Origin: Verrucomicrobiota bacterium
Lineage (GTDB): Bacteria; Verrucomicrobiota; Verrucomicrobiia; Palsa-1439
Assembly (NCBI GenBank): GCA_016871575.1
Contig: VHCW01000006.1
Location: forward strand, 1-64,000
DNA length: 64,000 nt
Reading direction: 5' to 3'
Shown: piece by piece, positions 1-64,000 of the stretch
How positions within the stretch are numbered: the first letter of the stretch is position 1
How the letters are laid out: each line of letters begins with the position of its first letter
Notes under the pieces: model-generated
The model's input: only the letters and a program-made list of their open reading frames with translations
What the model was told of the DNA's origin: nothing
Databases searched by the model: none
Program-made: the position numbers and the translations under genes

Positions 1-140
1 CCCGCCCGACGCGGCCTCCGCAGAGGCCGTCGTCCTTTGAAACTGCTGATGACTCTTGGGCAGAGGGTTCAGAGCCTCAATCAAATCGAAAAACCATCAC
101 AACCTTTCGTACGGTGAAACAAATGGGCTAAACCATCCTC
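1..140. other. Non-coding left edge abutting the broken GH127 gene
   Basis: No gene is visible here. A GC-rich hairpin (GGCCTC, loop CGCA, GAGGCC) lies near 14-29. Read on the minus strand, the stretch starts where the GH127 reading frame stops resembling its family, at about 140-155. It may therefore be foreign DNA or a repeat joined to the gene, but its other end is outside the window. Confidence 0.35.
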
Positions 141-1598
141 GTACCGATAAAGGTCGCTCGGCACCGGCTCGTTGCGCGCCCAACCGGGAATGCGGATGTG
201 GAGCGTGAAGACATCTCTTTTCTCCGGCGTGACGGTGAGGGTGACTTTGCCGGTCCACGGGTAACGCGTTTGCTGGCGCAACTCGACGGCAGCCCTGCCG
301 ACCGCCACCTTGGCGTTGCCGGCGATGAACAGATTCACATAGAGGTTGTTGCCATGCGTGGCGTAGATGTAGCCGGGGATGGACGGGATGAAGCGTACGA
401 CGTTGACGGGACAACACGCGCAGCCGAACCACGGACTGCGTTTGTAACGCGCATCGCTCTCAAGCGGGTTCGGGTAAAAAAACTCGTCGCCGGTGAGCGC
501 AACGCCGCTGAGGAACCCGTTGTAGATGGTGCGTTCGAGGACGTCGAGGTATTTGGCGTCGCCGTGCAACAGGAACATCCGGTGGTTCCAGAGCGCGTTG
601 GCGATGGCGGCGCAGGTCTCGTTGTAGGCGGTCTTGTTGGGCAGTTCGTAGTTCGCGCCGAACGCCTCGCCGTGCCGCGTCGCGCCGATGCCACCGGTGA
701 GGTAAAGCTTCTTGCCGACGACATTTTCCCAGAGCCGGTCAATCGCCGCGACGAGCTTCGCGTCGCCGGTGAGCGCGGCGACATCGGCAACGCCGGCGTA
801 GTAGTACACCGCGCGGACGGCGTGGCCGACGGCTTCGTCCTGTTCGTAAATGGGTTTGTGGTCCTGCTGGCCGGGGCCGCGCAGTTTGTGGGTGTCGGCG
901 CGGCCTCGGAGTTCGACGAAATAACGGGCGAGGTCGAGATATTTCTGCTGGCCGGTGGCGCGGTAAAGCTTGCACAAGCCAATCTCGATCTCTTGATGGC
1001 CGGGCGGCTCCTGGATTTTTCCGGGGCCGAAGGTCTTGCCGAGCATGTCGGCATTCTTGGTGGCGACGTTGAGCAATGTTTTCTTGCCAGTGGCTTGGTA
1101 GTGGGCGACGGCGGCTTCGTAGAGGTGGCCGACGTTGTAAAGCTCGTGGCTGGAGCCGAGGTTCGACCAGCGTTGCGGACCGGCCAACTTCGGCATCTTC
1201 TCCGGCGGGAACAGCCGACGCGCGGTGTAGAGGTAGCCGTCGGGTTCCTGCGCGGCGGCGATCTTGGCGATGAGGTCGTCAAGATAGTTGTCGAGTTTTC
1301 CATCGGGCGCGAGTGCGAGCGAGTAGGCGGCGCCTTCGATGACCTTGAAGACGTCGGAGTCGTCGAACGGGATGCCTTTGAACTCGCCTTTCATCAGGCC
1401 GCCGGCCTTGGCGAAGTTGTCAATGCGGCCGGTTTCCTCGCAGCGTTTGAAATCGTACCAGACGGTGGTCTGCCGGTTTGTTTCGAGGCGCGGCGTCCAG
1501 AAGCTGTCGGCGACGTGGACGTCGGTGAACGGCACCGGCTGGATGGGATAATCTTTCTGGGCGGCGAACAACGCGGCGGCGAGGAGGATGGCAGTCAT
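81..1598 (-). CDS. GH127 beta-L-arabinofuranosidase, C-terminally truncated
   Basis: This exported glycoside hydrolase of the DUF1680/GH127 family is expected to remove terminal beta-L-arabinofuranose from plant-type glycans. The N-terminus is a short signal peptide (MTAILLAAALFAA). The (alpha/alpha)6 domain follows, and the Cys/Zn active site is complete: E327 and C329 in NETC, and C393, C395, C396 in FGCACC. The protein has 505 residues, whereas family members usually run to about 600-650. Its last ~15 residues, after PSDLYRY, do not look like the family's C-terminal beta-sandwich. The gene therefore seems cut at its 3' end near 140-155. It is the last gene of a leftward group with the Tat-exported protein and GH5. 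Family assignment is firm; activity of the truncated product is doubtful. Confidence 0.85.
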   Translation of the reverse strand: MTAILLAAALFAAQKDYPIQPVPFTDVHVADSFWTPRLETNRQTTVWYDFKRCEETGRIDNFAKAGGLMKGEFKGIPFDDSDVFKVIEGAAYSLALAPDGKLDNYLDDLIAKIAAAQEPDGYLYTARRLFPPEKMPKLAGPQRWSNLGSSHELYNVGHLYEAAVAHYQATGKKTLLNVATKNADMLGKTFGPGKIQEPPGHQEIEIGLCKLYRATGQQKYLDLARYFVELRGRADTHKLRGPGQQDHKPIYEQDEAVGHAVRAVYYYAGVADVAALTGDAKLVAAIDRLWENVVGKKLYLTGGIGATRHGEAFGANYELPNKTAYNETCAAIANALWNHRMFLLHGDAKYLDVLERTIYNGFLSGVALTGDEFFYPNPLESDARYKRSPWFGCACCPVNVVRFIPSIPGYIYATHGNNLYVNLFIAGNAKVAVGRAAVELRQQTRYPWTGKVTLTVTPEKRDVFTLHIRIPGWARNEPVPSDLYRYEDGLAHLFHRTKGCDGFSI

Positions 1599-1610
1599 GG
1601 TTGCTCCTGT

Positions 1611-3377
1611 TTAGTTGCGGGGGGAAATCGTCACGGAACACCGTCCTTCGGCATCCGGCATGACGATCCACGGGTCGGCCTCGAAGCCGGGCACGGGGTT
1701 GAAGATGCGGCGTTCCTCGAACGATTGGTTCTTGGTCTCGAAGCGGATTTTGTCCGTGGCCGTTGCGATGACCGGCACGATCATCCAGGCGCCGGGGCAT
1801 TTCGATTCGATGGTCACGTTTTCCGGTGTGATCCGGTAGGTCATCTCGCCGGGCAACAGCTTCATCTTCACGCGGAACACCAGCGCGCCGCCTTCCTCCG
1901 CGGCGGTGATTTCGGCTTCGCCGTCCTCGATGCTGGCGTTGCGGCGCGCTTGCACGGCGCGTTCGAGACGAACGGTGAGCGGGAAATCCGGTTCTTTCAT
2001 CGGCTGCATGTTGGTCGGTTCCCACGGCAGATATGCGGCGAGACTGGCGCAGAGCACGGGACCGATGCGGTCGTGCCAGAGAAACCCGATCGCGCCGCCG
2101 GTTGCCTGTCGGAGCGCCATGTTCGGCTTGGTGTTGAACCAGTCGTAGCCGGACACCGTGGCGCGCCACGGCCCGGCGGCGGCAAGCCAGGCGTTGATTT
2201 CGGGAAATGCGCGGATGCCTTTGGCCGCCGCGCGCGGCAACGGTGCGGTCGCGCCGAGGTTCTGCGGGCACTGCGGGTGATCGAGCAACGACGCCAATCC
2301 CCTGGCGTGGCAGAACGTGTGTTGAACGCACGGCGGAACCTGATGCGCGACGTAGTGCGGCCCGCCGTGCAGCAGGCCGTCTTTCGTGCATTTGCGCAGC
2401 AGCGCCAGATGCCGCGCCGCCGCCGTCGCAAACATCGGCTCGCGCGCCGCCAGCAATGCATACGCCGGCAGGCAACCGCCGGCCGTGCGGCTGCCCCAAT
2501 AGGTCCAGTTGTAACTGCGCGTGCCCCAACTGTTGTCCCAGCCGCCGTCGGGCAACATGAATTCGAGATGCGCCTTCAACGACTCGGTCACCGGGCCGAG
2601 CACTTCCTCGTCGCCGGTGAGCAGGCCGTATTGGACGAGGGCCGGCAGCGATTGTCCGACGTTGTAGCCGAGGTCAATCGGGAAACAGCCTTTGGGGCTG
2701 CGTTGTTCCCACGGTGTGCCCTCGCCGTGGAGCAGGCGGCTTGGTTTCGTGAGGAACTCCAGCGATTTGCGGGCGAACTCGCGTCCGCGCTCGGTGTAGC
2801 GCGGTTCCTGGAGCAACCGGCCGCACAACGCGAACGCATAGCTGGCGGTGACAAGGTAATTGATGTTGGCGTAATTCTTCCAGTGGAAGTCCCGAAAGAC
2901 AAACTCGATGGCCTTGCGGAGCCGGTCGGCCCATGCGGAGCGCGTCACGGGAACGAGGAGTTTGCCGTGATAAGAGAGCGCCTCGGCCAGCGCGATGACC
3001 CCAAACACGGTGTCGCTTTTCACCGCCGGCGTCGCACTGGAATCGGCCTGCCAGGAGCCGTCGCCGCCGTCCATCTGGCTTGACCAGCGGCGCACTTTGA
3101 TCGCCGCGTCCAGGTAGTGGGTGTCGAAAGTCTCCGACGCCATGCGCAACAGCGGGTAGCCCGCTTCGGCACAACGTCCGTGGATGATGCCGCACGCCGG
3201 ACAACGGAACGCGCCTTCGGGCAACTGCAATTTCACCAATCCATCGCACCACTCGGCCAGCAGCGAAGCTGCATCGGCTCCGAAATTCATGGCGGCCGGC
3301 GGTTCACCGAGGCTGCGCAGGCTCCAAAGCCCGACGGCGGACGCGGCGAGAAATTGGCGGCGTGAGATGGTGTTCAT
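1611..3377 (-). CDS. Tat-exported all-alpha protein, putative polysaccharide-active toroid
   Basis: A 588-residue protein starting MNTISRRQFLAASAVG, a clear twin-arginine signal, so it is probably exported folded. The start at 3377 is chosen because it begins the Tat signal and overlaps the upstream GH5 stop as ATGA. The body is rich in alpha-hairpin repeats with aromatic and Gly-rich loops (GGWDNSWGTRSYNW), like (alpha/alpha)6-toroid hydrolases and lyases. The last ~130 residues look like a beta domain. A Cys cluster (RCPACGIIHGRC) near residue 60 could bind metal. I do not recognise a named family. Its place between GH5 and GH127 suggests a glycan-degrading or glycan-binding job. Confidence 0.75.
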   Translation of the reverse strand: MNTISRRQFLAASAVGLWSLRSLGEPPAAMNFGADAASLLAEWCDGLVKLQLPEGAFRCPACGIIHGRCAEAGYPLLRMASETFDTHYLDAAIKVRRWSSQMDGGDGSWQADSSATPAVKSDTVFGVIALAEALSYHGKLLVPVTRSAWADRLRKAIEFVFRDFHWKNYANINYLVTASYAFALCGRLLQEPRYTERGREFARKSLEFLTKPSRLLHGEGTPWEQRSPKGCFPIDLGYNVGQSLPALVQYGLLTGDEEVLGPVTESLKAHLEFMLPDGGWDNSWGTRSYNWTYWGSRTAGGCLPAYALLAAREPMFATAAARHLALLRKCTKDGLLHGGPHYVAHQVPPCVQHTFCHARGLASLLDHPQCPQNLGATAPLPRAAAKGIRAFPEINAWLAAAGPWRATVSGYDWFNTKPNMALRQATGGAIGFLWHDRIGPVLCASLAAYLPWEPTNMQPMKEPDFPLTVRLERAVQARRNASIEDGEAEITAAEEGGALVFRVKMKLLPGEMTYRITPENVTIESKCPGAWMIVPVIATATDKIRFETKNQSFEERRIFNPVPGFEADPWIVMPDAEGRCSVTISPRN

Positions 3378-4813
3378 GGTTTCTGGTTCCTCGCAAACCA
3401 CGACCGGAGAAGTCTCTCGCGGTCGGTTGGCGTTTTGGCGGGTTGACGGTCGTTGCGGTCGGGACCGTGTTCGACGCTCCAGCCGTCCCACTCGCGGAAC
3501 GCGTGGTAGCTCCAGTCCCAACCGTGGCTCTCGAAAATGTCAATGCAGTCCCTCAAATAGCGATACGCGCTGTCGCCGGGCGCCCAGCGGATGGCGCTGA
3601 ACTCGCCGATGTAGATGTGGACGTTGTAGTTCTTCTGGAAATCCAACACCGGCTGAAGCACTTTCTCCAACGCCGCCTTGTCCCACATCTTGCCTTTGAT
3701 TTCGCCGGGATACGGCACGCCGACGTGATTGTTGTGGACCCCTTGGTGCGTGAACTCGCCGGGGACGTACATGTGGACGCTATAGACGACGTTCGAGACG
3801 GCGATGGGCGTGAACTCCTTAAGACTGTCCGGGCCGCCCCACGGCGGCGCTTCGCAGATGATGGCGCGCGCCGGGTCAATCGCGCGGATGGCTTTCGCGG
3901 CGCGTGTCGCCAGCGCGTGCCAGTCGTCGCAGCCGTCCTCGACGAATTCCTCGACCGGTTCGTTGGCAAGGTCGTAGCCCCAGACCGCCTTGGAGTTCTT
4001 GTACCGCGTGGCGATGTGCCGCCAGACCTCGACGAACTTGTCCTGCATTTTCCGGTCGGTGAATAACCGGTCGTCGCTGCCGTAGTAGCCGCTGCGGGTC
4101 GGTTTGCCGCCCGGCGGCGAATGCAGGTCAATCGCCACCATCAAGCCGTACTTCTCGCAGAGCGGCAACCCGGCGTCGAGCCGCTGCAATTCGCCTTCGA
4201 GCCATTGATCGTAGTCGCCGGTGGTTGATGTCCGGCGATTGCGGATCAACTGCCAGCGGACGAGATTCGCGTTCCAGTCGCGGCCAAACGCGCGGAGTCC
4301 CTCCTCGTCAATGCGCGGCCCGATCATCGCGCCGCGCAACCGCGGAACGGTGCGCCCCGTGAACATCGGTCCCGGCACCGGCGCGGGCTTCGTGGTCGTG
4401 GGCGGTTTGTGACCGGAGATTTTCACGGCATCGAACCAGACTTTGCCGGTGACTTTTTCCAGGCCGAGGCACAACGTCACAGCGGTGGCATTGGTCGGGA
4501 TGCGCGCAGTGAAGACGGCGCGTTTCCAGTCGAACGTCCCGACATCGAGCGGCGCCTGCGGATACGATTTGCCGTCGGGCGTCTCGATGATGAGCATGAC
4601 CTTGATGCCGTTCCACGGATTCGGTTTCGCGGTGACGTTCTCGGCCTTGACCATTGCCGAGCCGCGCACCGTCCAGCCGCGCATCGCCTCGACCGGAAGC
4701 CTGAACGTTTTCACGCCTTGCGCAACCGCCACGTTGTTGGTCTGGAAAAAGACGTTCGCGTTCGCCGGCAAGACGCCGAGAACCAACACGATGGAAAGAA
4801 GAATTGGTTTCAT
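3374..4813 (-). CDS. GH5 family endoglycanase (cellulase-like) with N-terminal beta domain
   Basis: A secreted retaining glycoside hydrolase of 479 residues. After a signal peptide (MKPILLSIVLVLGVLPANA) comes a ~125-residue beta-sandwich resembling a carbohydrate-binding module, then a proline-rich linker near residue 138. A TIM-barrel cellulase domain follows from about 150. The acid/base is E285 in DLANEPVEE and the nucleophile is E404 in IYIGEFSAIRW, the usual GH5 pair. The precise polysaccharide (beta-glucan, mannan or other) cannot be read from sequence. It is the first gene of the leftward group with the Tat-exported protein (ATGA overlap) and GH127. Confidence 0.85.
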   Translation of the reverse strand: MKPILLSIVLVLGVLPANANVFFQTNNVAVAQGVKTFRLPVEAMRGWTVRGSAMVKAENVTAKPNPWNGIKVMLIIETPDGKSYPQAPLDVGTFDWKRAVFTARIPTNATAVTLCLGLEKVTGKVWFDAVKISGHKPPTTTKPAPVPGPMFTGRTVPRLRGAMIGPRIDEEGLRAFGRDWNANLVRWQLIRNRRTSTTGDYDQWLEGELQRLDAGLPLCEKYGLMVAIDLHSPPGGKPTRSGYYGSDDRLFTDRKMQDKFVEVWRHIATRYKNSKAVWGYDLANEPVEEFVEDGCDDWHALATRAAKAIRAIDPARAIICEAPPWGGPDSLKEFTPIAVSNVVYSVHMYVPGEFTHQGVHNNHVGVPYPGEIKGKMWDKAALEKVLQPVLDFQKNYNVHIYIGEFSAIRWAPGDSAYRYLRDCIDIFESHGWDWSYHAFREWDGWSVEHGPDRNDRQPAKTPTDRERLLRSWFARNQKP

Positions 4814-4877
4814 CGCGACACAACACCTACCGCAACAACCGCCTGCGCTTCAATCGCAATCGGGCGGCTTGGAAGCG

Positions 4878-4917
4878 CGTCAACTATTTTGAGACGATCG
4901 TCTCAAAATAGTTGACG
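4878..4917. promoter_or_regulatory. 40-bp perfect palindrome, candidate operator between divergent operons
   Basis: The sequence is perfectly self-complementary about 4897/4898. It contains CTATTTTG, 12 nt, CAAAATAG, with CGATCG at the centre. It lies between the leftward GH5 gene (start 4813) and the rightward ThuA gene (start 4984), 32 bp upstream of the latter's -35. An operator for a dimeric repressor serving both directions is the simplest reading. A second element with the same arms and the same 12-nt spacing lies at 42360-42405. Confidence 0.55.
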
Positions 4918-4948
4918 TATGGCTGCGACTGCGCTCTGTCGCCGACGC

Positions 4949-4977
4949 TTGCCTCCCGGGCGTCGAAAGAATATGGT
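4949..4977 (+). promoter_or_regulatory. Sigma-70-type promoter of the ThuA/uxaC operon
   Basis: TTGCCT, 17 nt, TATGGT. The -10 ends 6 nt before the ATG at 4984 and there is no Shine-Dalgarno, so the mRNA is probably leaderless. Confidence 0.5.
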
Positions 4978-4983
4978 TCGCGC

Positions 4984-5706
4984 ATGAAACGACTCCTGAT
5001 TTTCTTCGTTGGTGTTTGGTTGTCTTCTTTTTCCTTGGCAGCCGCGGAAGTCTTGATCGTGGCCGATGAGTTCCCAGCTATGGAAATCCTGGCGGAACGA
5101 TTGAAACGGGACGAGGGAATTTCCAGCAAGATCGTCACGCAGGACGAAATGCCGGCGGACCTTGGCAAGTATTCGGCAGTCGTTGTCTATGTTCACAAGA
5201 AACTCGCCGATGCGCCCGCGAAGGCGATGGTGGATTACACCAGCGCCGGCGGGAAACTGGTTGCGCTCCATCACTCGATCAGTTCGGGCAAACGCGAGAA
5301 CAAACATTGGTTCCCGTTCCTCGGCGTTGAGCTGCCGAAGGGCGACGTGGAGCAAGGCGGCTACCAATGGACTGAAGGCGTGACGCTGCAAATTGTCAAT
5401 CTCGCGCCGAAGCACTTCATCACCACCCACAAGGTCAGCTACGACAAACAAGGCCCCAGCTTCACGCTGGAGCATAGCGAGGTCTATCTGAACCACGTTC
5501 TTTCCGGCGGGTCGCGAACGACGTTGCTCGGCCTGAAATACACCGACGCGAAAACCGGCAAAACATGGGCACAAGACACCGCCGGCTGGCTGAAGCCGTC
5601 CGGCAAAGGCTGGATTGTGTATTTGATGCCGGGACACCGGGTGGAGGAGTTTCGGCATCCCGCCTACAGCCGCATCGTGATGAATGCCGTCATTTTCAAG
5701 CCGTGA
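4984..5706 (+). CDS. Secreted ThuA-like (glutamine-amidotransferase fold) protein
   Basis: A 240-residue protein with a signal peptide (MKRLLIFFVGVWLSSFSLAAA) and a single ThuA-like domain, a class-I amidotransferase-like flavodoxin fold. ThuA is known from trehalose utilisation, where it helps oxidise disaccharides to keto-sugars; the domain is widespread in Verrucomicrobia and Planctomycetes with unknown substrates. Visible features are VLIVADEFPAMEILAERL at the N-terminus, LVALHHSISSG after beta-4, and a C-terminal PGHRVEEFRHPAYSRI. The start is taken at MKRLL because this is the signal peptide and sits just behind a good promoter. It leads the rightward uronate operon. Confidence 0.75.
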   Translation: MKRLLIFFVGVWLSSFSLAAAEVLIVADEFPAMEILAERLKRDEGISSKIVTQDEMPADLGKYSAVVVYVHKKLADAPAKAMVDYTSAGGKLVALHHSISSGKRENKHWFPFLGVELPKGDVEQGGYQWTEGVTLQIVNLAPKHFITTHKVSYDKQGPSFTLEHSEVYLNHVLSGGSRTTLLGLKYTDAKTGKTWAQDTAGWLKPSGKGWIVYLMPGHRVEEFRHPAYSRIVMNAVIFKP

Positions 5707-5768
5707 TCCGCGACAGCGGCGCGCCCAGCGGCTTGCAGCTTGGCCGCGTCAGGAACTGCTCGACAATC

Positions 5769-5799
5769 TGACGGCAACCGATTATTCCTCTTGCCGTCA
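5769..5799 (+). promoter_or_regulatory. Inverted repeat overlapping the uxaC start codon
   Basis: TGACGGCAA and TTGCCGTCA form perfect 9-bp arms around a 13-nt spacer, and the right arm ends on the A of the uxaC ATG. It could be an operator, or an mRNA hairpin hiding the translation start. No T-tract follows, so it is not a terminator. Confidence 0.4.
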
Positions 5800-7229
5800 T
5801 GAGCAAGACCAACGCTGCCCCTTTCATCACCGAAGACTTCCTCCTCGGCAACGATGTCGCCCGCGAACTCTACCACGACTACGCCGCACCCGAGCCGATC
5901 TTCGATTACCACTGCCACCTTCCGCCCGACCAGATCGCCGCCAACAAAACCTTCCGCAACCTCTACGAAATCTGGCTCGCCGGCGACCACTACAAATGGC
6001 GCGCCATGCGCTCCAACGGCGTCCCGGAAAAATTCTGCACCGGCAACGCCTCCGACTACGACAAGTTCCTCGCGTTCGCCCGCACCGTTCCCGCCACGCT
6101 CCGCAACCCGATCTATCACTGGACCCACCTCGAACTGAAAAACTACTTCGGCATCACCGACCTCCTCGACAAGTCCACCGCCAAGAAAACCTGGGACGCC
6201 GCCAACGCCCAGCTCCCCAAGATGCCGGTCGCCGAAATCATGCGCCGCAGCCGGGTCACCGTCGTCTGCACCACCGACGACCCGACCGACACGCTCGAAC
6301 ATCACCGCGCCATCCGCGGCAACCGGAAATTCAAGACACGCGTCTATCCGACGTGGCGTCCCGACAAGGCGCTCGCCGTTGACCAGCCGGCCGCGTTCAA
6401 CGCCTGGACCGACAAACTCAGCGCCGCCAGCGGCATTGATTGCAACAACCTCACCAACTTCCTCGCCGCCATCGAGCGCCGCCACGAGTTCTTCCACAAG
6501 AACGGCTGCCGGCTCTCCGACCACGGCCTCAGCCATTGTTTCGCCGACGACTGCACCGAGGCCGGCGCCGCCCAGACCTTTGCCGACGCCCGCGCCGGTT
6601 CGCAGGTCTCGCTGAAACAAGCCGACGCCTTCCGCAGTTTCCTCATGGTGTTCTTCGGCGAACTCGATGCCATTCGCGGCTGGACCAAACAGCTCCACCT
6701 CGGCGCGCAGCGCAACAACAACACGCGCCTGTTACGCGCGATCGGCCCCGACACCGGCTTCGACTCCACCGGCGACTGGCCGCAAGCCGCGTCGCTCGCG
6801 CGCTATCTCGATAGGCTCGACCAGAACAACAAACTGCCCAAGACCATCCTCTACAATCTGAATCCCGCTGACAACTACGTCGTCGCCACCATGATCGGCA
6901 ATTTCCAGGACGGCACCATCCCCGGCAAAATACAGTTTGGCAGCGGCTGGTGGTTCCTCGACCAGAAGGAAGGCATGGAGTGGCAGATCAACGCGCTCAG
7001 CAACCTCGGCCTTCTCAGCCGGTTTGTCGGGATGCTCACCGATTCCCGCAGCTTCGTCAGCTACCCGCGCCACGAGTATTTCCGGCGCATCCTCTGCAAC
7101 ATCATCGGCCGCGACGTCGTCAACGGCGAACTGCCGCGCGATATGAAACTGCTCGGCAACATGGTCCGCGACATTTCCTACCGCAACGCCAAAAACTATT
7201 TCGGACTCGAAACCGGAAAACTCGAATGA
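5799..7229 (+). CDS. uxaC: Glucuronate isomerase
   Basis: UxaC interconverts D-glucuronate with D-fructuronate and D-galacturonate with D-tagaturonate, the entry to hexuronate catabolism in the cytoplasm. The 476-residue length is normal for this amidohydrolase-superfamily enzyme. It shows the family N-terminus (FITEDFLLGN), the metal-binding FDYHCHLPP near residue 36, CTTDDPTDTLEHH, and the C-terminal WWFLDQKEGM and SYPRHEYFRRILCN blocks. It is followed after 13 bp by an SDR that would supply the next step. No mannonate dehydratase (UxuA) or KDG kinase is in the window, so the pathway must be completed elsewhere. Confidence 0.95.
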   Translation: MSKTNAAPFITEDFLLGNDVARELYHDYAAPEPIFDYHCHLPPDQIAANKTFRNLYEIWLAGDHYKWRAMRSNGVPEKFCTGNASDYDKFLAFARTVPATLRNPIYHWTHLELKNYFGITDLLDKSTAKKTWDAANAQLPKMPVAEIMRRSRVTVVCTTDDPTDTLEHHRAIRGNRKFKTRVYPTWRPDKALAVDQPAAFNAWTDKLSAASGIDCNNLTNFLAAIERRHEFFHKNGCRLSDHGLSHCFADDCTEAGAAQTFADARAGSQVSLKQADAFRSFLMVFFGELDAIRGWTKQLHLGAQRNNNTRLLRAIGPDTGFDSTGDWPQAASLARYLDRLDQNNKLPKTILYNLNPADNYVVATMIGNFQDGTIPGKIQFGSGWWFLDQKEGMEWQINALSNLGLLSRFVGMLTDSRSFVSYPRHEYFRRILCNIIGRDVVNGELPRDMKLLGNMVRDISYRNAKNYFGLETGKLE

Positions 7230-7242
7230 AAGGAACAACCCC

Positions 7243-8100
7243 ATGAGCACACCATTCAAAATTGATCTCAAGAACCAGGTCGCTGTCATCACCGGCGGCG
7301 GCGGCATCCTCTGCAGCGTGATGGCCAAGGCGATGGCCGAGTGCGGCGCGAAGGTCGCCATCCTCGACCTCCGGCCCGAGGCCGCCCAGAAATGCGCCGA
7401 CGAAATCACCAAGACCGGCGGTGTCGCAAAAGGTTTCGCCTGCAACGTCCTCGACAAAGCCAGCATCGAAGCGGCCCATGAGCAGATCAAGGCCGCCTTC
7501 GGCCCCGTGGACATCCTCGTCAACGGCGCCGGCGGCAATCACCCGAAGGGCACGACCTCCAAGGAGCATCTCTTGCTCGAAGACATCACGCAAAAGAAGG
7601 AAGGTGTCACCACATTCTACGATCTCACCGCCGAGGGCATCTCGTTCGTCTTCAACCTCAACTTCCTCGGCACGTTCCTGCCGACGCAGGTCTTCAGCAA
7701 GGACATGGTTCTCAAGAAGCGCGGCAACATCATCAACATCTCCTCGATGAACGCCTTCAAGCCGCTCACCAAGATCCCCGCTTACAGCGCCGCCAAGGCC
7801 GGCGTCAGTAATTTCACCCAGTGGCTCGCCGTTCACTTCTCGAAGACCGGCGTCCGCGTCAACGCCCTCGCCCCCGGCTTTTTCCTCACCGACCAGAACC
7901 GCGCGCTGCTCACGCAGCCCGACGGCTCGCTCACGCCGCGCGGCAACACCATCATCGCCCACACGCCGCAGAGTCACTACGGCAAACCCGAAGACCTCCT
8001 CGGCGCGCTGCTCTGGCTCTTGAGCGACGACGCCAGCGGCTTCGTCACCGGCCAAGTCATCGCGATTGACGGCGGCTTCAGCGCGTTCAGCGGCGTCTAG
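7243..8100 (+). CDS. SDR oxidoreductase, probable D-mannonate (fructuronate) oxidoreductase
   Basis: A classical short-chain dehydrogenase of 285 residues. It has a Gly-rich NAD(P)-binding turn (TGGGGILC), the NGAGGNHPKG segment, Ser in INISSMNAF, and the catalytic Y181/K185 in YSAAKAG. The long insert after NHPKG and the C-terminal GGFSAFSGV are typical of the SDR group that includes Bacillus YjmF/UxuB. With uxaC directly upstream, reduction of fructuronate to mannonate is the likely reaction. It has a good Shine-Dalgarno (AAAGGAAC). A gluconate-type dehydrogenase is the main alternative. Confidence 0.8.
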   Translation: MSTPFKIDLKNQVAVITGGGGILCSVMAKAMAECGAKVAILDLRPEAAQKCADEITKTGGVAKGFACNVLDKASIEAAHEQIKAAFGPVDILVNGAGGNHPKGTTSKEHLLLEDITQKKEGVTTFYDLTAEGISFVFNLNFLGTFLPTQVFSKDMVLKKRGNIINISSMNAFKPLTKIPAYSAAKAGVSNFTQWLAVHFSKTGVRVNALAPGFFLTDQNRALLTQPDGSLTPRGNTIIAHTPQSHYGKPEDLLGALLWLLSDDASGFVTGQVIAIDGGFSAFSGV

Positions 8101-8104
8101 CGCG

Positions 8105-8803
8105 ATGAATAGGTTCTTGTTTCTGGCCGCTGCGCTGTGTGTCGCAGTCGGTTGCCGTACGTTGCCACAAGTCGGACAGACTCCGCAGCAGCCCAAACAC
8201 ACGCTCAACTACTGGCTCTACCTGCCCGACGCTTATAACCAGAAACCGCGCGAGCGGTGGCCGTTGATTCTCTTCCTCCACGGCTCCGGCGAGCGCGGCA
8301 CCAACCTCGCCGCCGTCCTCAAGCACGGCCCGCCGAAACTCGCGAACGAAGGAAAGAAGTTCCCGTTCATCATCGTCTCGCCGCAGTGCCCGACGAATCA
8401 ATGGTGGTTGGCACCGGACCTGAACCGTTTGCTCGACAACGTCGCGGCGAAGTATCGCGTGGACAAGGATCGCGTCTATCTGACCGGCCTCAGCATGGGC
8501 GGCTACGGCACGTGGACGCTGGCCGGAACAAATCCGGAACGTTTCGCCGCGCTCGCGCCCATCTGTGGCGGCGGCGACCCGGCCATTGCGCCGAGAATAC
8601 GAAACATTCCGACTTGGGTTTTCCACGGCGCGAAGGACAAGGCCGTGCCGGTCCAGAAATCCATCGAGATGGTGGACGCGCTCAAGGCCGTCGGTGCCGA
8701 CGTGAAGTTGACGATCTATCCCGAAGCCCAACACGATTCCTGGACGCAGACCTACGATAATCCTGAGTTCTACGACTGGCTGTTGCGCCAGCGACGGAAA
8801 TGA
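8105..8803 (+). CDS. Exported prolyl-oligopeptidase-like esterase (possible lipoprotein)
   Basis: A 232-residue alpha/beta hydrolase whose N-terminus (MNRFLFLAAALCVAVGC) could be a lipoprotein signal ending at Cys17. The catalytic triad is visible: S130 in GLSMGG, D178 in GAKDKAVP, H210 in AQHDSW. The oxyanion region is LFLHGSGERG. This is the phospholipase/carboxylesterase-like family often found with polysaccharide lyases, so deacetylation or feruloyl-type ester cleavage of plant glycans is plausible. It starts 4 nt after the SDR stop, and its own stop overlaps the next start as ATGA. Confidence 0.75.
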   Translation: MNRFLFLAAALCVAVGCRTLPQVGQTPQQPKHTLNYWLYLPDAYNQKPRERWPLILFLHGSGERGTNLAAVLKHGPPKLANEGKKFPFIIVSPQCPTNQWWLAPDLNRLLDNVAAKYRVDKDRVYLTGLSMGGYGTWTLAGTNPERFAALAPICGGGDPAIAPRIRNIPTWVFHGAKDKAVPVQKSIEMVDALKAVGADVKLTIYPEAQHDSWTQTYDNPEFYDWLLRQRRK

Positions 8804-10101
8804 ACGTTCTCCTGTTGGTTCTGGCGGCACTCGATTGGCCGTCGCTCCTCGGTCCGACCTACAACATGGTTTCGACCGAGACGAACCTGCTTCAGAAATT
8901 CCCGCCCGGCGGCCCACCAATCGTCTGGCAGGTCAACAAAGGCGACGGCTACGCCAGTCCCAGCATCGCCGGTGACCGTCTGCTCTTGTTCCACCGGCCC
9001 GGCAACGAGGAAGTCGTTGACTGCCTCAATCCCCGCGACGGAAAACCAATCTGGCGTTTCGCTTACCCGACCACGTATCGCGACCGCTTCGGCTACAACC
9101 ACGGCCCGCGCGCCAGCCCCGTCATCGCCGGTGATTCAGTCTTCACGTTCGGCGCGGAAGGCAAACTCCACTGCCTCGATCTCGCCACCGGCAAAGCGCG
9201 CTGGAAACGTGACATCATGAGCGAATTCAAGTTGAAGCAGAACTTCTTCGGCGTCGGCTCAACGCCGTTGGTTGAGGGCGACAAGTTGATCGTCAACGTC
9301 GGCAGTCCGACCGTCGTCGCGTTCGACACGCGCACCGGCAAGGAACGCTGGCGCGCCGGCAACGAGTGGGGACCGAGCTACGCCTCGCCCGTTCCCGCGA
9401 TGATTCACGGCCAGCGCCGCGTCTTCGTCTTCGCCGGCGGCGAGAGCGACCCGCCCAACGGCGGTTTGCTTTGCCTCGACCCGGCGGATGGAAAGATCGC
9501 GTTCACGTTCCCGTGGCGCGGACGCCGGTTCGAGTCAGTCAACGCGTCGTCGCCGGTGGTGTTCAACAACCGCGTGTTCATCTCCGAGTGTTACGGCAGC
9601 GGCGGCGCGTTGCTGGAGGCGCAGGCCAACGGCGGTTGCAGCCTTGTCTGGACGAACAAGAAGTTCGGCACGCATTTCACGACTTCGATTTACAAGGACG
9701 GCTACCTCTACGGCATTGACGGCTACGTGATGCAAGCCGCGCGCCTCGTCTGCGTGGAGGCCGCCACCGGCAAGGAAATGTGGGGCGCGCAGCCGGTCTG
9801 GGAGGAAACAGTGACGACGAAAGAAGGCCCGCGCAAACTGGTGCGCGGAACGTTTCGCGGATCGCTGTTGTCGGTGGACGGACGTTTCCTCTGTCTTGGC
9901 GAACTCGGTCACCTGCTCTGGCTGGACCTGACGCCGCAAGGTTGTCGTCAGTTGGATCGGGTCTGGCTGTTCGCCGCGCAGGAAACGTGGACGCCGCCGG
10001 TGCTTTGTCGCGGCCTGCTCTACGTCTGCCAAAACGCGCGCGACCCCTTCCACGACACGCCGCCTCGCCTTCTTTGCTACGATCTCCGGGCAAAAAACTG
10101 A
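8800..10101 (+). CDS. PQQ-like beta-propeller repeat protein
   Basis: A 433-residue protein made of beta-propeller blades of the PQQ/BamB type. Repeats such as LNPRDGKPIWRF, LDLATGKARWK, FDTRTGKERWRAG and LDPADGKIAF show the A/D-T/A-G-K-x-x-W blade signature. The N-terminus is weakly hydrophobic (MNVLLLVLAALDWPSL) and may be a signal peptide. Such propellers are numerous in Verrucomicrobia, usually exported and without known enzyme activity; no quinone-dehydrogenase residues were identified. It is the last gene of the rightward operon and its start overlaps the esterase stop. Confidence 0.7.
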   Translation: MNVLLLVLAALDWPSLLGPTYNMVSTETNLLQKFPPGGPPIVWQVNKGDGYASPSIAGDRLLLFHRPGNEEVVDCLNPRDGKPIWRFAYPTTYRDRFGYNHGPRASPVIAGDSVFTFGAEGKLHCLDLATGKARWKRDIMSEFKLKQNFFGVGSTPLVEGDKLIVNVGSPTVVAFDTRTGKERWRAGNEWGPSYASPVPAMIHGQRRVFVFAGGESDPPNGGLLCLDPADGKIAFTFPWRGRRFESVNASSPVVFNNRVFISECYGSGGALLEAQANGGCSLVWTNKKFGTHFTTSIYKDGYLYGIDGYVMQAARLVCVEAATGKEMWGAQPVWEETVTTKEGPRKLVRGTFRGSLLSVDGRFLCLGELGHLLWLDLTPQGCRQLDRVWLFAAQETWTPPVLCRGLLYVCQNARDPFHDTPPRLLCYDLRAKN

Positions 10102-10112
10102 TCGTCCGTGCC

Positions 10113-11147
10113 TCATTTTGTCCCCAGTTTCCCTCGCAGCAGGAGGTCGAGAAATTTTGCGTCGCTGAAACTCCGGCTCTTCAGCAAGTCGCCCTGACGG
10201 ACGATCACCAGCTTCATCGAGGGAATCACGTACAACCGCTGTTTGCCCGCGCCAGCAGCCAGGAACAGATCGTCGTGAAGCCAGTCTGACTTCACGATGT
10301 CGCCCATGTCGCGCTGAAGGATGGGCACCTGACGGATGATGGCATCGGGCACCGGTTTCCGCAGCCACCACGTTAGTCCGTAGGCCGGGTTCTGTTGGGT
10401 TCCCTGCAAACATTCGGCGAGGATTTCTTTGCGGACGATCTGTTTCCCGTTCCATGCCCCGCCTGATCGCATGAACTCGCCGAACACGGCCCAATCGCGC
10501 GCCGTCATCGCGCCGCTGCCGCCCACCTGCGGGTTGCCGTCGGCACAACGCCAGCGCCATTCCAACTTGATGCCAAGCGGCTGAAGAATCCGGCGCACGA
10601 GATACTTCTCAAACGTTTCGTTCTTGAGACGGCGTTGGAGCGCCTCGGCGAACGCGCAGAGATGATAGGCGCCGTACACGAACTGCGCTCCCGGTTTGCC
10701 GGCCATCGGTTTCCCGACAATCTCCTTCCAGCCGGGCGAACGAATCGCGCTGCCGCGTTCGCCGGGTGTCAGACCGCTGGTCAACGTGAGGAGTTGGCGG
10801 TAGGTGATCTTGGATGTGAGCGGATCGGTTTTCCATTCGGTCAACGACTCGCTGGCTTTGTCATCGAGACGGATCAAACCGTCCTCGACCGCTGCGACCG
10901 CCGCGATACCGACAAAACTTTTCGTGCCGCTGGCCAGAGTCTGGGCGCGGTCTTTCCCGCCGCCGTTGCCGTAAGCCTCGAAGACGATCTTGCCATCGAG
11001 CATCACCAGCATCGCCTGTCCGCCGGCGGATTCGCTGTATTGCTGAGCCAGCTTGATCGCCGACTCAATGGGAGCAGCGAGACTGCGAGCAAAACAACTG
11101 AGCAGTAGCATGAGCCAAATCGCCAGTGCGTGTGATGTTGTTTTCAT
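10113..11147 (-). CDS. Exported serine hydrolase of the class C beta-lactamase family
   Basis: A 344-residue penicillin-binding-like protein. The start at MKTTSHALAIWL gives a signal peptide. The SxxK nucleophile motif is S73-G-T-K76 in LASGTKSF, the second motif is YGAYHL, and FLAAGAGKQRL late in the protein serves as the HxG-like element. Family members are usually esterases, peptidases or transferases rather than beta-lactamases. It is the last gene of the leftward operon that begins at 19296. Its start overlaps the stop of a 39-aa ORF. Confidence 0.75.
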   Translation of the reverse strand: MKTTSHALAIWLMLLLSCFARSLAAPIESAIKLAQQYSESAGGQAMLVMLDGKIVFEAYGNGGGKDRAQTLASGTKSFVGIAAVAAVEDGLIRLDDKASESLTEWKTDPLTSKITYRQLLTLTSGLTPGERGSAIRSPGWKEIVGKPMAGKPGAQFVYGAYHLCAFAEALQRRLKNETFEKYLVRRILQPLGIKLEWRWRCADGNPQVGGSGAMTARDWAVFGEFMRSGGAWNGKQIVRKEILAECLQGTQQNPAYGLTWWLRKPVPDAIIRQVPILQRDMGDIVKSDWLHDDLFLAAGAGKQRLYVIPSMKLVIVRQGDLLKSRSFSDAKFLDLLLRGKLGTK

Positions 11148-11263
11148 TTGCGGGTTACCTCCGCGAGTCCGTTGTTGTCTTTCTGTGCGGCCAAGCTGGC
11201 GACGAAGAACGCCAACAGCGAAACGGTGACTGGCAAACAAGAGATTGTGGCGGCGCGTTTCAT
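11144..11263 (-). CDS. 39-aa signal-peptide-like small ORF coupled at both ends
   Basis: ATGA overlaps join this ORF to the stop of the upstream hydrolase (11260-11263) and to the start of the downstream serine hydrolase (11144-11147). The product begins MKRAATISCLPVTVSLLAF and reaches VASLAAQ, a convincing signal peptide with an Ala-x-Ala-type site, followed by only about 13 residues (KDNNGLAEVTRK). It could be a true small exported peptide, a translational coupler, or the leader left after an internal deletion of a longer exported protein. The preserved frame and overlaps argue against random sequence. Confidence 0.5.
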   Translation of the reverse strand: MKRAATISCLPVTVSLLAFFVASLAAQKDNNGLAEVTRK

Positions 11264-12222
11264 GGCTGTTTCTTGAGATGCTGGGTGAACCAGTCCAGTT
11301 CGAGGCGCGTGGCTTCCTCAAAGCCCTCGCGGTAGATGCCGTAGTGCGTCATGTCCTTGAGGACGTGATACTCCACCGGCACGCCGCGCTTCTTGAGAAT
11401 CCCTGCGACCCGCTCCCCGTTCTGGCGGCGGTCCATCAACTCCTCGTTCTCGGCGTCAATGATGATCATCGGCGCGCGGATTTTCTCGGCAGCCTCGATG
11501 GGGTTGTAGCCGATGCTCTTCACGGGGTTGACCCGCATGTGCTCGTAGCGCGCCATCTTCCCGCCCATCTTGCCGGTCTCGAACGGCACCGGCTCGGTCT
11601 CCGCGCGCGCCTGCTTGGTCGCGTGCGCGTAGGCGTATTGTTCTGCTGACGGACGGCGTCCGCCGCCCATGCCGGCCACTTGGGCGGCAACGCATTTGAC
11701 GCGCGGATCGTTACCGGCCGTCCACGTCACCAGCCCGCCGCCGTAGCTGGTGCCGAGAATGCCGATGCGTTGCGGGTCAACATTCGGTTCGCCCGCGAGG
11801 AAACTGATCGCCGCGCGGATGTCCATCGCTTGGTCGGCGAAATCCATCTGCCAGCGGATCGCCCGCGCGCGGACGGTGAGTTCGTTCTTGGCATCGGGCG
11901 CGGGTTGTTTGTCGAGCGACATCAGCCGGCTGTCGCTCTCGCCCCAGCCGCGGTAGTCGAACGCGAGGAACACGAACCCAGCCTGCACGAACCGCGGCGC
12001 GAGCTTTTGCGGTGTGCCTTTCTTCGTGCCGCTGGTACCGGCACAGAATAGGACGGCGGGAAGTTTTGCGTCCTTCTTCAATCCCTTCGGCAGATAGAGG
12101 TCGCCCGCCATTCGTACGCCGTCGCTCCAGATGGTCACGCCGCGCTTCTCGATCTCTTGCGCCATCGCCACGGCGACGTTGCAAACGATAAAGACTGACA
12201 GCAAGAACGTTCTCATTTTCAT
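11260..12222 (-). CDS. Exported alpha/beta hydrolase (dienelactone-hydrolase/S9-like)
   Basis: A 320-residue alpha/beta hydrolase with a signal peptide (MKMRTFLLSVFIVCNVAVAMA). The nucleophile elbow is GTSYGG with S159. AFDYRGWGESD is the family strand-turn, IIIDAENEELMD probably carries the acid, and KDMTHYGIY the histidine. It resembles exported acetyl-xylan-esterase- or dipeptidyl-peptidase-like hydrolases with an N-terminal beta region (VTIWSDGVRMAGDLYLP). The substrate is unknown. The start at MKM is chosen because it forms an ATGA overlap with the upstream stop. Confidence 0.75.
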   Translation of the reverse strand: MKMRTFLLSVFIVCNVAVAMAQEIEKRGVTIWSDGVRMAGDLYLPKGLKKDAKLPAVLFCAGTSGTKKGTPQKLAPRFVQAGFVFLAFDYRGWGESDSRLMSLDKQPAPDAKNELTVRARAIRWQMDFADQAMDIRAAISFLAGEPNVDPQRIGILGTSYGGGLVTWTAGNDPRVKCVAAQVAGMGGGRRPSAEQYAYAHATKQARAETEPVPFETGKMGGKMARYEHMRVNPVKSIGYNPIEAAEKIRAPMIIIDAENEELMDRRQNGERVAGILKKRGVPVEYHVLKDMTHYGIYREGFEEATRLELDWFTQHLKKQP

Positions 12223-13571
12223 TTCCCTTCTGTGATGGCGGCGGTAGCCAGCCGCTTGAAATCGTTGTGAGCGGGGCTGCGATAACGCTGGGTCTGCACC
12301 ATGAACACAGCAAACAAATCGTTCTTGGAGTCCACGAAAAACTGCGTGCCGGCGGCGCCGCCCCAGGCGTAACCGCCGTTGCCGTCCACCATGCCGCCGA
12401 GACCGTATTTCTGGCCGGGCGTTTTGAGGTGGTTCTGGAACATCATCGCAACCGTCTCGCGCTTCAAGATGCGCGCGCCGTCGAGTTCGCCTTTGTTGAG
12501 CAACATCTGACAGAACCGGGCGTAGTCGCTCGCCGTTCCAACGAGTCCTTGGCCGCCGAGAAAGAGCTTCGGCTTCTCCAACAACGACGCCGAGTCGCGT
12601 CCGCGTTCCAACGTGCCGTTGGCCCGCTGCGAATACATCTGCGCTATCCGGTCTTTCTTCGCTGGCGGCACCCAGAAATCGGTGTCGGACATCTTGAGCG
12701 GCTTGAAGATGCGCTCGCGCATGAACACGTCGAGCGGCTGACCGCTGACTGCCTCGACGTACCGCCCGAGGATGTCAATCGAGTGGCCGTATTGGTAGCC
12801 GGTGCCGGGATGGAATTTCAACGGCACTTGCGCCAGCAACTCGGAGAACTTCGTCAGCGTCACGTCCTCGCGCGATTCGCGCAGCATCCCGTAGTACAGA
12901 CCCGACGAATGGCTCATCAACATCCGCGGCGTGATCGCGAACTTCGCGGGAACCTTCTGGCCTTTCTCCATCACCATCGCTTCTTTCCATTCGGGGCAAT
13001 GTTTCGAGATCGGCTCATCGAGCGTGAACTTGCCTTCGTCAAACAGAATCAACGCCGCCGCCGCGACAATCGGTTTCGTCATCGAGTAGAGACGGAAGAT
13101 GGCGTCCTTCGGCATCGGCTTGTTCGCCTCGCGGTCTTGCATCCCGAACGTCTCGCAGTAACCGATCTTCCCGTGCCGGCTGATGAGCGCGACGATGCCG
13201 GCGACATCCGGCGCGGCGACGTGGCGTTGCATCTCGACATCAATCTTCGCCAACACGTCCGGTTTTAACCCCGCAGCCTTCGCCTCGTCGCCGTGCGCAC
13301 GCGGCTTGAAGTTCTCCGACGGCGGCAACTTCGGCGCAGGCGTGGCTTCAGTCTTCCGTCCGCCACGAAACGCAGCGGCTTCTTCCTTGGTGACGACACC
13401 GTCGCCGTTCTTGTCGAGCAACTTGAAAAGCCTCTCGCCCGGCACTTCGTCCGCCGTCAGCTTGCCGTCGCTGTTCTTGTCCCATTGCTTGAAGCGTTGC
13501 TCGACGGAAACATCCTGTGCGGTGACCGCGACGACTGCACAGATCATGAATGGAATCAGAAACTTCTTCAT
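12219..13571 (-). CDS. EF-hand plus beta-lactamase-family exported serine hydrolase
   Basis: A 450-residue protein with a signal peptide (MKKFLIPFMICAVVAVTA), then two EF-hand loops within residues 20-65 (DKNSDGKLTADE and DKNGDGVVTKEE), then a class C beta-lactamase/transpeptidase domain. The SxxK motif is S163-M-T-K166 in LYSMTKPIV. HSSGLYYG and GYQYGHS follow, with GGAAGTQFFVD near the C-terminus. The EF-hand pair suggests Ca2+-dependent folding or docking outside the cell. The start at 13571 is preferred over 13577 because AGAGGA is well spaced only for the former. It lies 11 bp after the sulfatase. Confidence 0.8.
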   Translation of the reverse strand: MKKFLIPFMICAVVAVTAQDVSVEQRFKQWDKNSDGKLTADEVPGERLFKLLDKNGDGVVTKEEAAAFRGGRKTEATPAPKLPPSENFKPRAHGDEAKAAGLKPDVLAKIDVEMQRHVAAPDVAGIVALISRHGKIGYCETFGMQDREANKPMPKDAIFRLYSMTKPIVAAAALILFDEGKFTLDEPISKHCPEWKEAMVMEKGQKVPAKFAITPRMLMSHSSGLYYGMLRESREDVTLTKFSELLAQVPLKFHPGTGYQYGHSIDILGRYVEAVSGQPLDVFMRERIFKPLKMSDTDFWVPPAKKDRIAQMYSQRANGTLERGRDSASLLEKPKLFLGGQGLVGTASDYARFCQMLLNKGELDGARILKRETVAMMFQNHLKTPGQKYGLGGMVDGNGGYAWGGAAGTQFFVDSKNDLFAVFMVQTQRYRSPAHNDFKRLATAAITEGK

Positions 13572-13582
13572 CGTCATTCCTC

Positions 13583-15214
13583 TTATTTGGTTTTTTGGCG
13601 GCGGGTGGCGTAGTGGGCGCGGACTTCGTCCAGCGTCAGGACGCCGTCGTTGTTCTTGTCCATCTGCTTGAAGTCGGGCGTCGGAAATTCTTCGGGCGTG
13701 AGTTTGCCATCGCCATTCTTGTCGTATTGCTTGAAACGTTCTTCGATGCCGCCGGCGGCTTTGCCGCGCTTGCCACCAGTTTGCGTCCGACCATCCTGCC
13801 GGACCCATTGAGCGGGCTTCATCTGTTTGTCCCACGCGGCGTAGGCGGCTTGGAGTTCCTTCAACTTCGCCGGCTCCTTCGCGGCGAGATCGGTCTTCTC
13901 GCCGATGTCGTCCTTGAGATTGAAAAGCTCCACTTCGTTGCCGCGCTCTTGCACGAGCTTCCAGTCACCAACGCGCGCGGCGTGTTTCTCGCCGGCACGC
14001 CAGAAGAGTTGGTCGTGCGGTCGGCCGGTTTGTTTGCCGAGGAGGAACGGGAGGAGGTTGACGCCGTCGAGCGGTTTGTCAGTCGGCAGCGGCACGCCGG
14101 CGGCGGCGAGCGCCGTGGCGTGGCAGTCGAAGCCCATCACCATCTCGCGATAGACCATGCCCGCCGGCAGTTTGCCTTTCCATTGCGCCACGAACGGCTC
14201 GCGGATGCCGCCCTCGTAGAATTGGGCTTTGTAGCCGCGCAACGGTTCGTTGCTCGCCGTGGTCTGCGGCGTCGGGCCGCCATTGTCGCTGTAGAAGAAG
14301 ATCAACGTGTTCTCTTCCTGACCAAGCGCGCGGACTTTGCCGAGCACGCGGCCCACGGCGTCGTCCATCGCGGCAACCATCCCGGCGTGGATGCGGCGCG
14401 TGCCGGTCAGCTTGGGGAAACGCGCCATGTACGGTTCCGTCGCTTCCATCGGCGAATGGACGGCGTTGAATGCGAGGTAGAGGAAAAACGGTTTGTCCTT
14501 GCTGCGGTCGAGGAACGCGACCGCCTCGCGTGCGAAGGCGTCGGTGAGATATTCTTTCTCGTCGGTGACCGTCTGGCCGTTGCGGATGAGAGGATCATTG
14601 TCAGCCTTGCCCGGCATGTAGGTCCGCGCGCCGCTGAGGAAACCGTAGTGATAATCGAAGCCACGTTCGTGCGGCCGGAGTCCTTCCTTGAACCCGATGT
14701 GCCACTTGCCCATCATGCCGGTGGCGTAGCCGGCGGCCTTGAGGCGTTCGGCGAGCGTCGGCTCGGTGCGCGGCAGGCCGAAGTTCTCCGCCGCGAAACG
14801 TTCCGGCCCGGAGTTGTGCTCGAACCCGTAACGATGCTGGTAGCGCCCGCTCATCAGGCCCGCGCGCGACGGCGAACAGACGCAATGCGTCGCGTAGCCG
14901 TCGGTGAACTGCACGCCGTTCTTGGCGATGCTGTCAATGTGCGGTGTCGGGATGTCCTTGCAACCGGTGACGCCGAGGCCGGCGTAACCGAGGTCGTCAG
15001 CAAGGAAGATAATCACATTGGGTTTGCGCTCAGCGGCGAATGACGACGCGAGCGCACAAAGAGCGCCAAACAGCATCACCGGCAACCACTGTAGCCGCGG
15101 CGCTCCGTCGCCGCGCCTCCTTGATTTCACCGTGCCACACCCGCACGCCGGCGGAGCGGCGTGGCTACAGGATGTGGTCTTGTTTGTCTCAATAAACGAT
15201 GAGTTGTTCTTCAT
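13583..15214 (-). CDS. Sulfatase (formylglycine type) with C-terminal EF-hands
   Basis: A 543-residue exported arylsulfatase-family enzyme. Metal ligands are in FLADDLGYAGLG. The formylglycine motif is C113-S-P-S-R117 followed by AGLMSGRY. GKWHIG, YSDNGG and GGIREPFVAQW complete the S1 pattern. Two EF-hand loops end the protein (DKNGDGKLTPEE, DKNNDGVLTLDE). It would desulfate a glycan or aryl sulfate, needing an FGly-generating enzyme not present here. The leader is odd: residues ~15-42 are encoded by an inserted palindromic repeat, and the hydrophobic core (LFGALCALASSFA) comes after it. An internal start at 15076 would avoid the insert but lacks a Shine-Dalgarno; 15214 has AAAGGGAAC. Confidence 0.85.
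   Translation of the reverse strand: MKNNSSFIETNKTTSCSHAAPPACGCGTVKSRRRGDGAPRLQWLPVMLFGALCALASSFAAERKPNVIIFLADDLGYAGLGVTGCKDIPTPHIDSIAKNGVQFTDGYATHCVCSPSRAGLMSGRYQHRYGFEHNSGPERFAAENFGLPRTEPTLAERLKAAGYATGMMGKWHIGFKEGLRPHERGFDYHYGFLSGARTYMPGKADNDPLIRNGQTVTDEKEYLTDAFAREAVAFLDRSKDKPFFLYLAFNAVHSPMEATEPYMARFPKLTGTRRIHAGMVAAMDDAVGRVLGKVRALGQEENTLIFFYSDNGGPTPQTTASNEPLRGYKAQFYEGGIREPFVAQWKGKLPAGMVYREMVMGFDCHATALAAAGVPLPTDKPLDGVNLLPFLLGKQTGRPHDQLFWRAGEKHAARVGDWKLVQERGNEVELFNLKDDIGEKTDLAAKEPAKLKELQAAYAAWDKQMKPAQWVRQDGRTQTGGKRGKAAGGIEERFKQYDKNGDGKLTPEEFPTPDFKQMDKNNDGVLTLDEVRAHYATRRQKTK
15089..15170. repeat. 82-bp double-hairpin palindromic repeat (type B) inside the sulfatase leader
   Basis: Outer arms CTGTAGCC and GGCTACAG enclose two GC-rich hairpins with CGCTCCG and CGGAGCG cores. 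The layout matches the type A elements at 17442 and 19337 (short outer arms, two opposed hairpins). It looks like a dispersed REP- or MITE-like element, and it is read through in frame. Confidence 0.7.
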
Positions 15215-15241
15215 GGTCTGGTTCCCTTTCTGGGTAATTCA

Positions 15242-16231
15242 TCAACATGGCGCGGCTTCTCCGTGCGGATACCGGTAGTCGGCGGCGGCGTTTGTGGACA
15301 CGCGCTTGGTCGAGGCGTCTTCCAATCGGTAAACGTAAAGCTGGCCCTTGCCGGTTTGAGTGGAGTGATAGACCACCGCCGACTCGCCATCAATCCAACG
15401 CGGATACGCAAACCAGATCGGCTTGCCTTCTTCGTTGGCAAACGCCTTCGGATTCGTGATCGCGCGCTTCTGCACGTCGAAATCGGCGATGTAAAGCGTT
15501 CGTCCGATCATGGAGTGCTTGAATCCCTTTTGGTATTCGAAGCAAATCTTCTTCTCGCTCGGAGAAATGCTGACGCGGTCCAACAAACCTTTCAGCCCTA
15601 GTTCGCACTCGACCCGTTCAAACTTCGGCTCGCCGCCCGGATTCGGCGTCATCAGGAAGTAACCGCGACCGAGTTTCGGGGGCGCGGACGCGACAAACAA
15701 CCTGCCATCGCTGACGGCCGAGTGGACCCACGAGCTGTACCGCTTATCGGTGAGCGCCACTTCCTCGCCCGGTTTGCCGCCCACCTTGCTCGCCATGATG
15801 CAGTAACCGCCGGCCGCCGAAGTTTTGCGGTTCCACAACGGCGTGTTCTTTCCGTCCCGCGTCCATGTGGGGTTGAAATCGGTGTGCGTGCCGTCGCTCA
15901 AGAAGTGAAACCCGGTGCCGTCCACGTTGACGATGAAGGTCGCGGTTATCCAGTTGGCCGTGACCCGGTCATTCTTGAGCCGGCGGAAACAGACGAACAT
16001 ATCGCCGGTCTTCGACCACGACGGCTTGAAGTCCCAGTGACCGGTTGTGATCGGCTTTCCTTCCGGCTGGCCGGGTACGTTGACATGAATCTCGCCGTTG
16101 CAGTAATAGGAAATCCGCGACCGGCGCGGAGCCGCCGCCTCGCCGGCGTTGGCGATGAGCGGCAGACCGGCGAAAACCGCAGTCCTTTTCAGAAACTCGC
16201 GCCGAGTGAGTTGTTCGTTGCATGTGTTCAT
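15242..16231 (-). CDS. Tat-exported TolB/PD40-like beta-propeller protein
   Basis: A 329-residue protein with a Tat leader (TRREFLKRTAVFAGLPLIANA). WD40-like PD40/TolB repeats follow: GHWDFKPSWSKTGDMFVC, HTDFNPTWTRDGK, and WIDGESAVVYHS near the C-terminus. In related proteins this fold resembles oligogalacturonide lyase and TolB. Oligogalacturonide lyase (PL22) is a possible reading, because it too is a propeller that begins by reporting sugar-binding His residues, but I do not see enough to claim it. Its start overlaps the stop of the VCBS protein as ATGA; the sulfatase starts 27 bp downstream. Confidence 0.6.
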   Translation of the reverse strand: MNTCNEQLTRREFLKRTAVFAGLPLIANAGEAAAPRRSRISYYCNGEIHVNVPGQPEGKPITTGHWDFKPSWSKTGDMFVCFRRLKNDRVTANWITATFIVNVDGTGFHFLSDGTHTDFNPTWTRDGKNTPLWNRKTSAAGGYCIMASKVGGKPGEEVALTDKRYSSWVHSAVSDGRLFVASAPPKLGRGYFLMTPNPGGEPKFERVECELGLKGLLDRVSISPSEKKICFEYQKGFKHSMIGRTLYIADFDVQKRAITNPKAFANEEGKPIWFAYPRWIDGESAVVYHSTQTGKGQLYVYRLEDASTKRVSTNAAADYRYPHGEAAPC

Positions 16232-19200
16232 GGTTTCACCTGTGTTGTCTGTGACATTCTGAGGTCGAGATCGAGGAACTGGTCGGCCTTCACGCCGGCG
16301 AACGAGACGGTCTTGCCGCTGGGGAGCGTGACCTTGACGTCCGCTTTGGTTTGTTTGCCGAGACCGAAGTGGGCTTCGAGCGCGCCGCCGCTCTTGTAGC
16401 TGTGGTTAGCGTGAATCCAGCGATACTGTTTCATGCCGGCAGCGGTGAGTTCGACGCGCGCCCCGATCAGTTCGGCATCCTTCACGCCGCTGAAACGTAA
16501 GCGCAGCCAGTGGTTCTCCTTCGCGCCGTGCAGGCCGGTGTTCCAATAGACCTTGCTCTCGTAACGCGCCATGCTCAGCGCGGGGCCGGAGTTGTCGGGG
16601 TCGGAGGCGAAGACGAGATCGAGCAGGCCGTCGTTGTTGAGGTCGGCGACTTCACCGCAGATGCCGGAGCCGTCCAGACCGCTGAAGGTCGTCGGCTTCA
16701 ACTCGAACGTCCCGTCGCCGCGGTTCATGAACAGCGCGACGCGGGCTTCGGGGTTCATCGTCTCGCTACGGTCCAAGACGACAAAGTCCTGCCAGCCATC
16801 GTTGTTAAAGTCACCGAAGATCGCATCAGCGAAGTAAGGACGACGGTCGCCAGCTTCCATCGGCGCGCCGGGACGAGTTCTCGGCATCGGGGCGTCGAAG
16901 AACTTGCACCAGTCGCGATAGACCCAGTTCAACGCCGACAGACCGGCGGCCTCGGTCGCCTCCTCGAACTTAAAGCCGCCCTTGTTCTGCCAGAACCGGC
17001 CGCTGACGTATTCGGTACGCGGCGCCCAGCCCGGACTGGCCGGGCCGACGGCGAGCACGTCAAGCAGGCCGTCGTTGTCAACGTCGGCCAGCGAGATGTA
17101 CGGCAGGCCGGGCGCTTTGCCAACTGGTGTCGTGGTTTTGGTTGCGCGGTCGAGTTTCAGGTGTGCTTCACAGGCGAGACCGTTGCCGGTGATCTTCTCG
17201 AACTGAAGTTTACCGGTCTCTTTCAAGAGGTTCTTCCAACAGAACACGCCTTGCCGGTATTCGATGGGCGAATACGGCAGCAACAGGTCGCGCACGTCAA
17301 TGTGGTAGCTCTGGATCAAGTCGAGATCGCCATCATTGTCGAGGTCGCGCAGGTTGATGTCGGGACCGGCCTTGTCCTTCGCGCTGTCGTGGTAAAAGCC
17401 GCCGAAGTCCGGGACAAGTGAAGTGCCGCCGATGTCTTCAAAGTACCCATCACGCTCCGCGTGATGTTTGCCCGGTTTTTCATCACGCGGAGCGTGATGA
17501 CTACTATGAAACACAAACAGCCGGCTGTGCGGGAAGCCTCCCATGGCGTCGCCGATGTTATCGCAACCGATGGCGATGTCGAGATGGCCATCCTTGTTCA
17601 CGTCGCCGATGGACGGCTGGCGGTTGTAGGCTTGCTCGTTCTGGATGCCCATCTTCGCCGACACGTCGCGGAAGACATCCCAAGCGCCGTCGCTGAGGTA
17701 AAGACCGTTGCCGAGTTTCTGGTCGTTCGGATTGGACCGGCCGCCCGACATCTGCGCGTGGCGGGTGACGAACAGGTCGAGGAAACCGTCGCCATCGAAG
17801 TCGGCAAGGTTCGGTATCTGGCCGCGCCCAAAACTGTCCAGCGTCACCTTCGAGTCGAGCAGCTTGATCGTGTGCGGGTGAAACTGGAAGCCGCCGTCGT
17901 TGATGAACACGCGCAACTTTTCGCCGGCACCCCAGCCTCTTCCCGTGCCGCGCACCGGGGAATACGTCGCCACGATGTCGAGCAGGCCATCCTTGTTCAA
18001 GTCCACGATGGCTACGCCATTCATCCCTTCCTGAATGCTGGTGAAGCCGGGCACGACGATGCTCTCGAACATTTGTCCGCGTCCCGCCGCGTCGCGCGAC
18101 GCATCGCTGTCGGGCATCTTCTTCAACGGCGGCTCGCCCGGTCGTTGCTCGGCGATTTCCTCCTTGTGTTCTTTTGGCTTGATGGTGCTGAGCTGCGCCG
18201 CAACTGATCGTTGCCGTTTCGGTGCGGCGGGTCTTGCCGAACCGACGGCACTCTCGGGAGCTTGCTCGATGTAAATGCGATTGCCATCGGGATCGGTCAC
18301 CAGCAACCGCTTGTCGCCCTCGATTTTCGCGCCACGTTTCACCAGTCCGGCACGCACGGCCGCCAGATCAGCAACGCGCAACGTCACGCTTCGCAATCCC
18401 GGCGCATCCGGCCCCGCGTCGGCTTCGCGCGGACGTTGTCCCTGCGGCGCGGAAAACTTCACGCGTCCTGCGCCGGTGGCGAACAGATACATCTTCATGC
18501 TGAACGGCGGCGGCAGATTCCACGGATCGAACTCCTCCAAGCCGAGCACCGCGCCGTAAAATTTCCGCGCCGTCGCGTCGTCGCTGACGGCCATGCCCCA
18601 CGTGAACGTCTCACCCGACGCGCTACGCGGCACGCCCATGATCTCAACGACGTTGCCGTCGGGATCGCGCGTCATGCTGACGTTGCCGCCCTTCATCGGC
18701 GCCGGATAACCCGCCTTCACGAGCCGCTCGCTGATGGCGGCCGGGTTGTTGAACCAAAGCGAGAACCACCGGAAGCCGTTCTGCGAGAGCATTTGTTTCA
18801 TCGGGTTACCCGTTTGCGGCGCAGGTTTTTCGCCCGGAACCTTGCGTAGCCGCAGATAGCTGTCCGCCCACTCAAACAGTGTGCCCGGCTCGACCTCGCG
18901 CATCCCGATGCCGTCGCGATAAAACTTCGCGCACGCCTCGACATCGCGCACGCAAAGCTCGAACACCGCGTCCACCGCCGTGAGTTCGCCGGCGGCCAGC
19001 GGTGCCGCTGGTTGTTCCGGGGCGGCAGGTCGCGTCGTCCGGCGTGCAGCGAAATACGCCTGCACTTCCTCGATGGTCAGAGAACCGTCTTTGTTTTTGT
19101 CCGCCGCGTCGAAGAACGGCAGCGAACCTCCCTCCTCCCGGCTGACTTTGCCATCGCCGTTGCGGTCGAGTTGCTTGAAGCGGTCAGCGAGGCCGCTGCC

Positions 19201-19296
19201 GGCGGGACGGGATGTTTGTTGGGCTGTGAGGGAGATGGCCAAGCCGACCATGGCCACCAGCAGAACTTGGCTGAAACGGAGATTATAGTTGTGCAT
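16228..19296 (-). CDS. EF-hand / double VOC / VCBS-repeat / UnbV fusion protein
   Basis: A 1022-residue exported fusion. Signal peptide (residues 1-25); two EF-hands (about 42-80; DRNGDGKVSREE, DKNKDGSLTIEE); two vicinal-oxygen-chelate domains (about 105-345, with DPDGNVVEIMG and DPDGNRIYIEQ closing each); a VCBS/FG-GAP propeller (about 420-900) with many Ca-binding D-x-N-x-D-G loops such as DLNKDGLLDIV and DFDGDGFLDLF; and a C-terminal ASPIC/UnbV domain (about 920-1010). VOC domains are normally small cytoplasmic enzymes, so this combination is unusual. About 20 residues near 598-619 derive from an inserted palindromic repeat. It leads the leftward operon behind an ECF-type promoter and may be leaderless. 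Confidence 0.8.
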   Translation of the reverse strand: MHNYNLRFSQVLLVAMVGLAISLTAQQTSRPAGSGLADRFKQLDRNGDGKVSREEGGSLPFFDAADKNKDGSLTIEEVQAYFAARRTTRPAAPEQPAAPLAAGELTAVDAVFELCVRDVEACAKFYRDGIGMREVEPGTLFEWADSYLRLRKVPGEKPAPQTGNPMKQMLSQNGFRWFSLWFNNPAAISERLVKAGYPAPMKGGNVSMTRDPDGNVVEIMGVPRSASGETFTWGMAVSDDATARKFYGAVLGLEEFDPWNLPPPFSMKMYLFATGAGRVKFSAPQGQRPREADAGPDAPGLRSVTLRVADLAAVRAGLVKRGAKIEGDKRLLVTDPDGNRIYIEQAPESAVGSARPAAPKRQRSVAAQLSTIKPKEHKEEIAEQRPGEPPLKKMPDSDASRDAAGRGQMFESIVVPGFTSIQEGMNGVAIVDLNKDGLLDIVATYSPVRGTGRGWGAGEKLRVFINDGGFQFHPHTIKLLDSKVTLDSFGRGQIPNLADFDGDGFLDLFVTRHAQMSGGRSNPNDQKLGNGLYLSDGAWDVFRDVSAKMGIQNEQAYNRQPSIGDVNKDGHLDIAIGCDNIGDAMGGFPHSRLFVFHSSHHAPRDEKPGKHHAERDGYFEDIGGTSLVPDFGGFYHDSAKDKAGPDINLRDLDNDGDLDLIQSYHIDVRDLLLPYSPIEYRQGVFCWKNLLKETGKLQFEKITGNGLACEAHLKLDRATKTTTPVGKAPGLPYISLADVDNDGLLDVLAVGPASPGWAPRTEYVSGRFWQNKGGFKFEEATEAAGLSALNWVYRDWCKFFDAPMPRTRPGAPMEAGDRRPYFADAIFGDFNNDGWQDFVVLDRSETMNPEARVALFMNRGDGTFELKPTTFSGLDGSGICGEVADLNNDGLLDLVFASDPDNSGPALSMARYESKVYWNTGLHGAKENHWLRLRFSGVKDAELIGARVELTAAGMKQYRWIHANHSYKSGGALEAHFGLGKQTKADVKVTLPSGKTVSFAGVKADQFLDLDLRMSQTTQVKP
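17442..17505. repeat. 64-bp double-hairpin palindromic repeat (type A), copy 1, inside the VCBS gene
   Basis: Two opposed hairpins, CATCACGC-TCC-GCGTGATG (17448-17466) and CATCACGC-GGA-GCGTGATG (17481-17499), lie between AGTA and TACT ends. It is translated in frame as part of the VCBS protein (around SSHHAPRDEKPGKHHAERDG). Copy 2 is at 19337-19401. Confidence 0.85.
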
Positions 19297-19301
19297 ACCT
19301 C

Positions 19302-19331
19302 TCAGACGCCGGGGATGGAGTTTCTGTTACA
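19302..19331 (-). promoter_or_regulatory. ECF-type promoter of the 19296-10113 operon
   Basis: On the minus strand TGTAACA (-35) is followed by CGTCTGA (-10), with 23 nt from T to C. The ATG begins 12 nt after the C, so the mRNA may be leaderless, although GAGG also precedes the ATG. The same two elements precede the ECF sigma gene at 20984. Confidence 0.6.
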
Positions 19332-19336
19332 AGGAA

Positions 19337-19401
19337 AGTACTCATCACGCTCCGCGTGATGATTGGGGGTGGCGATCCTCACGCGGAGCGTGAGGGGTAC
19401 T
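19337..19401. repeat. 65-bp double-hairpin palindromic repeat (type A), copy 2, intergenic
   Basis: CATCACGC-TCC-GCGTGATG (19343-19361) and CCTCACGC-GGA-GCGTGAGG (19377-19395) lie between AGTA and TACT ends, as in copy 1. It sits 5 bp upstream of the ECF promoter of the leftward operon. The right hairpin keeps pairing through a compensated change (AT to CT, AT to AG), which suggests selection on the fold. Confidence 0.85.
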
Positions 19402-19519
19402 ATTGCTTCAGCGTCGCTTTATAAATCCATGCCGAGCAATTGTCGGTAAAAGTGTCCTGTTAATGTGTCCTTTACAAACGGACGGATTTATAGCATTCTA
19501 TCCTCGTGAGGAGGACACC

Positions 19520-20851
19520 ATGAGAGACGTGATCCGACAGAAACTCGCCGATGAAACGCGCTTGGAATTGCCGCGGTGGACACGCCGCGATATCCGCCTG
19601 CCGTTGGTGCCGGACAAAACCCATGCGGTGATCGGCATGAGGCGGGTGGGCAAGACCTGTTTCTTGCGCCAGATTCAGCGCGACCGCGTCGAACAGGGGG
19701 CGCCCCGCGAAACGCAGGTGTATTTCAACTTCGATGACGAACGGTTGGCCGGCATGGAGGCGGCGCAGCTTCATTGGGTGCTGGAGGAGTATTTTCTGCG
19801 GTTTCCCCAGCATCGCGACCAGCGGCGGGTTGGTTTCTTTCTGGATGAAGTGCAGGTGGTGCGGGGTTGGGAGGGATTTGTGCGGCGCATGATGGATACG
19901 GAGAAGGTGGACATCTTTGTCAGCGGTTCGTCGGCGAAACTCCTGAGCCGCGAAATCGCCACCGCGTTGCGGGGCCGGGCCATGGAAACACTCGTGCATC
20001 CGTTCAGTTTCCGCGAGTTCTTGCGGCATCAAGGCGCCGAGCCGGAGGACGATCCGTCGTTCTTGCCCAAGGCGAAACGGTCGGCCATGGAAAAGTTGTT
20101 CGCGGACTATCTGCTGAGCGGCGGCTTTCCAGAAGCTCAGGGGCTTGCGGCGCAAGATCGTCTCCTGTTGCTGCAAGGCTACGTGGATGCCGTGATCCTG
20201 CGCGACGTCATCGAGCGGCACGGCGTGACGAACGTCGTCGCACTGCGTCACCTGACGCGCCAACTGCTCGGCGCGGCGGCTGGTTTGTTCAGTGTCCATC
20301 GGTTTTTCAACGACCAGAAATCGCAGGGCGTGGCGGTGTCGAAAGATGCGCTGCACGCGATGCTCGGCCACTTGGAGGACGCGTTTCTCATTCGATTGGT
20401 GCCGTTGCACACGTCGAGCGAGCGGCAGCGACAATCCAATCCGCGCAAAGTGTACCCGGTGGATTCCGGCCTGATCACGGCCTTTGACCGCAGCGGACGG
20501 CCGAACACGGGTCACGCGTTGGAAACCGCTGTGCTTGTCGAACTGGAGCGTCGCCGTTGCGAACGCGCGTATGTGCGGACGGCGGACGGGTTGGAAGTGG
20601 ACTTTCTTGCGACGCCCGTGGCGGGCCGGCCTGCGCTGATTCAAGTCTGCGCCGATGTCAGCGAAGCAGAAACCCGCGCCCGCGAGTTTCGCGCCTTGGA
20701 ATCGGCAATAGCTGAACACAGGAAACTGCCCGCCTTGCTGCTCACCGCCAATTCCACCGGCCTCAGCCAAGCCCAATCCGAGGCGCCCAAAGGCATCACC
20801 GTGCGACCTGCGTGGGAGTGGATGCTGGAAGGCAGCACGAATGTCGTGTGA
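19520..20851 (+). CDS. AAA ATPase of the AAA_14/DUF4143 family
   Basis: A 443-residue protein of the archaeal/bacterial AAA_14 plus DUF4143 class. Walker A is GMRRVGKTC near residue 40; Walker B is VGFFLDEVQ near 105; the sensor-like strand is DIFVSGSSAKLL. The C-terminal DUF4143 part contains the nuclease-like ETAVLVELERR ... VDFLATP ... LIQVCADV pattern (E-D-Q/K type fold). Function of the family is unproven; members are mobile, often strain-specific, and suspected in defence or as orphan toxins. The start has a strong Shine-Dalgarno (GTGAGGAGG). It lies between an ECF sigma gene and that factor's likely target operon, as if inserted there. Confidence 0.85.
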   Translation: MRDVIRQKLADETRLELPRWTRRDIRLPLVPDKTHAVIGMRRVGKTCFLRQIQRDRVEQGAPRETQVYFNFDDERLAGMEAAQLHWVLEEYFLRFPQHRDQRRVGFFLDEVQVVRGWEGFVRRMMDTEKVDIFVSGSSAKLLSREIATALRGRAMETLVHPFSFREFLRHQGAEPEDDPSFLPKAKRSAMEKLFADYLLSGGFPEAQGLAAQDRLLLLQGYVDAVILRDVIERHGVTNVVALRHLTRQLLGAAAGLFSVHRFFNDQKSQGVAVSKDALHAMLGHLEDAFLIRLVPLHTSSERQRQSNPRKVYPVDSGLITAFDRSGRPNTGHALETAVLVELERRRCERAYVRTADGLEVDFLATPVAGRPALIQVCADVSEAETRAREFRALESAIAEHRKLPALLLTANSTGLSQAQSEAPKGITVRPAWEWMLEGSTNVV

Positions 20852-20905
20852 TGTAATTATCGCGTGACCGCTTCCACTAAAAACAAAGGCAATGGTGCAT
20901 ACCTC

Positions 20906-20935
20906 ACTGACGCCGGAGCACCGCACTTTGTTACA
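20906..20935 (-). promoter_or_regulatory. Orphan copy of the ECF-type promoter
   Basis: TGTAACA and CGTCAGT on the minus strand have the same 23-nt offset as the promoter at 19302-19331, and a 12-nt step to an ATG (20900) that opens only a 7-codon frame. The GACGCCGG and GGTATGCAC blocks are also shared. It looks like the duplicated, now geneless, start region of the leftward operon. Confidence 0.5.
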
Positions 20936-20949
20936 GGCTAAAAAAAGGT

Positions 20950-20975
20950 TGTAACAAAATTCGGAATCGGGCGTA
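20950..20975 (+). promoter_or_regulatory. ECF-type autoregulatory promoter of the sigma gene
   Basis: TGTAACA and CGTA are 22 nt apart (T to C). The ATG of the sigma gene starts 12 nt after the C, with no Shine-Dalgarno, predicting a leaderless transcript and autoregulation. Confidence 0.55.
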
Positions 20976-20983
20976 GTAGCCTT

Positions 20984-21535
20984 ATGAAGGATGACATTGC
21001 CGCGTGGATCCACTCGCGCGACCAGGCCGCCGCCCGGCGCTTGATCGCGACGTTGTATCCCGACGTCATCGCCATCATCCGGCGGCGACTGCCGCGGCGC
21101 GTGGCCGAGGAAGACCTCGCGCAGGAAGTGTTCGCGCGGTTCTTTGAACGGCTCGGCGAGTATGACGGGCGCGCGCCGGTGTCGCACTGGATCGCGCGCA
21201 TCGCAGTGAACCGCTGCATTGATCACCTGCGCGCCGAGAAACGCCGACCCGAACTGCGCTGGGCTGATCTGACGGAAACCGAGGCTGATGCGTTGACGGC
21301 CACGCTGGCGAGCGAGGACCCGCCCGCATCGGACGCGCACGAGCTGGCGGTCAAGCTGCTCGACCTGCTCGGCCCCGAAGACCGGCTGGTGGTGACGATG
21401 CTCGACCTCGAAGGCCACTCGGTGACCGAAGTGCGCGAGGCGACTGGCTGGCATGAAGGCGCGATTCGCATCCGCGCGTTCCGCGCCCGGCGCAAGTTAC
21501 GAAAAGAGATTTTGAAGTTGGAGAAACAACGATGA
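20984..21535 (+). CDS. ECF-family RNA polymerase sigma factor
   Basis: A 183-residue sigma-70 of the extracytoplasmic-function group. Region 2 spans about 15-90: YPDVIAIIRRRL, EEDLAQEVFARFFERL for -10 recognition, and SHWIARIAVNRCIDHLRAEKR. Region 4 spans about 120-178: LLDLLGPEDRLVVTMLDLEG, then HSVTEVREATGWHEGAIRIRAFRARRKLRK as the helix-turn-helix. Its stop overlaps the start of a one-TM protein, the usual place of an anti-sigma factor. Matching promoters before itself and before the 19296 operon suggest its regulon includes the exported enzyme operon. Confidence 0.9.
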   Translation: MKDDIAAWIHSRDQAAARRLIATLYPDVIAIIRRRLPRRVAEEDLAQEVFARFFERLGEYDGRAPVSHWIARIAVNRCIDHLRAEKRRPELRWADLTETEADALTATLASEDPPASDAHELAVKLLDLLGPEDRLVVTMLDLEGHSVTEVREATGWHEGAIRIRAFRARRKLRKEILKLEKQR

Positions 21536-21834
21536 ACACAAACAATCCGTGGAAACGACTGGCGGACGCCGCCAGCCGGAACACAACCGGAACAGAAGCA
21601 CCGGCAGAGATGCCGTTTGGCTTCGATACGCGCGTGCTGGCGCAATTGAGGCCGCAGCGACAACTCACCGCCGAATTACTGGGGCGGCTGGCGTTCGATG
21701 CGGTTCCCGTGGCCGCCGTGGTGCTGGTGGCGTGCTGGTTGACAGTCCGTCCCGAACCGCCGGTCAAGCTGGCGGCCATGGATCCGGTGACACTGGCCGA
21801 TGTTGTGTTCGCCGAGGAAACGGAGGAACCATGA
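21532..21834 (+). CDS. Small single-TM protein, candidate anti-sigma factor
   Basis: A 100-residue protein with a cytoplasmic N-terminus of about 50 residues (MNTNNPWKRLADAASRNT), one transmembrane helix at about 56-72 (AFDAVPVAAVVLVACWL), and a short acidic tail. No HxxxCxxC zinc anti-sigma motif is visible. Overlaps of 4 bp with the sigma gene and with the CpxP-like gene show it belongs to the same transcript and make an anti-sigma role the best guess. Confidence 0.65.
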   Translation: MNTNNPWKRLADAASRNTTGTEAPAEMPFGFDTRVLAQLRPQRQLTAELLGRLAFDAVPVAAVVLVACWLTVRPEPPVKLAAMDPVTLADVVFAEETEEP

Positions 21835-22238
21835 GCAGGCTAGCCGTCAAAATTGGAATCGGTTTGGTGGTGTTGTTTGGTCTCGGCGTGTCCACCGGGA
21901 TCGTGCTGGGGCGGCAGGCGACTTGGAAGCCGCGCTGGTCGCGGGATTACAAAAGTTGCGAGGAACGCTGGATCGAGGCGCGCATCAAAGAATACACGCC
22001 CTTGCTCGAACTGACGCCGGAGCAAATCGCTGCCATCCGCCTGCACTTTGACAAACTCGCCTCCAATATGCAGGAGTTCCGCGCCGAGTTGCGGACAAAA
22101 GTGAGCGAGGCTTTCAAGGAGACGAACGCCAGCATTGCCCGTGACCTGGCTCCGGAGCAACGCGAGAAGTTCTGGCAATTGTTGAAAGAGAAGTCCGGAG
22201 AACGGCAGCGCAACCGCAATGTGCTTTCCGGTCAGTGA
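21831..22238 (+). CDS. Membrane-anchored CpxP/Spy-like periplasmic protein
   Basis: A 135-residue protein with an N-terminal anchor (KIGIGLVVLFGLGVSTGIVLG) and an all-helical periplasmic domain. Its LELTPEQIAAIRLHFDK and LAPEQREKFWQLL segments are the two LTPEQ-type repeats of the heavy-metal-resistance/CpxP/Spy family, here as one L-T-P-E-Q and one L-A-P-E-Q. Such proteins act as periplasmic chaperones or stress sensors. In an ECF operon it may modulate the anti-sigma step. Its last 7 nt overlap the convergent esterase gene. Confidence 0.7.
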   Translation: MSRLAVKIGIGLVVLFGLGVSTGIVLGRQATWKPRWSRDYKSCEERWIEARIKEYTPLLELTPEQIAAIRLHFDKLASNMQEFRAELRTKVSEAFKETNASIARDLAPEQREKFWQLLKEKSGERQRNRNVLSGQ

Positions 22239-23161
22239 GTCCGCGTCTGTTTGGTTCTGAAGAACTCCCAAATGAAATCGGTTGCGTTGAGTTTGTCAGT
22301 CGTCTTGCCGACCATGAACCCCGGCAACAGGCTCCTGCCTCCGGCCCACGTGTGGCCTTGACCGGCGACGGTGACGTACACAACGTCTGCGCCGTAGCGT
22401 TCGATGTGGACGCCGTTGGTTTCGGTCGCGCTGGTCGGCGTCGCGGAACAACCGAGCGCGTCGGTCCATTTTCGAATTGAATCGCGCACGGGCGGTTTGG
22501 GTTTGGCGCGGACTTTGTCGCTGCCACCGCCTAACAATCTCGGCACGCCGCCCTCGATGAGATTGAGCGGATCGGCGCTGCCGGTCAGGTAACACATCGG
22601 AACGGGACGTTCCAACCTGACTTTCTCCAGCCAGCACGCCCCGGCAACAGGCGCGATGGCGGCAATGCGTTTGGACGCTTCCGCGCCGAAACGGAAAGAC
22701 ATCGAAGCGCCATTGGAAAAACCGGTGACGTAAATCCGCCGGGCATCCACGTTGAACTTCGCGGACAACTCATCGAGCATCGCGTTGAGAAAGGCGACAT
22801 CGTCGGGCGCTTTCTGGCCGGGGTAGAAACGGTCGGAGCCATCGTTCCAAAGTTGCGGGTTGCGGGCGAAGCTGCCCGGTTTTGACGGATCACGCGCCAT
22901 CGCGTCGGGGAAAACCGCGAGGAACCCTTCCTTGTCGGCCTTCGCGCCCCAACCGGTTTCCGTCGCCGCAGCGCGGCTCGTGCCGCCGCCGCCGTGAAGC
23001 ATTACGACCACCGGCACCGGCGTCCTGCCGTCGTACCCTGACGGGACATGCACCGTGTAGTGGCGCTTCAACTCGCCGGCGTTGATCGTGTGCGAATGAT
23101 CGCCGGGGTTGGCTGCCAGCGCCGCTCCAAGAAAACAAGTCATCCAGTGCATGGTTTTCAC
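22232..23161 (-). CDS. Exported PHB-depolymerase/feruloyl-esterase family protein
   Basis: A 309-residue alpha/beta hydrolase of the LpqC/esterase-PHB family. After a signal peptide (MKTMHWMTCFLGAALA) come VVMLHGGGGTS (oxyanion loop), S149 in TGFSNGASM, the acid region in YLTGSADPLN, and GQGHTWAGG carrying the His. Relatives hydrolyse ferulic or acetyl esters of xylan, or short polyesters. The tail WEFFRTKQTR is typical. It runs convergently into the CpxP-like gene. Confidence 0.8.
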   Translation of the reverse strand: MKTMHWMTCFLGAALAANPGDHSHTINAGELKRHYTVHVPSGYDGRTPVPVVVMLHGGGGTSRAAATETGWGAKADKEGFLAVFPDAMARDPSKPGSFARNPQLWNDGSDRFYPGQKAPDDVAFLNAMLDELSAKFNVDARRIYVTGFSNGASMSFRFGAEASKRIAAIAPVAGACWLEKVRLERPVPMCYLTGSADPLNLIEGGVPRLLGGGSDKVRAKPKPPVRDSIRKWTDALGCSATPTSATETNGVHIERYGADVVYVTVAGQGHTWAGGRSLLPGFMVGKTTDKLNATDFIWEFFRTKQTRTH

Positions 23162-23229
23162 GATACCAGACGATCCTGCGAGGCAGAAGGTTACAAGCGT
23201 CTGTCATTCCAAGTGCGACGCATTTGGCC

Positions 23230-23257
23230 TTGCGCGGACGGCATGGAAGGCTAGAGT
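23230..23257 (+). promoter_or_regulatory. Promoter of the cysE-like gene
   Basis: TTGCGC, 16 nt, TAGAGT. The -10 ends 10 nt before the ATG at 23268 and no Shine-Dalgarno is visible, so a very short leader is expected. Confidence 0.45.
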
Positions 23258-23267
23258 GTCAGGCGTT

Positions 23268-24197
23268 ATGGCAAAGAAACTGGCCGAGATTGTCGAAAAC
23301 CTGGTCGGGTCGTTCCGCGAGCACGGTGGCATCAACCACCTCGATGGCTCGAACCTGCCGTCGCGCGACGCGGTGGTTGCGGTCACGCAGGATTTGTTGC
23401 GGCTGGTGTTCCCCGGGTTTTACGATGCCGAGCCGTTGCACTCGGCGCAAATCCACGAGTACACGGCGGAACTGGTCGCCTCCATCAAGCGCCGTCTGGA
23501 AAAGGAAATCGGCAAGAGCCTGGAGTACCAGCCGTGCCCGCATTGCGACCGCAACGACCTCGCCGGTACGGCGGCGCGCGTGACGCATGAGTTTCTGGCT
23601 GAGTTGCCCGCGGTGCGGGCGGTGTTGCAGACCGACGTGGTGGCCGCCTACGAAGGCGACCCGGCGGCCATCAGCACCGAGGAAATCATCGTGGCGTATC
23701 CCGGCATTGAGGCGATTGCTGTGCAACGGATGGCGCACCGGCTGTACCAGCGCCACATCGCGCTCATCCCGCGCATCATGACCGAGTGGGCGCACAACAA
23801 GACCGGCATTGACATCCATCCCGGCGCCGAGATCGGACCGAGCTTCTTCATTGACCACGGCACCGGCGTCGTCATCGGCGAGACAACCGTCATCGGGAAG
23901 AGTGTAAAGATTTATCAAGGCGTCACCCTCGGCGCGAAAAGTTTTCTCAAGGACGCGCAGGGCCGTTGCGTGAAGGGGATCAAGCGCCACCCGAACATCG
24001 AGGACAACGTCACCATCTACGCCGGTGCGACGATTCTCGGCGACGTGACCATCGGCCACAATTCGATCATCGGCGGCAACGTCTGGCTGCTCGAACCGGT
24101 GCCGCCCAACACGGTCGTCTATCAGGAGGGCGGCCAGACGAAGATGAAGACGACCGCGCGCGTTCGCGACAAGATGGTCGGCCACGCTGAGAAGTAA
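23268..24197 (+). CDS. cysE: Serine O-acetyltransferase
   Basis: A 309-residue enzyme that acetylates L-serine with acetyl-CoA, the first step of cysteine synthesis. The N-terminal helical half has FPGFYDAEPLHSAQIHEYTAEL. The C-terminal half is a left-handed beta-helix of hexapeptide repeats: GIDIHPGAEIGPSFFIDHGTGVVIGET, then VKIYQGVTLGA with RHPNIEDNVTIYAGATILG. The catalytic His lies in FIDHGTG. It belongs to the longer EpsC-like class with an alpha-helical N-terminal extension. The start at 23268 fits the promoter; a GTG 12 nt earlier is possible. Confidence 0.9.
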   Translation: MAKKLAEIVENLVGSFREHGGINHLDGSNLPSRDAVVAVTQDLLRLVFPGFYDAEPLHSAQIHEYTAELVASIKRRLEKEIGKSLEYQPCPHCDRNDLAGTAARVTHEFLAELPAVRAVLQTDVVAAYEGDPAAISTEEIIVAYPGIEAIAVQRMAHRLYQRHIALIPRIMTEWAHNKTGIDIHPGAEIGPSFFIDHGTGVVIGETTVIGKSVKIYQGVTLGAKSFLKDAQGRCVKGIKRHPNIEDNVTIYAGATILGDVTIGHNSIIGGNVWLLEPVPPNTVVYQEGGQTKMKTTARVRDKMVGHAEK

Positions 24198-24240
24198 ACG
24201 GCTCAATCGAAGAAGAGGTCTGCGGCCACGGAGTCAGCAC

Positions 24241-24612
24241 ATGGTATCGAAAGAAGCCATCGAAGCTCAACGAGAACACCCGGTCGCGTTCTGGTCGCTG
24301 CTGGTGGCGATGTTGGCGCCGGCGGTGGCGGGCGTCACCGGGCTCGGGTTGCTGGCGAAACATCTGTTTCCCACGCCGACCCAACTCGTGATCTTGGCTG
24401 GTGCCGGGGTGTTTATTCTGGCCATCGCGCCGTTGATGTTGGTGGGGGCGTTTGGGTGGCTGATGGTGGCGCGCCGGTTTGTGTCGCGGCCGGTGGTTCG
24501 GGCGTGGTTCATCTGTCCCGGCTTCGGCCTCCTCTCCCGCGTGAGCCGGTGGATGTTTGTCTGCGTCTATGGAAAGGACGATGCGCCGCGCCGGGTCATG
24601 CCCGGAGATTGA
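24241..24612 (+). CDS. Small two-TM membrane protein of unknown function
   Basis: A 123-residue protein with two membrane helices at about 18-41 (FWSLLVAMLAPAVAGVTGLGLL) and 48-75 (LVILAGAGVFILAIAPLMLVG), and a C-terminal amphipathic or third hydrophobic segment (AWFICPGFGLLS) before a basic tail. No family is recognised. GGAG lies 10 nt before the ATG. The 205 bp after it hold no gene or clear signal. Confidence 0.6.
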   Translation: MVSKEAIEAQREHPVAFWSLLVAMLAPAVAGVTGLGLLAKHLFPTPTQLVILAGAGVFILAIAPLMLVGAFGWLMVARRFVSRPVVRAWFICPGFGLLSRVSRWMFVCVYGKDDAPRRVMPGD

Positions 24613-24817
24613 CGGTCCTGCTGGCGGGCGGGTGAATCCTGATCGCCTGCGGCGTTGCCTTCGGCAGGTAAACTGGCGGCTTGCGCTGTGCCAGCGTCAG
24701 CGATACAAGGCGGGTGATGAGTGCGATTGATAATACCAGTGGGCGTAGCGACTTCGTTGCGCGTCCCCCCGTAAACAGGCCAGCGACCCGTTTCTGGGTT
24801 TTGATCCGCGTTCACCA

Positions 24818-25930
24818 ATGACCATCGCATACAATGGCGCAACAGTGGCTTTGCTCCTCTCGGTCTTGGCAGCGGAACCGTTGCCGCGCGATGCGTTTGG
24901 GCGGACGCCCTTGCATCTGGCCGTGCCGGCGGGGACGGATGCGGTGACAGCGTTGCTGGGCAAGGGCGCGGACGTGAACGCGCGCGATGAGGACTCGCGG
25001 ACGCCGTTGCACACGGCGGCGCTGCTCGGCTCGCCGGAAGTGGCGCGGCTGTTGATCAAACACGGCGCGGACGGCGCGGCGCAAACAGTCAATGGCGACA
25101 CGCCATTGCACTTGGCGGTTGAAGCGGGGCGCGTCGAGGTCGCGCGCGCGCTGGCGGAACAAGCGGCGGCGTTGTCGGTGAAGAACAAACGCGGCCTGAC
25201 TCCGCTGGCGCTCGCCGAAAAGCGCAGCGACAACACGCTCGCCAACGCATTGCGCCAAGCCGCCGGCCAGTCCGCGCTCAATGAAGTCGCGGAACTCGCC
25301 CGCGCGCTGGGCGACGCCGACCGTTCGATTGCCCGCGCCGCGCAACAACGGCTCGTGGCGCTCGGCGAAGCGGCGCTCAAACCGCTGTTGGCGATTCTGT
25401 CCGATCCCAACCAACCGGCCGAGGCGCGCAAACGGGCGGCGGAATCGCTGGGACAGTTGCGCAACCCGTCGGCGGTGCCGGCGTTGTGCGCGGAGTTAAA
25501 GGACGAGAAGTCGCCCGTGCGCGTCGAGGCGGCAACGGCGCTGGGTCAGATCGGCGACCGCGCCGCCGTCGAGGCGTTGTTGTGGGCCGTGCAGCGACCG
25601 AGTTCCGCCGGCAAGCTGCGCGTGCAGATTTGTTGGGCGCTCGGCGAGTTGAAAGACCCGCGCGCGCTCTGGCAGTTGGCGAACGTCTGCCGGACCGCGC
25701 TTGATCCAACCGCGCGCGATGAAGCGATGCTGGCGCTCGACAAAATGACCGGCCAGAAACACGGCACCGACATGCGGGCGCGGATGACGTGGATTGAAAA
25801 GAACCATCCCGACTGGATCAAAGCCAGCGAAGCCCCGCCGCCGCACTCGATGTTCCAGTCATTGATCTGGTATTTCCTCGCCGCAGTCGTGGCAGCGGGC
25901 GTGGCATTCTGGTATTTCGCCCGGTCGTGA
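24818..25930 (+). CDS. Ankyrin plus HEAT-repeat protein with C-terminal TM anchor
   Basis: A 370-residue protein. A short leader-like start is followed by about four ankyrin repeats within residues 28-145 (FGRTPLHLAV, DSRTPLHTAALLGS, NGDTPLHLAVEAGR, RGLTPLALAEKRS). Next come HEAT/PBS-lyase-like repeats at about 165-305 (AAQQRLVALGEAALKPLL, VRVEAATALGQIGD, VQICWALGELKDPRAL). A C-terminal membrane helix (YFLAAVVAAGVAFWYF) ends the protein. It is a protein-protein interaction scaffold with no catalytic motif. It begins a three-gene group with the Sel1 and second ankyrin proteins. Confidence 0.75.
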   Translation: MTIAYNGATVALLLSVLAAEPLPRDAFGRTPLHLAVPAGTDAVTALLGKGADVNARDEDSRTPLHTAALLGSPEVARLLIKHGADGAAQTVNGDTPLHLAVEAGRVEVARALAEQAAALSVKNKRGLTPLALAEKRSDNTLANALRQAAGQSALNEVAELARALGDADRSIARAAQQRLVALGEAALKPLLAILSDPNQPAEARKRAAESLGQLRNPSAVPALCAELKDEKSPVRVEAATALGQIGDRAAVEALLWAVQRPSSAGKLRVQICWALGELKDPRALWQLANVCRTALDPTARDEAMLALDKMTGQKHGTDMRARMTWIEKNHPDWIKASEAPPPHSMFQSLIWYFLAAVVAAGVAFWYFARS

Positions 25931-25940
25931 GAGGAGAATC

Positions 25941-27563
25941 ATGATACGAGCAATTCTATTGTGGATGTTATGCGGCGCGCTGGCCACCGCGGCGGAACTC
26001 TCCATCGTCGGCTCATGGACCGGCACGGTGGACTACGCGGCGTTCACGATGGAGTTCCGCGCCGACAACACCGTCAGCTATTCCGTGCGCGAGAGCGTCC
26101 GCAAACCGCCCGAAATCGTCCGCGGCCGTTACCGGGTGGATTACGCGGCGCATCCGATGACGCTCGACATCGCCGACCTTCAATGCAACGTCCCCGGCGC
26201 CGACAGCAATGTCGTGTTGTGGGCCATCTTCGAGTTTCGCGGCGCGAACGCGTTGCGGCTCTGCCTCGAAGAAGGCCGCGCCGGTGATCCCGTGGATCGC
26301 CCGTCGAAATTCAACACCGACACCGTCGAGTTGCAGCGCGTGGTGGCCGACGCGAAACCCGCGCCGCCGGTCAAGGCGGAGTTGCCGGGCTTGTGGTTGT
26401 TGGCGCAGCAAGAAGAAGCAGACCTGCTCTTTCACTTCCGCAGCGATGGCACCATGCGACAAGGCACGCGCGAAAAAGGCAAACCAATCAGCGCCATCGA
26501 ATGTCGCTACAAGTTCGACGCCGCCGCCCAACCGATGCGCATCGAGTGGTTCGACGAAGATTTGCCGGCGAACGATTGGAAGTGGGGATTTGAAGTCCGG
26601 TTTGTGAATGAAAACACCGTCGAGTTCGGTTCGTCGGCCGACGATTCGCGGCTGACATTGCGGCGCGTGCCGTTGACGGAGTGGCCGGAGACGCGCCCGG
26701 ATCTCTTGCCGGCCTTTCAAAAGGTATGCGCCGACGCCGCAGCCGGCAACGCCCGCGCGCAAGGCGTGCTGGCCGGTTGGTGGCTCAGCAACGAGCAGCG
26801 CACCGGCGCGGATTACGCGAAGGCGTTGGAGTGGGCGCGGCGTTCCGCCGAACAGAATCATCCCCTCGGCCAATACGCGCTCGCGCGGTTGTTGCGCGAT
26901 GGCTTGGCCACCAACGCCGCGCCGGAACAGGCGGCCACGCTGTTCGAGAAATGCGCCGCGCAAATGACGAAGCTCGCCGAAGCCGGTGATGCTGTGGCGG
27001 CTTACCGTCTCGGTCTGATGTACGGCGAAGGCAGCGGCGTCGCGAAGGATGACGGCAAAAGCCGCGACTGGCTCGCGCGCGCCGCGTCGAAACAACACGC
27101 CCCGGCACAGACGACGCTCGGTTCGCTGGCGCGCGCGGACGGCAAGTTCGACGAGGCGTTGCGGTGGTGGCGTCAGGCCGCCGAAGCCGGCAACGCGCTC
27201 GCGCAGTTGAACCTGGCAATCCTCTACCACAACGGTCAAGGCGTGGAGAAGGACGCCGAGGCCGCCGCCAACTGGGCGCGTCAAGCCATTGCCGGCAACG
27301 AGCCGGTCGCGGGCGTGTTGCTCGCCAAGTTCCCCGGCTCCGGCGAACCGGTTTCTCCCGTCGAAGCCTCGCGGGCCATCGCCAAGGCCGAGCGATTGTT
27401 GTTGTTGCAAGCCAACCAAGGCCAACCGGCCGCCGCGTTCCAACTCGGCCAGTTGTATGAGAGAGACCCCGACAAGGCGAAGAAATGGTACAAGTTCGCC
27501 GCCGACCGCGGTCTCCCGCACGCCAAAGCCGCCTACGAACGCTTGAATCAAGGAGCGCCATGA
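25941..27563 (+). CDS. Exported Sel1-repeat protein with two lipocalin-like N-terminal domains
   Basis: A 540-residue protein with a signal peptide (MIRAILLWMLCGALATAA). Two similar beta domains follow at about 20-130 and 145-240; each begins with a G-x-W strand (IVGSWTGTV, LPGLWLLAQ) and contains F-R-x-D-N/G-T. Sel1-like TPR repeats fill about 260-535 (ALEWARRSAEQNHPLGQYALARLLRDG, AYRLGLMYGEGSGVAKD, LNLAILYHNGQGVEKD). Sel1 proteins scaffold complexes, often at the envelope. Its stop overlaps the next gene's start as ATGA. Confidence 0.75.
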   Translation: MIRAILLWMLCGALATAAELSIVGSWTGTVDYAAFTMEFRADNTVSYSVRESVRKPPEIVRGRYRVDYAAHPMTLDIADLQCNVPGADSNVVLWAIFEFRGANALRLCLEEGRAGDPVDRPSKFNTDTVELQRVVADAKPAPPVKAELPGLWLLAQQEEADLLFHFRSDGTMRQGTREKGKPISAIECRYKFDAAAQPMRIEWFDEDLPANDWKWGFEVRFVNENTVEFGSSADDSRLTLRRVPLTEWPETRPDLLPAFQKVCADAAAGNARAQGVLAGWWLSNEQRTGADYAKALEWARRSAEQNHPLGQYALARLLRDGLATNAAPEQAATLFEKCAAQMTKLAEAGDAVAAYRLGLMYGEGSGVAKDDGKSRDWLARAASKQHAPAQTTLGSLARADGKFDEALRWWRQAAEAGNALAQLNLAILYHNGQGVEKDAEAAANWARQAIAGNEPVAGVLLAKFPGSGEPVSPVEASRAIAKAERLLLLQANQGQPAAAFQLGQLYERDPDKAKKWYKFAADRGLPHAKAAYERLNQGAP

Positions 27564-28285
27564 ACGCGCTGTTCGGTTGTGTGCTGATCGTGGCGGCAGT
27601 TGTTGTTGGCGTGGACAAGGACACGGTGCTGCGCGAATGGGGCCAGCCCTCCGGGCAATTGCGCGAAGGCAAAACGGAAACACTGCTTTATTCCCGCAAC
27701 CGGGAAGTCACGCTCGTGGACGGAAAAGTTGTTGCCGTCAAAGACGCTCCCGCGCCGGCGCCGAAGGCGGTCGCGCCACCCTCCCGTCCCAAAACTCCCG
27801 CAAGGCCACCGGCGCAAGTCCGCGTGTATCCATTGCATCGTGCCGCTGCGACGGGACGCACCAACGACATCGCCAAAGTCTTGGCGGCCGGCGTGGACAT
27901 CAACGTCCGCGACGAGAACGGCGACACGGCGTTGCACTGGCTCGTGCGCAATCCCACGAGTGTCCGGTATGAGAACTTCCGGTTCCTGCTCGACCATCAC
28001 GCCGATCCCCATGCCACCAACCGGTGGGGACGCACGCCGTTGCACGAAGCCGCCATTGCCGGACGAAAAGATCCCATCGAACTGCTGTTAAAAGCCAAGG
28101 CCGACATCAACGCCACCGACAATTTTCACCGCACCCCGCTGCAACTGGCCGTCATCACCCGCAAGAAAGGCGTGGAAACCCAACTCCGCGTCGCCGGCGC
28201 GGGAAGGGCGGCGGTGGTGGTGAACCCGCATACCGGCACGCGCACCTTAACCATTTCTACGCCGTCCGGCAGGGCGACATTGTAA
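27560..28285 (+). CDS. Exported ankyrin-repeat protein
   Basis: A 241-residue protein. The N-terminal signal (MNALFGCVLIVAAVVVGV) runs into a small domain with VLREWGQPSGQLREGKTE, like outer-membrane-assembly SmpA/BamE-type or DUF2845-type turns. A Pro/Ala-rich linker lies near residue 65-90. Ankyrin repeats occupy about 95-215 (VYPLHRAAATGRTND, NGDTALHWLVRN, WGRTPLHEAAIAGR, FHRTPLQLAVITRK). The start has AGGAG and overlaps the Sel1 stop. Interaction partner unknown. Confidence 0.7.
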   Translation: MNALFGCVLIVAAVVVGVDKDTVLREWGQPSGQLREGKTETLLYSRNREVTLVDGKVVAVKDAPAPAPKAVAPPSRPKTPARPPAQVRVYPLHRAAATGRTNDIAKVLAAGVDINVRDENGDTALHWLVRNPTSVRYENFRFLLDHHADPHATNRWGRTPLHEAAIAGRKDPIELLLKAKADINATDNFHRTPLQLAVITRKKGVETQLRVAGAGRAAVVVNPHTGTRTLTISTPSGRATL

Positions 28286-28350
28286 TGCAAGCCGGCTGCT
28301 GCTCTGTTTACTGTGAGCACATAAATGCGCTTTAAGACATATTCTAACTA

Positions 28351-28375
28351 ATAAAGCACATTATACTGCGCTTTA
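28351..28375 (+). promoter_or_regulatory. hipBA operator overlapping the -10 and start codon
   Basis: ATAAAGC and GCTTTAT form inverted arms across TATACT (28362-28367). A second half-site, GCGCTTTA, is at 28327-28334. An antitoxin bound here would cover the promoter. The -10 ends 7 nt before the ATG at 28375. No good -35 is evident. Confidence 0.5.
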
Positions 28376-28740
28376 TGATTGACACACCAGGCAACGCCGA
28401 GTACGGTACGACCATGAACTTCGAGGCCATGACCGACAAGGCGGTGTTGGAGGAGCTGGGACGGCGGATACAGACCCAGCGGCTCAACGTGAATCTGGCA
28501 CAAGCTGAAGTGGCCAGTAAAGCTGGTGTCTCTCGCCGAGCCTTGCAGAACCTGGAGAGTGGACGGGGCTGTACGTTGGCGCTCCTGATCCGGGTGCTGC
28601 GCGCGTTGGGCAAACTCAGTCAGCTTGACGCATTTCTGCCAGAGCCGGGATTAAGCCCGATTCAACTGGCAAAACTGAAAGGCCGGGAGCGTCGGCGCGC
28701 CTTCGTTCCTCGAAACCGTCGCAAAGAGAAGGAAAGCTGA
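28375..28740 (+). CDS. HipB-like XRE-family antitoxin
   Basis: A 121-residue DNA-binding protein. The helix-turn-helix is at about 37-70 (LAQAEVASKAGVSRRALQNLESG), followed by LALLIRVLRALGKLSQLDAFLPE, the standard HipB-type continuation. The C-terminus is strongly basic (GRERRRAFVPRNRRKEKES). It would repress its own promoter and neutralise the HipA-like kinase that starts 3 nt downstream. The start at 28375 assumes a leaderless mRNA; an ATG at 28414 is an alternative that would move the start out of the operator. Confidence 0.8.
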   Translation: MIDTPGNAEYGTTMNFEAMTDKAVLEELGRRIQTQRLNVNLAQAEVASKAGVSRRALQNLESGRGCTLALLIRVLRALGKLSQLDAFLPEPGLSPIQLAKLKGRERRRAFVPRNRRKEKES

Positions 28741-28743
28741 TCC

Positions 28744-30066
28744 ATGGCAACCCGTACTCGAAAAGTCACCGTCGCCACAGTTCGCCTTTGGGGGCAGGAT
28801 GTCGGGGCGGTCGCGTGGGATGAGCCGCGAGGTCTTGGCAATTTCGAGTACGACCCGGCGTTTCTGCGGCAGGGCCGGCAGGTTGCGCCCCTGATCATGC
28901 CGTTGGGTGCGGGCATCTTTTCGTTTCCATCGCTGAATCGGGAGACGTTCCACGGTCTGCCAGGATTGTTGGCCGACTCCTTACCGGACCGGTACGGAAA
29001 CCGGCTGATTGATCTCTGGCTGGCCCGACAAGGTCGTGCCCCCGGCGATTTCACACCGGTCGAGCGACTGTGCTACATGAGCACACGCGGGATGGGCGCG
29101 CTGGAGTTCAAGCCAGCCTTCGGGCCGGCACCGGGCAAGTCCGTGCCCATTGAAGTGGCAGAATTGACCGAACTGGCCGCCGAGATTCTCCAGCACCGGG
29201 CCGACTGGGCGGTGCAACTTACCGGGGCGAAAGCGGAAGCGTTGACCGAGATCATCCGCGTCGGCACATCGGCGGGTGGCAATCGGGCCAAGGCCGTCAT
29301 CGCATGGAATCCACAGACCCATGAAGTGCGTTCGGGACAGGTGGCCGCACCCCCCGGATTTGAGCCGTGGATCTTGAAGTTCGATGGTGTGAACGATGCC
29401 ACGCTCGGCGATCCGAAAGGCTTTGGCCGAATCGAGTATGCCTATCACCGGATGGCCGTGGCGGCCGGGATCGAGATGAATGATTGCCGGTTGCTGGAGG
29501 AATCGGGACGCGCCCATTTCATGACCCGGCGGTTTGACCGGGACGCTCGCGGCGGGAAAATCCACATGCAATCGCTGTGCGCCTTGGGCCATTACGATTT
29601 CAACGCGGCCGGGGAACACGGCTACGAGCAGGCGTTTTCCGTGATCCAGCGTCTGAACCTGGGGCACGCGACCATGCGCGAGATGTACCGGCGCATGGTG
29701 TTCAATGTGGTGGCCCGTAATCAAGACGACCACACCCGCAACATCGCGTTCCTGATGGACCAGACCGGTCAGTGGCGGCTGGCACCGGCGTTTGACGTGA
29801 TCTGGTCGTACAATCCGAGCGGCAGTTGGACAAACCGCCACCAGATGAGCATCAACGGCAAGCGTAACGACTTCACCCGCGCCGACCTGCTCACCATCGC
29901 GCGGGAACACGGCCTCAAAGATGCCGACGACATCATCAATCAAGTTACGGCAGCGGTGACCGATTGGCCCCGGTTTGCGCAAGAAGCCGGCGTCAAGACC
30001 GACCAGCAACAAACCATATCCCAAACCCACCGGCTGGCGCTTGACGGTAAGCGGGCGCAGCAGTAA
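28744..30066 (+). CDS. HipA-like serine/threonine kinase toxin
   Basis: A 440-residue HipA-family protein. The N-terminal HipA_N-like domain includes VRLWGQDVGAVAWD and FHGLPGLLADSLPDRYGN. The nucleotide-binding P-loop-like segment is VGTSAGGNRAKAVIAW. WILKFDGVND carries the ATP Lys. The catalytic loop is NVVARNQDDHTRNIAFLMD and the metal-binding segment is LAPAFDVIWSYNP. In E. coli HipA phosphorylates GltX; targets here are unknown. All key motifs are present, so it is probably active. The gene order, antitoxin then toxin, is typical. Confidence 0.85.
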   Translation: MATRTRKVTVATVRLWGQDVGAVAWDEPRGLGNFEYDPAFLRQGRQVAPLIMPLGAGIFSFPSLNRETFHGLPGLLADSLPDRYGNRLIDLWLARQGRAPGDFTPVERLCYMSTRGMGALEFKPAFGPAPGKSVPIEVAELTELAAEILQHRADWAVQLTGAKAEALTEIIRVGTSAGGNRAKAVIAWNPQTHEVRSGQVAAPPGFEPWILKFDGVNDATLGDPKGFGRIEYAYHRMAVAAGIEMNDCRLLEESGRAHFMTRRFDRDARGGKIHMQSLCALGHYDFNAAGEHGYEQAFSVIQRLNLGHATMREMYRRMVFNVVARNQDDHTRNIAFLMDQTGQWRLAPAFDVIWSYNPSGSWTNRHQMSINGKRNDFTRADLLTIAREHGLKDADDIINQVTAAVTDWPRFAQEAGVKTDQQQTISQTHRLALDGKRAQQ

Positions 30067-30071
30067 GCGAT

Positions 30072-30428
30072 CTACAGAAACACAGCCTTGAGCTTGGCGC
30101 TGTCGGTTTTGAGAGTATCGGGGAGACCGTCGAAGGTGAGTTGTCCCAGCTTGAGGCAACAGACGCGGTGGCAGATATTGAGAACCTCTCGAACTTTCTG
30201 CTCAACGATAAGGATGGTGACGCCGTTGTCCTTGTTGAGTTGCTGAATCCGGGCAAGTGCTTCGCTAATCATGTTCGGCGCAAGGCCAAGGGATGGCTCG
30301 TTCAATAGAAGCAGGCGCGGGGACAATACCAGTGCGTTTGCCAAGGCGAGCATCTGCTTCTCGCCGCCGGAGAGGGTGCCGGCCTGCTGCTTGAGCCGTT
30401 CACGCAACGCTGGGAACATGGCTAACAA
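30072..30428 (-). pseudogene. 5'-truncated LivF-type ABC transporter ATPase
   Basis: About 118 residues survive, matching the C-terminal half of a branched-chain amino-acid ABC ATPase (LivF). The signature AGTLSGGEKQMLALANAL, Walker B LLLLNEPSLGLAP and H-loop region VTILIVEQKV are present; the N-terminal ~115 residues with Walker A are missing. The homologous frame begins within about 12 nt of the AbiEii stop codon, so the break coincides with the edge of the AbiE module. On the other side the HipA gene ends 5 bp away. No other liv gene is nearby. Confidence 0.8.
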
Positions 30429-30440
30429 CGTTCCGGTTCT

Positions 30441-31271
30441 TCATAGCATCCCCATCAAATGTTCATCGACGAACCGGTGAGCTTCTTCGTAGTTGTAGTC
30501 CAGACCCGGTCGCAGCAGGTCTTCCGTATCGGCGAGGTAGTCCGGGTTCTTCACCTTGGCGGCCAGATCGTCGCGGAACTGCCGCTGCGAGACCTGTTTG
30601 TTCTCCTCCTTGAGATACCGGCGGAACACGTCAACCATCTTGGCCGGATCGGCTTTGCCAAAGGTCAGGCCGTACCACAGGTCGAACAGGTCGCGGCCCT
30701 TCGTTCGTTGATACTGGGCGCGCATTTTCGTGCCGAGCAATTCGTCCACGTGGTACGTGGTCAGATCGCACTGCCCCCGGAACCAGTCCGAATCAACGGC
30801 AAAGGGAGATTTCTTCAGCCCCAGCACGTTGAAGCGTTCGCGTGTGTTGATTTCAAGCTTGAGCCGCAACCGGGTAGTGGGAGGCGTTTCGGATTGGAAC
30901 CGCCACGTGAGCGTCCTGACCCCGCGCCCCAGTAGATTGGCAGTCTGACGAACGGCAGTGGCCACGCCCCCGCGCCATTCCGGCAACGGCTCACCGAGAA
31001 AACCAAGAGCTTGGCGAACAACATCAATGATGCGGTCGGTTTGGCCATCTCCAACTTGCACGAGGTCGATGTCTTCTGAGTATCGTGCTGCCGGCGCAAG
31101 GTGCAACTTGTGCAGCGCCGTGCCGCCTCGGAACGCGAGATTCTCGGCAACCACCTTCTGCGAGAACAACTCCACCAAGGCGCGTGAAATGATCAAGTCC
31201 TGCTCCACTTGGTTTGCCGTTTTCCACGGAGCTTTCGCTCGCCAGTCGAGGATGTTGGCTTGCGGAATCAC
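30441..31271 (-). CDS. AbiEii-type nucleotidyltransferase toxin
   Basis: A 276-residue toxin of the AbiEii/type IV toxin-antitoxin group. The family nucleotidyltransferase core is FRGGTALHKLHL followed by RYSEDIDLVQV (GGT and D-x-D). The later blocks are KLEINTRERF, DELLGTKMRAQYQRTKGRDLFDLWYGL and the helical C-terminus. It starts at a GTG (VIPQANILDWR), because family proteins begin M-I-P-x-A and because this start overlaps the antitoxin stop as GTGA. Upstream in-frame ATGs fall inside the antitoxin. Known relatives modify tRNA acceptor ends or bind GTP and mediate phage abortive infection. Confidence 0.85.
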   Translation of the reverse strand: MIPQANILDWRAKAPWKTANQVEQDLIISRALVELFSQKVVAENLAFRGGTALHKLHLAPAARYSEDIDLVQVGDGQTDRIIDVVRQALGFLGEPLPEWRGGVATAVRQTANLLGRGVRTLTWRFQSETPPTTRLRLKLEINTRERFNVLGLKKSPFAVDSDWFRGQCDLTTYHVDELLGTKMRAQYQRTKGRDLFDLWYGLTFGKADPAKMVDVFRRYLKEENKQVSQRQFRDDLAAKVKNPDYLADTEDLLRPGLDYNYEEAHRFVDEHLMGML

Positions 31272-32062
31272 AGTTCGCCCTCGACCTCGGTGTTGACGAT
31301 TACGCTCCACTTCGGGTCGCGTGTAAACCCCTTGGCTGGATGTGAGGGATTAAGCACCACCGGCTTCGTCTTCTTTTGCCCCAGCCACTCGTGGAGTTTT
31401 GCAGTGACGGACTCAAACCCCGCTTTGTCCAGTAGCCAGCCCAATCGCTGGACATGGGCAAGTTGCTCGTCCGTTTGTGCAGCGGCGATCAGGGTGTCCG
31501 CCTCGATGCTCTCGCCGAGTTCCTGCAATACCGTCATAACTCGGTTGAGCCTGCCGACGCGCCGCTCGTAAGCCACCAAGTCCAACGCCGTCGCGGCCGG
31601 TGTCGAAATCGGAATGTCACCGGTGAAAGTCCGCTTTTTGACTGTCGGCGTTGCGGAAACATTTGCCTTCTTAAAAAAACGAATTCGCAGTCCGGCTGCT
31701 TCGACTTCGCGCGTCGCTTCAGAAGTGATGACCTGAAACGCCTGCGGGCGCTGATGCGCTGCGCCGTGCATTTCGGCAGCGCTCAACAGCGCCACGTAGT
31801 ACGGTTGCCCCAAGAATTTCATCAGGTCGTTAATGAACCAATCGGGCGGGAGAATGCCGCTTGACCGGTATTCCACCGGCACGATCACGTAAAAGCCCCG
31901 GCGTACGCCGACGATCTGCTTTTTCTCGGCGAGCCGGCAGACTGAGACCTCGAACGAGTTCGCTTGCAGGCCGGTAGCCCTCAGGGCTTCAACCCGCGTG
32001 AGCGTGTACCGCCCAGACCCTTGCAGGCGTTCCACGTACTCGGATAGCGTCATTTGGCTCAT
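31268..32062 (-). CDS. AbiEi-type antitoxin/regulator
   Basis: A 264-residue antitoxin of the AbiEi family. The N-terminal winged-helix DNA-binding domain (about 1-60; YTLTRVEALRATGLQANSFEVSVCRLAEKKQIVGVRRGFY) is followed by the AbiEi body with ALLSAAEMHGAAHQRPQAFQVITS and a C-terminal RNAP-like helical domain. It probably represses the pair through the inverted repeat at 32079-32103. A start at the second Met (32053) is possible; it would place the ATG 10 nt after TAGGCT. Confidence 0.85.
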   Translation of the reverse strand: MSQMTLSEYVERLQGSGRYTLTRVEALRATGLQANSFEVSVCRLAEKKQIVGVRRGFYVIVPVEYRSSGILPPDWFINDLMKFLGQPYYVALLSAAEMHGAAHQRPQAFQVITSEATREVEAAGLRIRFFKKANVSATPTVKKRTFTGDIPISTPAATALDLVAYERRVGRLNRVMTVLQELGESIEADTLIAAAQTDEQLAHVQRLGWLLDKAGFESVTAKLHEWLGQKKTKPVVLNPSHPAKGFTRDPKWSVIVNTEVEGEL

Positions 32063-32078
32063 TAGCCTATCGTTTGCG

Positions 32079-32103
32079 GAAGTTTACAGATTATGTGAAC
32101 TTC
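32079..32103. promoter_or_regulatory. Imperfect 25-bp inverted repeat, likely AbiEi operator
   Basis: GAAGTT-T-ACA and TGT-G-AACTTC arms flank a short centre, 17 bp upstream of the AbiEi start. AbiEi proteins bind such inverted repeats to autoregulate. The repeat also covers the stop codon of the relic frame at 32091-32216. Confidence 0.5.
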
Positions 32104-32216
32104 TGCAACTCAAATCGGTAGTCCTGGTAAACGAACGATCGCGCCGTGAGTTCGCCGGTCTCGACCAGATCAATCAACGCCAGATGCAGTTGATCGGGCG
32201 TGGTGAACGATCTCGA
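32091..32216 (-). pseudogene. C-terminal relic of an unidentified gene
   Basis: An open frame of 41 codons bounded by TAG (32217-32219) and TAA (32091-32093) has no start codon but reads like real protein (PDQLHLALIDLVETGEL, then RSFVYQDYRFELQ). It sits between the VapC-like and AbiEi genes. The family was not recognised. It is probably debris from an earlier occupant of the island. Confidence 0.3.
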
Positions 32217-32313
32217 CTACGGGGATCTGCCAAGCACGGTATACCGGCGTTGGAGCAGTTCGGCTGACAAGGGTTCGGTCGGCCTACACGCAAAACTGCC
32301 CCTGCCGGTGTTA

Positions 32314-32730
32314 TCACGGGGCGAGAAGGGGAATGACTTGGCGGGCGTTGCGGCGGTAGAGGCGGAAATCGGTGTCGGTGGTCATCACGCGGCAATGGCG
32401 GTGCAACTCCGACATGCGGACCAAGCAGGCATCGGCCAGTGACATCGGCACATCCCGGTAGCGTCGCATCAGCGCAAGAAGTTCTGGAACATGGTCGTCC
32501 AAAGTAAACGCGACCTCCAGCGCGCCCTGTTCGACCATCTCGACAACCCGTAGCGGATCGCCGCCGTGCCGATAGATGACATGGCAAGCTTCGCTGAGCA
32601 CAGGTTCACAAGTCAGGAGTGGCGGCCGCAGCACCTCGAACTGTTCCGCTGCCCAAACGCTATGAGTATCCAACCGGGTCAATAGCGCCACGAGCGCTCC
32701 GGCGTCAACGAGTACGGTGTCGCCGTTCAA
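32314..32730 (-). CDS. PIN-domain ribonuclease toxin (VapC-like)
   Basis: A 138-residue PIN protein. Acidic active-site positions are visible in VLVDAGALVALL (first Asp), CEPVLSEACHV (Glu), MSLADACLVR (Asp) and MTTDTDFRLYRR (last Asp). VapC toxins cut tRNA or rRNA. The start at 32730 overlaps the end of the antitoxin gene by 26 bp, as is common in vapBC pairs. Confidence 0.85.
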   Translation of the reverse strand: MNGDTVLVDAGALVALLTRLDTHSVWAAEQFEVLRPPLLTCEPVLSEACHVIYRHGGDPLRVVEMVEQGALEVAFTLDDHVPELLALMRRYRDVPMSLADACLVRMSELHRHCRVMTTDTDFRLYRRNARQVIPLLAP

Positions 32731-32959
32731 GGCCGTAGTCCTCGAGATACTTTTTGTTGGTGGAAGCGTCGCGCGGTCCTGGCTGCGAGCCGATCAAGTC
32801 GCGCACCAGATCGGCGCAACTGACAAACCCCTTCTTCTTGGCAAATGCCTGCTCGACGGCGTCGCGGACGATGGCCGACTTGGTGGTGCGCCGTCGCTTG
32901 GCTTCAGCCGTCAGCCGCGCTTCCAAACTGTCCGGCAGTTTAAGTGAGATCGTTGTCAT
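32705..32959 (-). CDS. Ribbon-helix-helix antitoxin (VapB-like)
   Basis: An 84-residue antitoxin. The N-terminal RHH DNA-binding motif is MTTISLKLPDSLEARL then AKRRRTTKSAIVRDAVEQAF (about 2-40), followed by a C-terminal toxin-binding tail (CADLVRDLIGSQPGPRD). The start at 32959 is the first Met of the RHH and lies 9 nt downstream of TATTAC. It is paired with the overlapping PIN toxin. Confidence 0.85.
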   Translation of the reverse strand: MTTISLKLPDSLEARLTAEAKRRRTTKSAIVRDAVEQAFAKKKGFVSCADLVRDLIGSQPGPRDASTNKKYLEDYGLERRHRTR

Positions 32960-32968
32960 GGCCGTACC

Positions 32969-32974
32969 GTAATA
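32969..32974 (-). promoter_or_regulatory. -10 element of the vapBC-like pair
   Basis: TATTAC on the minus strand ends 9 nt before the antitoxin ATG. CCGGTATT occurs twice just upstream, a possible antitoxin half-site. The -35 is weak. Confidence 0.35.
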
Positions 32975-33174
32975 CCGGAGGTGCAGATTGGCAATACCGG
33001 TGTTTCCTGTGGGCGCCCACAGGCTCTGCGCTCGCTGTGGCGCGGTCAATCAGGCGGGCGGCGAAGCGGCCGAACTGGCCCTTGAGCCGGGCGATCTCCG
33101 CCTGTTTGTCGGCCTCGGTGGGCACGCGGCCCTGGAACGGAACCCTCACGCGCATTGGCGGAACAACCAGCGGT

Positions 33175-33882
33175 TCAATCGAAGAAGCGGTAGCGGAAGA
33201 TGAACCAGAGCGCGGCGACGCCGTCTTTCCAGTTGATCTTCTTGCCCTCGGTGTAATCGCGGCCGGAGTAGTTGATGTCGGTCTCGTAAAACCGGTAGCG
33301 GCGTCGCGCCAGTTTGGCCGTCAATTCCGGTTCGATGCCGAAACGTTCGGATGTCAGGTTCATGTCCGTGATGCAGTCGCGGCGGAACACCTTGTAGCAG
33401 GTTTCCATGTCAGTGAGGTTGAGGTTGCAGAGCATGTTCGACAGCAGCGTCAGGAACCGGTTGGCCATGTAATGCCAGAACAACAGGACGCGGTGCGTGC
33501 CGCCCGCGAACCGGGAGCCGTACACGACATCGGCCCGGCCATCGAGGATCGGTTGAAGAAGTCTGGGATAGTCGGCGGGATCGTATTCGAGGTCGGCGTC
33601 CTGGATAAGGCAGATGTCGCCGGTGGCGTGTTCGAGCGCGGTGCGGACGGCAGCGCCTTTGCCCCGATTGAAGGGGTGATGGAGGATTTTCAAATCGCCT
33701 GCGCGGGACAACTCGTCGAGCACGGCCAGCGTGCCATCGGTGGAAGCGTCATTGACGAGGATGATTTCCTTTTCCAGCCGGCAGGTGTCGGAGGCGCGGA
33801 CGCGCTGGACAATTTCCCTGAGGGTTCCGGCTTCATTGAAGACCGGCATCAGGATGGAAATCTTGCGGAAAGGAGCTGGCAT
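33175..33882 (-). CDS. Family 2 glycosyltransferase, DPM/undecaprenyl-phosphate type
   Basis: A 235-residue GT2 enzyme. The GT-A nucleotide-sugar fold shows SILMPVFNEAGTL, VNDASTDGTLAVLDEL, NRGKGAAVRTALEHATGD and the metal-binding DADLEYDP. GSRFAGG and ETCYKVFRRD follow, as in dolichol-phosphate-mannose synthase-like bacterial enzymes. No C-terminal TM helices are present, so it is the short soluble or peripheral type that transfers a sugar to a lipid phosphate. It is a single-gene unit with TATACT 9 nt before the ATG. Confidence 0.9.
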   Translation of the reverse strand: MPAPFRKISILMPVFNEAGTLREIVQRVRASDTCRLEKEIILVNDASTDGTLAVLDELSRAGDLKILHHPFNRGKGAAVRTALEHATGDICLIQDADLEYDPADYPRLLQPILDGRADVVYGSRFAGGTHRVLLFWHYMANRFLTLLSNMLCNLNLTDMETCYKVFRRDCITDMNLTSERFGIEPELTAKLARRRYRFYETDINYSGRDYTEGKKINWKDGVAALWFIFRYRFFD

Positions 33883-33891
33883 TTGATTGTG

Positions 33892-33897
33892 AGTATA
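33892..33897 (-). promoter_or_regulatory. -10 element of the GT2 gene
   Basis: TATACT on the minus strand ends 9 nt before the ATG (33882). No Shine-Dalgarno separates them, so a near-leaderless transcript is predicted. Confidence 0.4.
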
Positions 33898-33992
33898 GCG
33901 AGCGAAGGGAAACGCGCCAGCAGTTTTTTAGGCAGTTTTTTCCAGTGGCAACACGAGGGGGTGCGTGGTAATGTCTGCGCGCTTTTCCCTGG

Positions 33993-34067
33993 GGCGGGTT
34001 AGCCAAGCGGTAAGGCGGAGGTCTGCAAAACCTCTATGCATCGGTTCGAATCCGATACCCGCCTCCA
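33993..34067 (+). tRNA. tRNA-Cys (anticodon GCA), CCA encoded
   Basis: The acceptor stem is GGCGGGT (33993-33999) with ACCCGCC (34057-34063), discriminator T and CCA at 34065-34067. The anticodon loop is CTGCAAA with GCA at 34025-34027. The T arm is ATCGG-TTCGAAT-CCGAT. U73 is the identity base for cysteine. Confidence 0.95.
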
Positions 34068-34071
34068 ATTC

Positions 34072-34110
34072 AAGCCGTGTGATCTCAACAGGTTGCACGG
34101 CTTCCTTTTT
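34072..34110 (+). terminator. Rho-independent terminator after tRNA-Cys
   Basis: AAGCCGTG (34072-34079) and CACGGCTT (34096-34103) form an 8-bp stem, followed by CCTTTTT. Confidence 0.75.
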
Positions 34111-34272
34111 CTGACTGTCGTGGACAGGACCCGATTCGGCGGCGCAGCAGTTTGGCCATGCGCTGCGAAACGTTCCCGTGGCGTGCGATGGCGGCCACAC
34201 CGATGGGTTCGCCGGCGTTGGGCGGGTGGATCCGCGCGAAACGATCTGTTCGGAGCGCGTTCCGGGGTGTTG

Positions 34273-35613
34273 CTAACCTCGCAGCCGCTGGCTGATTAGC
34301 GGGACGAGGTCGGCGATCTTGATGCGATCCTGTTTCATCGTGTTGCGGTCACGGAGGGTGACGGTGTCGAGCAGTTCGGGGCCTTTTTCGCCGAGGGTGT
34401 CGAAGTCAATTGTGACGCACCACGGGGTGCCTTGTTCGTCCTGGTAGCGGTAACGTTTGCCGATGTTGCCGCGGTCGTCCCATTCGGTGGTGAAATGCGG
34501 CTGCAGCAGTTCAAAGACTTGGCGGGCTTTTTCGATGAGCGGGGGTTTGTTGCGCAGCAGCGGGAACACGGCCACTTTCACCGGCGCGATGCGCGGGGCG
34601 AACTTCATGACAATCCGAACATCGCCGGGGGCGATTTCTTCTTCCGTGTAGGCCGCGCAGATCAACGCGAGACAAATGCGGTCCACGCCGGCGGACGGCT
34701 CGACGACGTGCGGGATGTACTTCTCCTTGGTCTCGTCATCGAAGTAAGCCATGCTTTTGCCGGAGAACTTTTCGTGCTGGCTGAGGTCAAAATTGCCGCG
34801 GGCGGCAATGCCCTCCAATTCTTGCACGCCAAACGGGAAGGCGAACATGACGTCCACACACGCGCTGGCGTAGTGGGCGAGTTCCTCCTTCTTGTACTCG
34901 TAGATGCTCAGCTTCTCTTTCGGGAGGCCGATGGTCTCGTACCATGTGAGCCGTTCCTCGACCCAGCGTTTGTGCCAGTCGGCGTCGGTGCCGGGTTTGA
35001 TGAAGAATTCGAGTTCCATCTGCTCGAACTCCCGGCTGCGGAACGTGAAGTTGCGCGGGTTGATCTCGTTGCGGAACGCTTTGCCGATCTGCGCGATGCC
35101 AAACGGGATCTTCTGGCGGCTGACGCTGAGGACGTTTTGGAACTGGGCGAAGATGACTTGCGCGGTTTCGGGCCGGAGATACACCTTGTTGTCATCATCC
35201 TTGATCGGGCCGGCGTGCGACTCGAACATGAGATTGAACTGCCGGGCTTCGGTGTAGTCGTGCGGGCCGCCTTCGGGGCATTTCGTTTCCGGTAATTGGT
35301 CGGCGCGCCACCGGCCTTTGCATTTCTTGCAGTCCACCATCGGGTCGCTGAAACTGGTGACGTGACCGGAAGCCTCCCAGACGCGGGGGTGGGTGATGAT
35401 CGTGCCGTCAATGCCGACAACATCCGTGCGGCGGCGGACGACGTCGTTCCACCAGGCGTCGCGGACATTGCGTTTGAGCTCGGCGCCGGCGGGACCGTAG
35501 TCCCAAAACCCGTTGATGCCGCCGTAGATTTCGGAGGACTGGAAGATGAAGCCGCGCCGTTTGCACAGCGCGACGATTTTTTCCATGAAAGCTGTTTCTT
35601 TTTTCTCGGCCAT
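34273..35613 (-). CDS. glyQS: Glycyl-tRNA synthetase (alpha2, eukaryote-like class II)
   Basis: A 446-residue GlyRS of the dimeric type. It catalyses glycine activation and charging of tRNA-Gly. Visible features are FIFQSSEIYGGINGFWDYGP at the N-terminus, HPRVWEASGH, a zinc-like pair in CKKCKGRWRADQLPETKCP, motif 2 in GKAFRNEINPRNFTFRSREFEQME, motif 3 in VVEPSAGVDRICLAL, and the C-terminal anticodon-binding domain (VAVFPLLRNKP, GKRYRYQDEQGTPWCVTID). The start at MAEKKETAF is chosen because a TTGACT-17-CATAGT promoter lies 10 nt before it, which excludes the longer frame. Confidence 0.95.
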   Translation of the reverse strand: MAEKKETAFMEKIVALCKRRGFIFQSSEIYGGINGFWDYGPAGAELKRNVRDAWWNDVVRRRTDVVGIDGTIITHPRVWEASGHVTSFSDPMVDCKKCKGRWRADQLPETKCPEGGPHDYTEARQFNLMFESHAGPIKDDDNKVYLRPETAQVIFAQFQNVLSVSRQKIPFGIAQIGKAFRNEINPRNFTFRSREFEQMELEFFIKPGTDADWHKRWVEERLTWYETIGLPKEKLSIYEYKKEELAHYASACVDVMFAFPFGVQELEGIAARGNFDLSQHEKFSGKSMAYFDDETKEKYIPHVVEPSAGVDRICLALICAAYTEEEIAPGDVRIVMKFAPRIAPVKVAVFPLLRNKPPLIEKARQVFELLQPHFTTEWDDRGNIGKRYRYQDEQGTPWCVTIDFDTLGEKGPELLDTVTLRDRNTMKQDRIKIADLVPLISQRLRG

Positions 35614-35623
35614 GGTGGGGCGG

Positions 35624-35652
35624 ACTATGGCGAAACGGCCGGGGCAAGTCAA
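35624..35652 (-). promoter_or_regulatory. Promoter of the glycyl-tRNA synthetase gene
   Basis: On the minus strand TTGACT, 17 nt, CATAGT. The -10 ends 10 nt before the ATG at 35613. Confidence 0.5.
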
Positions 35653-35671
35653 GGCGGCGCGCGCTGAACGG

Positions 35672-35700
35672 TTGCAAAAGAATGGGCAAGGCGGTATATA
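35672..35700 (+). promoter_or_regulatory. Promoter of the hybrid histidine kinase gene
   Basis: TTGCAA, 17 nt, TATATA. The -10 ends 10 nt before the ATG at 35711. It is back to back with the glyQS promoter. Confidence 0.6.
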
Positions 35701-35710
35701 GCGACCAGTC

Positions 35711-38700
35711 ATGTTTGGTCACTTTTTCTCCACCATGCGCGCGCGCCTGGCTGCCGTGGCGGTATTGGCGTTACTGCCGGTGCTGGTGTTGACGGTCTAT
35801 ATGGGACTTCGGCAGTACCAGTTGGACGGCGAGGCCGTCGAAGCACACGCGATGCACATGGCACGGCACGTGGGGATTCGACAAGAGTTTCTGTTGGAAC
35901 GGCTGCAATCACTGCTGCGGGCGATGACGCAGTCTCCTGTTGTGCGAAGCCTCGATGAGGACCGCTGCCGGAATTTCGTCAGCGACGAATTCCGGTTGCG
36001 GACTTTCTACCTCAACCTCGGCGTGGCGGATGCGAACGGACGGGTGATCGCCAGCGCGGCGACGGGAGCGGTGTCCGTGGCCAGTGAACCGTGGTTCCAA
36101 CGCGCATTGAAAACGCGAAAGTTCGCCGTGGACGGCTACGAGGTGAACCCGCAGACGGGAGTGCCGCTATTGACGGCGGGGTATCCGTTGTTGGATGAAC
36201 GAGGGGCGGTGCGGGCGGTGGTTTTTGCGACGATGGATTTGCAGTGGGTGACGCCGTTGACGGCGACGATGGAATTGCCAGCAGGTGCGTGCGTGATGAT
36301 CGTGGATCACAAAGGACGGATCCTCTACCTGCCGGGAGCGGACGAAGCCGAGGGGGCGCTGGTGGAGGATGTCGTGCAACAGGCCATTGCGGAGCCGGGA
36401 ACGGGTGGCGCGGTGCGCGGCACGGAATGGCTCTATGGCGTTGCTCCGTTGTTCGCAGGGCAGAAGAGGTCGTTGATGTTTGTGGCGGTGGCGATCCCGC
36501 TGGAATCGGCCTTTGCGCGGGCGCGGGAGAACATGGTGCACAGTGTCATTGTGTGGGTGCTGGCGGCGTTGTTGGTGCTGTTGGCGCTGGAGATGACGGG
36601 ACATAAGTTGTTTGTTGGCCCACTTCAGAAGGTGATTGCGGCCACGCAACGACTGGCCGGCGGCGATTTGACGGCGCGCGTTGGTTGTACCGGCGGCGGA
36701 CGCGAGTTGGAACAACTGGGCCGCGCCTTTGATGAGATGGCGGCGGCGCTGGCGCAGCAAGCCGCGCAACTGGAACAATCCGAGGAACGATTCCGCCAGA
36801 TCGTCGAGACTTCCCCCTTAGGAATGCATTTCTGGCGGCTGCAACCGGACGGGCGACTGTTGTTCACCGGCGCCAACCGCGCCGCCGACCAGATGCTCGG
36901 CATCGAACACGCCCCGCTGGCAGGCAAGACAATCCTGGAGGCGTTCCCCTGGCTGGACGGCACGGAAGTGCCCACCCGGTACCGCGAAGTGTGCGTGCTC
37001 GGCGTGCCGTGGCACAGCGAGGAAATCCGTTACGTAGGCGACTCGGTAGCGGGCATTTATGAAGTGTTCGCTTTTCGCACCGTGCCCGGCAGCATGGCGG
37101 CGGTGTTCACCGACATCACCGAGCGGCGCGAGACCCTCGAAGCATTGCGCGAAAGCGAACAACGTTTCCGCCAGCTTTTTGAGAATTCCCCCGACCCGGT
37201 CTTTGTGGAAAGCCACGAGGGTGTCATTCTCGATGTCAATCCCGCCGCCTCTCGTTTGCACAGCCTGGCGCGCGAGAGGCTCGTTGGCCGGAACGTCGCG
37301 GATCTGGTGCCGCCGGAAATGCGGGAGCAGGTGGTGCGCGATTTCCCGAAGGTTGTTGCGGGGGAATGGGTTCATTTCGAGAGCCAGAGCTATACCGCCG
37401 GCGGACGCGCTGTTCCCGTTGAAATCAGCGCGGCCCGCATCCACTACGCCGGCCAACCTGCCGTGCTCCTGCATGTCCGGGACATCAGCGCGCGCAAACG
37501 CGCCGAGCTGGCGCTGTTGGAAAGCGAAACCCGTTACCGCGTCCTGTCCGAGGCTGCATTCGAGGCGATCGTGCTTACCGACGGCGGACGCATCCTCGAT
37601 GCCAACAGCCGCTTTCTGGAAATGTTGGGCTATCCGCTTGCTGAACTGGCCGGCAACCTTTTCACGAATCTGGTTGCCGCCGAATCTCCCATCAAAACGG
37701 TCGAACAAGAGCGCCGTCCGGGCGCCGGTCCCGTCGAATTCCTCCTTCGGCGGAAGGATGGCACTGTGGTGCGCGTTCAACCTCACAGCCGCATCATCCC
37801 GTACAAAGGCCGCAGGATTTGCGTCATCGCCATGCGCGACACGACCGAGGAATATCGCGCGCGGGAAACCATGCAGCGCCTCGCCACCGCCATCGAACAG
37901 ACCGTCGAGGCGATCATCATCACCGACGCCCAAGGCAACATCGTTTACGCCAATCCTTCGTTTGAGACCATCACCGGTTACCGCCTCGCCGAGGTCATCG
38001 GTCAGAACCCGCGTTTCCTCAAGAGCGGCAAACACGACGAGACCTTCTACCGTGACCTGTGGAAAACCATCAGCCGCGGCGATGTCTGGCGCGGTTTCTT
38101 CTTCAACCGCAAGAAAGACGGCGCCATCTACCAGGAAGAAGCCACCATCACCCCGCTCAAGGACGCCGACGACAACATCACCAGTTACGTCGCCGTCAAA
38201 CGCGACGTCACCCACGAAGTCGCCCTCAAGCTTCAATTCCTTCAATCCCAGAAAATGGAAGCCATCGGCCGCCTCGCCGGCGGCGTGGCCCACGATTTCA
38301 ACAACCGGCTCACCGCCATCACCGGTTACGGCGAAATCTGCCTCCGCCGCCTCCCCGAAGGCGATCCGCAACGCCGCAACATCGAGGAAATCCTCAAGGC
38401 CGCCGAACGCGCCGGCACATTGACGCGCCAGCTCCTCGCGTTCAGCCGCAAACAGGTCCTTGAACTCAAGATCCTCGATCTCGGCGAGTTGGTTGCCAAC
38501 ATCCAGAACATGCTCCATCGTGTCATCGGCGAGGACATCGAACTGGTCATCAGTTCCGAACCAGCCCCGCTCTGGCCCGTCAAGGCCGACCCCGGCCAGA
38601 TCGAGCAGGTCCTGCTCAATCTGGCTGTCAACGCGCGCGACGCCATGCCGCTCGGCGGCAAACTCATCCTCCACACCGCGAACGTCACCGTCACCGAGGC

Positions 38701-39385
38701 CTCGGACCAAGAGGACCTTGGCGTCACTCCGAACCATTACGTCCGGCTCTCCGTGTCCGACACCGGCACTGGCATGACCGACGAAGTGAAATCGCACCTC
38801 TTCGAGCCGTTCTTCACCACCAAGGAAGGCGGCAAAGGCACCGGCCTCGGATTGGCCACCTCCTACGGCATCATCAAACAAAGCGGCGGCCAGATCACCG
38901 TCGCCTCCAAGCCCGGCTCCGGCAGCACCTTCCACATCTATCTGCCGCGCGCCGGCGGCGAAGCGACCACGTCCAAACACACCATCGTCGTCCAGGAAGC
39001 GCCCCGCAGCCGCGGCAACGAAACTATTGTGCTTGTCGAGGACGAAGAAGCCGTTCGCGAGCTGTGCCAGATCGTCCTGACCGAACTCGGCTACGAGGTG
39101 CTCAACGCCGAGAACGGCGTGAAAGCCCTCGAACTGTTCCGGGAACAGAAAGACCGGCGCGTTGACCTGCTGTTGACGGACATCGTCATGCCCCAGATGG
39201 GCGGTCGCGAACTGGCTGAGCAATTGCGCCAGAGCCGCCCGTCCCTCAAGATATTGTTCATCACCGGCTACAGCGCCGAGGCCGAGGAAATCACCCAAAT
39301 CCTCTCGCAGCAGACGTTTTATCTGTCCAAACCCTTCGGCGGCTCCGACCTCGGCCGCAAGGTGCGTGAAGTGCTCGACGCCTGA
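35711..39385 (+). CDS. Membrane hybrid sensor histidine kinase with four PAS domains and receiver
   Basis: A 1224-residue sensor. TM1 is at about 12-30, a periplasmic dCache-like region at about 35-270, and TM2 at about 277-297 ([15 protein letters not shown]). HAMP follows at about 300-352. Four PAS domains begin near 356, 480, 603 and 722 ([48 protein letters not shown]). The HisKA region has H861 in [20 protein letters not shown]. The ATPase has an N box ([12 protein letters not shown]) and G boxes ([19 protein letters not shown]). A C-terminal receiver carries D1157 in [13 protein letters not shown]. The output partner is not adjacent; the following gene is convergent. Confidence 0.9.
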
Positions 39386-39386
39386 G

Positions 39387-40391
39387 TCAACACCGGCGCG
39401 CGAAACTCTGGGCCAACTCCCGCGGCGAACAGGTCGCGGTTCCCACCTTGCCGACCACCACGCCGGCGGCGTGGTTGGCAATCTCAGCAGCCTCCACCGG
39501 CCCGGCCGCGGCAGCCAACGCGAGTGTCAACGACGCAATCGCCGTGTCGCCGGCGCCGGAGACGTCGAAGACCTCCTGCGCCACCGTCGGGATGTGATGC
39601 GGCGCCTTGCCGTGCCGGAACAGGCACATGCCGTGTTCGCCCAGCGTGACCAACAAATTCTCCGGCTGCCATTTCTTCAACAGGAGGTTCCCGACGCGCA
39701 GCAGCAGCTCATCGCGCAGCACGTTCTCCGCCGGTTCCGCGGGCGCGACGCCGGCGGCGGCAAACGCTTCCATGCGGTTCGGCGTGATGGCCGTGAGGCG
39801 TCGGTAGCGCAACAAATGCCGCGCGTTCGGGTCGGCGGTGGTGATCTTGCGCTGCCGGCGCGCGAGTTGGTGGAGCCGGTCAAACAGCCGCTGGGACAGG
39901 ACGCCTTTGGCGTAGTCTTCAAAGATGACCGCGCCGGCGCCTGCGAGCGATTGTTCGTAGTGCCGCAGGAACGCCTGCTCCAGCACCGGCGTCAGCGGCC
40001 CCGTTTTCTCGCGGTCGAACCGGACGATTTGTTGGTGGTGGGCCACGATCCGGGTCTTCAACGTTGTCGGGCGCTGCTCGTCGGTGAGCAGGCCGCTGGT
40101 GTCAATGCCGCCTTCGTCGAGCAGGTTGCGCAGTGTTTCGCCGGGCGAGTCGTTGCCGACGATGCCGAGGACGCTGACCTGGGCGCCGAGGGCGCGGAGG
40201 TTGCGCGCGACGTTGGCGGCGCCGCCGGGGAAACAGGAGTCGCGCTGGATCTCGACCACCGGCACGGGCGCCTCGGGCGAGATGCGGTTGACCTTGCCCC
40301 AGAGAAACTGGTCGAGCATCACGTCGCCGACAACGAGGATGCGTTGGCGCGGGAAACGGGAGAGGATGGTTTGGAGATGGTTGATTTTCAT
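39387..40391 (-). CDS. PfkB-family kinase, D-glycero-beta-D-manno-heptose-7-phosphate kinase-like
   Basis: A 334-residue sugar kinase matching the kinase half of HldE (RfaE domain I). It should phosphorylate heptose-7-phosphate at C1 on the way to ADP-heptose for lipopolysaccharide. Motifs are ILVVGDVMLDQFLWGKVNRISPEAPVPVV, FPGGAANVARNL, EDYAKGVLS, DPNARHLLRYR, ITPNRMEA, and the catalytic Asp in FDVSGAGDTAIA. It lacks the nucleotidyltransferase domain, so it is the HldA type. It overlaps the upstream deoxyhypusine-synthase-like gene by ATGA. Confidence 0.85.
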   Translation of the reverse strand: MKINHLQTILSRFPRQRILVVGDVMLDQFLWGKVNRISPEAPVPVVEIQRDSCFPGGAANVARNLRALGAQVSVLGIVGNDSPGETLRNLLDEGGIDTSGLLTDEQRPTTLKTRIVAHHQQIVRFDREKTGPLTPVLEQAFLRHYEQSLAGAGAVIFEDYAKGVLSQRLFDRLHQLARRQRKITTADPNARHLLRYRRLTAITPNRMEAFAAAGVAPAEPAENVLRDELLLRVGNLLLKKWQPENLLVTLGEHGMCLFRHGKAPHHIPTVAQEVFDVSGAGDTAIASLTLALAAAAGPVEAAEIANHAAGVVVGKVGTATCSPRELAQSFARRC

Positions 40392-41329
40392 TTCAGTTGT
40401 TCCAAGACGGCGGCGGCCCAGAGCGGCACGAGCAGTTCGTGGTGGCCGACGATGTAGTAGCCGTGGCCGCCCTTGTGCGTGGGGCGGCGCACGACGTTCT
40501 CGGTGGGACGATAGTGGCGGTTCATGTCGAACGTGGCAGTCGTAAAATGGTCAACCGTGTGGCCGAGGTTGCGGGCGACGGTCAACGCCTTGAGAAACAC
40601 TTCCGGCATGACGACCGCGCTGCCGATGTTCAACGCCACGCCGCCTTCGAGTTGGGCGATGACGGCGGCAAGTTTCTGGAAATCCAAGTAGCTCGCTTCG
40701 CCCAGCACCGCGCCGTCGGCAGTCGGATGCTGGTGGATGATGTCGGTGCCGATGGCGATGTGGACAGTGAGGGGAATGTTGGCCGTGACGCCGGCGTGGA
40801 GGAGGCTGAGCGCCTTGTGCGGGAAAGCGCCTTTCACGATGGTTTCGCCGAGGGCGCGACCGGCGCCGATGCCCTGCGCGACGCCATCGGCAAGGGCGCG
40901 GTTCATCTGGCGGCCGGTGTCGTCGTTCATGCCGAAGCTGCCGTCATCGAGGCCGCGCTGGACGTCTTCGCTGGTGGCGCCGATGAGCGCGAGTTCAAAA
41001 TCGTGGATGGCCGCCGCGCCGTTCACGGCGAGCGCGTTGATGACGCCGCGCCCGATGAGGTCGAGCAGGATGGGATTGAGGCCGCATTTGATCGGATGGG
41101 CGCCCATCATGACGAGGACGGGCCGGCGGTTGCGGACGGCCTCGGCCGTGGCGGTGACGAGGGCGCGGAAATCCTTCCCGATGAGAATCTGCGGGAGCGA
41201 CTTGATGAACGCGGCAAACGAGCCGCCGGGTTGCCACGGGCGCGCCAATTCCTCGCGGTGGACTTTGTTGTCGCGCTCGCGGAGCGGGTAGGTGCGGATG
41301 CGGCTGAAATCGAGCGGGGGAAAATTCAT
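40388..41329 (-). CDS. Deoxyhypusine-synthase-like protein of unknown function
   Basis: A 313-residue protein with a Rossmann-like, NAD-type layout. Conserved-looking blocks are VLVMMGAHPIKCGLNPI, INALAVNGAAAIHDFELAL, GATSEDVQRGLDDGSFGM, HIAIGTDIIHQHPTADG, GGVALNIGSAVVMPEVFLKAL and DMNRHYRPTENVVRRP. These resemble the bacterial deoxyhypusine-synthase-like group (COG1899), whose members mostly do not make hypusine. Its 4-bp overlap with the heptose kinase suggests a link to heptose or envelope sugar metabolism. The start at MNFPPLDF lies 1 nt after the DUF3108 stop. Confidence 0.6.
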   Translation of the reverse strand: MNFPPLDFSRIRTYPLRERDNKVHREELARPWQPGGSFAAFIKSLPQILIGKDFRALVTATAEAVRNRRPVLVMMGAHPIKCGLNPILLDLIGRGVINALAVNGAAAIHDFELALIGATSEDVQRGLDDGSFGMNDDTGRQMNRALADGVAQGIGAGRALGETIVKGAFPHKALSLLHAGVTANIPLTVHIAIGTDIIHQHPTADGAVLGEASYLDFQKLAAVIAQLEGGVALNIGSAVVMPEVFLKALTVARNLGHTVDHFTTATFDMNRHYRPTENVVRRPTHKGGHGYYIVGHHELLVPLWAAAVLEQLK

Positions 41330-41330
41330 G

Positions 41331-42110
41331 TCAGTTCCTCGACGCGATCCGGAGACGCTGCGCCAGCGCCGGATCGGCGGCCTTGACCTCGGTGAGTTGG
41401 AAACGCGCGCTGCCAATGGCGAGCTTGGAAATGACCACCAGCGGCAGTTTCTGCGCGTCATCGCTGATCCAGATCCACATCCGTCCCTTGTTGGCGGCCA
41501 CGACGGTCAGCGTCGGGTTCGGCTCGACGCGCAGGGCCGGCACGTCGCCGAGCGGGTTGGTCCATATTTTTTTCCGCTGGTCAGGCAAAAAGCGAACCCG
41601 GCGGTTGGTGTCGCCGGCGTTGACGAAGAACTCCAGCGACCGGTGAAGCGCGAGCGGCTGTGTGCGGACGTAGTATGCCGCGGAGACGATGTCCTGGAGC
41701 GGCTGGTCAAGCGGCAGCGTGTACGTCGCGCCGTTGAGGTGATTGGTGATGGTGTAACGCTTGTTGGTGTAATCGTAGCAGGTTTCGCTGCGTTTGGTGT
41801 GTTTGCCCTCGATGCGGTGTTGCCGGTAGCGCACGGTGCGAAGCTCCTTCACGTCCAGCCAGCTTTCCATGATGTTGTCCACATGGAACAACATGTCCAC
41901 AAACCCGGTGGTTTTCGCCCGCACAACGAGATGGTAGCAATCATGACCGTCAACCGTTTCGATCCCCGCGACCTCCAGCGTGGCGTGCCCGGCCTCGAAC
42001 GGCCCCCAATAAATCCGATAGCCGAGTTTCTCGCCGACGCGGAACGGAGCATCCTCGCCGCTGGCAGCGGCTGCCAACAGAAGCAAGAGAATGGCGGCGT
42101 ATGTTTTCAT
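41331..42110 (-). CDS. Exported DUF3108 protein
   Basis: A 259-residue exported protein. The signal peptide (MKTYAAILLLLLAAAASG) precedes the DUF3108 beta-rich fold: FRVGEKLGYRIYWGPFEAGHATLEV, VRAKTTGFVDMLFHVDNIMESWLD, then SAAYYVRTQPL, and MWIWISDDAQKLPLVV near the C-terminus. DUF3108 proteins are lipoprotein-carrier-like envelope proteins of unknown role. It leads a three-gene leftward group with the synthase-like and heptose-kinase genes, fitting an envelope theme. Confidence 0.8.
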   Translation of the reverse strand: MKTYAAILLLLLAAAASGEDAPFRVGEKLGYRIYWGPFEAGHATLEVAGIETVDGHDCYHLVVRAKTTGFVDMLFHVDNIMESWLDVKELRTVRYRQHRIEGKHTKRSETCYDYTNKRYTITNHLNGATYTLPLDQPLQDIVSAAYYVRTQPLALHRSLEFFVNAGDTNRRVRFLPDQRKKIWTNPLGDVPALRVEPNPTLTVVAANKGRMWIWISDDAQKLPLVVISKLAIGSARFQLTEVKAADPALAQRLRIASRN

Positions 42111-42126
42111 GGCGATGACGCGCGCG

Positions 42127-42132
42127 AGTATA
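42127..42132 (-). promoter_or_regulatory. -10 element for the DUF3108 operon
   Basis: TATACT on the minus strand ends 16 nt before the ATG at 42110. TTGCTG lies 19 nt further upstream, a wide but possible spacing. Confidence 0.35.
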
Positions 42133-42164
42133 GTCGGGTTCGACCAAAAAACAGCAAAATTCCC

Positions 42165-42351
42165 GGAGATTGATTGCCACGGGAAGTTTTCGCTCCCGCA
42201 AGGCCTCTGCGGCACATGGCAGTGCTTCACGGATATCGGCCGATTCCAAGCCGGGGTAGGCGCGCAGAATCTCTGCCTCCGGTATCCCGTCTGCCCCCAT
42301 TCCCACCGCGGTGGCGACCGGAATCCGCAGTCCCGAAACTGGTAACCGCCA
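42165..42351 (-). pseudogene. Beheaded DUF433-type antitoxin gene
   Basis: The open frame reads LRIPVATAVGMGADGIPEAE, then ILRAYPGLESADIREALPCA and AEALRERKLPVAI, a clear DUF433 (VapB45-like) pattern. The first ~20 residues of the family are missing: an in-frame TGA lies at 42352-42354, and a palindrome starts at 42360. No start codon precedes the conserved part. No PIN-like partner follows. The 3' end is approximate, since the frame runs on into the DUF3108 gene. Confidence 0.6.
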
Positions 42352-42359
42352 TCATCCTG

Positions 42360-42405
42360 AAAGTCATTCTATTTTGTAACATATGTTTCAAAATAGAATG
42401 ACTTT
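42360..42405. repeat. 46-bp near-perfect palindrome sharing arms with 4878-4917
   Basis: Self-complementary about 42382/42383 with one mismatched pair (42377/42388). It holds CTATTTTG, 12 nt, CAAAATAG, as at 4884-4911, with CATATG at the centre. It lies 23 nt past the stop of the amidohydrolase gene and next to the broken DUF433 gene. It could be an operator, a mobile palindrome or an intrinsic hairpin; a weak T run follows only on the plus strand. Confidence 0.6.
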
Positions 42406-42428
42406 TTCGGAGGGCAGCATTTCATGGA

Positions 42429-43346
42429 TTATGAGGAGCGATTCTTCCACCGGTACGCCGTCTGCGCGTTTTTCCAGAAAACCTTCTCGAGCGCGGCTTG
42501 GCCTTTCTCGGTGAAGAATGTCATCGGAATCTGCTGCACACGATCCAGCGGCGCGAACCGGGCGCTCACGAGCCAGTTGCTGCCGTAGATCAACCGATCA
42601 GCGCCAAATGTCTTCCACAAGAACTCCAGCACAGGGCGGTAATACTCCACGTCTGCCGGGGCGTCGCCGTTGCGGCGCTTGGTGCCCTCGACGAGGCCGG
42701 ACACTTTCATGAACACTTGCGGATGCGCCGCGAGCTTCTTCATCAACTCCCGCCAGTCTTCCGGCGGCGGTTCGCCGTTCACGGTGGCGTTGGCGACGTG
42801 ATTGATGATCAGGCGCAGATTCGGCACAAGCTTTGCGATCCGCTCAGCCTGCGCGACCCATGTCGGCGGCGAGTGCACATCGAAGGACAGGCCGCGCTCG
42901 GCCACGGCGCGCAAACCGGCGATGACGGCGGAGTCTTCCAATGACGCGCTTCGGGTGCGAATGCCGAGGAACAACGGATTGGCGGCGAACCGCTTCAAGT
43001 GTCCCGCAAACTCCGGCGTGCCCAGCGGCAGGTTGCCTACCAGCCCGACGATGAACTTGTCTTGCGCGGCGATGTCGAGAATCCACTGGTTGTCCTCGAC
43101 CCACGGACTGGCCTCGACGACCACCACGCCATCCACTCGCTGCGGCACCGGCAACGCGCGGTAATCTTTCGGCAGCACCGTGCGGTAGAGCAACGCGTCG
43201 TCCTTCGGCGGCCACGGCACGCCTTGCGGACGCGACGGGTCGTAGAAATGAACGTGCGTGTCAATGATCTTTGTCGGCTGTGCCTTCGCGTAACAGGCCG
43301 AGGCGGCGAGACCGGCGGCAGCTTGGAGAAATTGGCGGCGGTTCAT
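42429..43346 (-). CDS. Tat-exported amidohydrolase, sugar-lactonase-like
   Basis: A 305-residue TIM-barrel amidohydrolase of the COG3618 group (L-rhamnono-lactonase/L-fuconolactonase-like). The leader MNRRQFLQAAAGLAASACYA has a twin-arginine motif. Metal-site features are IIDTHVHFYDP at the start, LSFDVHSPP, LRLIINHVAN and LIYGSNWLVS near the end. It would hydrolyse a sugar lactone or related ring outside the cytoplasm. As the last gene of the rhamnogalacturonan-type operon it may act on rhamnono- or galactonolactone; this is inference from context. Confidence 0.75.
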   Translation of the reverse strand: MNRRQFLQAAAGLAASACYAKAQPTKIIDTHVHFYDPSRPQGVPWPPKDDALLYRTVLPKDYRALPVPQRVDGVVVVEASPWVEDNQWILDIAAQDKFIVGLVGNLPLGTPEFAGHLKRFAANPLFLGIRTRSASLEDSAVIAGLRAVAERGLSFDVHSPPTWVAQAERIAKLVPNLRLIINHVANATVNGEPPPEDWRELMKKLAAHPQVFMKVSGLVEGTKRRNGDAPADVEYYRPVLEFLWKTFGADRLIYGSNWLVSARFAPLDRVQQIPMTFFTEKGQAALEKVFWKNAQTAYRWKNRSS

Positions 43347-43372
43347 CTTTCCTCACGTGGTTTGCAGAGCAC

Positions 43373-45667
43373 TCATGGCTGTTCCATGCGCGCGATGATG
43401 TCGCGTTGCAATTGCGGGGCAAGCAGTGCGAACTGCGCGGAGTATCCACCCATCCGCACAAGGATGTGCAAGTGTTTCTCCGGTTCTTTCATCGCCTGGC
43501 GCAGTAGGTCCACGTCAACCACGCTGAAATGCACACCCATGCCGCCGTTATGAAAGAAGCCGGCGATGAGACTTTTCAGATTCGCGGTGTCCTGTTTCGC
43601 GCGCGTGGCGGTGTACGGCAATTGAATGTGGGTGAGCGCGCCGCCCGCCTGTTCTTGCCAGTCGAGCTTGGCGACGGAGTTGAGGGCGGCAGTCGGGCCG
43701 TGCCGCTCGGTGCCGGCAGAGGGGCCGAGGCTGATCGAGAGCGCCTGACCGCGCACACGGCCATCGGGCGTGGCTCCCATGTAGTGACCGGCCTTCCATG
43801 CTGTGGAGATTCCCGATCCCGGCACGATGCGTCCGTTGCGGTAATCGCGCAGGTTCAATTCGTCCAGCACGCGTTGGTTCAGTTTCACGATGTCGCGCGC
43901 GAACTGGTCCATTCGATCGTCGTCGTTGCCAAACTTGGGCGCGTTTCGCAGCAGAGCGTGAAGCTGCGCGTGGCCCTCGAAATTGGCCGCCGTGGCGCGG
44001 TTCAATTCCTCCACGCTCGTGCGTTTCTGTTCATAAACGCATCGCTTGATCGCGTAGAGCGAGTTGGCTGCGGTGATGGTGCCCGCCTCGGCGAGGCTGG
44101 AGATGTTGTAACGCGCGCCGCCTTCCGCGATGTCTTTGCCGTCGCGCAAACAGTCATCAAACAGCAGCGACACAAACGGGTGTGGCGTATGACGGGCACT
44201 GCGCTCGTCCCGTTTCTGTTGGCCTTCGATCGCGCGGCGGCTGGCGAGCGACAGGTGGCGCTGGTACGCTTGCAGGAGATCGTCGAAACTGGCCGGGTTC
44301 TCCCGCAATGCGTTCAGGACGCATTGCGCTTGGTTGGTGGTGCCGCAACGACAGACGCCAAATACGCGGCCTGCCGCCGCCAGCTCCTCACAGCCGGCAA
44401 TGGAGTAATCCCATACGTCCTCGCGTCGCACGCCGGCCCGTTCCAAGGCGGGGATACACACGCGGTCGTTGAACAGCGCCGGACGGCCGGAGCCGGTCAA
44501 GATCAGTGCGCCGGCGCGCAACAGAAGTTGCTCCGGCGCGCCAGGATGCCAGCGCAGAGAGAGACTGGGTTGCGTCAATCCTCTCAAGCGGAAGGTCGTC
44601 TCAAGGCAGAGATGCGACAAGTCGTTCGTGGCATCCCGTCCGGCCTGATCCACGCCGCCGATCATCAGGTTCTGGTAATTGATGATATCCACCGCGCAAA
44701 CGCGGACTTCGTTGAATTTGATCCACAGACAGGCCAGCCACTCGGCAGCCTCGTCACGGGTAAGACGCCCGGCAGCGATGTCTTGCTCGTAGGACGGCCA
44801 CATGTATTGGTCGAACCGGCCCGGTGAGATGGACCATTCCGACGAGTTGATGTGCAACAGCACGTGGGTGAACCAGAACGCCTGCAACGCTTCGTGGAAA
44901 TTCTGCGCCGGCTGCGTCGCGGCGTGATCACAAGCCATCGCGATCCGTTGCAACTCTGTCCGACGCGATGGGTCGGGTTCCGCCTGCGCCAGTGTGCGAG
45001 CCGCCTCGGCATGACGATGAGCGAATCGCGACGCCGCCCGACAAACAATTTCCGCCGCCTGATAGAAGTTCTCCTTGGCAACGTCCAACGTCCCGGCCCG
45101 GCGGTGTTTTTCGCGGTTCTGTTTCGCCTCGGCGGCCAGTCCCGAAAAACCCAACCGCAACACCTTCGAATAATCAGCAACAAAATGGCCGGCTGTATCA
45201 CCGTGCGGCATCTTCCGCCAGAACCGCGCGATCTCCTCAGGAATCCGGAACCGTATGTCCTGTTGGTAAACCAAGTCCGACTTCAACACTTGCTCGGCGT
45301 CGTCGCGGTAATTTGTCCAATCATAACTTTCCGGCGCAAAATAGGCGACCCGCGGTTTCGAGGCGATGTTACCCACGATCAATTCACCGGGCTGGATCAA
45401 GATCGGCATTCCATCGGCGACACGATAGAACGCCTTGGCCTTGCGCAGAATGGGCGCCTCACCGGCTGTCTCGCAGTACGATTCAGTCATGAGCCGGGCA
45501 CGCGCAAAACAGATTTCACGTGGCGGCAGGCCGGACACCCCCGCCAACAATCGCGCGACGCGATCATTCTTGTCCTCCGATTTGGCCATCAACGCGGCGG
45601 CCCGAAATATCCCCGACGCAACCAACCCGGTCCCCAGCGACGACTTGATGAACGTGCGGCGGTTCAT
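43373..45667 (-). CDS. Glycyl-radical enzyme (PFL/diol-dehydratase superfamily) with a Tat leader
   Basis: A 764-residue enzyme of the pyruvate-formate-lyase-like superfamily. The thiyl Cys is C426 in SIAGCEEL (C-x-E as in dehydratases such as B12-independent diol dehydratase). The radical site is G741 in VRMGGYSAQF, 23 residues from the C-terminus, as expected. FRLRGLTQPSLSLRWHP and ARYNISSLAEAGTITAANSL are other family blocks. The N-terminus, MNRRTFIKSSLGTGLVASGI, is a canonical Tat signal, which is unexpected for an oxygen-sensitive radical enzyme. No radical-SAM activase is in the window. The start at 45667 overlaps the lyase stop as ATGA. Confidence 0.8.
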   Translation of the reverse strand: MNRRTFIKSSLGTGLVASGIFRAAALMAKSEDKNDRVARLLAGVSGLPPREICFARARLMTESYCETAGEAPILRKAKAFYRVADGMPILIQPGELIVGNIASKPRVAYFAPESYDWTNYRDDAEQVLKSDLVYQQDIRFRIPEEIARFWRKMPHGDTAGHFVADYSKVLRLGFSGLAAEAKQNREKHRRAGTLDVAKENFYQAAEIVCRAASRFAHRHAEAARTLAQAEPDPSRRTELQRIAMACDHAATQPAQNFHEALQAFWFTHVLLHINSSEWSISPGRFDQYMWPSYEQDIAAGRLTRDEAAEWLACLWIKFNEVRVCAVDIINYQNLMIGGVDQAGRDATNDLSHLCLETTFRLRGLTQPSLSLRWHPGAPEQLLLRAGALILTGSGRPALFNDRVCIPALERAGVRREDVWDYSIAGCEELAAAGRVFGVCRCGTTNQAQCVLNALRENPASFDDLLQAYQRHLSLASRRAIEGQQKRDERSARHTPHPFVSLLFDDCLRDGKDIAEGGARYNISSLAEAGTITAANSLYAIKRCVYEQKRTSVEELNRATAANFEGHAQLHALLRNAPKFGNDDDRMDQFARDIVKLNQRVLDELNLRDYRNGRIVPGSGISTAWKAGHYMGATPDGRVRGQALSISLGPSAGTERHGPTAALNSVAKLDWQEQAGGALTHIQLPYTATRAKQDTANLKSLIAGFFHNGGMGVHFSVVDVDLLRQAMKEPEKHLHILVRMGGYSAQFALLAPQLQRDIIARMEQP

Positions 45668-48600
45668 TTTCCCTCCTGTAGTTCGGAAAGTAATCCGATG
45701 AAGTGCGGCGCGACGCGGATGAATTGGGAAAAACTCTTGCCCATGCCGCGCATGTTCTGGATGGCGGGGTCGGTGCCTTTTCGCAGGACGTGCGCCAGCT
45801 TGGCGTCGGGGCGGCCTGCTTTCTGGGTGAGCCGGTAGGCGTAACCGATGCCGTCGAAGAGTAGGAAGTTCGAGAACGGCCCCTTCGACGACACGGGACA
45901 ACTCGTGTAACGGAACCCGCCGATCTCCTCGACCCACAGATCGTCCGCAACGAAGTTCGCTCCCATGATGATGCTCTTGGCGACGCGCGGGTCGCCGGTT
46001 TCGAGGTGATACCACTTCATGCCGGTGAGCAGCACGCCGACCATGAACCCGGCGTTGCCGTAGTGCGCCGGCTCGCACAGGCAATGGCCCGGTACCATCA
46101 TCCGACGCCAGCCGCCGCCTTTGGTGTTGAACTTCGGCTTGGGGGTCTGCCGTTCCAGCACGCGCTCGATCATGATCTTGGCGGCGTTCAGGTAGAACGG
46201 GTCGCCCGTGGCGCGATAGACGGCCATCGTCAGGATCAAGTGCCAGCCGGAGTCGCGGCAGTTGGAGAAGTCGTAGTTGTTGGTGAACCGGTAAATGCCG
46301 TAGTGGTCGGCGATCTTGATGGCGGTCTCGTAGGAGCGACGGTCGCCGGTGAGGAAGTAATGATCCATGTGTCCCTCGCACCACGTGTGCGACACAGTGA
46401 ATCCGCCGCGAGCCGTGCCTTGGTCCTTGCCGGGCAACGGACTTTTCTCAAGGTAATTGCCGACGTGCCCGATGCAGTGGGCATAAACGCAGCCGACACG
46501 TTCGGGTTTCGCGTGGTAATGCACGGTGTCCACGTCGCGGTTGTGGGTCTCGGCTTCGTCGCCCGCCCAGAAGAAACGCAGGTCGCCGCTTCGCGCAAAC
46601 TGGAGAAAGAACGCGTGTTGCGTATCGTACTCGATGTTGCCCCAGTTGATGATCCGCTCGCCCCACCAATCGCCGAAGTTGAACATGCCGTATTGGCGGA
46701 TCTTGTCGCGATCATTCAAATACACACCAAGCGTTTCGCTGACCTTCTTGTCGTAGTCCTTCACCACCGCGCGATTCGGGTCGGCGAGTGTGAGTTCCCC
46801 AAACGCGCCCGAGCCCGCATACCACCGCGGCGGCGCGACGGCCATCAACGTTCGATCCAGCGGCGGCGCGCTGCCATCGAGACCGATCCAGACCTCGTGC
46901 GTCTTGGTCATGCCTTGGCGCATCTTGTAGCCGCCGTTGTCGAACCAGAAATAGAGCTTGTGCCAGTCGTGGTTCTTCTTGTTCAACACATCATACTCGT
47001 CGGCTTTCAACCCCGGCATCAACCAGAATGTTGTGCCATTCGCTCCGACCTCGATGTCCTTCGGATAATTCTGCCAGAAGTCGCGCACGAACATCGCGCC
47101 GACCGGGCCGGTGAAGCGTTCACCGACATCGGTGCGTTGTTTCACGGTTCGTGACGCGCCTTTCAAGTTGGGCAGCCGCCACGCGAGGCTGCGGATTGTC
47201 GTGAACTCGTTGGTGGACTCCGCGTGACCGGTCGTCAACAGCACGCGCGCCCACGGCAAGTCGGGATACACGTGAACTCGCGCTTCCCAAGCAAACTCGC
47301 CGATCTTTCCCGATGCACGCAAACTGCGACGCAATCCGCCGCCGTCTTCCGGCGTCAAACTGGCAATGTTCGTCCTGTGTTCCTTGCCAGCGGCGTCAGC
47401 GAGGACCAACTCGCCGCATGATGGCGTAGCGGCCTCCTGTTTCGGCTCATCGCGCGAAATCTTCGGGCCGAACTCCAGCGTGTAATCAACCGTGCCGCCG
47501 GTATGGCGGAAGTCGAGCAGCAGCCATTTCACGCTGCCGTCGGGCCAGCGAGCCGTGACGGTTGTTTGCAGCGGTCTCCCATCGAGCAGGCGGACGTTGC
47601 GTGCCGAACCGAGCGCGCCCTTTGGGAACGGCACGCCGCCCGTGACCGGCCAATTCTGAACCGGCGATTCGACGCGCAACGGCACACGACCGCTTTGTTT
47701 CGTGCGCGGCTCGACGAACGGCTTCTGTGTCAGCTTGTGCCAGCCGGTGCTGACGTTCGGCGTCGTGATGCGATAACGCGTGGCGTTGTCGGGCAATACC
47801 ACGCGATGGTTTTGCACCGCCAGCGGCTCGGTGATTTTCTGGCCGTCGCCAAGCTCGATGGTGCATTGCGTGGCCCACGATGTGATCCACGTCAGTCGGT
47901 TCCCCGTCGCGGCGATTTCGCGGAACTCGTAGAGCGGCGGGCGCGCCTTCGGTTTCTCGCGCAACAGCACCAAGTCCTCGGTGCGGTAGTTGCCGCTCGT
48001 GGTGAGGGCGCGCAGTTGGATGGCGTCGCCCGGTTTCAACGCGACCGGCTCCGTCAGGAAGAACAGGTGCTGATTGTTGTCGTCGAAATCTGCGACCGCG
48101 ACGCCGCGACGCTGGCCGTTGACGTACACGCCGATTCGCTCGACGCCGGCGCTGTCGTAGAAAATGAAACCGACGTGGAACCTGCCCGACGCGCCCGCCG
48201 GCACAGTGGCGGTGATGGTGCCGGCGCCGGGGCGGCGGAGCGCGTTGTCGGCGCGATACTCGCTGCGGTCGAGGCGGAACCCGTCGAGCTTGCAGTCGCG
48301 AATCCAGATCGGGACGTTTCGCGGATCGTCCATGAGCGCGTTGAGGCGGTCGAGGCCCCACGTTTGTTCGATGCCAACGCTCGCTGTGAGATCGCTGTCG
48401 AGCAGCGCCTTCGGACGTTTGCTGATGGGCGGCCCTTTCGCCTCGAAGTAGCCGGTGCTGTGCACGCCGCGATGCGGTTGGACCGTCTCCGAAAGGATGC
48501 TCAGCCGGAACCGCGACGCGCCGTCGCGCTGCAACAGGTCAACATCGTAGCTGACGAACAGGCTGCCGTTGGTCACGGCGACGCGGGGCGGCGGCGCCGG

Positions 48601-48936
48601 GAGCGTTTTGCCGTCCGTGGTGAACGCGCTGACGCCGGGCGACGCATCGCGGCAGTGGAGCATGAACTCGCAGCCGTGACCGGCGCGGCCGGTGGACGCG
48701 TTGTCGTCGGCGTCGAGATAGAGAATGATGCTGGAGTTCTCGGCCGGATAGGGCGCGAGGAAATCGAGGCGCCAGACGAAACGGTTGCCGCCCTCGTTGG
48801 CCATCGCCACGCGCTTGACCGTGCGCGATGGGTCGGTGGATTTGGTTGCTGCCCGCTCCCAGATGGTGACGAAGTCTTGCGCCGGTGATGACACAAGTCC
48901 GAGCAGCAGCAGCGTCGGACACAAAAATGTTTTCAT
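45664..48936 (-). CDS. PcRGLX/YetA-like rhamnogalacturonan exolyase-type protein
   Basis: A 1090-residue secreted protein. The signal peptide is MKTFLCPTLLLLGLVSSPA. Residues ~20-400 form beta-rich domains, the first like a DOMON/CBM9 sandwich (YLDADDNASTGRAGHGCEFM), another like a jelly roll. From about 415 the PcRGLX/YetA pattern appears: WPVTGGVPFPKGALG, LQTTVTARWPDGSVKWLLLDF, then FWQNYPKDIEV and the (alpha/alpha) barrel with HTWCEGHMDHYFLTGD and NAAKIMIERVLE. Fungal PcRGLX (PL26) cleaves rhamnogalacturonan I from its end. Location between GH106 and the radical enzyme, with ATGA overlaps on both sides, supports pectin-backbone degradation. Confidence 0.75.
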   Translation of the reverse strand: MKTFLCPTLLLLGLVSSPAQDFVTIWERAATKSTDPSRTVKRVAMANEGGNRFVWRLDFLAPYPAENSSIILYLDADDNASTGRAGHGCEFMLHCRDASPGVSAFTTDGKTLPAPPPRVAVTNGSLFVSYDVDLLQRDGASRFRLSILSETVQPHRGVHSTGYFEAKGPPISKRPKALLDSDLTASVGIEQTWGLDRLNALMDDPRNVPIWIRDCKLDGFRLDRSEYRADNALRRPGAGTITATVPAGASGRFHVGFIFYDSAGVERIGVYVNGQRRGVAVADFDDNNQHLFFLTEPVALKPGDAIQLRALTTSGNYRTEDLVLLREKPKARPPLYEFREIAATGNRLTWITSWATQCTIELGDGQKITEPLAVQNHRVVLPDNATRYRITTPNVSTGWHKLTQKPFVEPRTKQSGRVPLRVESPVQNWPVTGGVPFPKGALGSARNVRLLDGRPLQTTVTARWPDGSVKWLLLDFRHTGGTVDYTLEFGPKISRDEPKQEAATPSCGELVLADAAGKEHRTNIASLTPEDGGGLRRSLRASGKIGEFAWEARVHVYPDLPWARVLLTTGHAESTNEFTTIRSLAWRLPNLKGASRTVKQRTDVGERFTGPVGAMFVRDFWQNYPKDIEVGANGTTFWLMPGLKADEYDVLNKKNHDWHKLYFWFDNGGYKMRQGMTKTHEVWIGLDGSAPPLDRTLMAVAPPRWYAGSGAFGELTLADPNRAVVKDYDKKVSETLGVYLNDRDKIRQYGMFNFGDWWGERIINWGNIEYDTQHAFFLQFARSGDLRFFWAGDEAETHNRDVDTVHYHAKPERVGCVYAHCIGHVGNYLEKSPLPGKDQGTARGGFTVSHTWCEGHMDHYFLTGDRRSYETAIKIADHYGIYRFTNNYDFSNCRDSGWHLILTMAVYRATGDPFYLNAAKIMIERVLERQTPKPKFNTKGGGWRRMMVPGHCLCEPAHYGNAGFMVGVLLTGMKWYHLETGDPRVAKSIIMGANFVADDLWVEEIGGFRYTSCPVSSKGPFSNFLLFDGIGYAYRLTQKAGRPDAKLAHVLRKGTDPAIQNMRGMGKSFSQFIRVAPHFIGLLSELQEGK

Positions 48937-51680
48937 GGGGTTCCGAAACGTTTCGGCGCAAACTCCAGACGCACCGGGCCGAGCAGGCCGGAGGGCATGA
49001 GCGGGTCCTCGGAGGCGAATCCTTGGAATGCCCGGAACGTGCGCGGGCCGGTTTGCAGGCCGACGTTGGTCTTGGTGGTGCGCTTGCGCGGCGGCAACGC
49101 GGCATCGCCGATCAGGCGGTTGACCCAGGTGTTGACGACGAGAATCTCCAGGTCGTTGCGGCCCGGTTTGACCGCGCCGGTCAGTTCGATCTCCCACGGG
49201 GCGGTCCAGACGACGCCGAGGTCTTTGCCGTTGAGCCGGACCTGCGCGATGTGGTTGACTTCGCCGAGCTGAAGGCGGACAGACTCGTCCGCTTGCGCGT
49301 CGGTCAATTCGAAGGTGTTCCGGTAGGTTGCCGCGCCGGAGAAATACTTGATGAACGGGTCGGGATGTTGGTCCCAGCGGGTCAATTCCTTGAAGACAAC
49401 GGATTTGGAGTCGAACCGGACCGTCCACGGGCCGGTGACGACGAGTTGCGACGGCGGCGGCGGCGGCGCGCTTTGGCGCGGCAGGTCGAAGGTGCGGAAC
49501 ACGACGAACACCGAGCCGTTCTCCGGCAACGTTAGGCTGACGGTTGTCCGTTTGTCGTACGTGCCGCGCCAACTGGCCGCGGTGCTCCGGCGGCCCGTGA
49601 CGGGGTCCCAGAGTTCGGGCCGCCGGTCATTCACGCGGAACGTGCAGTCGGCTGTTCCCTTGCCGGAAACGAAATAGATGTCGGTCGTGCCATCCTGACG
49701 GTGGGCGTACTCAAACGGGCCTTCGCAATCGGGCAGGATGTTCTTGGCCGTCATCGCTTCCGCGAGGCTCGACGGTTTTGCCCAGAGCGAGTCGGCGAGT
49801 TTTTTCACTTCCTTGTCGGATTCCGGCGAGCGGCTGGTCGTGCGTTGCGGTTTGCGTTTGCCGAGCACGACGGGCACGCCGGAACTTCGCAGGCTGGCGA
49901 TTCGTTGGAGCGCCGACAACGAAATAACTTCTTCGTCGAGGTCCACAATCATCATCCGGTAGGCGACGCCTTCCGGCAGCACGAAGTTTCCGCCGCTGAC
50001 GTTCAAGCGGCTGGTGAGCACCTCCGTGGTCAGCAGGTCATAATTGAAACCCGGGGGCAACCGCAGCGTGGCGCGTTCGCTCCAATTCGTGCCGCGTCCC
50101 CAATGCTGGTACGGCTTGCTGCCGATATAGACGCAGACGTCGTTGACGGGCAATCCTTGGCGCAACATGAACTGGCAGCGGCCAAGGTAATCGAGAAACG
50201 GCCGCGCCTGCGGGAACCAGGTGACGTTTGGGTTGATGTGGGTGCCGGCGAAATACTCGATGCCCGGCTTGCCGAACGACGCCGGCGAAGCGGTGAACGT
50301 GTGCCAGATGAAATGGTTGACGCCATCGCAGAACGCGCCGTCGGCAAACGGTTTCAGCGCGGCGGGATAGGCGGACCAGTGTTGGATCATGTGCGTGAAC
50401 GCCTCGGTCGCCGCGAGCGGTCTGCCGTAGATGTGCGCGGCCATCGCCGGCGGACGGTTCATGTCGCGCCGGCGCGTGTTCGATGCGCCGGTGAACCAGA
50501 ACTCGCCTTGCGGCATGTCGGTGCGGCCGAGGAAGGCAAGTTGGTCGGCCTCGGCGAACGCGACGAGCTTGCGGTTCCACGGGCCGCCGGACTCGGCGTG
50601 CCATTTCAAGCCGGCTTCGTTGCACAGCGACTGCAGTTTGCCGTAAAAATTGTCGCGGAAACAATCACCCAGCGCCCGGTAATAGTCGGACAGGAAACGT
50701 TCTGATTCCTCCGGATTCCTGACGGTAAACCCCGCCAGCACCGGCAACCAGGACCGCAGCGAATAACCGCGGCGTTTGGCAAACTCCTGATCAAATTCGC
50801 GCGTCCACGTCGGGATCGCTCCCTCCCAACTGACACTGTAAAAATGCGTCAGCGTTTTGCCGGCGAGCGGCCCGACGTCTTGCATGATGGCCTTGCCCAT
50901 TCGTTCAAAGTGTCGCCCGACCGCTTCCGGGTCGAGCACATCCACGTCATGTTCGGTGACACACTGTCCGGCATGGGCGGGATCGCCTTCCATCGTCGTG
51001 TAGCCGAACCGCAGCAACGTCCAGCGCCCTTTCGGCACGTCCCACACGAGCTTGCCTTGTTTGTCCACCTTGCTGGCGAGGTCCACGACCTCGGTCACGG
51101 CGGGCTGGGCGCCGGACTTCGGCGCAATCTCCTGCCATTGGTCGGCGAACTTCGCCGCGGAAACATCGTGGCGCACGGCAACGACGCCGACATCCCAAAA
51201 CCGTTTCCCCTCCGGTTTTTTCAACTGGAAGGTAAATTTCGGCCCGCGAATTTCCATGGCCGTCCAGACGAGTTTTTTCGGCAGGTCATCGCCGACTGCC
51301 CACGGGCCTTTCAGCGCCCCGGCGCAACTGCTGAGGTTGACGCTGACCTCCAAGCCGAGCCGCCCGGCCTCGGTGATCATGAACTTCACCAGACGCCGCC
51401 ATTCCGCGCTCATGAATTCCATCTTGGCCGGCGGCGCCGGCACGTGGGTGACGTCGTCGTGGTAGCCGCGCGCGTCGAACATCAACATGCCGCCGAAGCC
51501 GGCCTGTTTCATCGCTTCGAGGTCGCGCGTGATGGTGCGCTCATCCACGTGGCCGTTGAGCCACCAGTAGTAGGCCCACGGCTTGGCCGAGTCGGGCACG
51601 TTGCGGAAACCGTGCTCCAAGTTGATGGCGGCTGCCGTCGCCATGGCAGCGGTCAAAAGAAAAAAGATCAATCGCTTCAT
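48933..51680 (-). CDS. GH106 family alpha-L-rhamnosidase
   Basis: A 915-residue exported enzyme (signal MKRLIFFLLTAAMATAAA). The family start is AYYWWLNGHVDERTITRDLEAMKQAGFGGM, a TIM-barrel opening. Later blocks are FYSVSWEGAIPTW, LKWHAESGGPWN, HFIWHTFTASP and the C-terminal galactose-binding-like domain (VRLNGKDLGVVWTAPWEIELT, VVNTWVNRLIGD). GH106 enzymes remove terminal alpha-L-rhamnose, here probably from rhamnogalacturonan. It is the first gene of the leftward operon, with TATTAT 9 nt before the ATG. Confidence 0.85.
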   Translation of the reverse strand: MKRLIFFLLTAAMATAAAINLEHGFRNVPDSAKPWAYYWWLNGHVDERTITRDLEAMKQAGFGGMLMFDARGYHDDVTHVPAPPAKMEFMSAEWRRLVKFMITEAGRLGLEVSVNLSSCAGALKGPWAVGDDLPKKLVWTAMEIRGPKFTFQLKKPEGKRFWDVGVVAVRHDVSAAKFADQWQEIAPKSGAQPAVTEVVDLASKVDKQGKLVWDVPKGRWTLLRFGYTTMEGDPAHAGQCVTEHDVDVLDPEAVGRHFERMGKAIMQDVGPLAGKTLTHFYSVSWEGAIPTWTREFDQEFAKRRGYSLRSWLPVLAGFTVRNPEESERFLSDYYRALGDCFRDNFYGKLQSLCNEAGLKWHAESGGPWNRKLVAFAEADQLAFLGRTDMPQGEFWFTGASNTRRRDMNRPPAMAAHIYGRPLAATEAFTHMIQHWSAYPAALKPFADGAFCDGVNHFIWHTFTASPASFGKPGIEYFAGTHINPNVTWFPQARPFLDYLGRCQFMLRQGLPVNDVCVYIGSKPYQHWGRGTNWSERATLRLPPGFNYDLLTTEVLTSRLNVSGGNFVLPEGVAYRMMIVDLDEEVISLSALQRIASLRSSGVPVVLGKRKPQRTTSRSPESDKEVKKLADSLWAKPSSLAEAMTAKNILPDCEGPFEYAHRQDGTTDIYFVSGKGTADCTFRVNDRRPELWDPVTGRRSTAASWRGTYDKRTTVSLTLPENGSVFVVFRTFDLPRQSAPPPPPSQLVVTGPWTVRFDSKSVVFKELTRWDQHPDPFIKYFSGAATYRNTFELTDAQADESVRLQLGEVNHIAQVRLNGKDLGVVWTAPWEIELTGAVKPGRNDLEILVVNTWVNRLIGDAALPPRKRTTKTNVGLQTGPRTFRAFQGFASEDPLMPSGLLGPVRLEFAPKRFGTP

Positions 51681-51689
51681 GTTCTCACC

Positions 51690-51695
51690 ATAATA
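51690..51695 (-). promoter_or_regulatory. -10 element of the rhamnogalacturonan operon
   Basis: TATTAT on the minus strand ends 9 nt before the GH106 ATG (51680). TAGCAT sits 18 nt upstream as a possible -35. GTAG-TTTC and GAAA-TGCTAC arms upstream could be an operator. Confidence 0.4.
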
Positions 51696-51743
51696 GTAGT
51701 TTCTCAGACGGAAATGCTACAGAAACATTCGGTTTAGAATGGG

Positions 51744-51772
51744 TTGACCATTCCAATCTCTGGATTTACTTT
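51744..51772 (+). promoter_or_regulatory. Promoter of the small secreted protein gene
   Basis: TTGACC, 17 nt, TACTTT. The start region GAATGG-GTTGA-CCATTC (51737-51753) is an inverted repeat across the -35. This gene has a ~30-nt leader with GGAGG, unlike the leaderless group. Confidence 0.45.
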
Positions 51773-51810
51773 TGGCCATGTCGTATGCAGCACAACGGAG
51801 GCATCGTCCG

Positions 51811-52362
51811 ATGAAAACAATACACATTCTGACTATCATCGCCGGGCTTGTCTGGGGCGCTGCGGCCCTTGCAGCCGAGCGTGAAACTTCGCCGGCGACT
51901 GCCGAGGCCGGGCCGACCGAGGCGGAGATGCGGGAGGCGGTGCAGCGTCATCTGGACAACCTGAACGCACAGATGCGTCCGCCACCGGCGCCCCCGTCGT
52001 CCACCCCTGCGCCGTCGGTCCCGCCGGCGTACATCTATTCGCCGTATTGGCGTCACGGTTATGGCGGCTACGGTTACTTTCCGCGTCCGGGCAAGGACAG
52101 CCAGTATGAAGACTGGACGGAAGTGGCAAAGCGCGCCGCGGCCCACGCGCGCGTCGAGATCACATCGTTCAAGAAACTCCGTTGCTCGCCCGCTCCCGAA
52201 CAGGGCGGATTCAGCGGCGAATACGTGGCCGAACTGCGTCTCGCCGGCAACCACCCGATGGCCCGCGAAATCCTCGCGACCTCCGGCCAGCGCGTCCAAG
52301 GTTTCTTCTATCGCGGCGACAAAGGCTGGATCTTTGGCGAACCGAAACCAGGGACGAAGTAG
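51811..52362 (+). CDS. Small secreted Pro-rich protein of unknown function
   Basis: A 183-residue exported protein. The signal is MKTIHILTIIAGLVWGAAALA. A helical segment (EAEMREAVQRHLDNLNAQM), a Pro/Ala-rich stretch and a Tyr/Gly-rich patch (YGGYGYFPRPG) precede a C-terminal domain with ITSFKKLRCSPAPEQ and RVQGFFYRGDKGWIFGEPKP. No family is recognised. The start at 51811 has GGAGG at good spacing, unlike upstream Met codons. Confidence 0.6.
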   Translation: MKTIHILTIIAGLVWGAAALAAERETSPATAEAGPTEAEMREAVQRHLDNLNAQMRPPPAPPSSTPAPSVPPAYIYSPYWRHGYGGYGYFPRPGKDSQYEDWTEVAKRAAAHARVEITSFKKLRCSPAPEQGGFSGEYVAELRLAGNHPMAREILATSGQRVQGFFYRGDKGWIFGEPKPGTK

Positions 52363-52578
52363 AGTCAAGCCTCGCCTCCGTCACACTTGAATGGAAAGGC
52401 GCGTTTGCAGTAACGCACGCAGTCCCGCGTCGTTTCGGGACGGAGTGCGGTTCGTTGGGGTGGACCGACCTCCCGCATACGCCACTTCGCTTCGCTGCGT
52501 GGCTTACTACGAACCACTAATCGTAATTCGCAACCTTTTTCTGTCCGCCGGCGTCTGGTGCTGGTAAGGTCGCGTTTC

Positions 52579-54438
52579 ATGAAAATTCGTTTGCTGCTGT
52601 TTGCCGGTTTGATGGTGTTGGCGCTTGGTTCGCAGGCTGTCGGCGCCGACGATAAAGTCACGGCCCGGTTGCGCGCGTTGTTCGCGCAGTTCGATGCCAA
52701 CCGCGACGGCGTGTTGTCACCCGACGAACAGATCATCATCCTCGAAGTGGTCAACCTGAGTTTCGGCGAACGATGGGGGGAACAGGTCGCCCAGTTGTTC
52801 AAGGCAGCGGCATCAGCCGACGGCTCGATCAGCGAGGCGGGCTGGAAACAACAGGTCGAGGCTCTCGCCAAACAAGTCGTCTCGTCGAAACGCACTTTCC
52901 GCGTCGCCATGCGCGACGGCGTGAAACTGGCCACCGATGTCTATCTGCCGCCGGGCGAAGGGCCGTTTCCGGTTATCTTGGCGCGGACGCCGTACGGTCG
53001 CTCAGGACGCGGCATCAGCGGCGTGGAACTCGTGCAGGAAGGGATTGCGGTGGTCGTGCAGGACATGCGGGGACGATTCGATTCGGAAGGCGAAAACCTG
53101 CCGTTTATCGGTTGTGGCTGGGGCGAACATCAGGACGGCGTGGACACGGTGGCGTGGCTGCGTCAACAGCCGTGGTGCAACGGCACGATCGGCACCGTCG
53201 GCGGTTCCGCCGGCGGCATCACGCAAAATCTTCTCGCCGGCGCAACCACCAACGGCGTCGTCGCACAATACATCGCCGTCGCTGCGGCCAGCCTCTACCA
53301 CGATGCCGCCTACACCGGCGGCGCGTTTCGGAAGGCCGATGTTGAGAACTGGACGACCAGCAACAAATTCGATCCCAAGGCGCTGCTGTTGATGCGCGAA
53401 CGTCCGGGCTACGACGATTACTGGCGGCAATTCGACTCGACCTTGAAATTCGCCACGATGACGGCGCCGGCCGTCCACGTCGGCGGATGGTTCGACATGT
53501 TTGCGCAGGGGACGATTGACGAGTTTGTCGGACGCCACTATCACGGCGGCCCCGGCGCGCGCGGCCGGCAGCAATTGGTGATGGGACCGTGGGAACACGG
53601 CGTCGGCAAGCCAAAGGCCGGCGAACTGACCTTTCCCAACAGCCGCATCCCGAAAAACTACGATGTGACGCGATGGTTCGAGTTTTTCCTGCTGGGGCGC
53701 GACAACGGCGTCTTGAAACAACCCGCCGTCGCCTACTACGTCATGGGCGACACCGCAACGCCCGGCGCCCCGGGCAACGAGTGGCGGTTCGTCAACGACT
53801 GGCCCGTGCCGGCCGCTGACACGCCGTATTATTTCCAGCGCGGCGGCAAACTATCGCCGGCGAAACCGACAACGACCACCGCAAACACCGTGACTTACAC
53901 ATTTGATCCAGCCAACCCGTGCCCGACCATCGGCGGCGGCAACCTGACCATCCCGCGCGGCCCGCGCAACCAGAACCCGATTGAATCGCGTCCTGACGTG
54001 GTGATGTTCACGAGCGAGCCGTTGAGCGAGCCGGTCGAGGTGACCGGGCGCGTGAAAGCGAAAGTGTTTGTCTCGTCATCGGCGGTTGACACCGACTTGT
54101 CAGTCCGTCTCTGCGACGTGTATCCTGACGGCAAAAGTTATCTGATGGCCGAGGGGATGTTGCGATTGCGGCACCGGAAGTCGTTCGAGAAACCTGAACT
54201 GCTCACGCCGGGCAAAATCGAGGAAGTCACCGTGGATTGTTGGTCCACGAGCATCATTTTCAACAAAGGCCACCGCATTCGCGTCACCGTGACATCGAGC
54301 AACTATCCGCGGTTCGACGTGAACCCCGGCACCGGCAAACCGTGGACGGACACCGGCGAGCGCGTCCGCCAGACCAACAAGATTCACTGCGACGTCGCCC
54401 GCCCATCCTGTGTGCTCCTGCCAATTCCCAAGCCCTGA
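52579..54438 (+). CDS. EF-hand-containing CocE/NonD-type exported hydrolase
   Basis: A 619-residue exported alpha/beta hydrolase of the X-Pro dipeptidyl-peptidase/CocE group. The signal (MKIRLLLFAGLMVLALGSQAVGA) precedes an EF-hand pair at about 30-95; the first loop is good (DANRDGVLSPDE), the second degenerate (SADGSISEAG). The catalytic domain has LARTPYGRSGRG, VVVQDMRGRFDSEG and S210 in VGGSAGGI. The C-terminal jelly roll has FTSEPLSEPVEVTG and GHRIRVTVTSSNYPRFDVNPGTG. It probably cleaves an ester or Xaa-Pro peptide; the substrate is unknown. The 216 bp before it hold no gene. Confidence 0.8.
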   Translation: MKIRLLLFAGLMVLALGSQAVGADDKVTARLRALFAQFDANRDGVLSPDEQIIILEVVNLSFGERWGEQVAQLFKAAASADGSISEAGWKQQVEALAKQVVSSKRTFRVAMRDGVKLATDVYLPPGEGPFPVILARTPYGRSGRGISGVELVQEGIAVVVQDMRGRFDSEGENLPFIGCGWGEHQDGVDTVAWLRQQPWCNGTIGTVGGSAGGITQNLLAGATTNGVVAQYIAVAAASLYHDAAYTGGAFRKADVENWTTSNKFDPKALLLMRERPGYDDYWRQFDSTLKFATMTAPAVHVGGWFDMFAQGTIDEFVGRHYHGGPGARGRQQLVMGPWEHGVGKPKAGELTFPNSRIPKNYDVTRWFEFFLLGRDNGVLKQPAVAYYVMGDTATPGAPGNEWRFVNDWPVPAADTPYYFQRGGKLSPAKPTTTTANTVTYTFDPANPCPTIGGGNLTIPRGPRNQNPIESRPDVVMFTSEPLSEPVEVTGRVKAKVFVSSSAVDTDLSVRLCDVYPDGKSYLMAEGMLRLRHRKSFEKPELLTPGKIEEVTVDCWSTSIIFNKGHRIRVTVTSSNYPRFDVNPGTGKPWTDTGERVRQTNKIHCDVARPSCVLLPIPKP

Positions 54439-54439
54439 G

Positions 54440-54468
54440 TTGCGTGCAGAACAGGCATTTGCTAGGGT
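54440..54468 (+). promoter_or_regulatory. Candidate promoter of the ATP synthase operon
   Basis: TTGCGT, 17 nt, TAGGGT, ending 16 nt before the atpZ ATG at 54485. The -10 is weak, but spacing and position fit. Confidence 0.35.
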
Positions 54469-54484
54469 GCGCGCCGGCGACTTC

Positions 54485-54703
54485 ATGAAACCTGTTGGAA
54501 AACTGCACGGGCTTGACCGTGCGATTGGCATCGGCTCCCAGATGGTGGCGTCCACAGTCGTGGGCGCGGCCATTGGTTGGTGGCTGGATCAAGTGACCGG
54601 CTGGTCGCCGTGGCTGCTGATTATCTTTTTTCTCCTCGGATCGGTGGCGGGATTCTTCGTTGTGTACCGGGGAATGCAAGGATGGAAGGAGCCGACCCAA
54701 TGA
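54485..54703 (+). CDS. atpZ: AtpZ/AtpI-type F0 accessory membrane protein
   Basis: A 72-residue protein with two TM helices (MVASTVVGAAIGWWLD and LLIIFFLLGSVAGFFVVY) on either side of a WSPW loop, the AtpZ pattern. AtpZ works with AtpI as a small Mg2+/Ca2+-type channel or assembly factor for the F0 ring. The start at MKPVGKLH is preferred over the longer frame, which overlaps the hydrolase gene. It overlaps atpI by ATGA. Confidence 0.8.
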   Translation: MKPVGKLHGLDRAIGIGSQMVASTVVGAAIGWWLDQVTGWSPWLLIIFFLLGSVAGFFVVYRGMQGWKEPTQ

Positions 54704-54987
54704 ACAAGCCGTTGTTGCTTGGTTTGGTGTTGGGGGCGTTGATTGGCGGCGTTTATGTCGCGCTGCAACGGGCGGACCTCCGGCGCAAGGGCGCATCCTT
54801 GCCGGCGCGCGGGATGTTGCCGATGCTGCTGCGGGCGGGGGCGCGGCTTTTGTTCCTGGTGGCGGCGTGGTGGCTGGCGTTTCGGTTTACGGAGGCCGAC
54901 AAATACTGGTTGACCGGCACTTTGGCGGTTGCCTATAGTCTGCCCCTCATTTGGCAGTTGAAACAAATGGGTGCGAAGAAAGAATAA
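54700..54987 (+). CDS. atpI: AtpI-like membrane protein
   Basis: A 95-residue protein with three or four hydrophobic segments: LLLGLVLGALIGGVYVAL, LLRAGARLLFLVAAWWLAF, and YWLTGTLAVAYSLPLIWQL. The size, order and position before atpB match AtpI (ATP synthase protein I), which assists c-ring assembly. The translation start overlaps the atpZ stop. Confidence 0.75.
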   Translation: MNKPLLLGLVLGALIGGVYVALQRADLRRKGASLPARGMLPMLLRAGARLLFLVAAWWLAFRFTEADKYWLTGTLAVAYSLPLIWQLKQMGAKKE

Positions 54988-54994
54988 CCAAACA

Positions 54995-55747
54995 ATGAAT
55001 TTGGGCATCACACACGAAGTCATTCTGGTCTGGATTGCCGCAGCCGTCACGCTGGTGGTGATGATTGCCGGCGCGCGGTTGATCACGATCAATCTGGCGG
55101 CCACCGGCAAATTCGCCAACCTGATCGAGGCCATGATGGATTTCGTGCGGACCAGCATTGTCGAGGAATTTCTCGGCCGGCACGGCAAGGCGTGGTTCGG
55201 GTTTTTCGCCGCGTTGTTTTTCTTTTTGCTGACCGCCAATCTCATCGGCAAATTGCCGGGGCCGGTCTACCGGGGCGTCGAGGAGCCGCATTTCTGGCTG
55301 GAATCGCCGACCAGCAACATCAACGTGACGGCGGGGATGGCGATTTTCGTGTTTCTCGTGGCGCAGATCACCGGGATCATCAAGCTCGGTCCTGCCGGTT
55401 ATTTCAAGAAGAAGTTCTTGCTGCCCGGCGCGCCGTGGTGGGTGCAGCCGCTGGCCATCATCATCATGCCCATCGTGTTGCTCGCAGAGCCGTTCTCGCT
55501 TGCCGTCCGTCTGTTCGCCAACATGACCGCGGGCCACAAGGTCATCGTGACGTTTGCCGTCGCCGAACTGGTGGGCGGCGTCTGGCTGTTCCAGCAGGGC
55601 GGCCTGTGGGCGGCGGTGTCGGTGCTGCCGTTTGTGTTGTCGGTGGTGTTGTTGGCGTTTGAATTGTTTGTGGCCTTCATTCAGGCGTTTATTTTTACGT
55701 TGTTGTCCGCGTTGTACCTCAGTGAATCGTTGGAAGAACATCATTAG
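54995..55747 (+). CDS. atpB: F0 ATP synthase subunit a
   Basis: A 250-residue integral membrane subunit forming the proton half-channels. FLLTANLIGKLPGP is the family helix-4 region; the essential Arg is in SLAVRLFANMTAGH, with Glu/His partners further on (LLAFELFVAFIQAFIFTLLSALYLSESLEEHH). The ATG at 54995 is preferred over a GTG at 54971 that overlaps atpI. Confidence 0.95.
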   Translation: MNLGITHEVILVWIAAAVTLVVMIAGARLITINLAATGKFANLIEAMMDFVRTSIVEEFLGRHGKAWFGFFAALFFFLLTANLIGKLPGPVYRGVEEPHFWLESPTSNINVTAGMAIFVFLVAQITGIIKLGPAGYFKKKFLLPGAPWWVQPLAIIIMPIVLLAEPFSLAVRLFANMTAGHKVIVTFAVAELVGGVWLFQQGGLWAAVSVLPFVLSVVLLAFELFVAFIQAFIFTLLSALYLSESLEEHH

Positions 55748-56026
<279 letters not shown>

Positions 56027-56038
56027 CAGGAGACGGCT

Positions 56039-56617
56039 GTGAACAAACTGTCATTTGCCAGTCTCGGCTTGTTGTGGTGTCCGCTGGCGGCCCTCGCGGC
56101 GGAAGGCGACCACGGCGGCGGCCCGTTGCAGATTGACCTGGGCCTGCAACTCTGGGTGGTGCTCACCTTTGTGGTGATGATGGGCCTGCTCGCCAAACTC
56201 GCGTTCAAGCCGATTGCCGATGCGCTGGAGAAACGCGGCGCCACGATCAAATCCCAACTCGACGAAGCCGAGAAATCCCGCGCCGACGCGAAGAAGTTGA
56301 TGGAGAACTATCAGGCGCAGATTGCCGAGGCCCGCGCCGAGGCCGGCAAGATCCTTGACGAAGCCCGCGTGCTCAGCGAGAAGGTCCGCAAGGAACTGGT
56401 GGACAAGGCCAACGCCGAGTCCGCCGCCTTGGTCCAGCGCGCGCAGGAGGAAATTGTCCGCCAGAAGGAAAAAGGCGTGCAGGAGTTGAAGGACACCGTC
56501 GCCAATCTTTCCGTGCAAATCGCCTCGCGCGTCATCGAGCGGGAAGTCAACGAAGCCACCCACCGACAACTCGTTGACGGCCTCATCAAGGACCTTGCCA
56601 ACATCCGCAAAGCCTGA
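56039..56617 (+). CDS. atpF: F0 ATP synthase subunit b with N-terminal leader-like extension
   Basis: A 192-residue stator subunit starting at GTG behind AGGAGA. A signal-peptide-like stretch (MNKLSFASLGLLWCPLAALAAEGD) precedes the normal membrane helix (LQLWVVLTFVVMMGLLAKLAF). The long coiled coil to the C-terminus is Ala/Glu/Lys-rich (AEARAEAGKILDEARVLSEKV), and LVDGLIKDLANI ends it. The leader suggests either an extra TM or a cleaved signal, as seen in some other phyla. Confidence 0.9.
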   Translation: MNKLSFASLGLLWCPLAALAAEGDHGGGPLQIDLGLQLWVVLTFVVMMGLLAKLAFKPIADALEKRGATIKSQLDEAEKSRADAKKLMENYQAQIAEARAEAGKILDEARVLSEKVRKELVDKANAESAALVQRAQEEIVRQKEKGVQELKDTVANLSVQIASRVIEREVNEATHRQLVDGLIKDLANIRKA

Positions 56618-56622
56618 GCGCC

Positions 56623-57159
56623 ATGCCACACGACCCGATCAACACCGGTTACGCGCGCGCCCTCTTCGAGATGGCCAGCGCCGAAGGTGTCACGGATCGC
56701 ATCCAGGAGGAACTCTTCCGCCTGCGCGAATTGCTCAAGGCCAATCCCGCGCTGCTGGAATTCCTCAAAGACCCCAACATCAAACGCGAAGGCAAACGTC
56801 AGGCGCTGACCGAGCTTCTCGATGGGCGGATTCACCCCGTGCTGCTCAACACGATCCTGACCCTCAGCGATCAGGATCGCGCCGGCCGGATTCTCCCGAT
56901 TGTGGAGGAATTTGACCGCGTGGCCTCCGCCGCGCGCCAGAAAATCACCGGCGAAGTCACCACCGCCATCAAACTCGACGACGCCACGCTGGCTCGCCTC
57001 GCCGGCGAACTGAGCCGGCTCACCGGTAAAAACGTGCAATTGTTCCAGAGAATTGACCCGGCGATTCTCGGTGGCGCCGTCATCAAGGTGGGCGAACAAA
57101 TCATTGACGCCAGCCTGCGCCGCAAACTCGACCAGATCAAGACGATCCTAGCGCAGTAG
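56623..57159 (+). CDS. atpH: F1 ATP synthase subunit delta
   Basis: A 178-residue stator subunit joining b to F1. The helical N-terminal domain starts INTGYARALFEMASAEGV; the C-terminal part has VTTAIKLDDATLARLAGEL and the hallmark DPAILGGAVIKVGEQIIDASLRRKLDQ. It lies 5 nt after atpF and 9 nt before atpA. Confidence 0.95.
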   Translation: MPHDPINTGYARALFEMASAEGVTDRIQEELFRLRELLKANPALLEFLKDPNIKREGKRQALTELLDGRIHPVLLNTILTLSDQDRAGRILPIVEEFDRVASAARQKITGEVTTAIKLDDATLARLAGELSRLTGKNVQLFQRIDPAILGGAVIKVGEQIIDASLRRKLDQIKTILAQ

Positions 57160-57168
57160 AGGTTCCTC

Positions 57169-58719
57169 ATGTCCGACACACTCACACTCGACTCCAAACG
57201 AATCAGCGACGTCCTCCAACGCGCTGTCTCTTCCTACAAAGCCGAAGTCGGCGTGGAAGAAATCGGCGAGGTCATTGATTGCGGCGACGGCATCGCCCGC
57301 GTCAAGGGGCTGCCCAACTGCATGGCCGAGGAGATGCTCGAATTCCCCCACGGCATCTTCGGCATGGCGCTCAACCTCGAAAAGGAGGAAGTCGGCGCCA
57401 TGATCCTCGGCGATTTCACCGAGATTTGCGAAGGCGACCTCGTCAAGCGCACCGGGCGCGTCCTCAGCGTGCCGGCCGGCGAGGCGTTGCTCGGACGTGT
57501 CGTGGACGCCATCGGCCAGCCGATTGACGGCAAAGGACCGATCAATACGCCTCACATGCGCCCCATCGAAAGCCGCGCGCCGGGCGTCATCGAGCGCCAG
57601 CCCGTCAAGGAGCCGTTGCAGACCGGCTTGAAGGCGATTGACTCGATGATTCCCATCGGTCGCGGACAACGCGAACTGATCATCGGCGACCGCCAGACCG
57701 GCAAGACGGCCATCTGCGTGGACACCATCATCAACCAGAAAGGCGGCGACGTCTTTTGCATCTACGTTGCCATCGGCCAGAAAAAATCCACCGTCGTCAG
57801 CGTCGTCGAGACGCTCGAACAACACGGCGCCATGGACTACACGATTGTCGTCAGCGCCACCGCCAGCGATGCCGCGCCGATGCAGTTCATCGCCCCGTAC
57901 GCCGGCTGCGCGATGGGCGAATACTTCCGCGACAACGGCCAACATGCGCTTGTCATTTACGACGATCTTTCCAAACACGCCGTGGCGTACCGGCAAGTGT
58001 CGTTGTTGTTGCGCCGGCCGCCGGGCCGCGAGGCGTTTCCCGGCGACATCTTCAACCTTCACAGCCGGTTGCTGGAGCGCGCGGCCAAGCTGCACAACGA
58101 CGCGCCCCGCTTGAACCCCGCCTATCCGAAGGGAGGCGGCACGCTCACGGCGCTGCCGATCATTGAGACCCAGGAAGGCGATTACGCCGCTTACATTCCC
58201 ACCAACGTCATTTCGATCACCGACGGCCAGATTTATCTGGAGACCGATCTCTTCTACGCCGGCACCCGACCGGCCGTGTCGGTCGGGCTTTCCGTCAGCC
58301 GCGTCGGCGGCAACGCCCAGACCAAGGCGATGAAGAAAGTGGCCGGAACACTGCGCCTCGGCCTTGCGCAATACCGCGAGTTGGTGGCGTTCGCGCAGCT
58401 TTCCAGCGACCTCGACAAGGCGACCAAGGCGCAGCTCGACCGCGGCCAGCGGATGGTCGAGTTGCTGAAACAACCGCAATACCAGCCGTTGTCCGTTGAG
58501 GACCAGACGATGATCATCTGGGTCGGCGCCAACGGGTACTTGGACGACCTGCCCGTGGCTTCGATTTCCAAGTTTGAGAGTGATTTCTACCAATTCATGC
58601 ACAGCAAGTACCCGCGGATTGTCCAGGAAATCCGCGACCGCAAGGAACTCACCGAAGCCATCACCGGCCAACTGAAGAAGGCAGCGGAGGAATTCAAGGC
58701 AATGTTCTCGGCGAAGTAA
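57169..58719 (+). CDS. atpA: F1 ATP synthase subunit alpha
   Basis: A 516-residue non-catalytic nucleotide-binding subunit. The beta-barrel start ([18 protein letters not shown]) is followed by Walker [47 protein letters not shown], and the signature [11 protein letters not shown]. Length is normal. An inverted-repeat element separates it from atpG. Confidence 0.98.
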
Positions 58720-58848
58720 ATCCGAAATCCGAATCTCGAAATTCGAAACAAGCACGAAATCCGAATGACCAAAATCCCCCAGCAAAATTGTTTTGAACAT
58801 TGCCGATTCGAGCTTCGAATTTGTTTCGGATTTCGGGTTTCGGATTTT
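58718..58848. repeat. MITE-like inverted repeat between atpA and atpG
   Basis: The left arm starts AAATCCGAAATCCGAA and the right arm ends TTTCGGGTTTCGGATTT. Both are built of TCCGAAA/TTCGAAA units and fold back on each other. It starts within the atpA stop codon and ends 10 bp before the atpG ATG, in the middle of an otherwise tight operon. Confidence 0.75.
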
Positions 58849-58858
58849 TGTCCTAGCC

Positions 58859-59728
58859 ATGCCTAGCACTCGCGACATCCGCCGCCACATCCGTGGCGTG
58901 AAAAACATCCGCCAGGTCACCAAGGCGATGCACATGGTGGCCGCGGCCCGCTTGCGTCGCGCACAGGCCAAGGCCGAGGCCGCGCGTCCGTACGCCGAGC
59001 GGCTCGGCGTCATCCTGCGGGATGTGTTTGCCGCCAATCCCGCGACGCGGCATCCGTTGCTTGTCCAGCGGCCGCTGCGCCGGGTCGGCTTGGTCGTCAT
59101 CAGTTCCGACCGCGGCCTGTGCGGCGCGTTCAACGCCGGGATTCTCCGCGAGGCGGGGCGTTTCGTCGAGGCGCAAACCGCTGACGTCGGCCTCATGACG
59201 GTCGGGCGCAAGGCGCGCGAGTTTTTCCAGCGGATGGAAATCACGATTGACCAGTCGTTCCTGCAGCCGTCGCGCGATGTTCGCCTGGAGGAAGTCGGCC
59301 TCATCAGCAAACAGATCATCAACGACTACACCGCCGGCCAGTACGACCAGATTCACCTTGCCTACGCGCGTTTCGCTGGTGTGTTGAAAAGTGGACCGGT
59401 CGTGTCGCAACTGTTGCCGGTGCCACCACCGGGCGCCGCCGAGGGCATTGTGCCGCGCGCGGGCGCCTGCCAGTTCGAGCCGGCGGCGGAAGCGTTGCTT
59501 GGCGCGCTGCTGCCGCAATACGTTGAGGTTCTTGTTTATCGCGCGCTCGTCGAGTCGCTGGCCGGCGAGCAGGCGGCCCGGATGGTGGCGATGAAATCAG
59601 CCACCGACAGCGCCTCGGACATGATCGAGACGCTGACCCGCGAATACAACCGCGTCCGCCAGACGGCAATCACCACGCAGATTTTGGAAGTCGTGTCCGG
59701 CGCCGAGGCGCTGGGGCATGAAAAGTAG
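58859..59728 (+). CDS. atpG: F1 ATP synthase subunit gamma
   Basis: A 289-residue rotor shaft. The N-terminal coiled coil starts STRDIRRHIRGVKNIRQVTKAM; VVISSDRGLCGAFN is the central Rossmann-like part. The C-terminal helix has MVAMKSATDSASDMIETLTREYNRVRQTAITTQILEVVSGAEAL, the family signature. The start at 58859 matches the family N-terminus; the frame extends upstream into the repeat. Confidence 0.95.
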   Translation: MPSTRDIRRHIRGVKNIRQVTKAMHMVAAARLRRAQAKAEAARPYAERLGVILRDVFAANPATRHPLLVQRPLRRVGLVVISSDRGLCGAFNAGILREAGRFVEAQTADVGLMTVGRKAREFFQRMEITIDQSFLQPSRDVRLEEVGLISKQIINDYTAGQYDQIHLAYARFAGVLKSGPVVSQLLPVPPPGAAEGIVPRAGACQFEPAAEALLGALLPQYVEVLVYRALVESLAGEQAARMVAMKSATDSASDMIETLTREYNRVRQTAITTQILEVVSGAEALGHEK

Positions 59729-61152
<1,424 letters not shown>

Positions 61153-61153
<1 letters not shown>

Positions 61154-61572
61154 TGGCGGAGAAAACCTTCCAACTGGAAATTCTCACCTTGCAGCGCCTG
61201 TTTCTGCGCGAACAGGTCCGTTTCCTCATCGCCCCCGGCCAGGAAGGCGTCTTCGAAATCCTGCCCGGCCACGCGCCGTTCATCTTCGCGCTCAAGCCCG
61301 GCCCGTTGCGCATCCGCCAACCCGACGGCAAGGACGCCCACATCGCCGTCGGCGGCGGTTTCCTCGTGGTGGAAGCGGGAAACGTCAGTATCCTCACCCG
61401 GAGCGCGGAGCATCCCGAGGAGATTGACCGCGCGCGCGCGGCCAAGGCGGAAGCCCGCGCCCAAGAGCGACTGCAGAAACGCGATGGCGTGGATGTTTTG
61501 CGCGCCCAGGCAGCGTTGCAACGAGCGCTTGCGCGATTGAAGGTGGCGGAATATGGTGGGAAGGGGCTATGA
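61153..61572 (+). CDS. atpC: F1 ATP synthase subunit epsilon
   Basis: A 139-residue subunit. The N-terminal beta sandwich (LEILTLQRLFLREQVRFLIAPGQEG, FEILPGHAPFIFAL, AVGGGFLVVEAGNVSIL) is followed by the two-helix C-terminal part (RARAAKAEARAQERLQK, ALQRALARLKVAEY). It starts at the last base of atpD and overlaps the kinase gene by ATGA. Confidence 0.95.
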
Positions 61573-62300
61573 ACACCACCACGCCAAGCACCGTCCGCAT
61601 CAGCCGTGAGGCGCGCATTGCCGCCTCTGTTGCCGCGTGGCACAAATTCCGCGAACGACAACAACATGTTCCCGCCCGTCTTCCCTTTGTCACCATTTCC
61701 CGTCAGTACGGTTGCGAGGCGTTCGGGCTGGCGGTGCAACTGGCCGACCTGCTCAACAAACGTTGCCAACCTGCCGTGCCGTGGGCGAGCTACGACCGCG
61801 AGGTGCTCGACCGCGTGTCCGCCGAACTCAACCTCAACCGCGAAATTGTCGCCTGCATGGACGGCCGCCGGCGCAGCGAGATGATCGAGTTTTTCGATAC
61901 CCTGCTGAACCGCAAGGTGGACGAGGTCGTGTTGTTCCGCAAGATCGCCGAAGTCATCTGCTCGCTGGCCACCAACGGACACACCATTCTCGTCGGACGC
62001 GGCAGCTACCTGCTCACCCGCAGCCTCAATACCGGCCTGCACGTCCGCCTCATCGCGCCCCGGCCCTGGCGCATCCAGCGGATTGCCAGCTGGAAAAACA
62101 TTTCCCTGAAGGACGCCGAAAAGGATGTCGAGCACTGCGAGATTCAACGCGACACGTTCCTGAAAACGTTCTTCCTGCAACAACCGCCCAATCCGTTTGA
62201 TCTGATCCTCGAAAACTCGGCCTTCAACGTCCATCAAATGGCCGAGATCATCTTCACCGCGCTGGCCGCGCGCTTCAGCAGCGTGCTGGTCGAGGACTGA
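61569..62300 (+). CDS. Cytidylate-kinase-like protein
   Basis: A 243-residue P-loop-related protein of the cytidylate-kinase-like family. FVTISRQYGCEAFGLAVQLADLL is the diverged Walker A region (family form S-R-x-x-G-S/C-G/E). WASYDREVLDRVSAEL, then HTILVGRGSYLLTR, LHVRLIAPRPWRIQRI and FDLILENSAFNVHQMAEII follow. The role is unknown. It ends the ATP synthase transcript, being joined to atpC by ATGA; its 3' end overlaps the convergent adenosyltransferase gene by 26 bp. Confidence 0.8.
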   Translation: MNTTTPSTVRISREARIAASVAAWHKFRERQQHVPARLPFVTISRQYGCEAFGLAVQLADLLNKRCQPAVPWASYDREVLDRVSAELNLNREIVACMDGRRRSEMIEFFDTLLNRKVDEVVLFRKIAEVICSLATNGHTILVGRGSYLLTRSLNTGLHVRLIAPRPWRIQRIASWKNISLKDAEKDVEHCEIQRDTFLKTFFLQQPPNPFDLILENSAFNVHQMAEIIFTALAARFSSVLVED

Positions 62301-62739
62301 CTTTTGTTTCTTTTCCGCGGCCGGCCCGTCGCGCCAGCACAAACAACAAATCCCCCAACCGGTTCAGATACGGCACCACCGTCTTCTTCGTCGCGCAAAC
62401 CCGTTCCGCCCGCCGGCAGACCGCCCGCGCAAAATGCAACGGACCGACCGGCAAAATGAACTGCTTCAGCGGCGGCAGCTTCGCCTGCATCTCGTCAATC
62501 CATCGCTCCAGCTTCTCCACGGGCGCGGTCGCATCGAGATGAAACAAATCGTTCTGAATGTCCGCCAGCATCGCGTCGAGTTTGCGGTCGGCAAGAAGCG
62601 AGCGGGCCAGCCCGATGGCCGAGTTCAACTCATCGAGCGCGCCCTCGGCCTCGATCTCCGGCGAGTTCTTGCGAACGCGCCGGCCATCGCGGAGCAAGGT
62701 CGTCCCGTCGTCGCCTTTTCGCGTATAGATTCTCAGCAT
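62275..62739 (-). CDS. Cob(I)alamin adenosyltransferase, PduO type
   Basis: A 154-residue helical-bundle enzyme that moves adenosyl from ATP to cob(I)alamin. IYTRKGDDGTT is the ATP-binding N-terminus (K in place of the common T/G). ALDELNSAIGLAR, FHLDATAP, RAVCRRAERVC and YLNRLGDLLFVLAR are the other family blocks. The C-terminus is short. It overlaps the upstream cupin gene by 7 bp. The window has no B12 riboswitch or B12-dependent enzyme. Confidence 0.9.
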   Translation of the reverse strand: MLRIYTRKGDDGTTLLRDGRRVRKNSPEIEAEGALDELNSAIGLARSLLADRKLDAMLADIQNDLFHLDATAPVEKLERWIDEMQAKLPPLKQFILPVGPLHFARAVCRRAERVCATKKTVVPYLNRLGDLLFVLARRAGRGKETKVSPRPARC

Positions 62740-63083
62740 TTCTGGAACTGTGCCGGTATCAGGCAGATGAACTTCAATGTCCCGGAGCCTGTGTTCTTGA
62801 ACTGGTGTTTCTCGTCAGCGGGTATCAACAGCACGTCGCCGGGTTGGAGCGCGACGTCGTTGCCCTCGCGCCAGACGGTCCCAACGCCTTCGAGAATGAA
62901 CACCTCGTGTTCGTAAGGGTGTTGGTGCAGCGGCGTGTGGCCGCCCACGGCGACATCGAAGACGCGCATCGCGAAGGTCGGCGCGCCGTCGCGCCGCGAG
63001 ATGGCGACGCGATAGGCGCAGCCTTCCGCGCCGGGCATCTCGACTTTTTCCAGCGGAACCTGATTGATGGGGATGATTGTCAC
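62733..63083 (-). CDS. Single-domain cupin protein
   Basis: A 116-residue cupin. Motif 1 is GGHTPLHQHPYEHEVFILEGVG with metal ligands H, H, E, H; motif 2 is PGDVLLIPADEKHQFKNTG. Such small cupins are sugar-isomerase-like, dioxygenase-like or binding proteins; no more specific call is possible. It starts at GTG (MTIIPIN), 8 nt after TATAAG, so it is probably leaderless. Confidence 0.85.
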   Translation of the reverse strand: MTIIPINQVPLEKVEMPGAEGCAYRVAISRRDGAPTFAMRVFDVAVGGHTPLHQHPYEHEVFILEGVGTVWREGNDVALQPGDVLLIPADEKHQFKNTGSGTLKFICLIPAQFQKC

Positions 63084-63091
63084 GCGGGAAA

Positions 63092-63097
63092 CTTATA
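63092..63097 (-). promoter_or_regulatory. -10 element of the cupin/adenosyltransferase pair
   Basis: TATAAG on the minus strand ends 8 nt before the GTG start. TGGCTT lies 16 nt upstream as a possible -35. Between here and 63285 nothing convincing is seen. Confidence 0.4.
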
Positions 63098-63285
63098 TGA
63101 TGAATCCCATGAAAAGCCACCGAAATTCACCACCGACAACAAGTCGGCTTGCACATGGATTTTGGTCGTTGCCTGCGGGGATCCGAGTGGACGCCACAGC
63201 GTGTTGGCGCAACCGCTTGCGGCGAAGGCCCCCCGCCATGACAAATGCGGCGTTGAAAACGACGCGACAATAGCAAGACGCTTCA

Positions 63286-63313
63286 TTGCATTCGCGCGGA
63301 TGCTCATTATAAT
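63286..63313 (+). promoter_or_regulatory. Promoter of the GreA-like gene
   Basis: TTGCAT, 16 nt, TATAAT, the best sigma-70-type match in the window. The -10 ends 8 nt before the ATG, again predicting a leaderless mRNA. Confidence 0.6.
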
Positions 63314-63321
63314 GCCGCGCC

Positions 63322-64000
63322 ATGTCTGCCACCCACGAACAACACCAATTACTCCGCAACCTGCTTGCGCAGGGACAACTCGATGATGCCCAGTTCCGCT
63401 GGCTCGAACTGTCCGAGCAGTTCGCCGATCAGCCCGATTTCCTCCTCACGCTCGTCAAGGAGTTCGCCGATGCCGGTCACGCGCGCGCGGCCGCCGAACT
63501 GGTTGCGTTGATCATTCCCAGCCTCAAGGCCGCCGGCAAACACCGCGAATGGCTCTTCGCGCTGAAACTCCGCGCCGCCGGCAACCCGAAGGAAAAATCG
63601 CTCCGCCCCGAACTGGCCGAGGCCTACACCGCCATTCATCAAACCGACCCGCGCATCAAGGCCATTCTTGCCGTTGCCGCCCTCGATAACGACGCCATGC
63701 CGCTCCCGGAGGCCATCAGCAGAATTGACACCCTCTTGGCGCTCGCTCCCGGCGCTTACTGTTGCCAGAAGAGCTGGGGGTTCGGGCGCGTGAAAAGTTT
63801 CGATGCCACCCTCGGACGGTTGATGGTCGCCTTTCCCCACAACGCCAACCATGCCGTCCAACTCGCCTACGCCGGCGAAAGCCTCACGCCGGTCAGCGCC
63901 GACCATATCGAAGTCCGCAAACAAACCGATCTCGCCGCCCTCCAGCAACTCGCCGCCGCCGAGCCGCTCGCCTTGCTCCGCCTCGCGCTTGTCAGCTACG
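63322..64000 (+). CDS. N-terminal part of a GreA-fusion-like transcription factor (partial)
   Basis: The 226 codons in the window run off the right edge. The N-terminal ~130 residues are helical, TPR-like (LLRNLLAQGQLDDAQFRWLELSEQFADQ, AGHARAAAELVALI). A KOW-like beta segment follows (SWGFGRVKSFDATLGRLMVAF). This resembles the long N-terminal region of chlamydial-type GreA, where it precedes the coiled-coil cleavage domain. The diagnostic GreA end is outside the window, so the call rests on the N-terminal pattern. Confidence 0.55.
   Translation, partial: MSATHEQHQLLRNLLAQGQLDDAQFRWLELSEQFADQPDFLLTLVKEFADAGHARAAAELVALIIPSLKAAGKHREWLFALKLRAAGNPKEKSLRPELAEAYTAIHQTDPRIKAILAVAALDNDAMPLPEAISRIDTLLALAPGAYCCQKSWGFGRVKSFDATLGRLMVAFPHNANHAVQLAYAGESLTPVSADHIEVRKQTDLAALQQLAAAEPLALLRLALVSY

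What the first reader, a model, noticed from the sequence alone, without database searches (positions are those of the whole stretch)
15089..15170. A second repeat type splits the sulfatase signal peptide
Seen: an 82-bp double hairpin (type B, CTGTAGCC/GGCTACAG ends) lies between the Shine-Dalgarno-supported start and the hydrophobic core of the sulfatase leader, encoding residues ~15-42. It may impair export or force use of an internal start at 15076. Types A and B share their architecture and CGCTCCG/CGGAGCG cores, so they may be one family moved by one enzyme.
Basis: partly seen in the sequence, partly recalled or inferred. Interest (0 to 1): 0.55.

Follow-up and report, generated by a model that had tools for sequence, protein, structure and literature searches.

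The report
Mobile repeat inside an export leader
A short hairpin-pair repeat has inserted itself into the front of a sulfatase gene and is most likely translated as part of the protein's export tag, a known kind of bacterial repeat in a location where it seems to be tolerated again and again.

Summary
Confirmed. Window 15090-15169 is an inverted pair of GTAG-type REP units (a BIME), in frame between the conserved start (15214) and the hydrophobic core of a sulfatase leader; it encodes residues 16-42. The family is real: 18 hits in the draft genome (control 0), present in 18 of 384 class genomes, with covarying stems. In three relatives a REP-associated tyrosine transposase (RAYT) is flanked by such repeats; none was found in the window's own draft. 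Types A and B have different heads, so 'one family, one enzyme' is not supported. 'Impaired export or internal start' is not supported either: a repeat-free orthologue keeps the same start, the insert adds an Arg-rich stretch, and the core is intact; export was not measured. Of 117 type-B clusters I accepted insertions in 8 genes; 6 are in export-leader n-regions (sulfatase, GHL10-like, pseudopilin, FlgI, FliP, lipoprotein), against 0 of 6 for type A. Intragenic GTAG REPs are published; my searches listed no report of this leader bias, which rests on small numbers and my own curation. A new member of a known kind with an interesting positional pattern.

The parts
15090..15115 (+). type-B REP unit 1: TGTAGC + stem CGCGGCG / loop CTCCGT / stem CGCCGCG
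   Evidence: 0 mismatches to the family pattern; stem covariation in the family
15116..15143 (.). spacer between the two REP units
15144..15169 (-). type-B REP unit 2 (inverted): TGTAGC + stem CACGCCG / loop CTCCGC / stem CGGCGTG
15089..15170 (.). whole inverted pair (BIME) with its terminal C/G; encodes residues 16-42 of the leader
13583..15214 (-). sulfatase with C-terminal EF-hand motif, 543 aa
   Evidence: PF00884 3.2e-59
15212..15214 (-). start codon ATG, preceded by AAAGGGAACC; context conserved in orthologue L094
15035..15088 (-). hydrophobic core and cleavage region of the signal peptide, residues 43-60 (WLPVMLFGALCALASSFA)
   Evidence: cleavage site by eye, no signal-peptide predictor was run
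   Evidence: sequence printed; read by eye

Best explanation
This is a non-autonomous REP dimer (BIME) of a GTAG-type REP family. A RAYT (single-strand HUH/Y1 transposase) is its probable mover: such enzymes recognise the GTAG head and hairpin. Here it landed in the n-region of a sulfatase signal peptide. The two REPs happen to be stop-free in the frame used and code for Ala/Gly/Pro/Arg-rich peptide, so the leader became about 27 residues longer and more basic just before a hydrophobic core and cleavage region that are left whole. It would then be removed with the signal peptide, leaving the mature enzyme unaffected, so that the insertion is close to neutral. Shown: the family, its hairpin, the conserved start, the open frame, RAYTs with such repeats in relatives, and recurrence in leaders. 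Inferred: movement by that RAYT, translation, normal export, neutrality.
For: Family and hairpin: 18 hits, control 0; 146 units, 96 distinct, each of seven stem pairs 94-98% standard with double-sided changes such as A-T/G-C, G-C/C-G and C-G/G-C/T-A. Distribution: 18 of 384 class genomes, 6 of 11 in the window's family, own genome included. RAYT: a 156-aa ORF in G010 lies among five type-B REPs, four within 170 bp, and scores 98.4 bits to NCBIfam's REP-associated tyrosine transposase, cut-off 80; 3 of 30 RAYT loci have hairpins with type-B head and loop and these three form one group, 93/88. Start: orthologue L094 (86%) has the same upstream gene end and ...ACCAGGCCATGAAGAAC, leader MKNILTILSSFCLLASSFAAE; L099 MKNTLVILSSFCLLASSFAAER. 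Gene intact: NG86 dN 0.080, dS 0.50 against L094; 37 synonymous and 11 nonsynonymous codon changes on the window branch, 42 and 14 on L094's. Charge: REP-encoded peptide net +4. Recurrence: five more leaders; in those five no ATG/GTG/TTG lies between the last REP and the hydrophobic core, so translation from one of these codons must cross it. In the pseudopilin a GTG does lie between its two REPs.
Against: No type-B RAYT was found in the window's own draft (95% complete): 11 Y1-type candidates, flanks examined for 10 (C136 not). Translation and export are not measured and no signal-peptide predictor was available. The leader carries 14 further residues absent from L094 and L099 that the REP does not explain. 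The purifying selection seen may predate a recent insertion. The group of three RAYTs falls short of the tree program's own mark for strong support (95/80).
Confidence: 0.8

Rival explanations
1. The REP cut the leader: the protein is now made from an internal start at or near 15076 with little n-region, or is no longer exported.
For: In-frame TTG, GTG and ATG lie just after the element. PMC3733652 warns that many REPs at protein N-termini are really upstream of the true start (section 15 read), and I set aside about half of the 20 rejected clusters here for that very reason.
Against: The distal ATG with its context is conserved in orthologue L094, which has no repeat. Internal starts give MPVMLF.., MMLF.. 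or MLFGAL.. with no Lys/Arg; no Shine-Dalgarno-like match precedes them (sequence, by eye). Five other leaders with the same REP have no such start between the last REP and the core.
Confidence: 0.12
2. Not only tolerated but selected: the REP raises basic charge before the core, or its mRNA hairpin near the 5' end slows early translation, which helps export.
For: The segments are net positive in all five leaders measured, +2 to +6; for FliP the segment typed includes residues beyond the single REP. 6 of 8 accepted genes with type-B insertions have them in leaders.
Against: The leader occupancy is explained just as well by low constraint in n-regions and loss of harmful insertions elsewhere. 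The insertion is absent from the two orthologues with alignable leaders, so there is no sign of retention.
Confidence: 0.12
3. Assembly or binning artefact.
For: The genome is a 257-contig draft.
Against: The site lies 15 kb inside an 87-kb contig; both flanks match L094, and copies with different flanks occur on other contigs.
Confidence: 0.02

Closest known systems
GTAG-type REP/BIME families and their RAYTs (REPtrons), incl. Opitutus terrae (PMC3733652; abstract, passages and section 15 read)
   Same: GTAG head, short hairpin, inverted dimers, RAYT flanked by the repeats, some copies inside genes; the PVC group is among the hosts
   Different: Intragenic copies there are variably located along ORFs and N-terminal ones were largely set aside as possible misannotation; 'signal peptide' does not occur in its main text. 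Here most accepted in-gene type-B copies are in export leaders. I did not match the type-B consensus to their Figure 1 (figures not held).
Rickettsia palindromic elements (RPE) (passages in PMC3733652 and PMC2229807)
   Same: palindromic repeats inserted in frame and read through in functional proteins
   Different: different, CGTC-tagged sequence; [quoted passage not shown] Here GTAG-tagged, with a RAYT in relatives.
[quoted passage not shown] passages read)
   Same: a small mobile repeat contributes to a predicted bacterial signal peptide
   Different: RU-2 carries a hydrophobic cluster and joins a putative exported protein; here the repeat extends the basic n-region of established exported protein families

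Membership tests
GTAG REP / BIME | GTAG (or GTGG) 0-2 nt 5' of a fully paired stem of at least 7 bp | tested here: met
   GTAG + 1 nt + 7-bp stem; criteria taken from passages of PMC6006769
GTAG REP / BIME | short loop (2-5 nt in that study's scan) | tested here: inconclusive
GTAG REP / BIME | dispersed copies, often as inverted dimers | tested here: met
   117 clusters collected, single units and inverted pairs both occur
GTAG REP / BIME | at least one copy within 1000 nt of a RAYT (tnpAREP) gene | tested here: met
   3 of 30 RAYT loci, in G010, G338, G213; not found in the window's own draft genome
RAYT for the G010 enzyme | HUH motif, downstream catalytic Tyr, family model hit | tested here: met
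   MPDHIH at 65-70, SYEQKWEYV at 120-128 (read by eye; which Tyr is catalytic was not tested); NF047646 98.4 bits over cut-off 80; Y1_Tnp 29.6 over 23
RAYT for the G010 enzyme | binds or cuts the cognate REP as single strand | not testable with these tools
   needs biochemistry
Same family as type A of this window | same conserved head | tested here: not met
   consensus AAAGTASTC in 47 type-A sites against TGTAGYC in type B
Same family as type A of this window | same cognate transposase | tested here: inconclusive
   type-B hairpins flank 3 of 30 RAYTs; no type-A hairpin recognised at 44 loci, 41 distinct, so type A's enzyme is unknown
Rickettsia palindromic element | CGTC-tagged sequence | tested here: not met
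   GTAG-tagged; works like an RPE, is not one

The most novel reading that the evidence does not exclude
Signal-peptide n-regions are a recurrent safe harbour for one REP family: type-B REPs, stop-free and Arg-rich when read through, accumulate in frame in the n-regions of Sec, lipoprotein and pseudopilin leaders in three families of one class, while type A from the same genome accumulates in internal parts of enzymes. The coding property of a selfish hairpin would then decide which part of the proteome it can enter, and REP traffic would be a source of leader diversity.
Probability: 0.4. Interest if true: 0.62.

Novelty: new member of a known kind. Interest (0 to 1): 0.42.

Why it matters
REPs are usually described as extragenic, and N-terminal copies have been discounted as possibly misannotated starts. 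Here a conserved start, and five further leaders with no start codon between the last REP and the core, argue that such copies are translated. That makes a testable rule, that the reading frame of the repeat decides where in proteins it is tolerated, and it warns annotators against trimming such starts.

Tried and rejected
A second dispersed repeat in the orthologue's leader: the G032 (L095) leader holds two 17-bp palindromes TTTCCAATNCTTGGAAA. I first took them for an independent repeat family, but at up to 1 mismatch they occur nowhere else in that genome, so I dropped the claim.

A first count with one pooled codon model missed FlgI, FliP, the lipoprotein and TrpA; I repeated it with a model per genome and looser limits. 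Both counts rest on my reading of the listed frames, not on a blind gene caller. Of 117 clusters, 29 had a coding-like spanning frame (34 segments). I accepted 9 clusters in 8 genes (the pseudopilin has two) and set aside 20: because a better start seems to lie after the REP (L006, L026, L124, L133, L136, L196, L197, L200, L203, L218, L225), or because the frame looked like a shadow frame or stayed undecided (L106, L110, L111, L117, L118, L123 twice, L179, L226). Pfam was run on 11 of these 20 clusters' frames; not on L110, L136, L179, L196, L197, L200, L203, L218 or L226.

For type A, 28 clusters came from the best 30 of 76 listed rows; L043, L052 and L059 were set aside because a signal-type start follows the repeat, and L053 and one L056 frame as shadow frames.

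The hairpin list was refined, since one search printed nothing (a wrong pattern in my script). Pfam gave nothing for the pseudopilin frame; NCBIfam gave only sub-cut-off hits, to T2SS protein J and Verru_Chthon cassette protein C; the frame just downstream matches T2SS protein K. The terminase case is only at Pfam's cut-off (25.6 of 25.6).

Full report
What is there. The window lies in a 5.19-Mb draft genome of 257 contigs, 95% complete. On the minus strand 15214-13583 encodes a 543-aa sulfatase with an EF-hand motif. Between its start and its hydrophobic core sits an inverted pair of hairpins, 15090-15115 (+) and 15144-15169 (-), with a 28-bp spacer. Each unit is GTAG, one base, a 7-bp stem and a loop CTCYGN. 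As one strand the pair folds into a long hairpin, z -3.86.

It is a family. The single-unit pattern at up to 3 mismatches gives 18 sites in the genome and none for the reversed control. At up to 1 mismatch it occurs in 18 of 384 genomes of the class and 6 of 11 genomes of the window's own family, the own genome included. From places listed there (at most 10 per genome, so only part of, for example, the 32 hits in G008) and their surroundings I collected 117 non-redundant clusters, searched with up to 4 substitutions. They contain 146 GTAG-led units, 96 distinct. Each of the seven stem pairs is 94-98% standard, with frequent changes on both sides at three positions. The search pattern let the two sides vary independently at these positions, so it did not force this pairing.

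Its probable enzyme. In relative G010 a 156-aa ORF lies among five type-B REPs, four of them within 170 bp. It scores 98.4 bits to NCBIfam's REP-associated tyrosine transposase (cut-off 80). Of 30 RAYT loci whose flanks I read, 3 (G010, G338, G213) carry hairpins with the type-B head and loop, and these three proteins group together (93/88, short of the program's mark for strong support). The window's genome has 11 Y1-type candidates by two searches. I examined the flanks of 10 (not C136), and none has a type-B hairpin; four carry other GTAG or GTGG hairpins. So its type-B copies look orphaned, or the enzyme lies at C136 or in the missing part.

Types A and B. The consensus of 47 type-A sites is AAAGTASTC before the stem; type B reads TGTAGYC. 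A loose scan of 44 transposase loci (41 distinct) gave 14 matches to the type-A core, none of them a type-A hairpin by eye. The CTCCG-like loop is shared, and also appears in a third repeat (head TGGAGGG) on both sides of the G000 RAYT at C131. They look like sister repeat types rather than one family moved by one enzyme; type A's enzyme was not found.

Does it damage the gene? The nearest orthologue, L094 (86%), has the same end of the upstream gene and the same start context and a short leader, MKNILTILSSFCLLASSFAAE; L099 has MKNTLVILSSFCLLASSFAAER. So 15214 is most likely the ancestral start. Other relatives differ: L095 has an unrelated leader and L096 reads on from the upstream gene. The window leader is 41 residues longer than L094's: 27 from the repeat and 14 not explained by it. 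The gene is otherwise intact, with dN 0.080 and dS 0.50 against L094. Changes on the window branch (37 synonymous, 11 not) resemble those on the L094 branch (42, 14). The repeat adds five Lys/Arg and one Asp before the core. The internal ATG at 15076 has neither a ribosome-binding match nor a basic residue. Export is therefore more likely kept than lost, but it was neither measured nor predicted with a dedicated program.

Relative age. The type-A insertion in the neighbouring FG-GAP gene (17440-17507) is shared with L094, while the type-B one is not. The type-B insertion is thus probably the younger of the two.

Recurrence in leaders. Of 117 clusters, 29 had a coding-like frame across them (34 segments). 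I accepted 9 of these, in 8 genes. Six genes have the repeat in the leader, 7 to 18 residues after the start I chose: this sulfatase; a GHL10-like protein (L021, GTG start) and a type II pseudopilin (L020, two REPs before FTLLEV) in the same genome; FlgI (L132) and FliP (L116, a single REP) in G309; and a DUF1353 lipoprotein (L180, lipobox LSGC by eye) in G334. In the five other than the sulfatase no ATG, GTG or TTG lies between the last repeat and the core; in the pseudopilin a GTG lies between its two repeats. The two remaining genes have it internally: TrpA in G256 (Pfam match in two stretches) and a terminase-like gene in G010. If in-gene insertions fell at random and leaders took 5.7% of codons (my assumption of 20 in 350), 6 or more of 8 has P 8.7e-7; at 10% it is 2.3e-5 and at 15% 2.4e-4. 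Of 28 type-A clusters of the window's genome, 6 are internal with coding on both sides and, by my reading, none is in a leader, though some stand just before signal-type starts. The two-family contrast has Fisher P 0.0097, but type B comes from 18 genomes and type A from one. Selection against harmful insertions, my manual curation and small numbers all limit this.

Precedent. PMC3733652 (abstract, passages and section 15 read) reports GTAG REPs inside genes, the highest number in Opitutus terrae, and treats N-terminal ones with caution; the term 'signal peptide' does not occur in its main text. PMC2759123 and PMC2229807 (passages; [quoted passage not shown] Eight searches of the open library (listings seen) showed no report of a REP bias to leaders. 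The kind is known; the positional pattern may be new.

Noticed in passing
window 17440-17507 (-): Type-A BIME in frame inside the neighbouring FG-GAP repeat gene (SSHHAPRDEKPGKHHAERDGYF). Orthologue L094 shares it, L099 has a shorter version, L096 a different insert at the same place.
   Followed up: partly
L040 (G000:C90) and L050 (G000:C39): Type-A repeats sit in frame in two other sulfatases (L040, L050 by its motifs only), apparently in the same loop after the LLPTLL/LYPTVL motif.
   Followed up: no
L039 and L041 (G000:C90, C135): Two related genes carry the type-A BIME at the same place before GPWEVSFDP: inherited by duplication, or a repeated target.
   Followed up: no
L096, around 3001: In this relative the FG-GAP gene and the sulfatase are in one open frame: the sulfatase leader is gone and the two look fused.
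   Followed up: no
G032:C559:14283-14331 (L065, L095): The 86% orthologue's leader contains two 17-bp palindromes TTTCCAATNCTTGGAAA found nowhere else in that genome at up to 1 mismatch.
   Followed up: partly
L173 (G000:C131:1636-2049): A RAYT flanked on both sides by inverted pairs with a TGGAGGG head and CTCCGT loop instead of GTAG.
   Followed up: no
L112 1112-2017 (-) (G256:C5): Tryptophan synthase alpha with a 20-residue in-frame type-B insertion; its Pfam match comes in two stretches.
   Followed up: partly
window 13583-15214: The sulfatase's near relatives sit in MAGs labelled Lentisphaerae, Pirellulaceae and Sumerlaeota and in a different family (G032, 86%), while the same-genus genome's best is 43%: transfer or binning error.
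   Followed up: no
L058 1494-1568 (G000:C109): A type-A repeat ends right at a gene start so that ATGAGTACTATG reads from the repeat into a leader (by eye): the repeat may supply an alternative start.
   Followed up: no

Follow-up and report, generated by a model that had tools for sequence, protein, structure and literature searches.

REPINs are usually treated as intergenic passengers. Translated intragenic REPs of the GTAG type have been known since 2013, when GTAG REP dimers lying within genes and read as in-frame inserts of 20-30 amino acids were described (Rocco/Di Nocera et al., 2013; PMC3733652). In that work, the verrucomicrobium named O. terrae was the richest in intragenic GTAG REPs, and loops and linkers were suggested by the authors to be tolerant sites; the same paper places RPE-4/6 in the CGTC class. 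As for the head of the element, GTAC weakens or retargets cleavage in the enzymes tested (PMC8266576). In the open-access literature, no report of repeated occupancy of the same loop, or of loop replacement, was found.

Here, a REP doublet within a VCBS/FG-GAP gene of a Verrucomicrobiota bacterium was considered, together with its relatives in the same and other genomes. The window, namely the 64,000 nucleotides of contig VHCW01000006.1 (assembly GCA_016871575.1) that were analyzed, contains two such doublets (Table 1). The boundaries of the first were set by the conserved edges of 70 REPs in the genome, thereby refining to 17440-17507 the palindrome that a preliminary description had placed at 17442-17505 in the VCBS gene. 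Each 27-nt unit is a small hairpin, the stem of which (CATCACGC/GCGTGATG) comprises a perfect 8 bp with no bulge. Each unit is also the reverse complement of its partner, and on both strands the complete element can form a single long hairpin, such that the earlier term, double hairpin, captured the two hairpins and missed the larger structure. The second, intergenic doublet, earlier given as 19337-19401, was likewise recovered; it lies 39 nt upstream of the VCBS start codon, between the VCBS gene and a divergent gene, and its right arm differs slightly from that of the first copy (CCTCACGC...GCGTGAGG). When compared to shuffled sequences, the first doublet folded with z values of -10.9 and -12.2 on the two strands, and z for the two window copies together lies at about -9 to -12, well below the shuffles. 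A 19-nt pattern allowing up to three mismatches matched the window six times, as compared to an expected 0.95. Together with the genome counts given below, these folding values and pattern counts exclude chance as the origin of the pair.

The minus-strand frame of the host gene crosses the doublet without a stop codon, with conserved sequence on both flanks. Most of residues 596-617 of the product (HSSHHAPRDEKPGKHHAERDGY; 22 residues) are encoded by the doublet, in agreement with the earlier reading of about 20 residues in frame near position 600; what that reading took for a simple insertion is, instead, a site at which much of the host loop is missing. The N-terminus is signal-peptide-like as judged by eye, and export or secretion of the protein, as also claimed in the preliminary description, is accordingly a prediction from a by-eye reading. 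AlphaFold2 modeling of seven sequences placed the VCBS doublet-encoded block between two predicted strands, as a low-confidence loop, at modest overall confidence (mean pLDDT 62.5), with residues 176-191 of the modeled fragment having pLDDT under 50.

Table 1. Coordinates and properties of the REP doublets, their host genes and related REP-bearing genes.
Feature	Position	Strand	Remarks
REP doublet (REPIN) in VCBS/FG-GAP gene	17440..17507	.	68 nt = 27 + 14 + 27
Left REP	17440..17466	+	AAAGTACCCATCACGCTCCGCGTGATG; head GTAC, 8-bp stem, TCC loop
Spacer separating the two REPs	17467..17480	.	14 nt; minus strand ~EKPGK
Right REP, inverted orientation	17481..17507	-	CATCACGCGGAGCGTGATGACTACTAT; minus-strand head GTAG
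Second REPIN, intergenic	19335..19403	.	27 + 15 + 27 nt; A-type and C-type arms mixed
1022-aa protein hosting the REPIN	16228..19296	-	EF-hand, glyoxalase-like, FG-GAP repeats, C-terminal ASPIC/UnbV
Adjacent sulfatase	13583..15214	-	REP-free; L152 orthologue with REPIN before Asp-Gly; L150 and L224 orthologues with apparent decayed remnants
REP-bearing sulfatases	C39 (two), C84, C90		C84 and C90 with single REP
REP-bearing GH106 rhamnosidases	C90, C135, C34		

A search of the 5.19-Mb genome with the 15-nt core TCACGCTCCGCGTGA returned 60 exact copies and 70 with one mismatch, the corresponding values for a reversed control pattern being zero and one. After two chance matches (L072 and L089) were dropped, the cores grouped into about 40 sites, 31 of which are inverted doublets. 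Alignment of 70 REPs yielded the consensus A[AT]AGTA[CG]TC[AC]TCACGCTCCGCGTGA[GT]G (conserved unit AWAGTASTCMTCACGCTCCGCGTGAKG), the edges of which are sharp, with no shared target sequence being seen outside the 27-nt unit among the approximately 70 aligned REPs. A GTA[C/G] head stands at a fixed distance in 62 of 70 REPs, being GTAC in 42 and GTAG in 21 of the 70, which agrees with GTAG-type REPs as palindromes of 20-50 nt headed by a conserved GTAG-like tetranucleotide. In all 62 headed copies, the outermost stem positions are paired (A-T, 30; C-G, 28; G-C, 4), as compared to a mean of 29.3 and a maximum of 41 in shuffle controls, showing that compensatory changes hold the stem. By contrast with the arms, where information content is 1.3-2 bits per position, the spacer holds about 0.1-0.2 bit. 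Rfam contained no match for the REP element.

Transposases in other genomes bear on the class of the element. G044, of another family in the same class, encodes a 235-aa RAYT-like protein with this REPIN on both sides. The protein matched NCBIfam NF047646 (REP_Tyr_transpos) with E=1e-16 and 61 bits, below the cut-off of 80, and Pfam Y1_Tnp with 22.4 bits in one run and 23.7 bits in another, the cut-off being 23; a PDB sequence search with it returned no match. An HUH motif, PNHVHLL, as well as YIAENP, can be read by eye. The gene (L143:2059-2766) follows one REPIN directly, and the other REPIN encodes the C-terminal residues of the protein, NPHSSPHAPREVNTTTTKSSRGA. The nearest relatives of the protein within the class, at 64% and 59% identity, have CATCACTC-TCC-GAGTGATG and CATCACAC-TCC-GTGTGATG on their flanks, these being the next closest REPs. 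Since transposase and flanking repeat thus change together among related RAYTs, the element is assigned to the GTAG-type REP/REPIN kind, of the REP/RAYT class.

In the genome of the window, no cognate RAYT was found in the assembly, a 95% complete draft. It contains nine Y1_Tnp genes, and those with clear flanking palindromes carry other palindromes, including the closest RAYT, L054 (about 36-39%). Indeed, L051-L054 are RAYT-like genes each having its own palindrome family (e.g., GGCCGACTC, GTGGCCGCCG, GGACAACCG), so that several REP systems coexist here. The transposase of this genome may have been lost or may be hidden in an assembly gap. Nearly all REP copies sampled in other genomes are headed by GTAG, and the shift to a GTAC-type head could accompany a changed or lost transposase.

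The core was absent from the same-genus and same-family relatives sampled and present in a different family of the class (f4), as well as in two MAGs labelled Lentisphaerae, a scattered presence that suggests transfer or patchy loss. Tandem REP arrays occur in genome G387. In the L152 genome, 167 exact REP cores were counted (L243-L246), many in BIME-like tandem arrays of alternating orientation; these arrays share one spacer, whereas spacers in the window's genome vary. A 10.5-Mb MAG labelled Pirellulaceae has its five exact cores all on a single contig, JAHDXO010000004.1, which also carries three VCBS copies (L224, L225 and L150) and which may be mis-binned or transferred.

Some 31 of the 40 sites in the window's genome are intergenic and nine lie inside genes, all in frame and with plausible coding on both sides, namely the VCBS gene, a gene for a right-handed beta-helix protein, four sulfatase genes and three GH106 rhamnosidase genes. 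L084 was left out of this count because of the poor upstream score of its spanning frame; in other genomes, many frames that cross REPs were disregarded as antisense or spurious. Even at a coding share as low as 68%, the probability of nine or fewer of 37 sites (the number of sites later became about 40) falling in genes is 6e-8, a deficit indicating that in-gene copies are mostly removed. The preliminary description had proposed that this lineage has a protein-invading repeat comparable to those of Rickettsia. At least nine genes do carry a mobile palindrome in frame, and the pair recurs throughout the genome; the palindrome is, however, a RAYT-linked REPIN of the GTAG type, most of its sites lie between genes, and it is not specific to the lineage, the core occurring in abundance elsewhere and certain VCBS homologues having the doublet or one REP at this site. 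Descent from a Rickettsia-type element was accordingly set aside, since both the GTAG-like heads and the link to a RAYT fit REPs.

Six VCBS relatives from named genomes, together with two further copies (L224 and L225) in the L150 genome, were compared at the site of the doublet. L154 (83% identity) shares the doublet, its spacer being a related one, and L224 and L225 carry a full doublet. One REP is present in L150 and L152, while L151 and L153 have a plain loop of 11-12 residues with no REP. A 33-bp deletion between the repeated arms, which are spaced by 33 nt, would leave a single REP in frame. In isolate UWPOB_VERRUCO3 (L149:4852-4986), a different inverted repeat, AAGGATAAGGGATGAA ... TTCATCCCTCATCCTT, occupies the same loop in frame. 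Wherever homologues show the same residues as the window's protein, the repeat is present in their genome or, at the least, on their contig, so that the refuting observation named in the preliminary description did not arise. The alignment it called for showed that L151 and L153 lack these residues, and that much of the host loop is absent where the repeat is present. Such comparisons also address whether the open frame across the repeat is accidental, the gene being broken or mis-assembled in what is a draft genome of 257 contigs. Given that L154, L224 and L225, from independent genomes, carry this doublet at the identical position between conserved flanks, this explanation is extremely improbable.

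Occupancy of one loop was also seen in the enzymes. Sulfatase copies all end directly before a conserved Asp-Gly (four in the window's genome and one each in G389, G013 and L152), and the L150 and L224 sulfatases retain apparent eroded REP remnants in the pre-Asp-Gly loop. All three GH106 copies lie directly before Gly-Pro-Trp, in the context (Ser/Asp/Thr)-Gly-Pro-Trp. The right REP of the sulfatase at L152:4947-5069 has a compensated stem, TCTCGC/GCGAGA, a variant also present in the window's genome, in the GH106 gene L088. In a tree of 65 sulfatases, in which L152, L150 and L224 carried no REP-bearing label, the six REP-bearing members require three state changes, of which well supported branches force two or more. 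A single ancient insertion common to all sulfatases was rejected on the basis of these changes and of arms that are near-perfect despite deep divergence. The 5.2-Mb genome holds 148 sulfatase matches, suggesting a sulfated-polysaccharide specialist, and this abundance is part of the reason for the repeated occupancy of sulfatases. The Asp-Gly and Gly-Pro-Trp endpoints could be taken to mean that a target preference of the REP system explains the recurrence in one loop. This is quite unlikely, given that the approximately 70 REPs share no sequence beyond the unit itself, that intergenic copies lack such context and that what lies to the right is, in any case, a conserved protein motif.

The length of the loop between fixed anchors speaks to how the repeat came to be there. 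In 54 REP-free sulfatases, 17-26 residues (mean 19.6) separate two anchors; in REP-bearing sulfatases, once REPs and spacer are subtracted, 10.7-13 host residues remain between the same anchors. In GH106 proteins with a REPIN, inspection showed the host linker to be essentially gone, as compared to about 21 residues at this position in REP-free paralogues. In the VCBS family, the loop of L150, with its single REP, is the same length as the loops of REP-free L151 and L153. As such, the REP-encoded peptide appears to substitute for the host loop instead of merely extending it, with either the loop having been exchanged at integration or redundant host residues having been trimmed later. Replacement proper, in which REP/REPIN DNA swaps out an existing loop-coding stretch, for instance when a single-stranded intermediate anneals at a gapped fork or when another copy acts as donor in gene conversion, would account for these lengths, as well as for two GH106 paralogues that, while only 56% identical, share the entire REPIN, including the exact 13-nt spacer. 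At the same time, insertion followed by trimming would look alike, full doublets still give a longer-than-normal loop, and no empty (pre-insertion) site close enough to reveal the event was found; we consider replacement possible, albeit not the favored reading.

Clean insertion of the doublet as a unit was rejected, as 54 nt plus the spacer is never a multiple of three in coding doublets (spacers of 13, 16 and 14 nt); the site must therefore have gained or lost target nucleotides, or the boundaries must be separate ones. Spacers of non-coding doublets are mostly 14, 21 or 10 nt, with lengths of 13 and 16 nt occurring in genes only, and lengths of 1 mod 3 are in excess among coding doublets (Fisher P 0.026, with one duplicate dropped). 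A host-derived spacer between two independently inserted 27-nt REPs was attractive, since 27 nt equals nine codons. That reading was weakened by spacers that, when oriented, look alike by eye and by residual loop lengths that fit poorly.

The REP arms within genes show little decay. Synonymous positions were compared between the window's VCBS gene and L154, between a sulfatase of the same genome and its G013 orthologue, between the two GH106 paralogues and among VCBS paralogues (genes 55-83% identical). REP codons showed no or one synonymous change, as compared to changes in 30-50% of codons for the same residues outside the REPs; residue-matched P values for this deficit range from 0.03 to 4e-5 per comparison, the comparisons overlapping and so not being independent. 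Repeated renewal or gene conversion most simply accounts for the undecayed arms, with selection on the hairpin being possible. Were the block kept for a function, be it a hairpin acting in DNA or mRNA or a peptide useful to the protein, the same deficit would be expected, and the left arm, which offers two open frames, is indeed read as HHAPRD in every convincing coding case and never as ITLRVM. Still, renewal from a homogeneous REP population predicts the same conservation, the same peptide appears in unrelated proteins with orthologues and most paralogues lacking it, and the remnants in the L150 and L224 sulfatases are visibly decayed. A functional block is, on balance, unlikely.

The doublet at 17440-17507 is very probably a copy of a RAYT-mobilised GTAG-type REPIN that survives in frame in a permissive loop. 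A REPIN is a non-autonomous mobile repeat that a REP-associated tyrosine transposase (RAYT) moves in single-stranded form. Copies would land widely, with survivors being mostly intergenic; those surviving in genes would be copies for which both reading frames are open, the downstream frame is preserved and the site is a permissive surface loop. The present copy would occupy an FG-GAP beta-hairpin loop and be read through as about 22 hydrophilic residues of no evident function. That a RAYT moved this copy, that peptide 596-617 is made and that the location of REPs in genes is determined by selection and not by a choice of target are presumed. Four observations count against this explanation, namely the failure to find a cognate RAYT in the genome's own assembly, heads that are mostly GTAC, REP arms lacking the decay expected of neutral inserts, and a host loop that is missing rather than split by the insert. 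A broader proposal, in which REP/REPIN modules take the place of particular surface loops in exported enzymes and are continually renewed there, with mobile DNA swapping S/T-HHAPRD-x-LTRSVRxTL for the native linker of sulfatases, GH106 and FG-GAP proteins, is tentative and, in our estimation, somewhat doubtful.

The gene families considered here document a translated repeat as a fresh copy, as a single REP and as an eroded remnant, all within loops of known normal length. In this manner, one can ask whether mobile palindromes add to or exchange loops, and whether the peptides they encode are neutral. For annotation, caution is called for, as the HHAPRD and LTRSV blocks that sulfatases and rhamnosidases contain represent mobile DNA and not protein motifs.

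Among described systems, the REPs of PMC3733652 resemble the window element in being short GTAG-headed stem-loops that form head-outside dimers and mix subtypes in one dimer. That report stresses DNA replication and repair genes, with different sites in each gene, whereas in the window's genome exported hydrolases and an FG-GAP protein are involved, several paralogues carry REPs at one and the same loop, apparently in place of the host's own. The REPINs of Bertels and Rainey (2011; PMC3116915) likewise comprise two inverted REPs with a variable spacer, form one hairpin and are RAYT-linked; Pseudomonas REPINs are, however, described as extragenic, while about one quarter of the sites here lie in coding frames and the cognate RAYT was not found in the genome. 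Rickettsia palindromic elements, as cited in PMC3733652, are alike by behavior, with an in-frame palindrome appearing as a surface peptide in unrelated proteins; a RAYT link is not part of the description given there, whereas the window element is so linked via G044. With E. coli BIMEs and TnpA-REP (PMC8266576), the element shares a REP plus inverted REP, a variable linker, a GTAG guide, tandem arrays (in genome G387) and, in G044, what looks like an HUH transposase, yet differs in its mostly GTAC head and perfect 8-bp stem without a bulge. What looks new is the recurrence in the same loop (in sulfatases, in GH106 and in the FG-GAP hairpin of orthologues), the substitution of the loop and the near-absence of synonymous change in the arms.

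Follow-up and report, generated by a model that had tools for sequence, protein, structure and literature searches.

Glycyl radical enzymes (GREs) are regarded as cytoplasmic or microcompartment enzymes. The GRE eliminases regain the radical at each turnover and work without ATP, NAD(P)H or any further diffusible cofactor; the GRE activase needs SAM and a reductant and therefore acts in the cytoplasm. The Tat system moves proteins in the folded state, and Tat-exported cofactor enzymes, such as the periplasmic glucose-fructose oxidoreductase and molybdoenzymes, are folded and loaded in the cytoplasm and then handed to Tat. GREs are extremely oxygen-sensitive and are charged by a partner activase (IslA paper, PMC6386719).

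Here we analyzed a stretch of 64,000 nucleotides from a Verrucomicrobiota bacterium (hereafter the window), which encodes a GRE with a Tat-type leader. Among proteins of solved structure, the B12-independent glycerol/1,2-propanediol dehydratases (1r8w, 5i2g, 9rco) are the closest to the window GRE in sequence (E 5.5e-129) and have the GHxxxDY, CxE and Gly loops in common with it; one of them, the B12-independent glycerol dehydratase 1r8w, is also the nearest solved structure (fold TM 0.89). In contrast to the window GRE, these dehydratases lack a Tat leader and possess H281, D447 and the LYPSS tyrosine. The PflD/YbiW sugar-type GRE dehydratases (8id0, 8id7, 8yjo) share the GRE fold (TM 0.86-0.88), but they are only 28-31% identical to the window GRE, and their substrates are phosphorylated and hence cytoplasmic. 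We know of no export signal in PflD/YbiW. Their structures were solved with 1,5-anhydro-hexitol phosphates, so that the GRE family can reach sugar substrates. As for the Tat-exported cofactor enzymes, the load proposed for the window GRE is a protein-backbone radical and not a bound cofactor. No exported GRE is reported in the open-licence literature searched, mostly titles and the beginnings of abstracts.

The GRE gene and its leader

The GRE gene is located on the minus strand at 43373..45667 (ATG at 45665-45667, stop TGA at 43373-43375) and encodes a protein of 764 aa; the initial annotation had placed it exactly there, giving no strand. The PFL-like (PF02901, 499 bits) and Gly_radical (PF01228, 76.5 bits) domains of Pfam are both matched far over the cut-off. 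The AlphaFold2 model has a pLDDT of 87.5 and a pTM of 0.90, and residues 1-31 are disordered in it.

The twin-arginine leader that had been claimed for this protein is present as MNRRTFIKSSLGTGLVASGIFRAAALMA (residues 1-28; 45584..45667, minus strand), recognized by reading from its twin-arginine motif and hydrophobic core. The Pfam TAT_signal profile (PF10518) matches it with an E value of 0.0012 and 19.1 bits, short of the curated threshold of 22.7, and NCBIfam TIGR01409 gave no match to the leader. A Shine-Dalgarno sequence, AGGAGGG (45671..45677, minus strand), lies three bases upstream of the ATG, so that Tat motif, hydrophobic core and a start codon with a ribosome site are all present. 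No perfect AxA stands right before the mature start; AAA (residues 23-25) and LMA (residues 26-28) are both possible cleavage sites. Relatives with 30-39% identity to the window GRE are leaderless and start near residue 30; the leader has thus been added to an otherwise normal GRE N-terminus. Judged from these sequence features, it is very probably a functional Tat leader.

Organization of the operon

The GRE gene lies in a tight operon on the minus strand together with three other genes. The first encodes a GH106 alpha-L-rhamnosidase family protein (48933..51680; 915 aa; PF17132, 453.6 bits) with a Sec-type signal. It is followed by a gene for a PcRGLX-like protein (45664..48936; 1090 aa) with the Sec-type signal MKTFLCPTLLLLGLVSSPAQ. 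The last encodes an amidohydrolase/lactonase-like protein (42429..43346; 305 aa; PF04909, 136.9 bits), whose Tat-type leader MNRRQFLQAAAGLAASACYAKA is similar to the GRE leader and scores 20.2 bits with PF10518, under the cut-off; this protein also shows a weak match to L-fucono-1,5-lactonase, below the cut-off. ATGA overlaps couple the GH106, PcRGLX-like and GRE genes in this order. The overlap between the GRE gene and its upstream neighbour, already seen in the initial annotation, is real (stop of the PcRGLX-like gene at 45664-45666, start of the GRE gene at 45665-45667), and the amidohydrolase gene begins 26 bases after the GRE gene. All four proteins of the operon carry signal peptides (Sec, Sec, Tat and Tat, the Sec ones identified by eye). 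Neither a cytoplasmic catabolic gene nor a GRE activase gene was found in the operon.

The upstream neighbour had been described as a PcRGLX-like lyase. Of the N-terminal RIFT and C-terminal toroid domains that define PcRGLX, the first (PF19501) is indeed matched over the cut-off, but the second (PF21346) falls just below it, and the protein is only weakly PcRGLX-like; the designation "pectin-type operon" has this weak match and the GH106 protein as its basis. The neighbour genes suggest that the window GRE has a part in the chemistry of rhamnose or uronates. As its substrate class we tentatively propose a sugar or sugar acid of a rhamnose-containing polysaccharide.

Active site and fold

The codons of the putative thiyl-radical cysteine C426 (44390..44392) and of the glycyl-radical site G741 (43445..43447), both on the minus strand, were located by computing their positions. 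Both residues, as named in the initial annotation, are correct: C426 (in IAGCEEL, the GCEE motif) and G741 (in VRMGGYSAQF) occupy invariant columns in a 32-sequence alignment of the window GRE and its relatives. E428, the glutamate of the CxE motif, is also kept. The loop around G741, RMGGYS, is rarely seen in this form, but RIGGYS, RVGGFS and RVGGYS are present among other GREs.

A comparison of the active site with diol dehydratases had been suggested, and it was made against 1r8w by a phmmer alignment. The loops are kept and the pocket is changed. The window GRE retains the His of GHxxxDY (H161), S279, C426, E428 and G741; it has W278 in place of H281 and R440 in place of D447, and it lacks the LYPSS tyrosine. 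H281 and D447 are the diol-binding residues of the glycerol dehydratase. In addition, the NCBIfam PFL2-3 subfamily model (TIGR01774) scores 527.4 bits on the window GRE, below its cut-off of 678.2. With W278, R440 and the missing tyrosine, the window GRE is of the eliminase type but has a remodelled pocket, and it is neither a glycerol nor a propanediol dehydratase.

Phylogenetic distribution of the leader

A survey of GREs covered sampled genomes of Verrucomicrobiota, Planctomycetota and Armatimonadota as well as 80 loci retrieved by a pattern scan across GTDB; it gave 160 different GRE frames in which the radical loop is intact. Ten of the 160 have a strict Tat motif following a start codon, and all ten belong to two clades, which is more than expected by chance. 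These motifs are confined to the window gene and to a second clade, which we call family B; the lineage of the window GRE is called family A. In the phylogenetic tree, family B (12 rows) and the pair formed by the window GRE and its relative in genome G966 appear as two fully supported clades, with an SH-aLRT of 98 between them; the program flags long branches. Since the two clades stand apart, two gains of the leader are the simplest account, and the Tat leader probably arose twice in GREs of Verrucomicrobiota. A single shared origin in both lineages was rejected on the same grounds, although the long branches urge caution.

In the case of family A, neither the GTDB pattern scan nor the samples of Planctomycetota and Armatimonadota contained an orthologue above about 41% identity. 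The G966 protein is the only relative at 51% identity, and its N-terminus is cut at a contig end; the sampled genomes gave no family-A orthologue whose N-terminus could be read. The G966 GRE has a leaderless activase directly behind it and keeps both radical loops, as does the window GRE. It shares AGCEE and the pocket arginine with the latter, suggesting that the remodelled pocket is a family trait.

In the case of family B, the N-terminus can be read in ten members (G012, G845, G960, G972, G954, G956, G962, G974, G215 and G968), and each of them has an [ST]RRxF leader; the leader is unreadable in G975, in G884 and in the copy from the window's own genome. Conservation of the leader, which the initial annotation had proposed to survey, thus holds for every readable member of family B. 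Synonymous codons of the twin arginines differ among the members, and TIGR01409 scores over the cut-off in five of the nine leaders tested. Most leaders end in AxA-like sequences (ALA, ADA, AEA) before QTPNADM or similar, and in most members the stretch from the leader to the first internal Met is conserved (QTPNADMAALR and similar). In G962 and G974, no ATG occurs between leader and enzyme, which together with the conserved stretch argues against internal initiation. In G968 (L265 / L342, G968:C6), an in-frame TAG splits the GRE gene, reflecting either a broken gene or a sequencing error.

A leaderless activase lies within 250 bases of the family-B GRE in six clusters (G012, G845, G962, G974, G215 and G884) and about 4.3 kb from it in G956; none was found in the locus DNA examined for G960, G972 and G954. 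In G845 and G012, a sulfatase gene comes first, the Tat-GRE gene second and that of the leaderless activase third; a divergent unit encodes GntR, Gfo/Idh/MocA, ROK kinase, TIM-barrel isomerase and DeoC aldolase, and parts of this set also occur in G972, G954, G956, G960, G974, G215 and G884. Family B therefore resembles the window GRE in having a Tat leader on an intact GRE, mostly with a leaderless activase nearby and in several cases adjoining an exported sulfatase; it differs in its identity of about 30%, its separate clade, and its GntR/Gfo/TIM-barrel/DeoC setting in place of GH106/PcRGLX. For family B, we propose that the sulfatase and the GRE work on the outside and the DeoC route within the cell, which would fit a dehydration to a deoxysugar that is then imported, phosphorylated and cleaved.

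Related genes in the same genome

The genome from which the window derives encodes TatC (190.8 bits). The search of this genome for an activase, also proposed initially, yielded one canonical, leaderless TIGR02494 protein over the cut-off (L122 2043-2948, plus strand; G000:C77), the sole canonical activase found there, which lies away from both GREs of the genome. It resembles the family-B activases and may not be the one that serves the window GRE. Its gene sits behind that of an apparently Sec-exported Gfo/Idh/MocA-like protein. The second GRE of the genome (L119, G000:C202:1-3576), on a 3.6-kb contig, is 81% identical to the Tat-GRE of G012 and belongs to family B; the end of the contig cuts off its N-terminus. 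A heme-copper oxidase, the only oxidase class sought, had no match in the genome, which fits an oxygen-sensitive enzyme.

Proposed export of the GRE with its radical

Export of the window GRE is well supported by sequence. We propose that the enzyme would fold in the cytoplasm, where a leaderless radical-SAM activase would install the radical on G741, and that the Tat translocase would then take the folded, charged GRE across the inner membrane. In the periplasm, it would serve as an eliminase alongside the exported products of its operon, namely the glycosidase, the PcRGLX-like enzyme and, itself a Tat substrate, the lactonase-like enzyme; it would act on a sugar or sugar acid derived from a polysaccharide that contains rhamnose. 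Because GRE eliminases regain the radical and require no diffusible cofactor, an enzyme charged once could go on working outside. That the window GRE leaves the cytoplasm with its radical in place is, in our estimate, an even chance; translocation, a radical outside the inner membrane and periplasmic catalysis are inferred. The odds appear equally balanced for the wider proposal, namely that GREs which receive their backbone radical in the cytoplasm, cross the membrane in folded form through Tat and perform radical eliminations in the periplasm have at least two origins in Verrucomicrobiota.

The leader might also be unused, either inert or bypassed by a start at M27, leaving a cytoplasmic GRE that acts on imported products of the exported enzymes. 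This is unlikely. The leaderless relatives and the scores of the window leader under the Tat profile cut-offs would fit it; however, tatttcgggccgccgcgttg, the stretch just before the internal ATG (codon 27), contains no Shine-Dalgarno sequence, whereas that before M1 is strong. The initial annotation had regarded homologues starting after about residue 30, combined with an internal start here, as speaking against an exported GRE; such homologues do exist, but the internal start is improbable for the reason just given. The operon consists of exported proteins only, and the family-B leaders, including those of G962 and G974, also weigh against an unused leader.

Two readings had originally been offered for an exported GRE, charging before folded export and a radical-free relative with a new role. 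The GRE fold might indeed be exported without a radical and serve a binding, structural or non-radical enzymatic function outside. Exporting the enzyme uncharged would be the simplest way of avoiding radical loss, and the window operon has no activase. However, C426, E428, G741 and both loops are kept in the window GRE and in G966, and activases stand beside the G966 GRE and at the six family-B clusters. These observations favour charging before export and make the radical-free reading improbable, to about the same degree as an unused leader.

Slightly less probable still is that the leader stays uncleaved and anchors the charged GRE on the outer face of the inner membrane, so that it is not free in the periplasm. 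The lack of a perfect AxA directly before the mature start would be consistent with such a tether, but most family-B leaders have AxA-like ends. An assembly artefact that joined the leader of another gene to the GRE is very improbable: the assembly comprises 257 contigs and probably derives from a metagenome, but the contig of the window measures 87 kb, contamination is 0.87%, the frame, Shine-Dalgarno sequence and ATGA coupling are mutually consistent, and the same design occurs in ten other assemblies. A microcompartment-targeting peptide is improbable, given the Tat motif and the exported neighbours.

The two separate groups of Tat-GREs suggest that there are bacteria in which a radical enzyme is charged within the cell and put to use beyond the inner membrane. 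If this is true, a conserved class of Tat-exported GREs would shift radical chemistry to the cell envelope, and a protein radical would survive translocation. Polysaccharide breakdown would also include an extra step, one that present annotation would put in the wrong compartment.

Other gene features

Two further Verrucomicrobiota loci, L183 (4144-6996, plus strand) and L179 (minus strand, 938-aa frame), from the genomes G147 and G064, each contain one frame with an N-terminal alpha/beta-hydrolase and a full GRE, an apparent hydrolase-GRE fusion; the hydrolase domain of L183 matches PF12146 over the cut-off and has a GSMGGTSA elbow. The RR matches in both frames lie inside the fused hydrolase domain and were rejected as leaders. 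In the window, a CocE/NonD-type peptidase S15 protein (52558-54438, plus strand) has an EF-hand-like N-terminal stretch (PF13202, below the cut-off).
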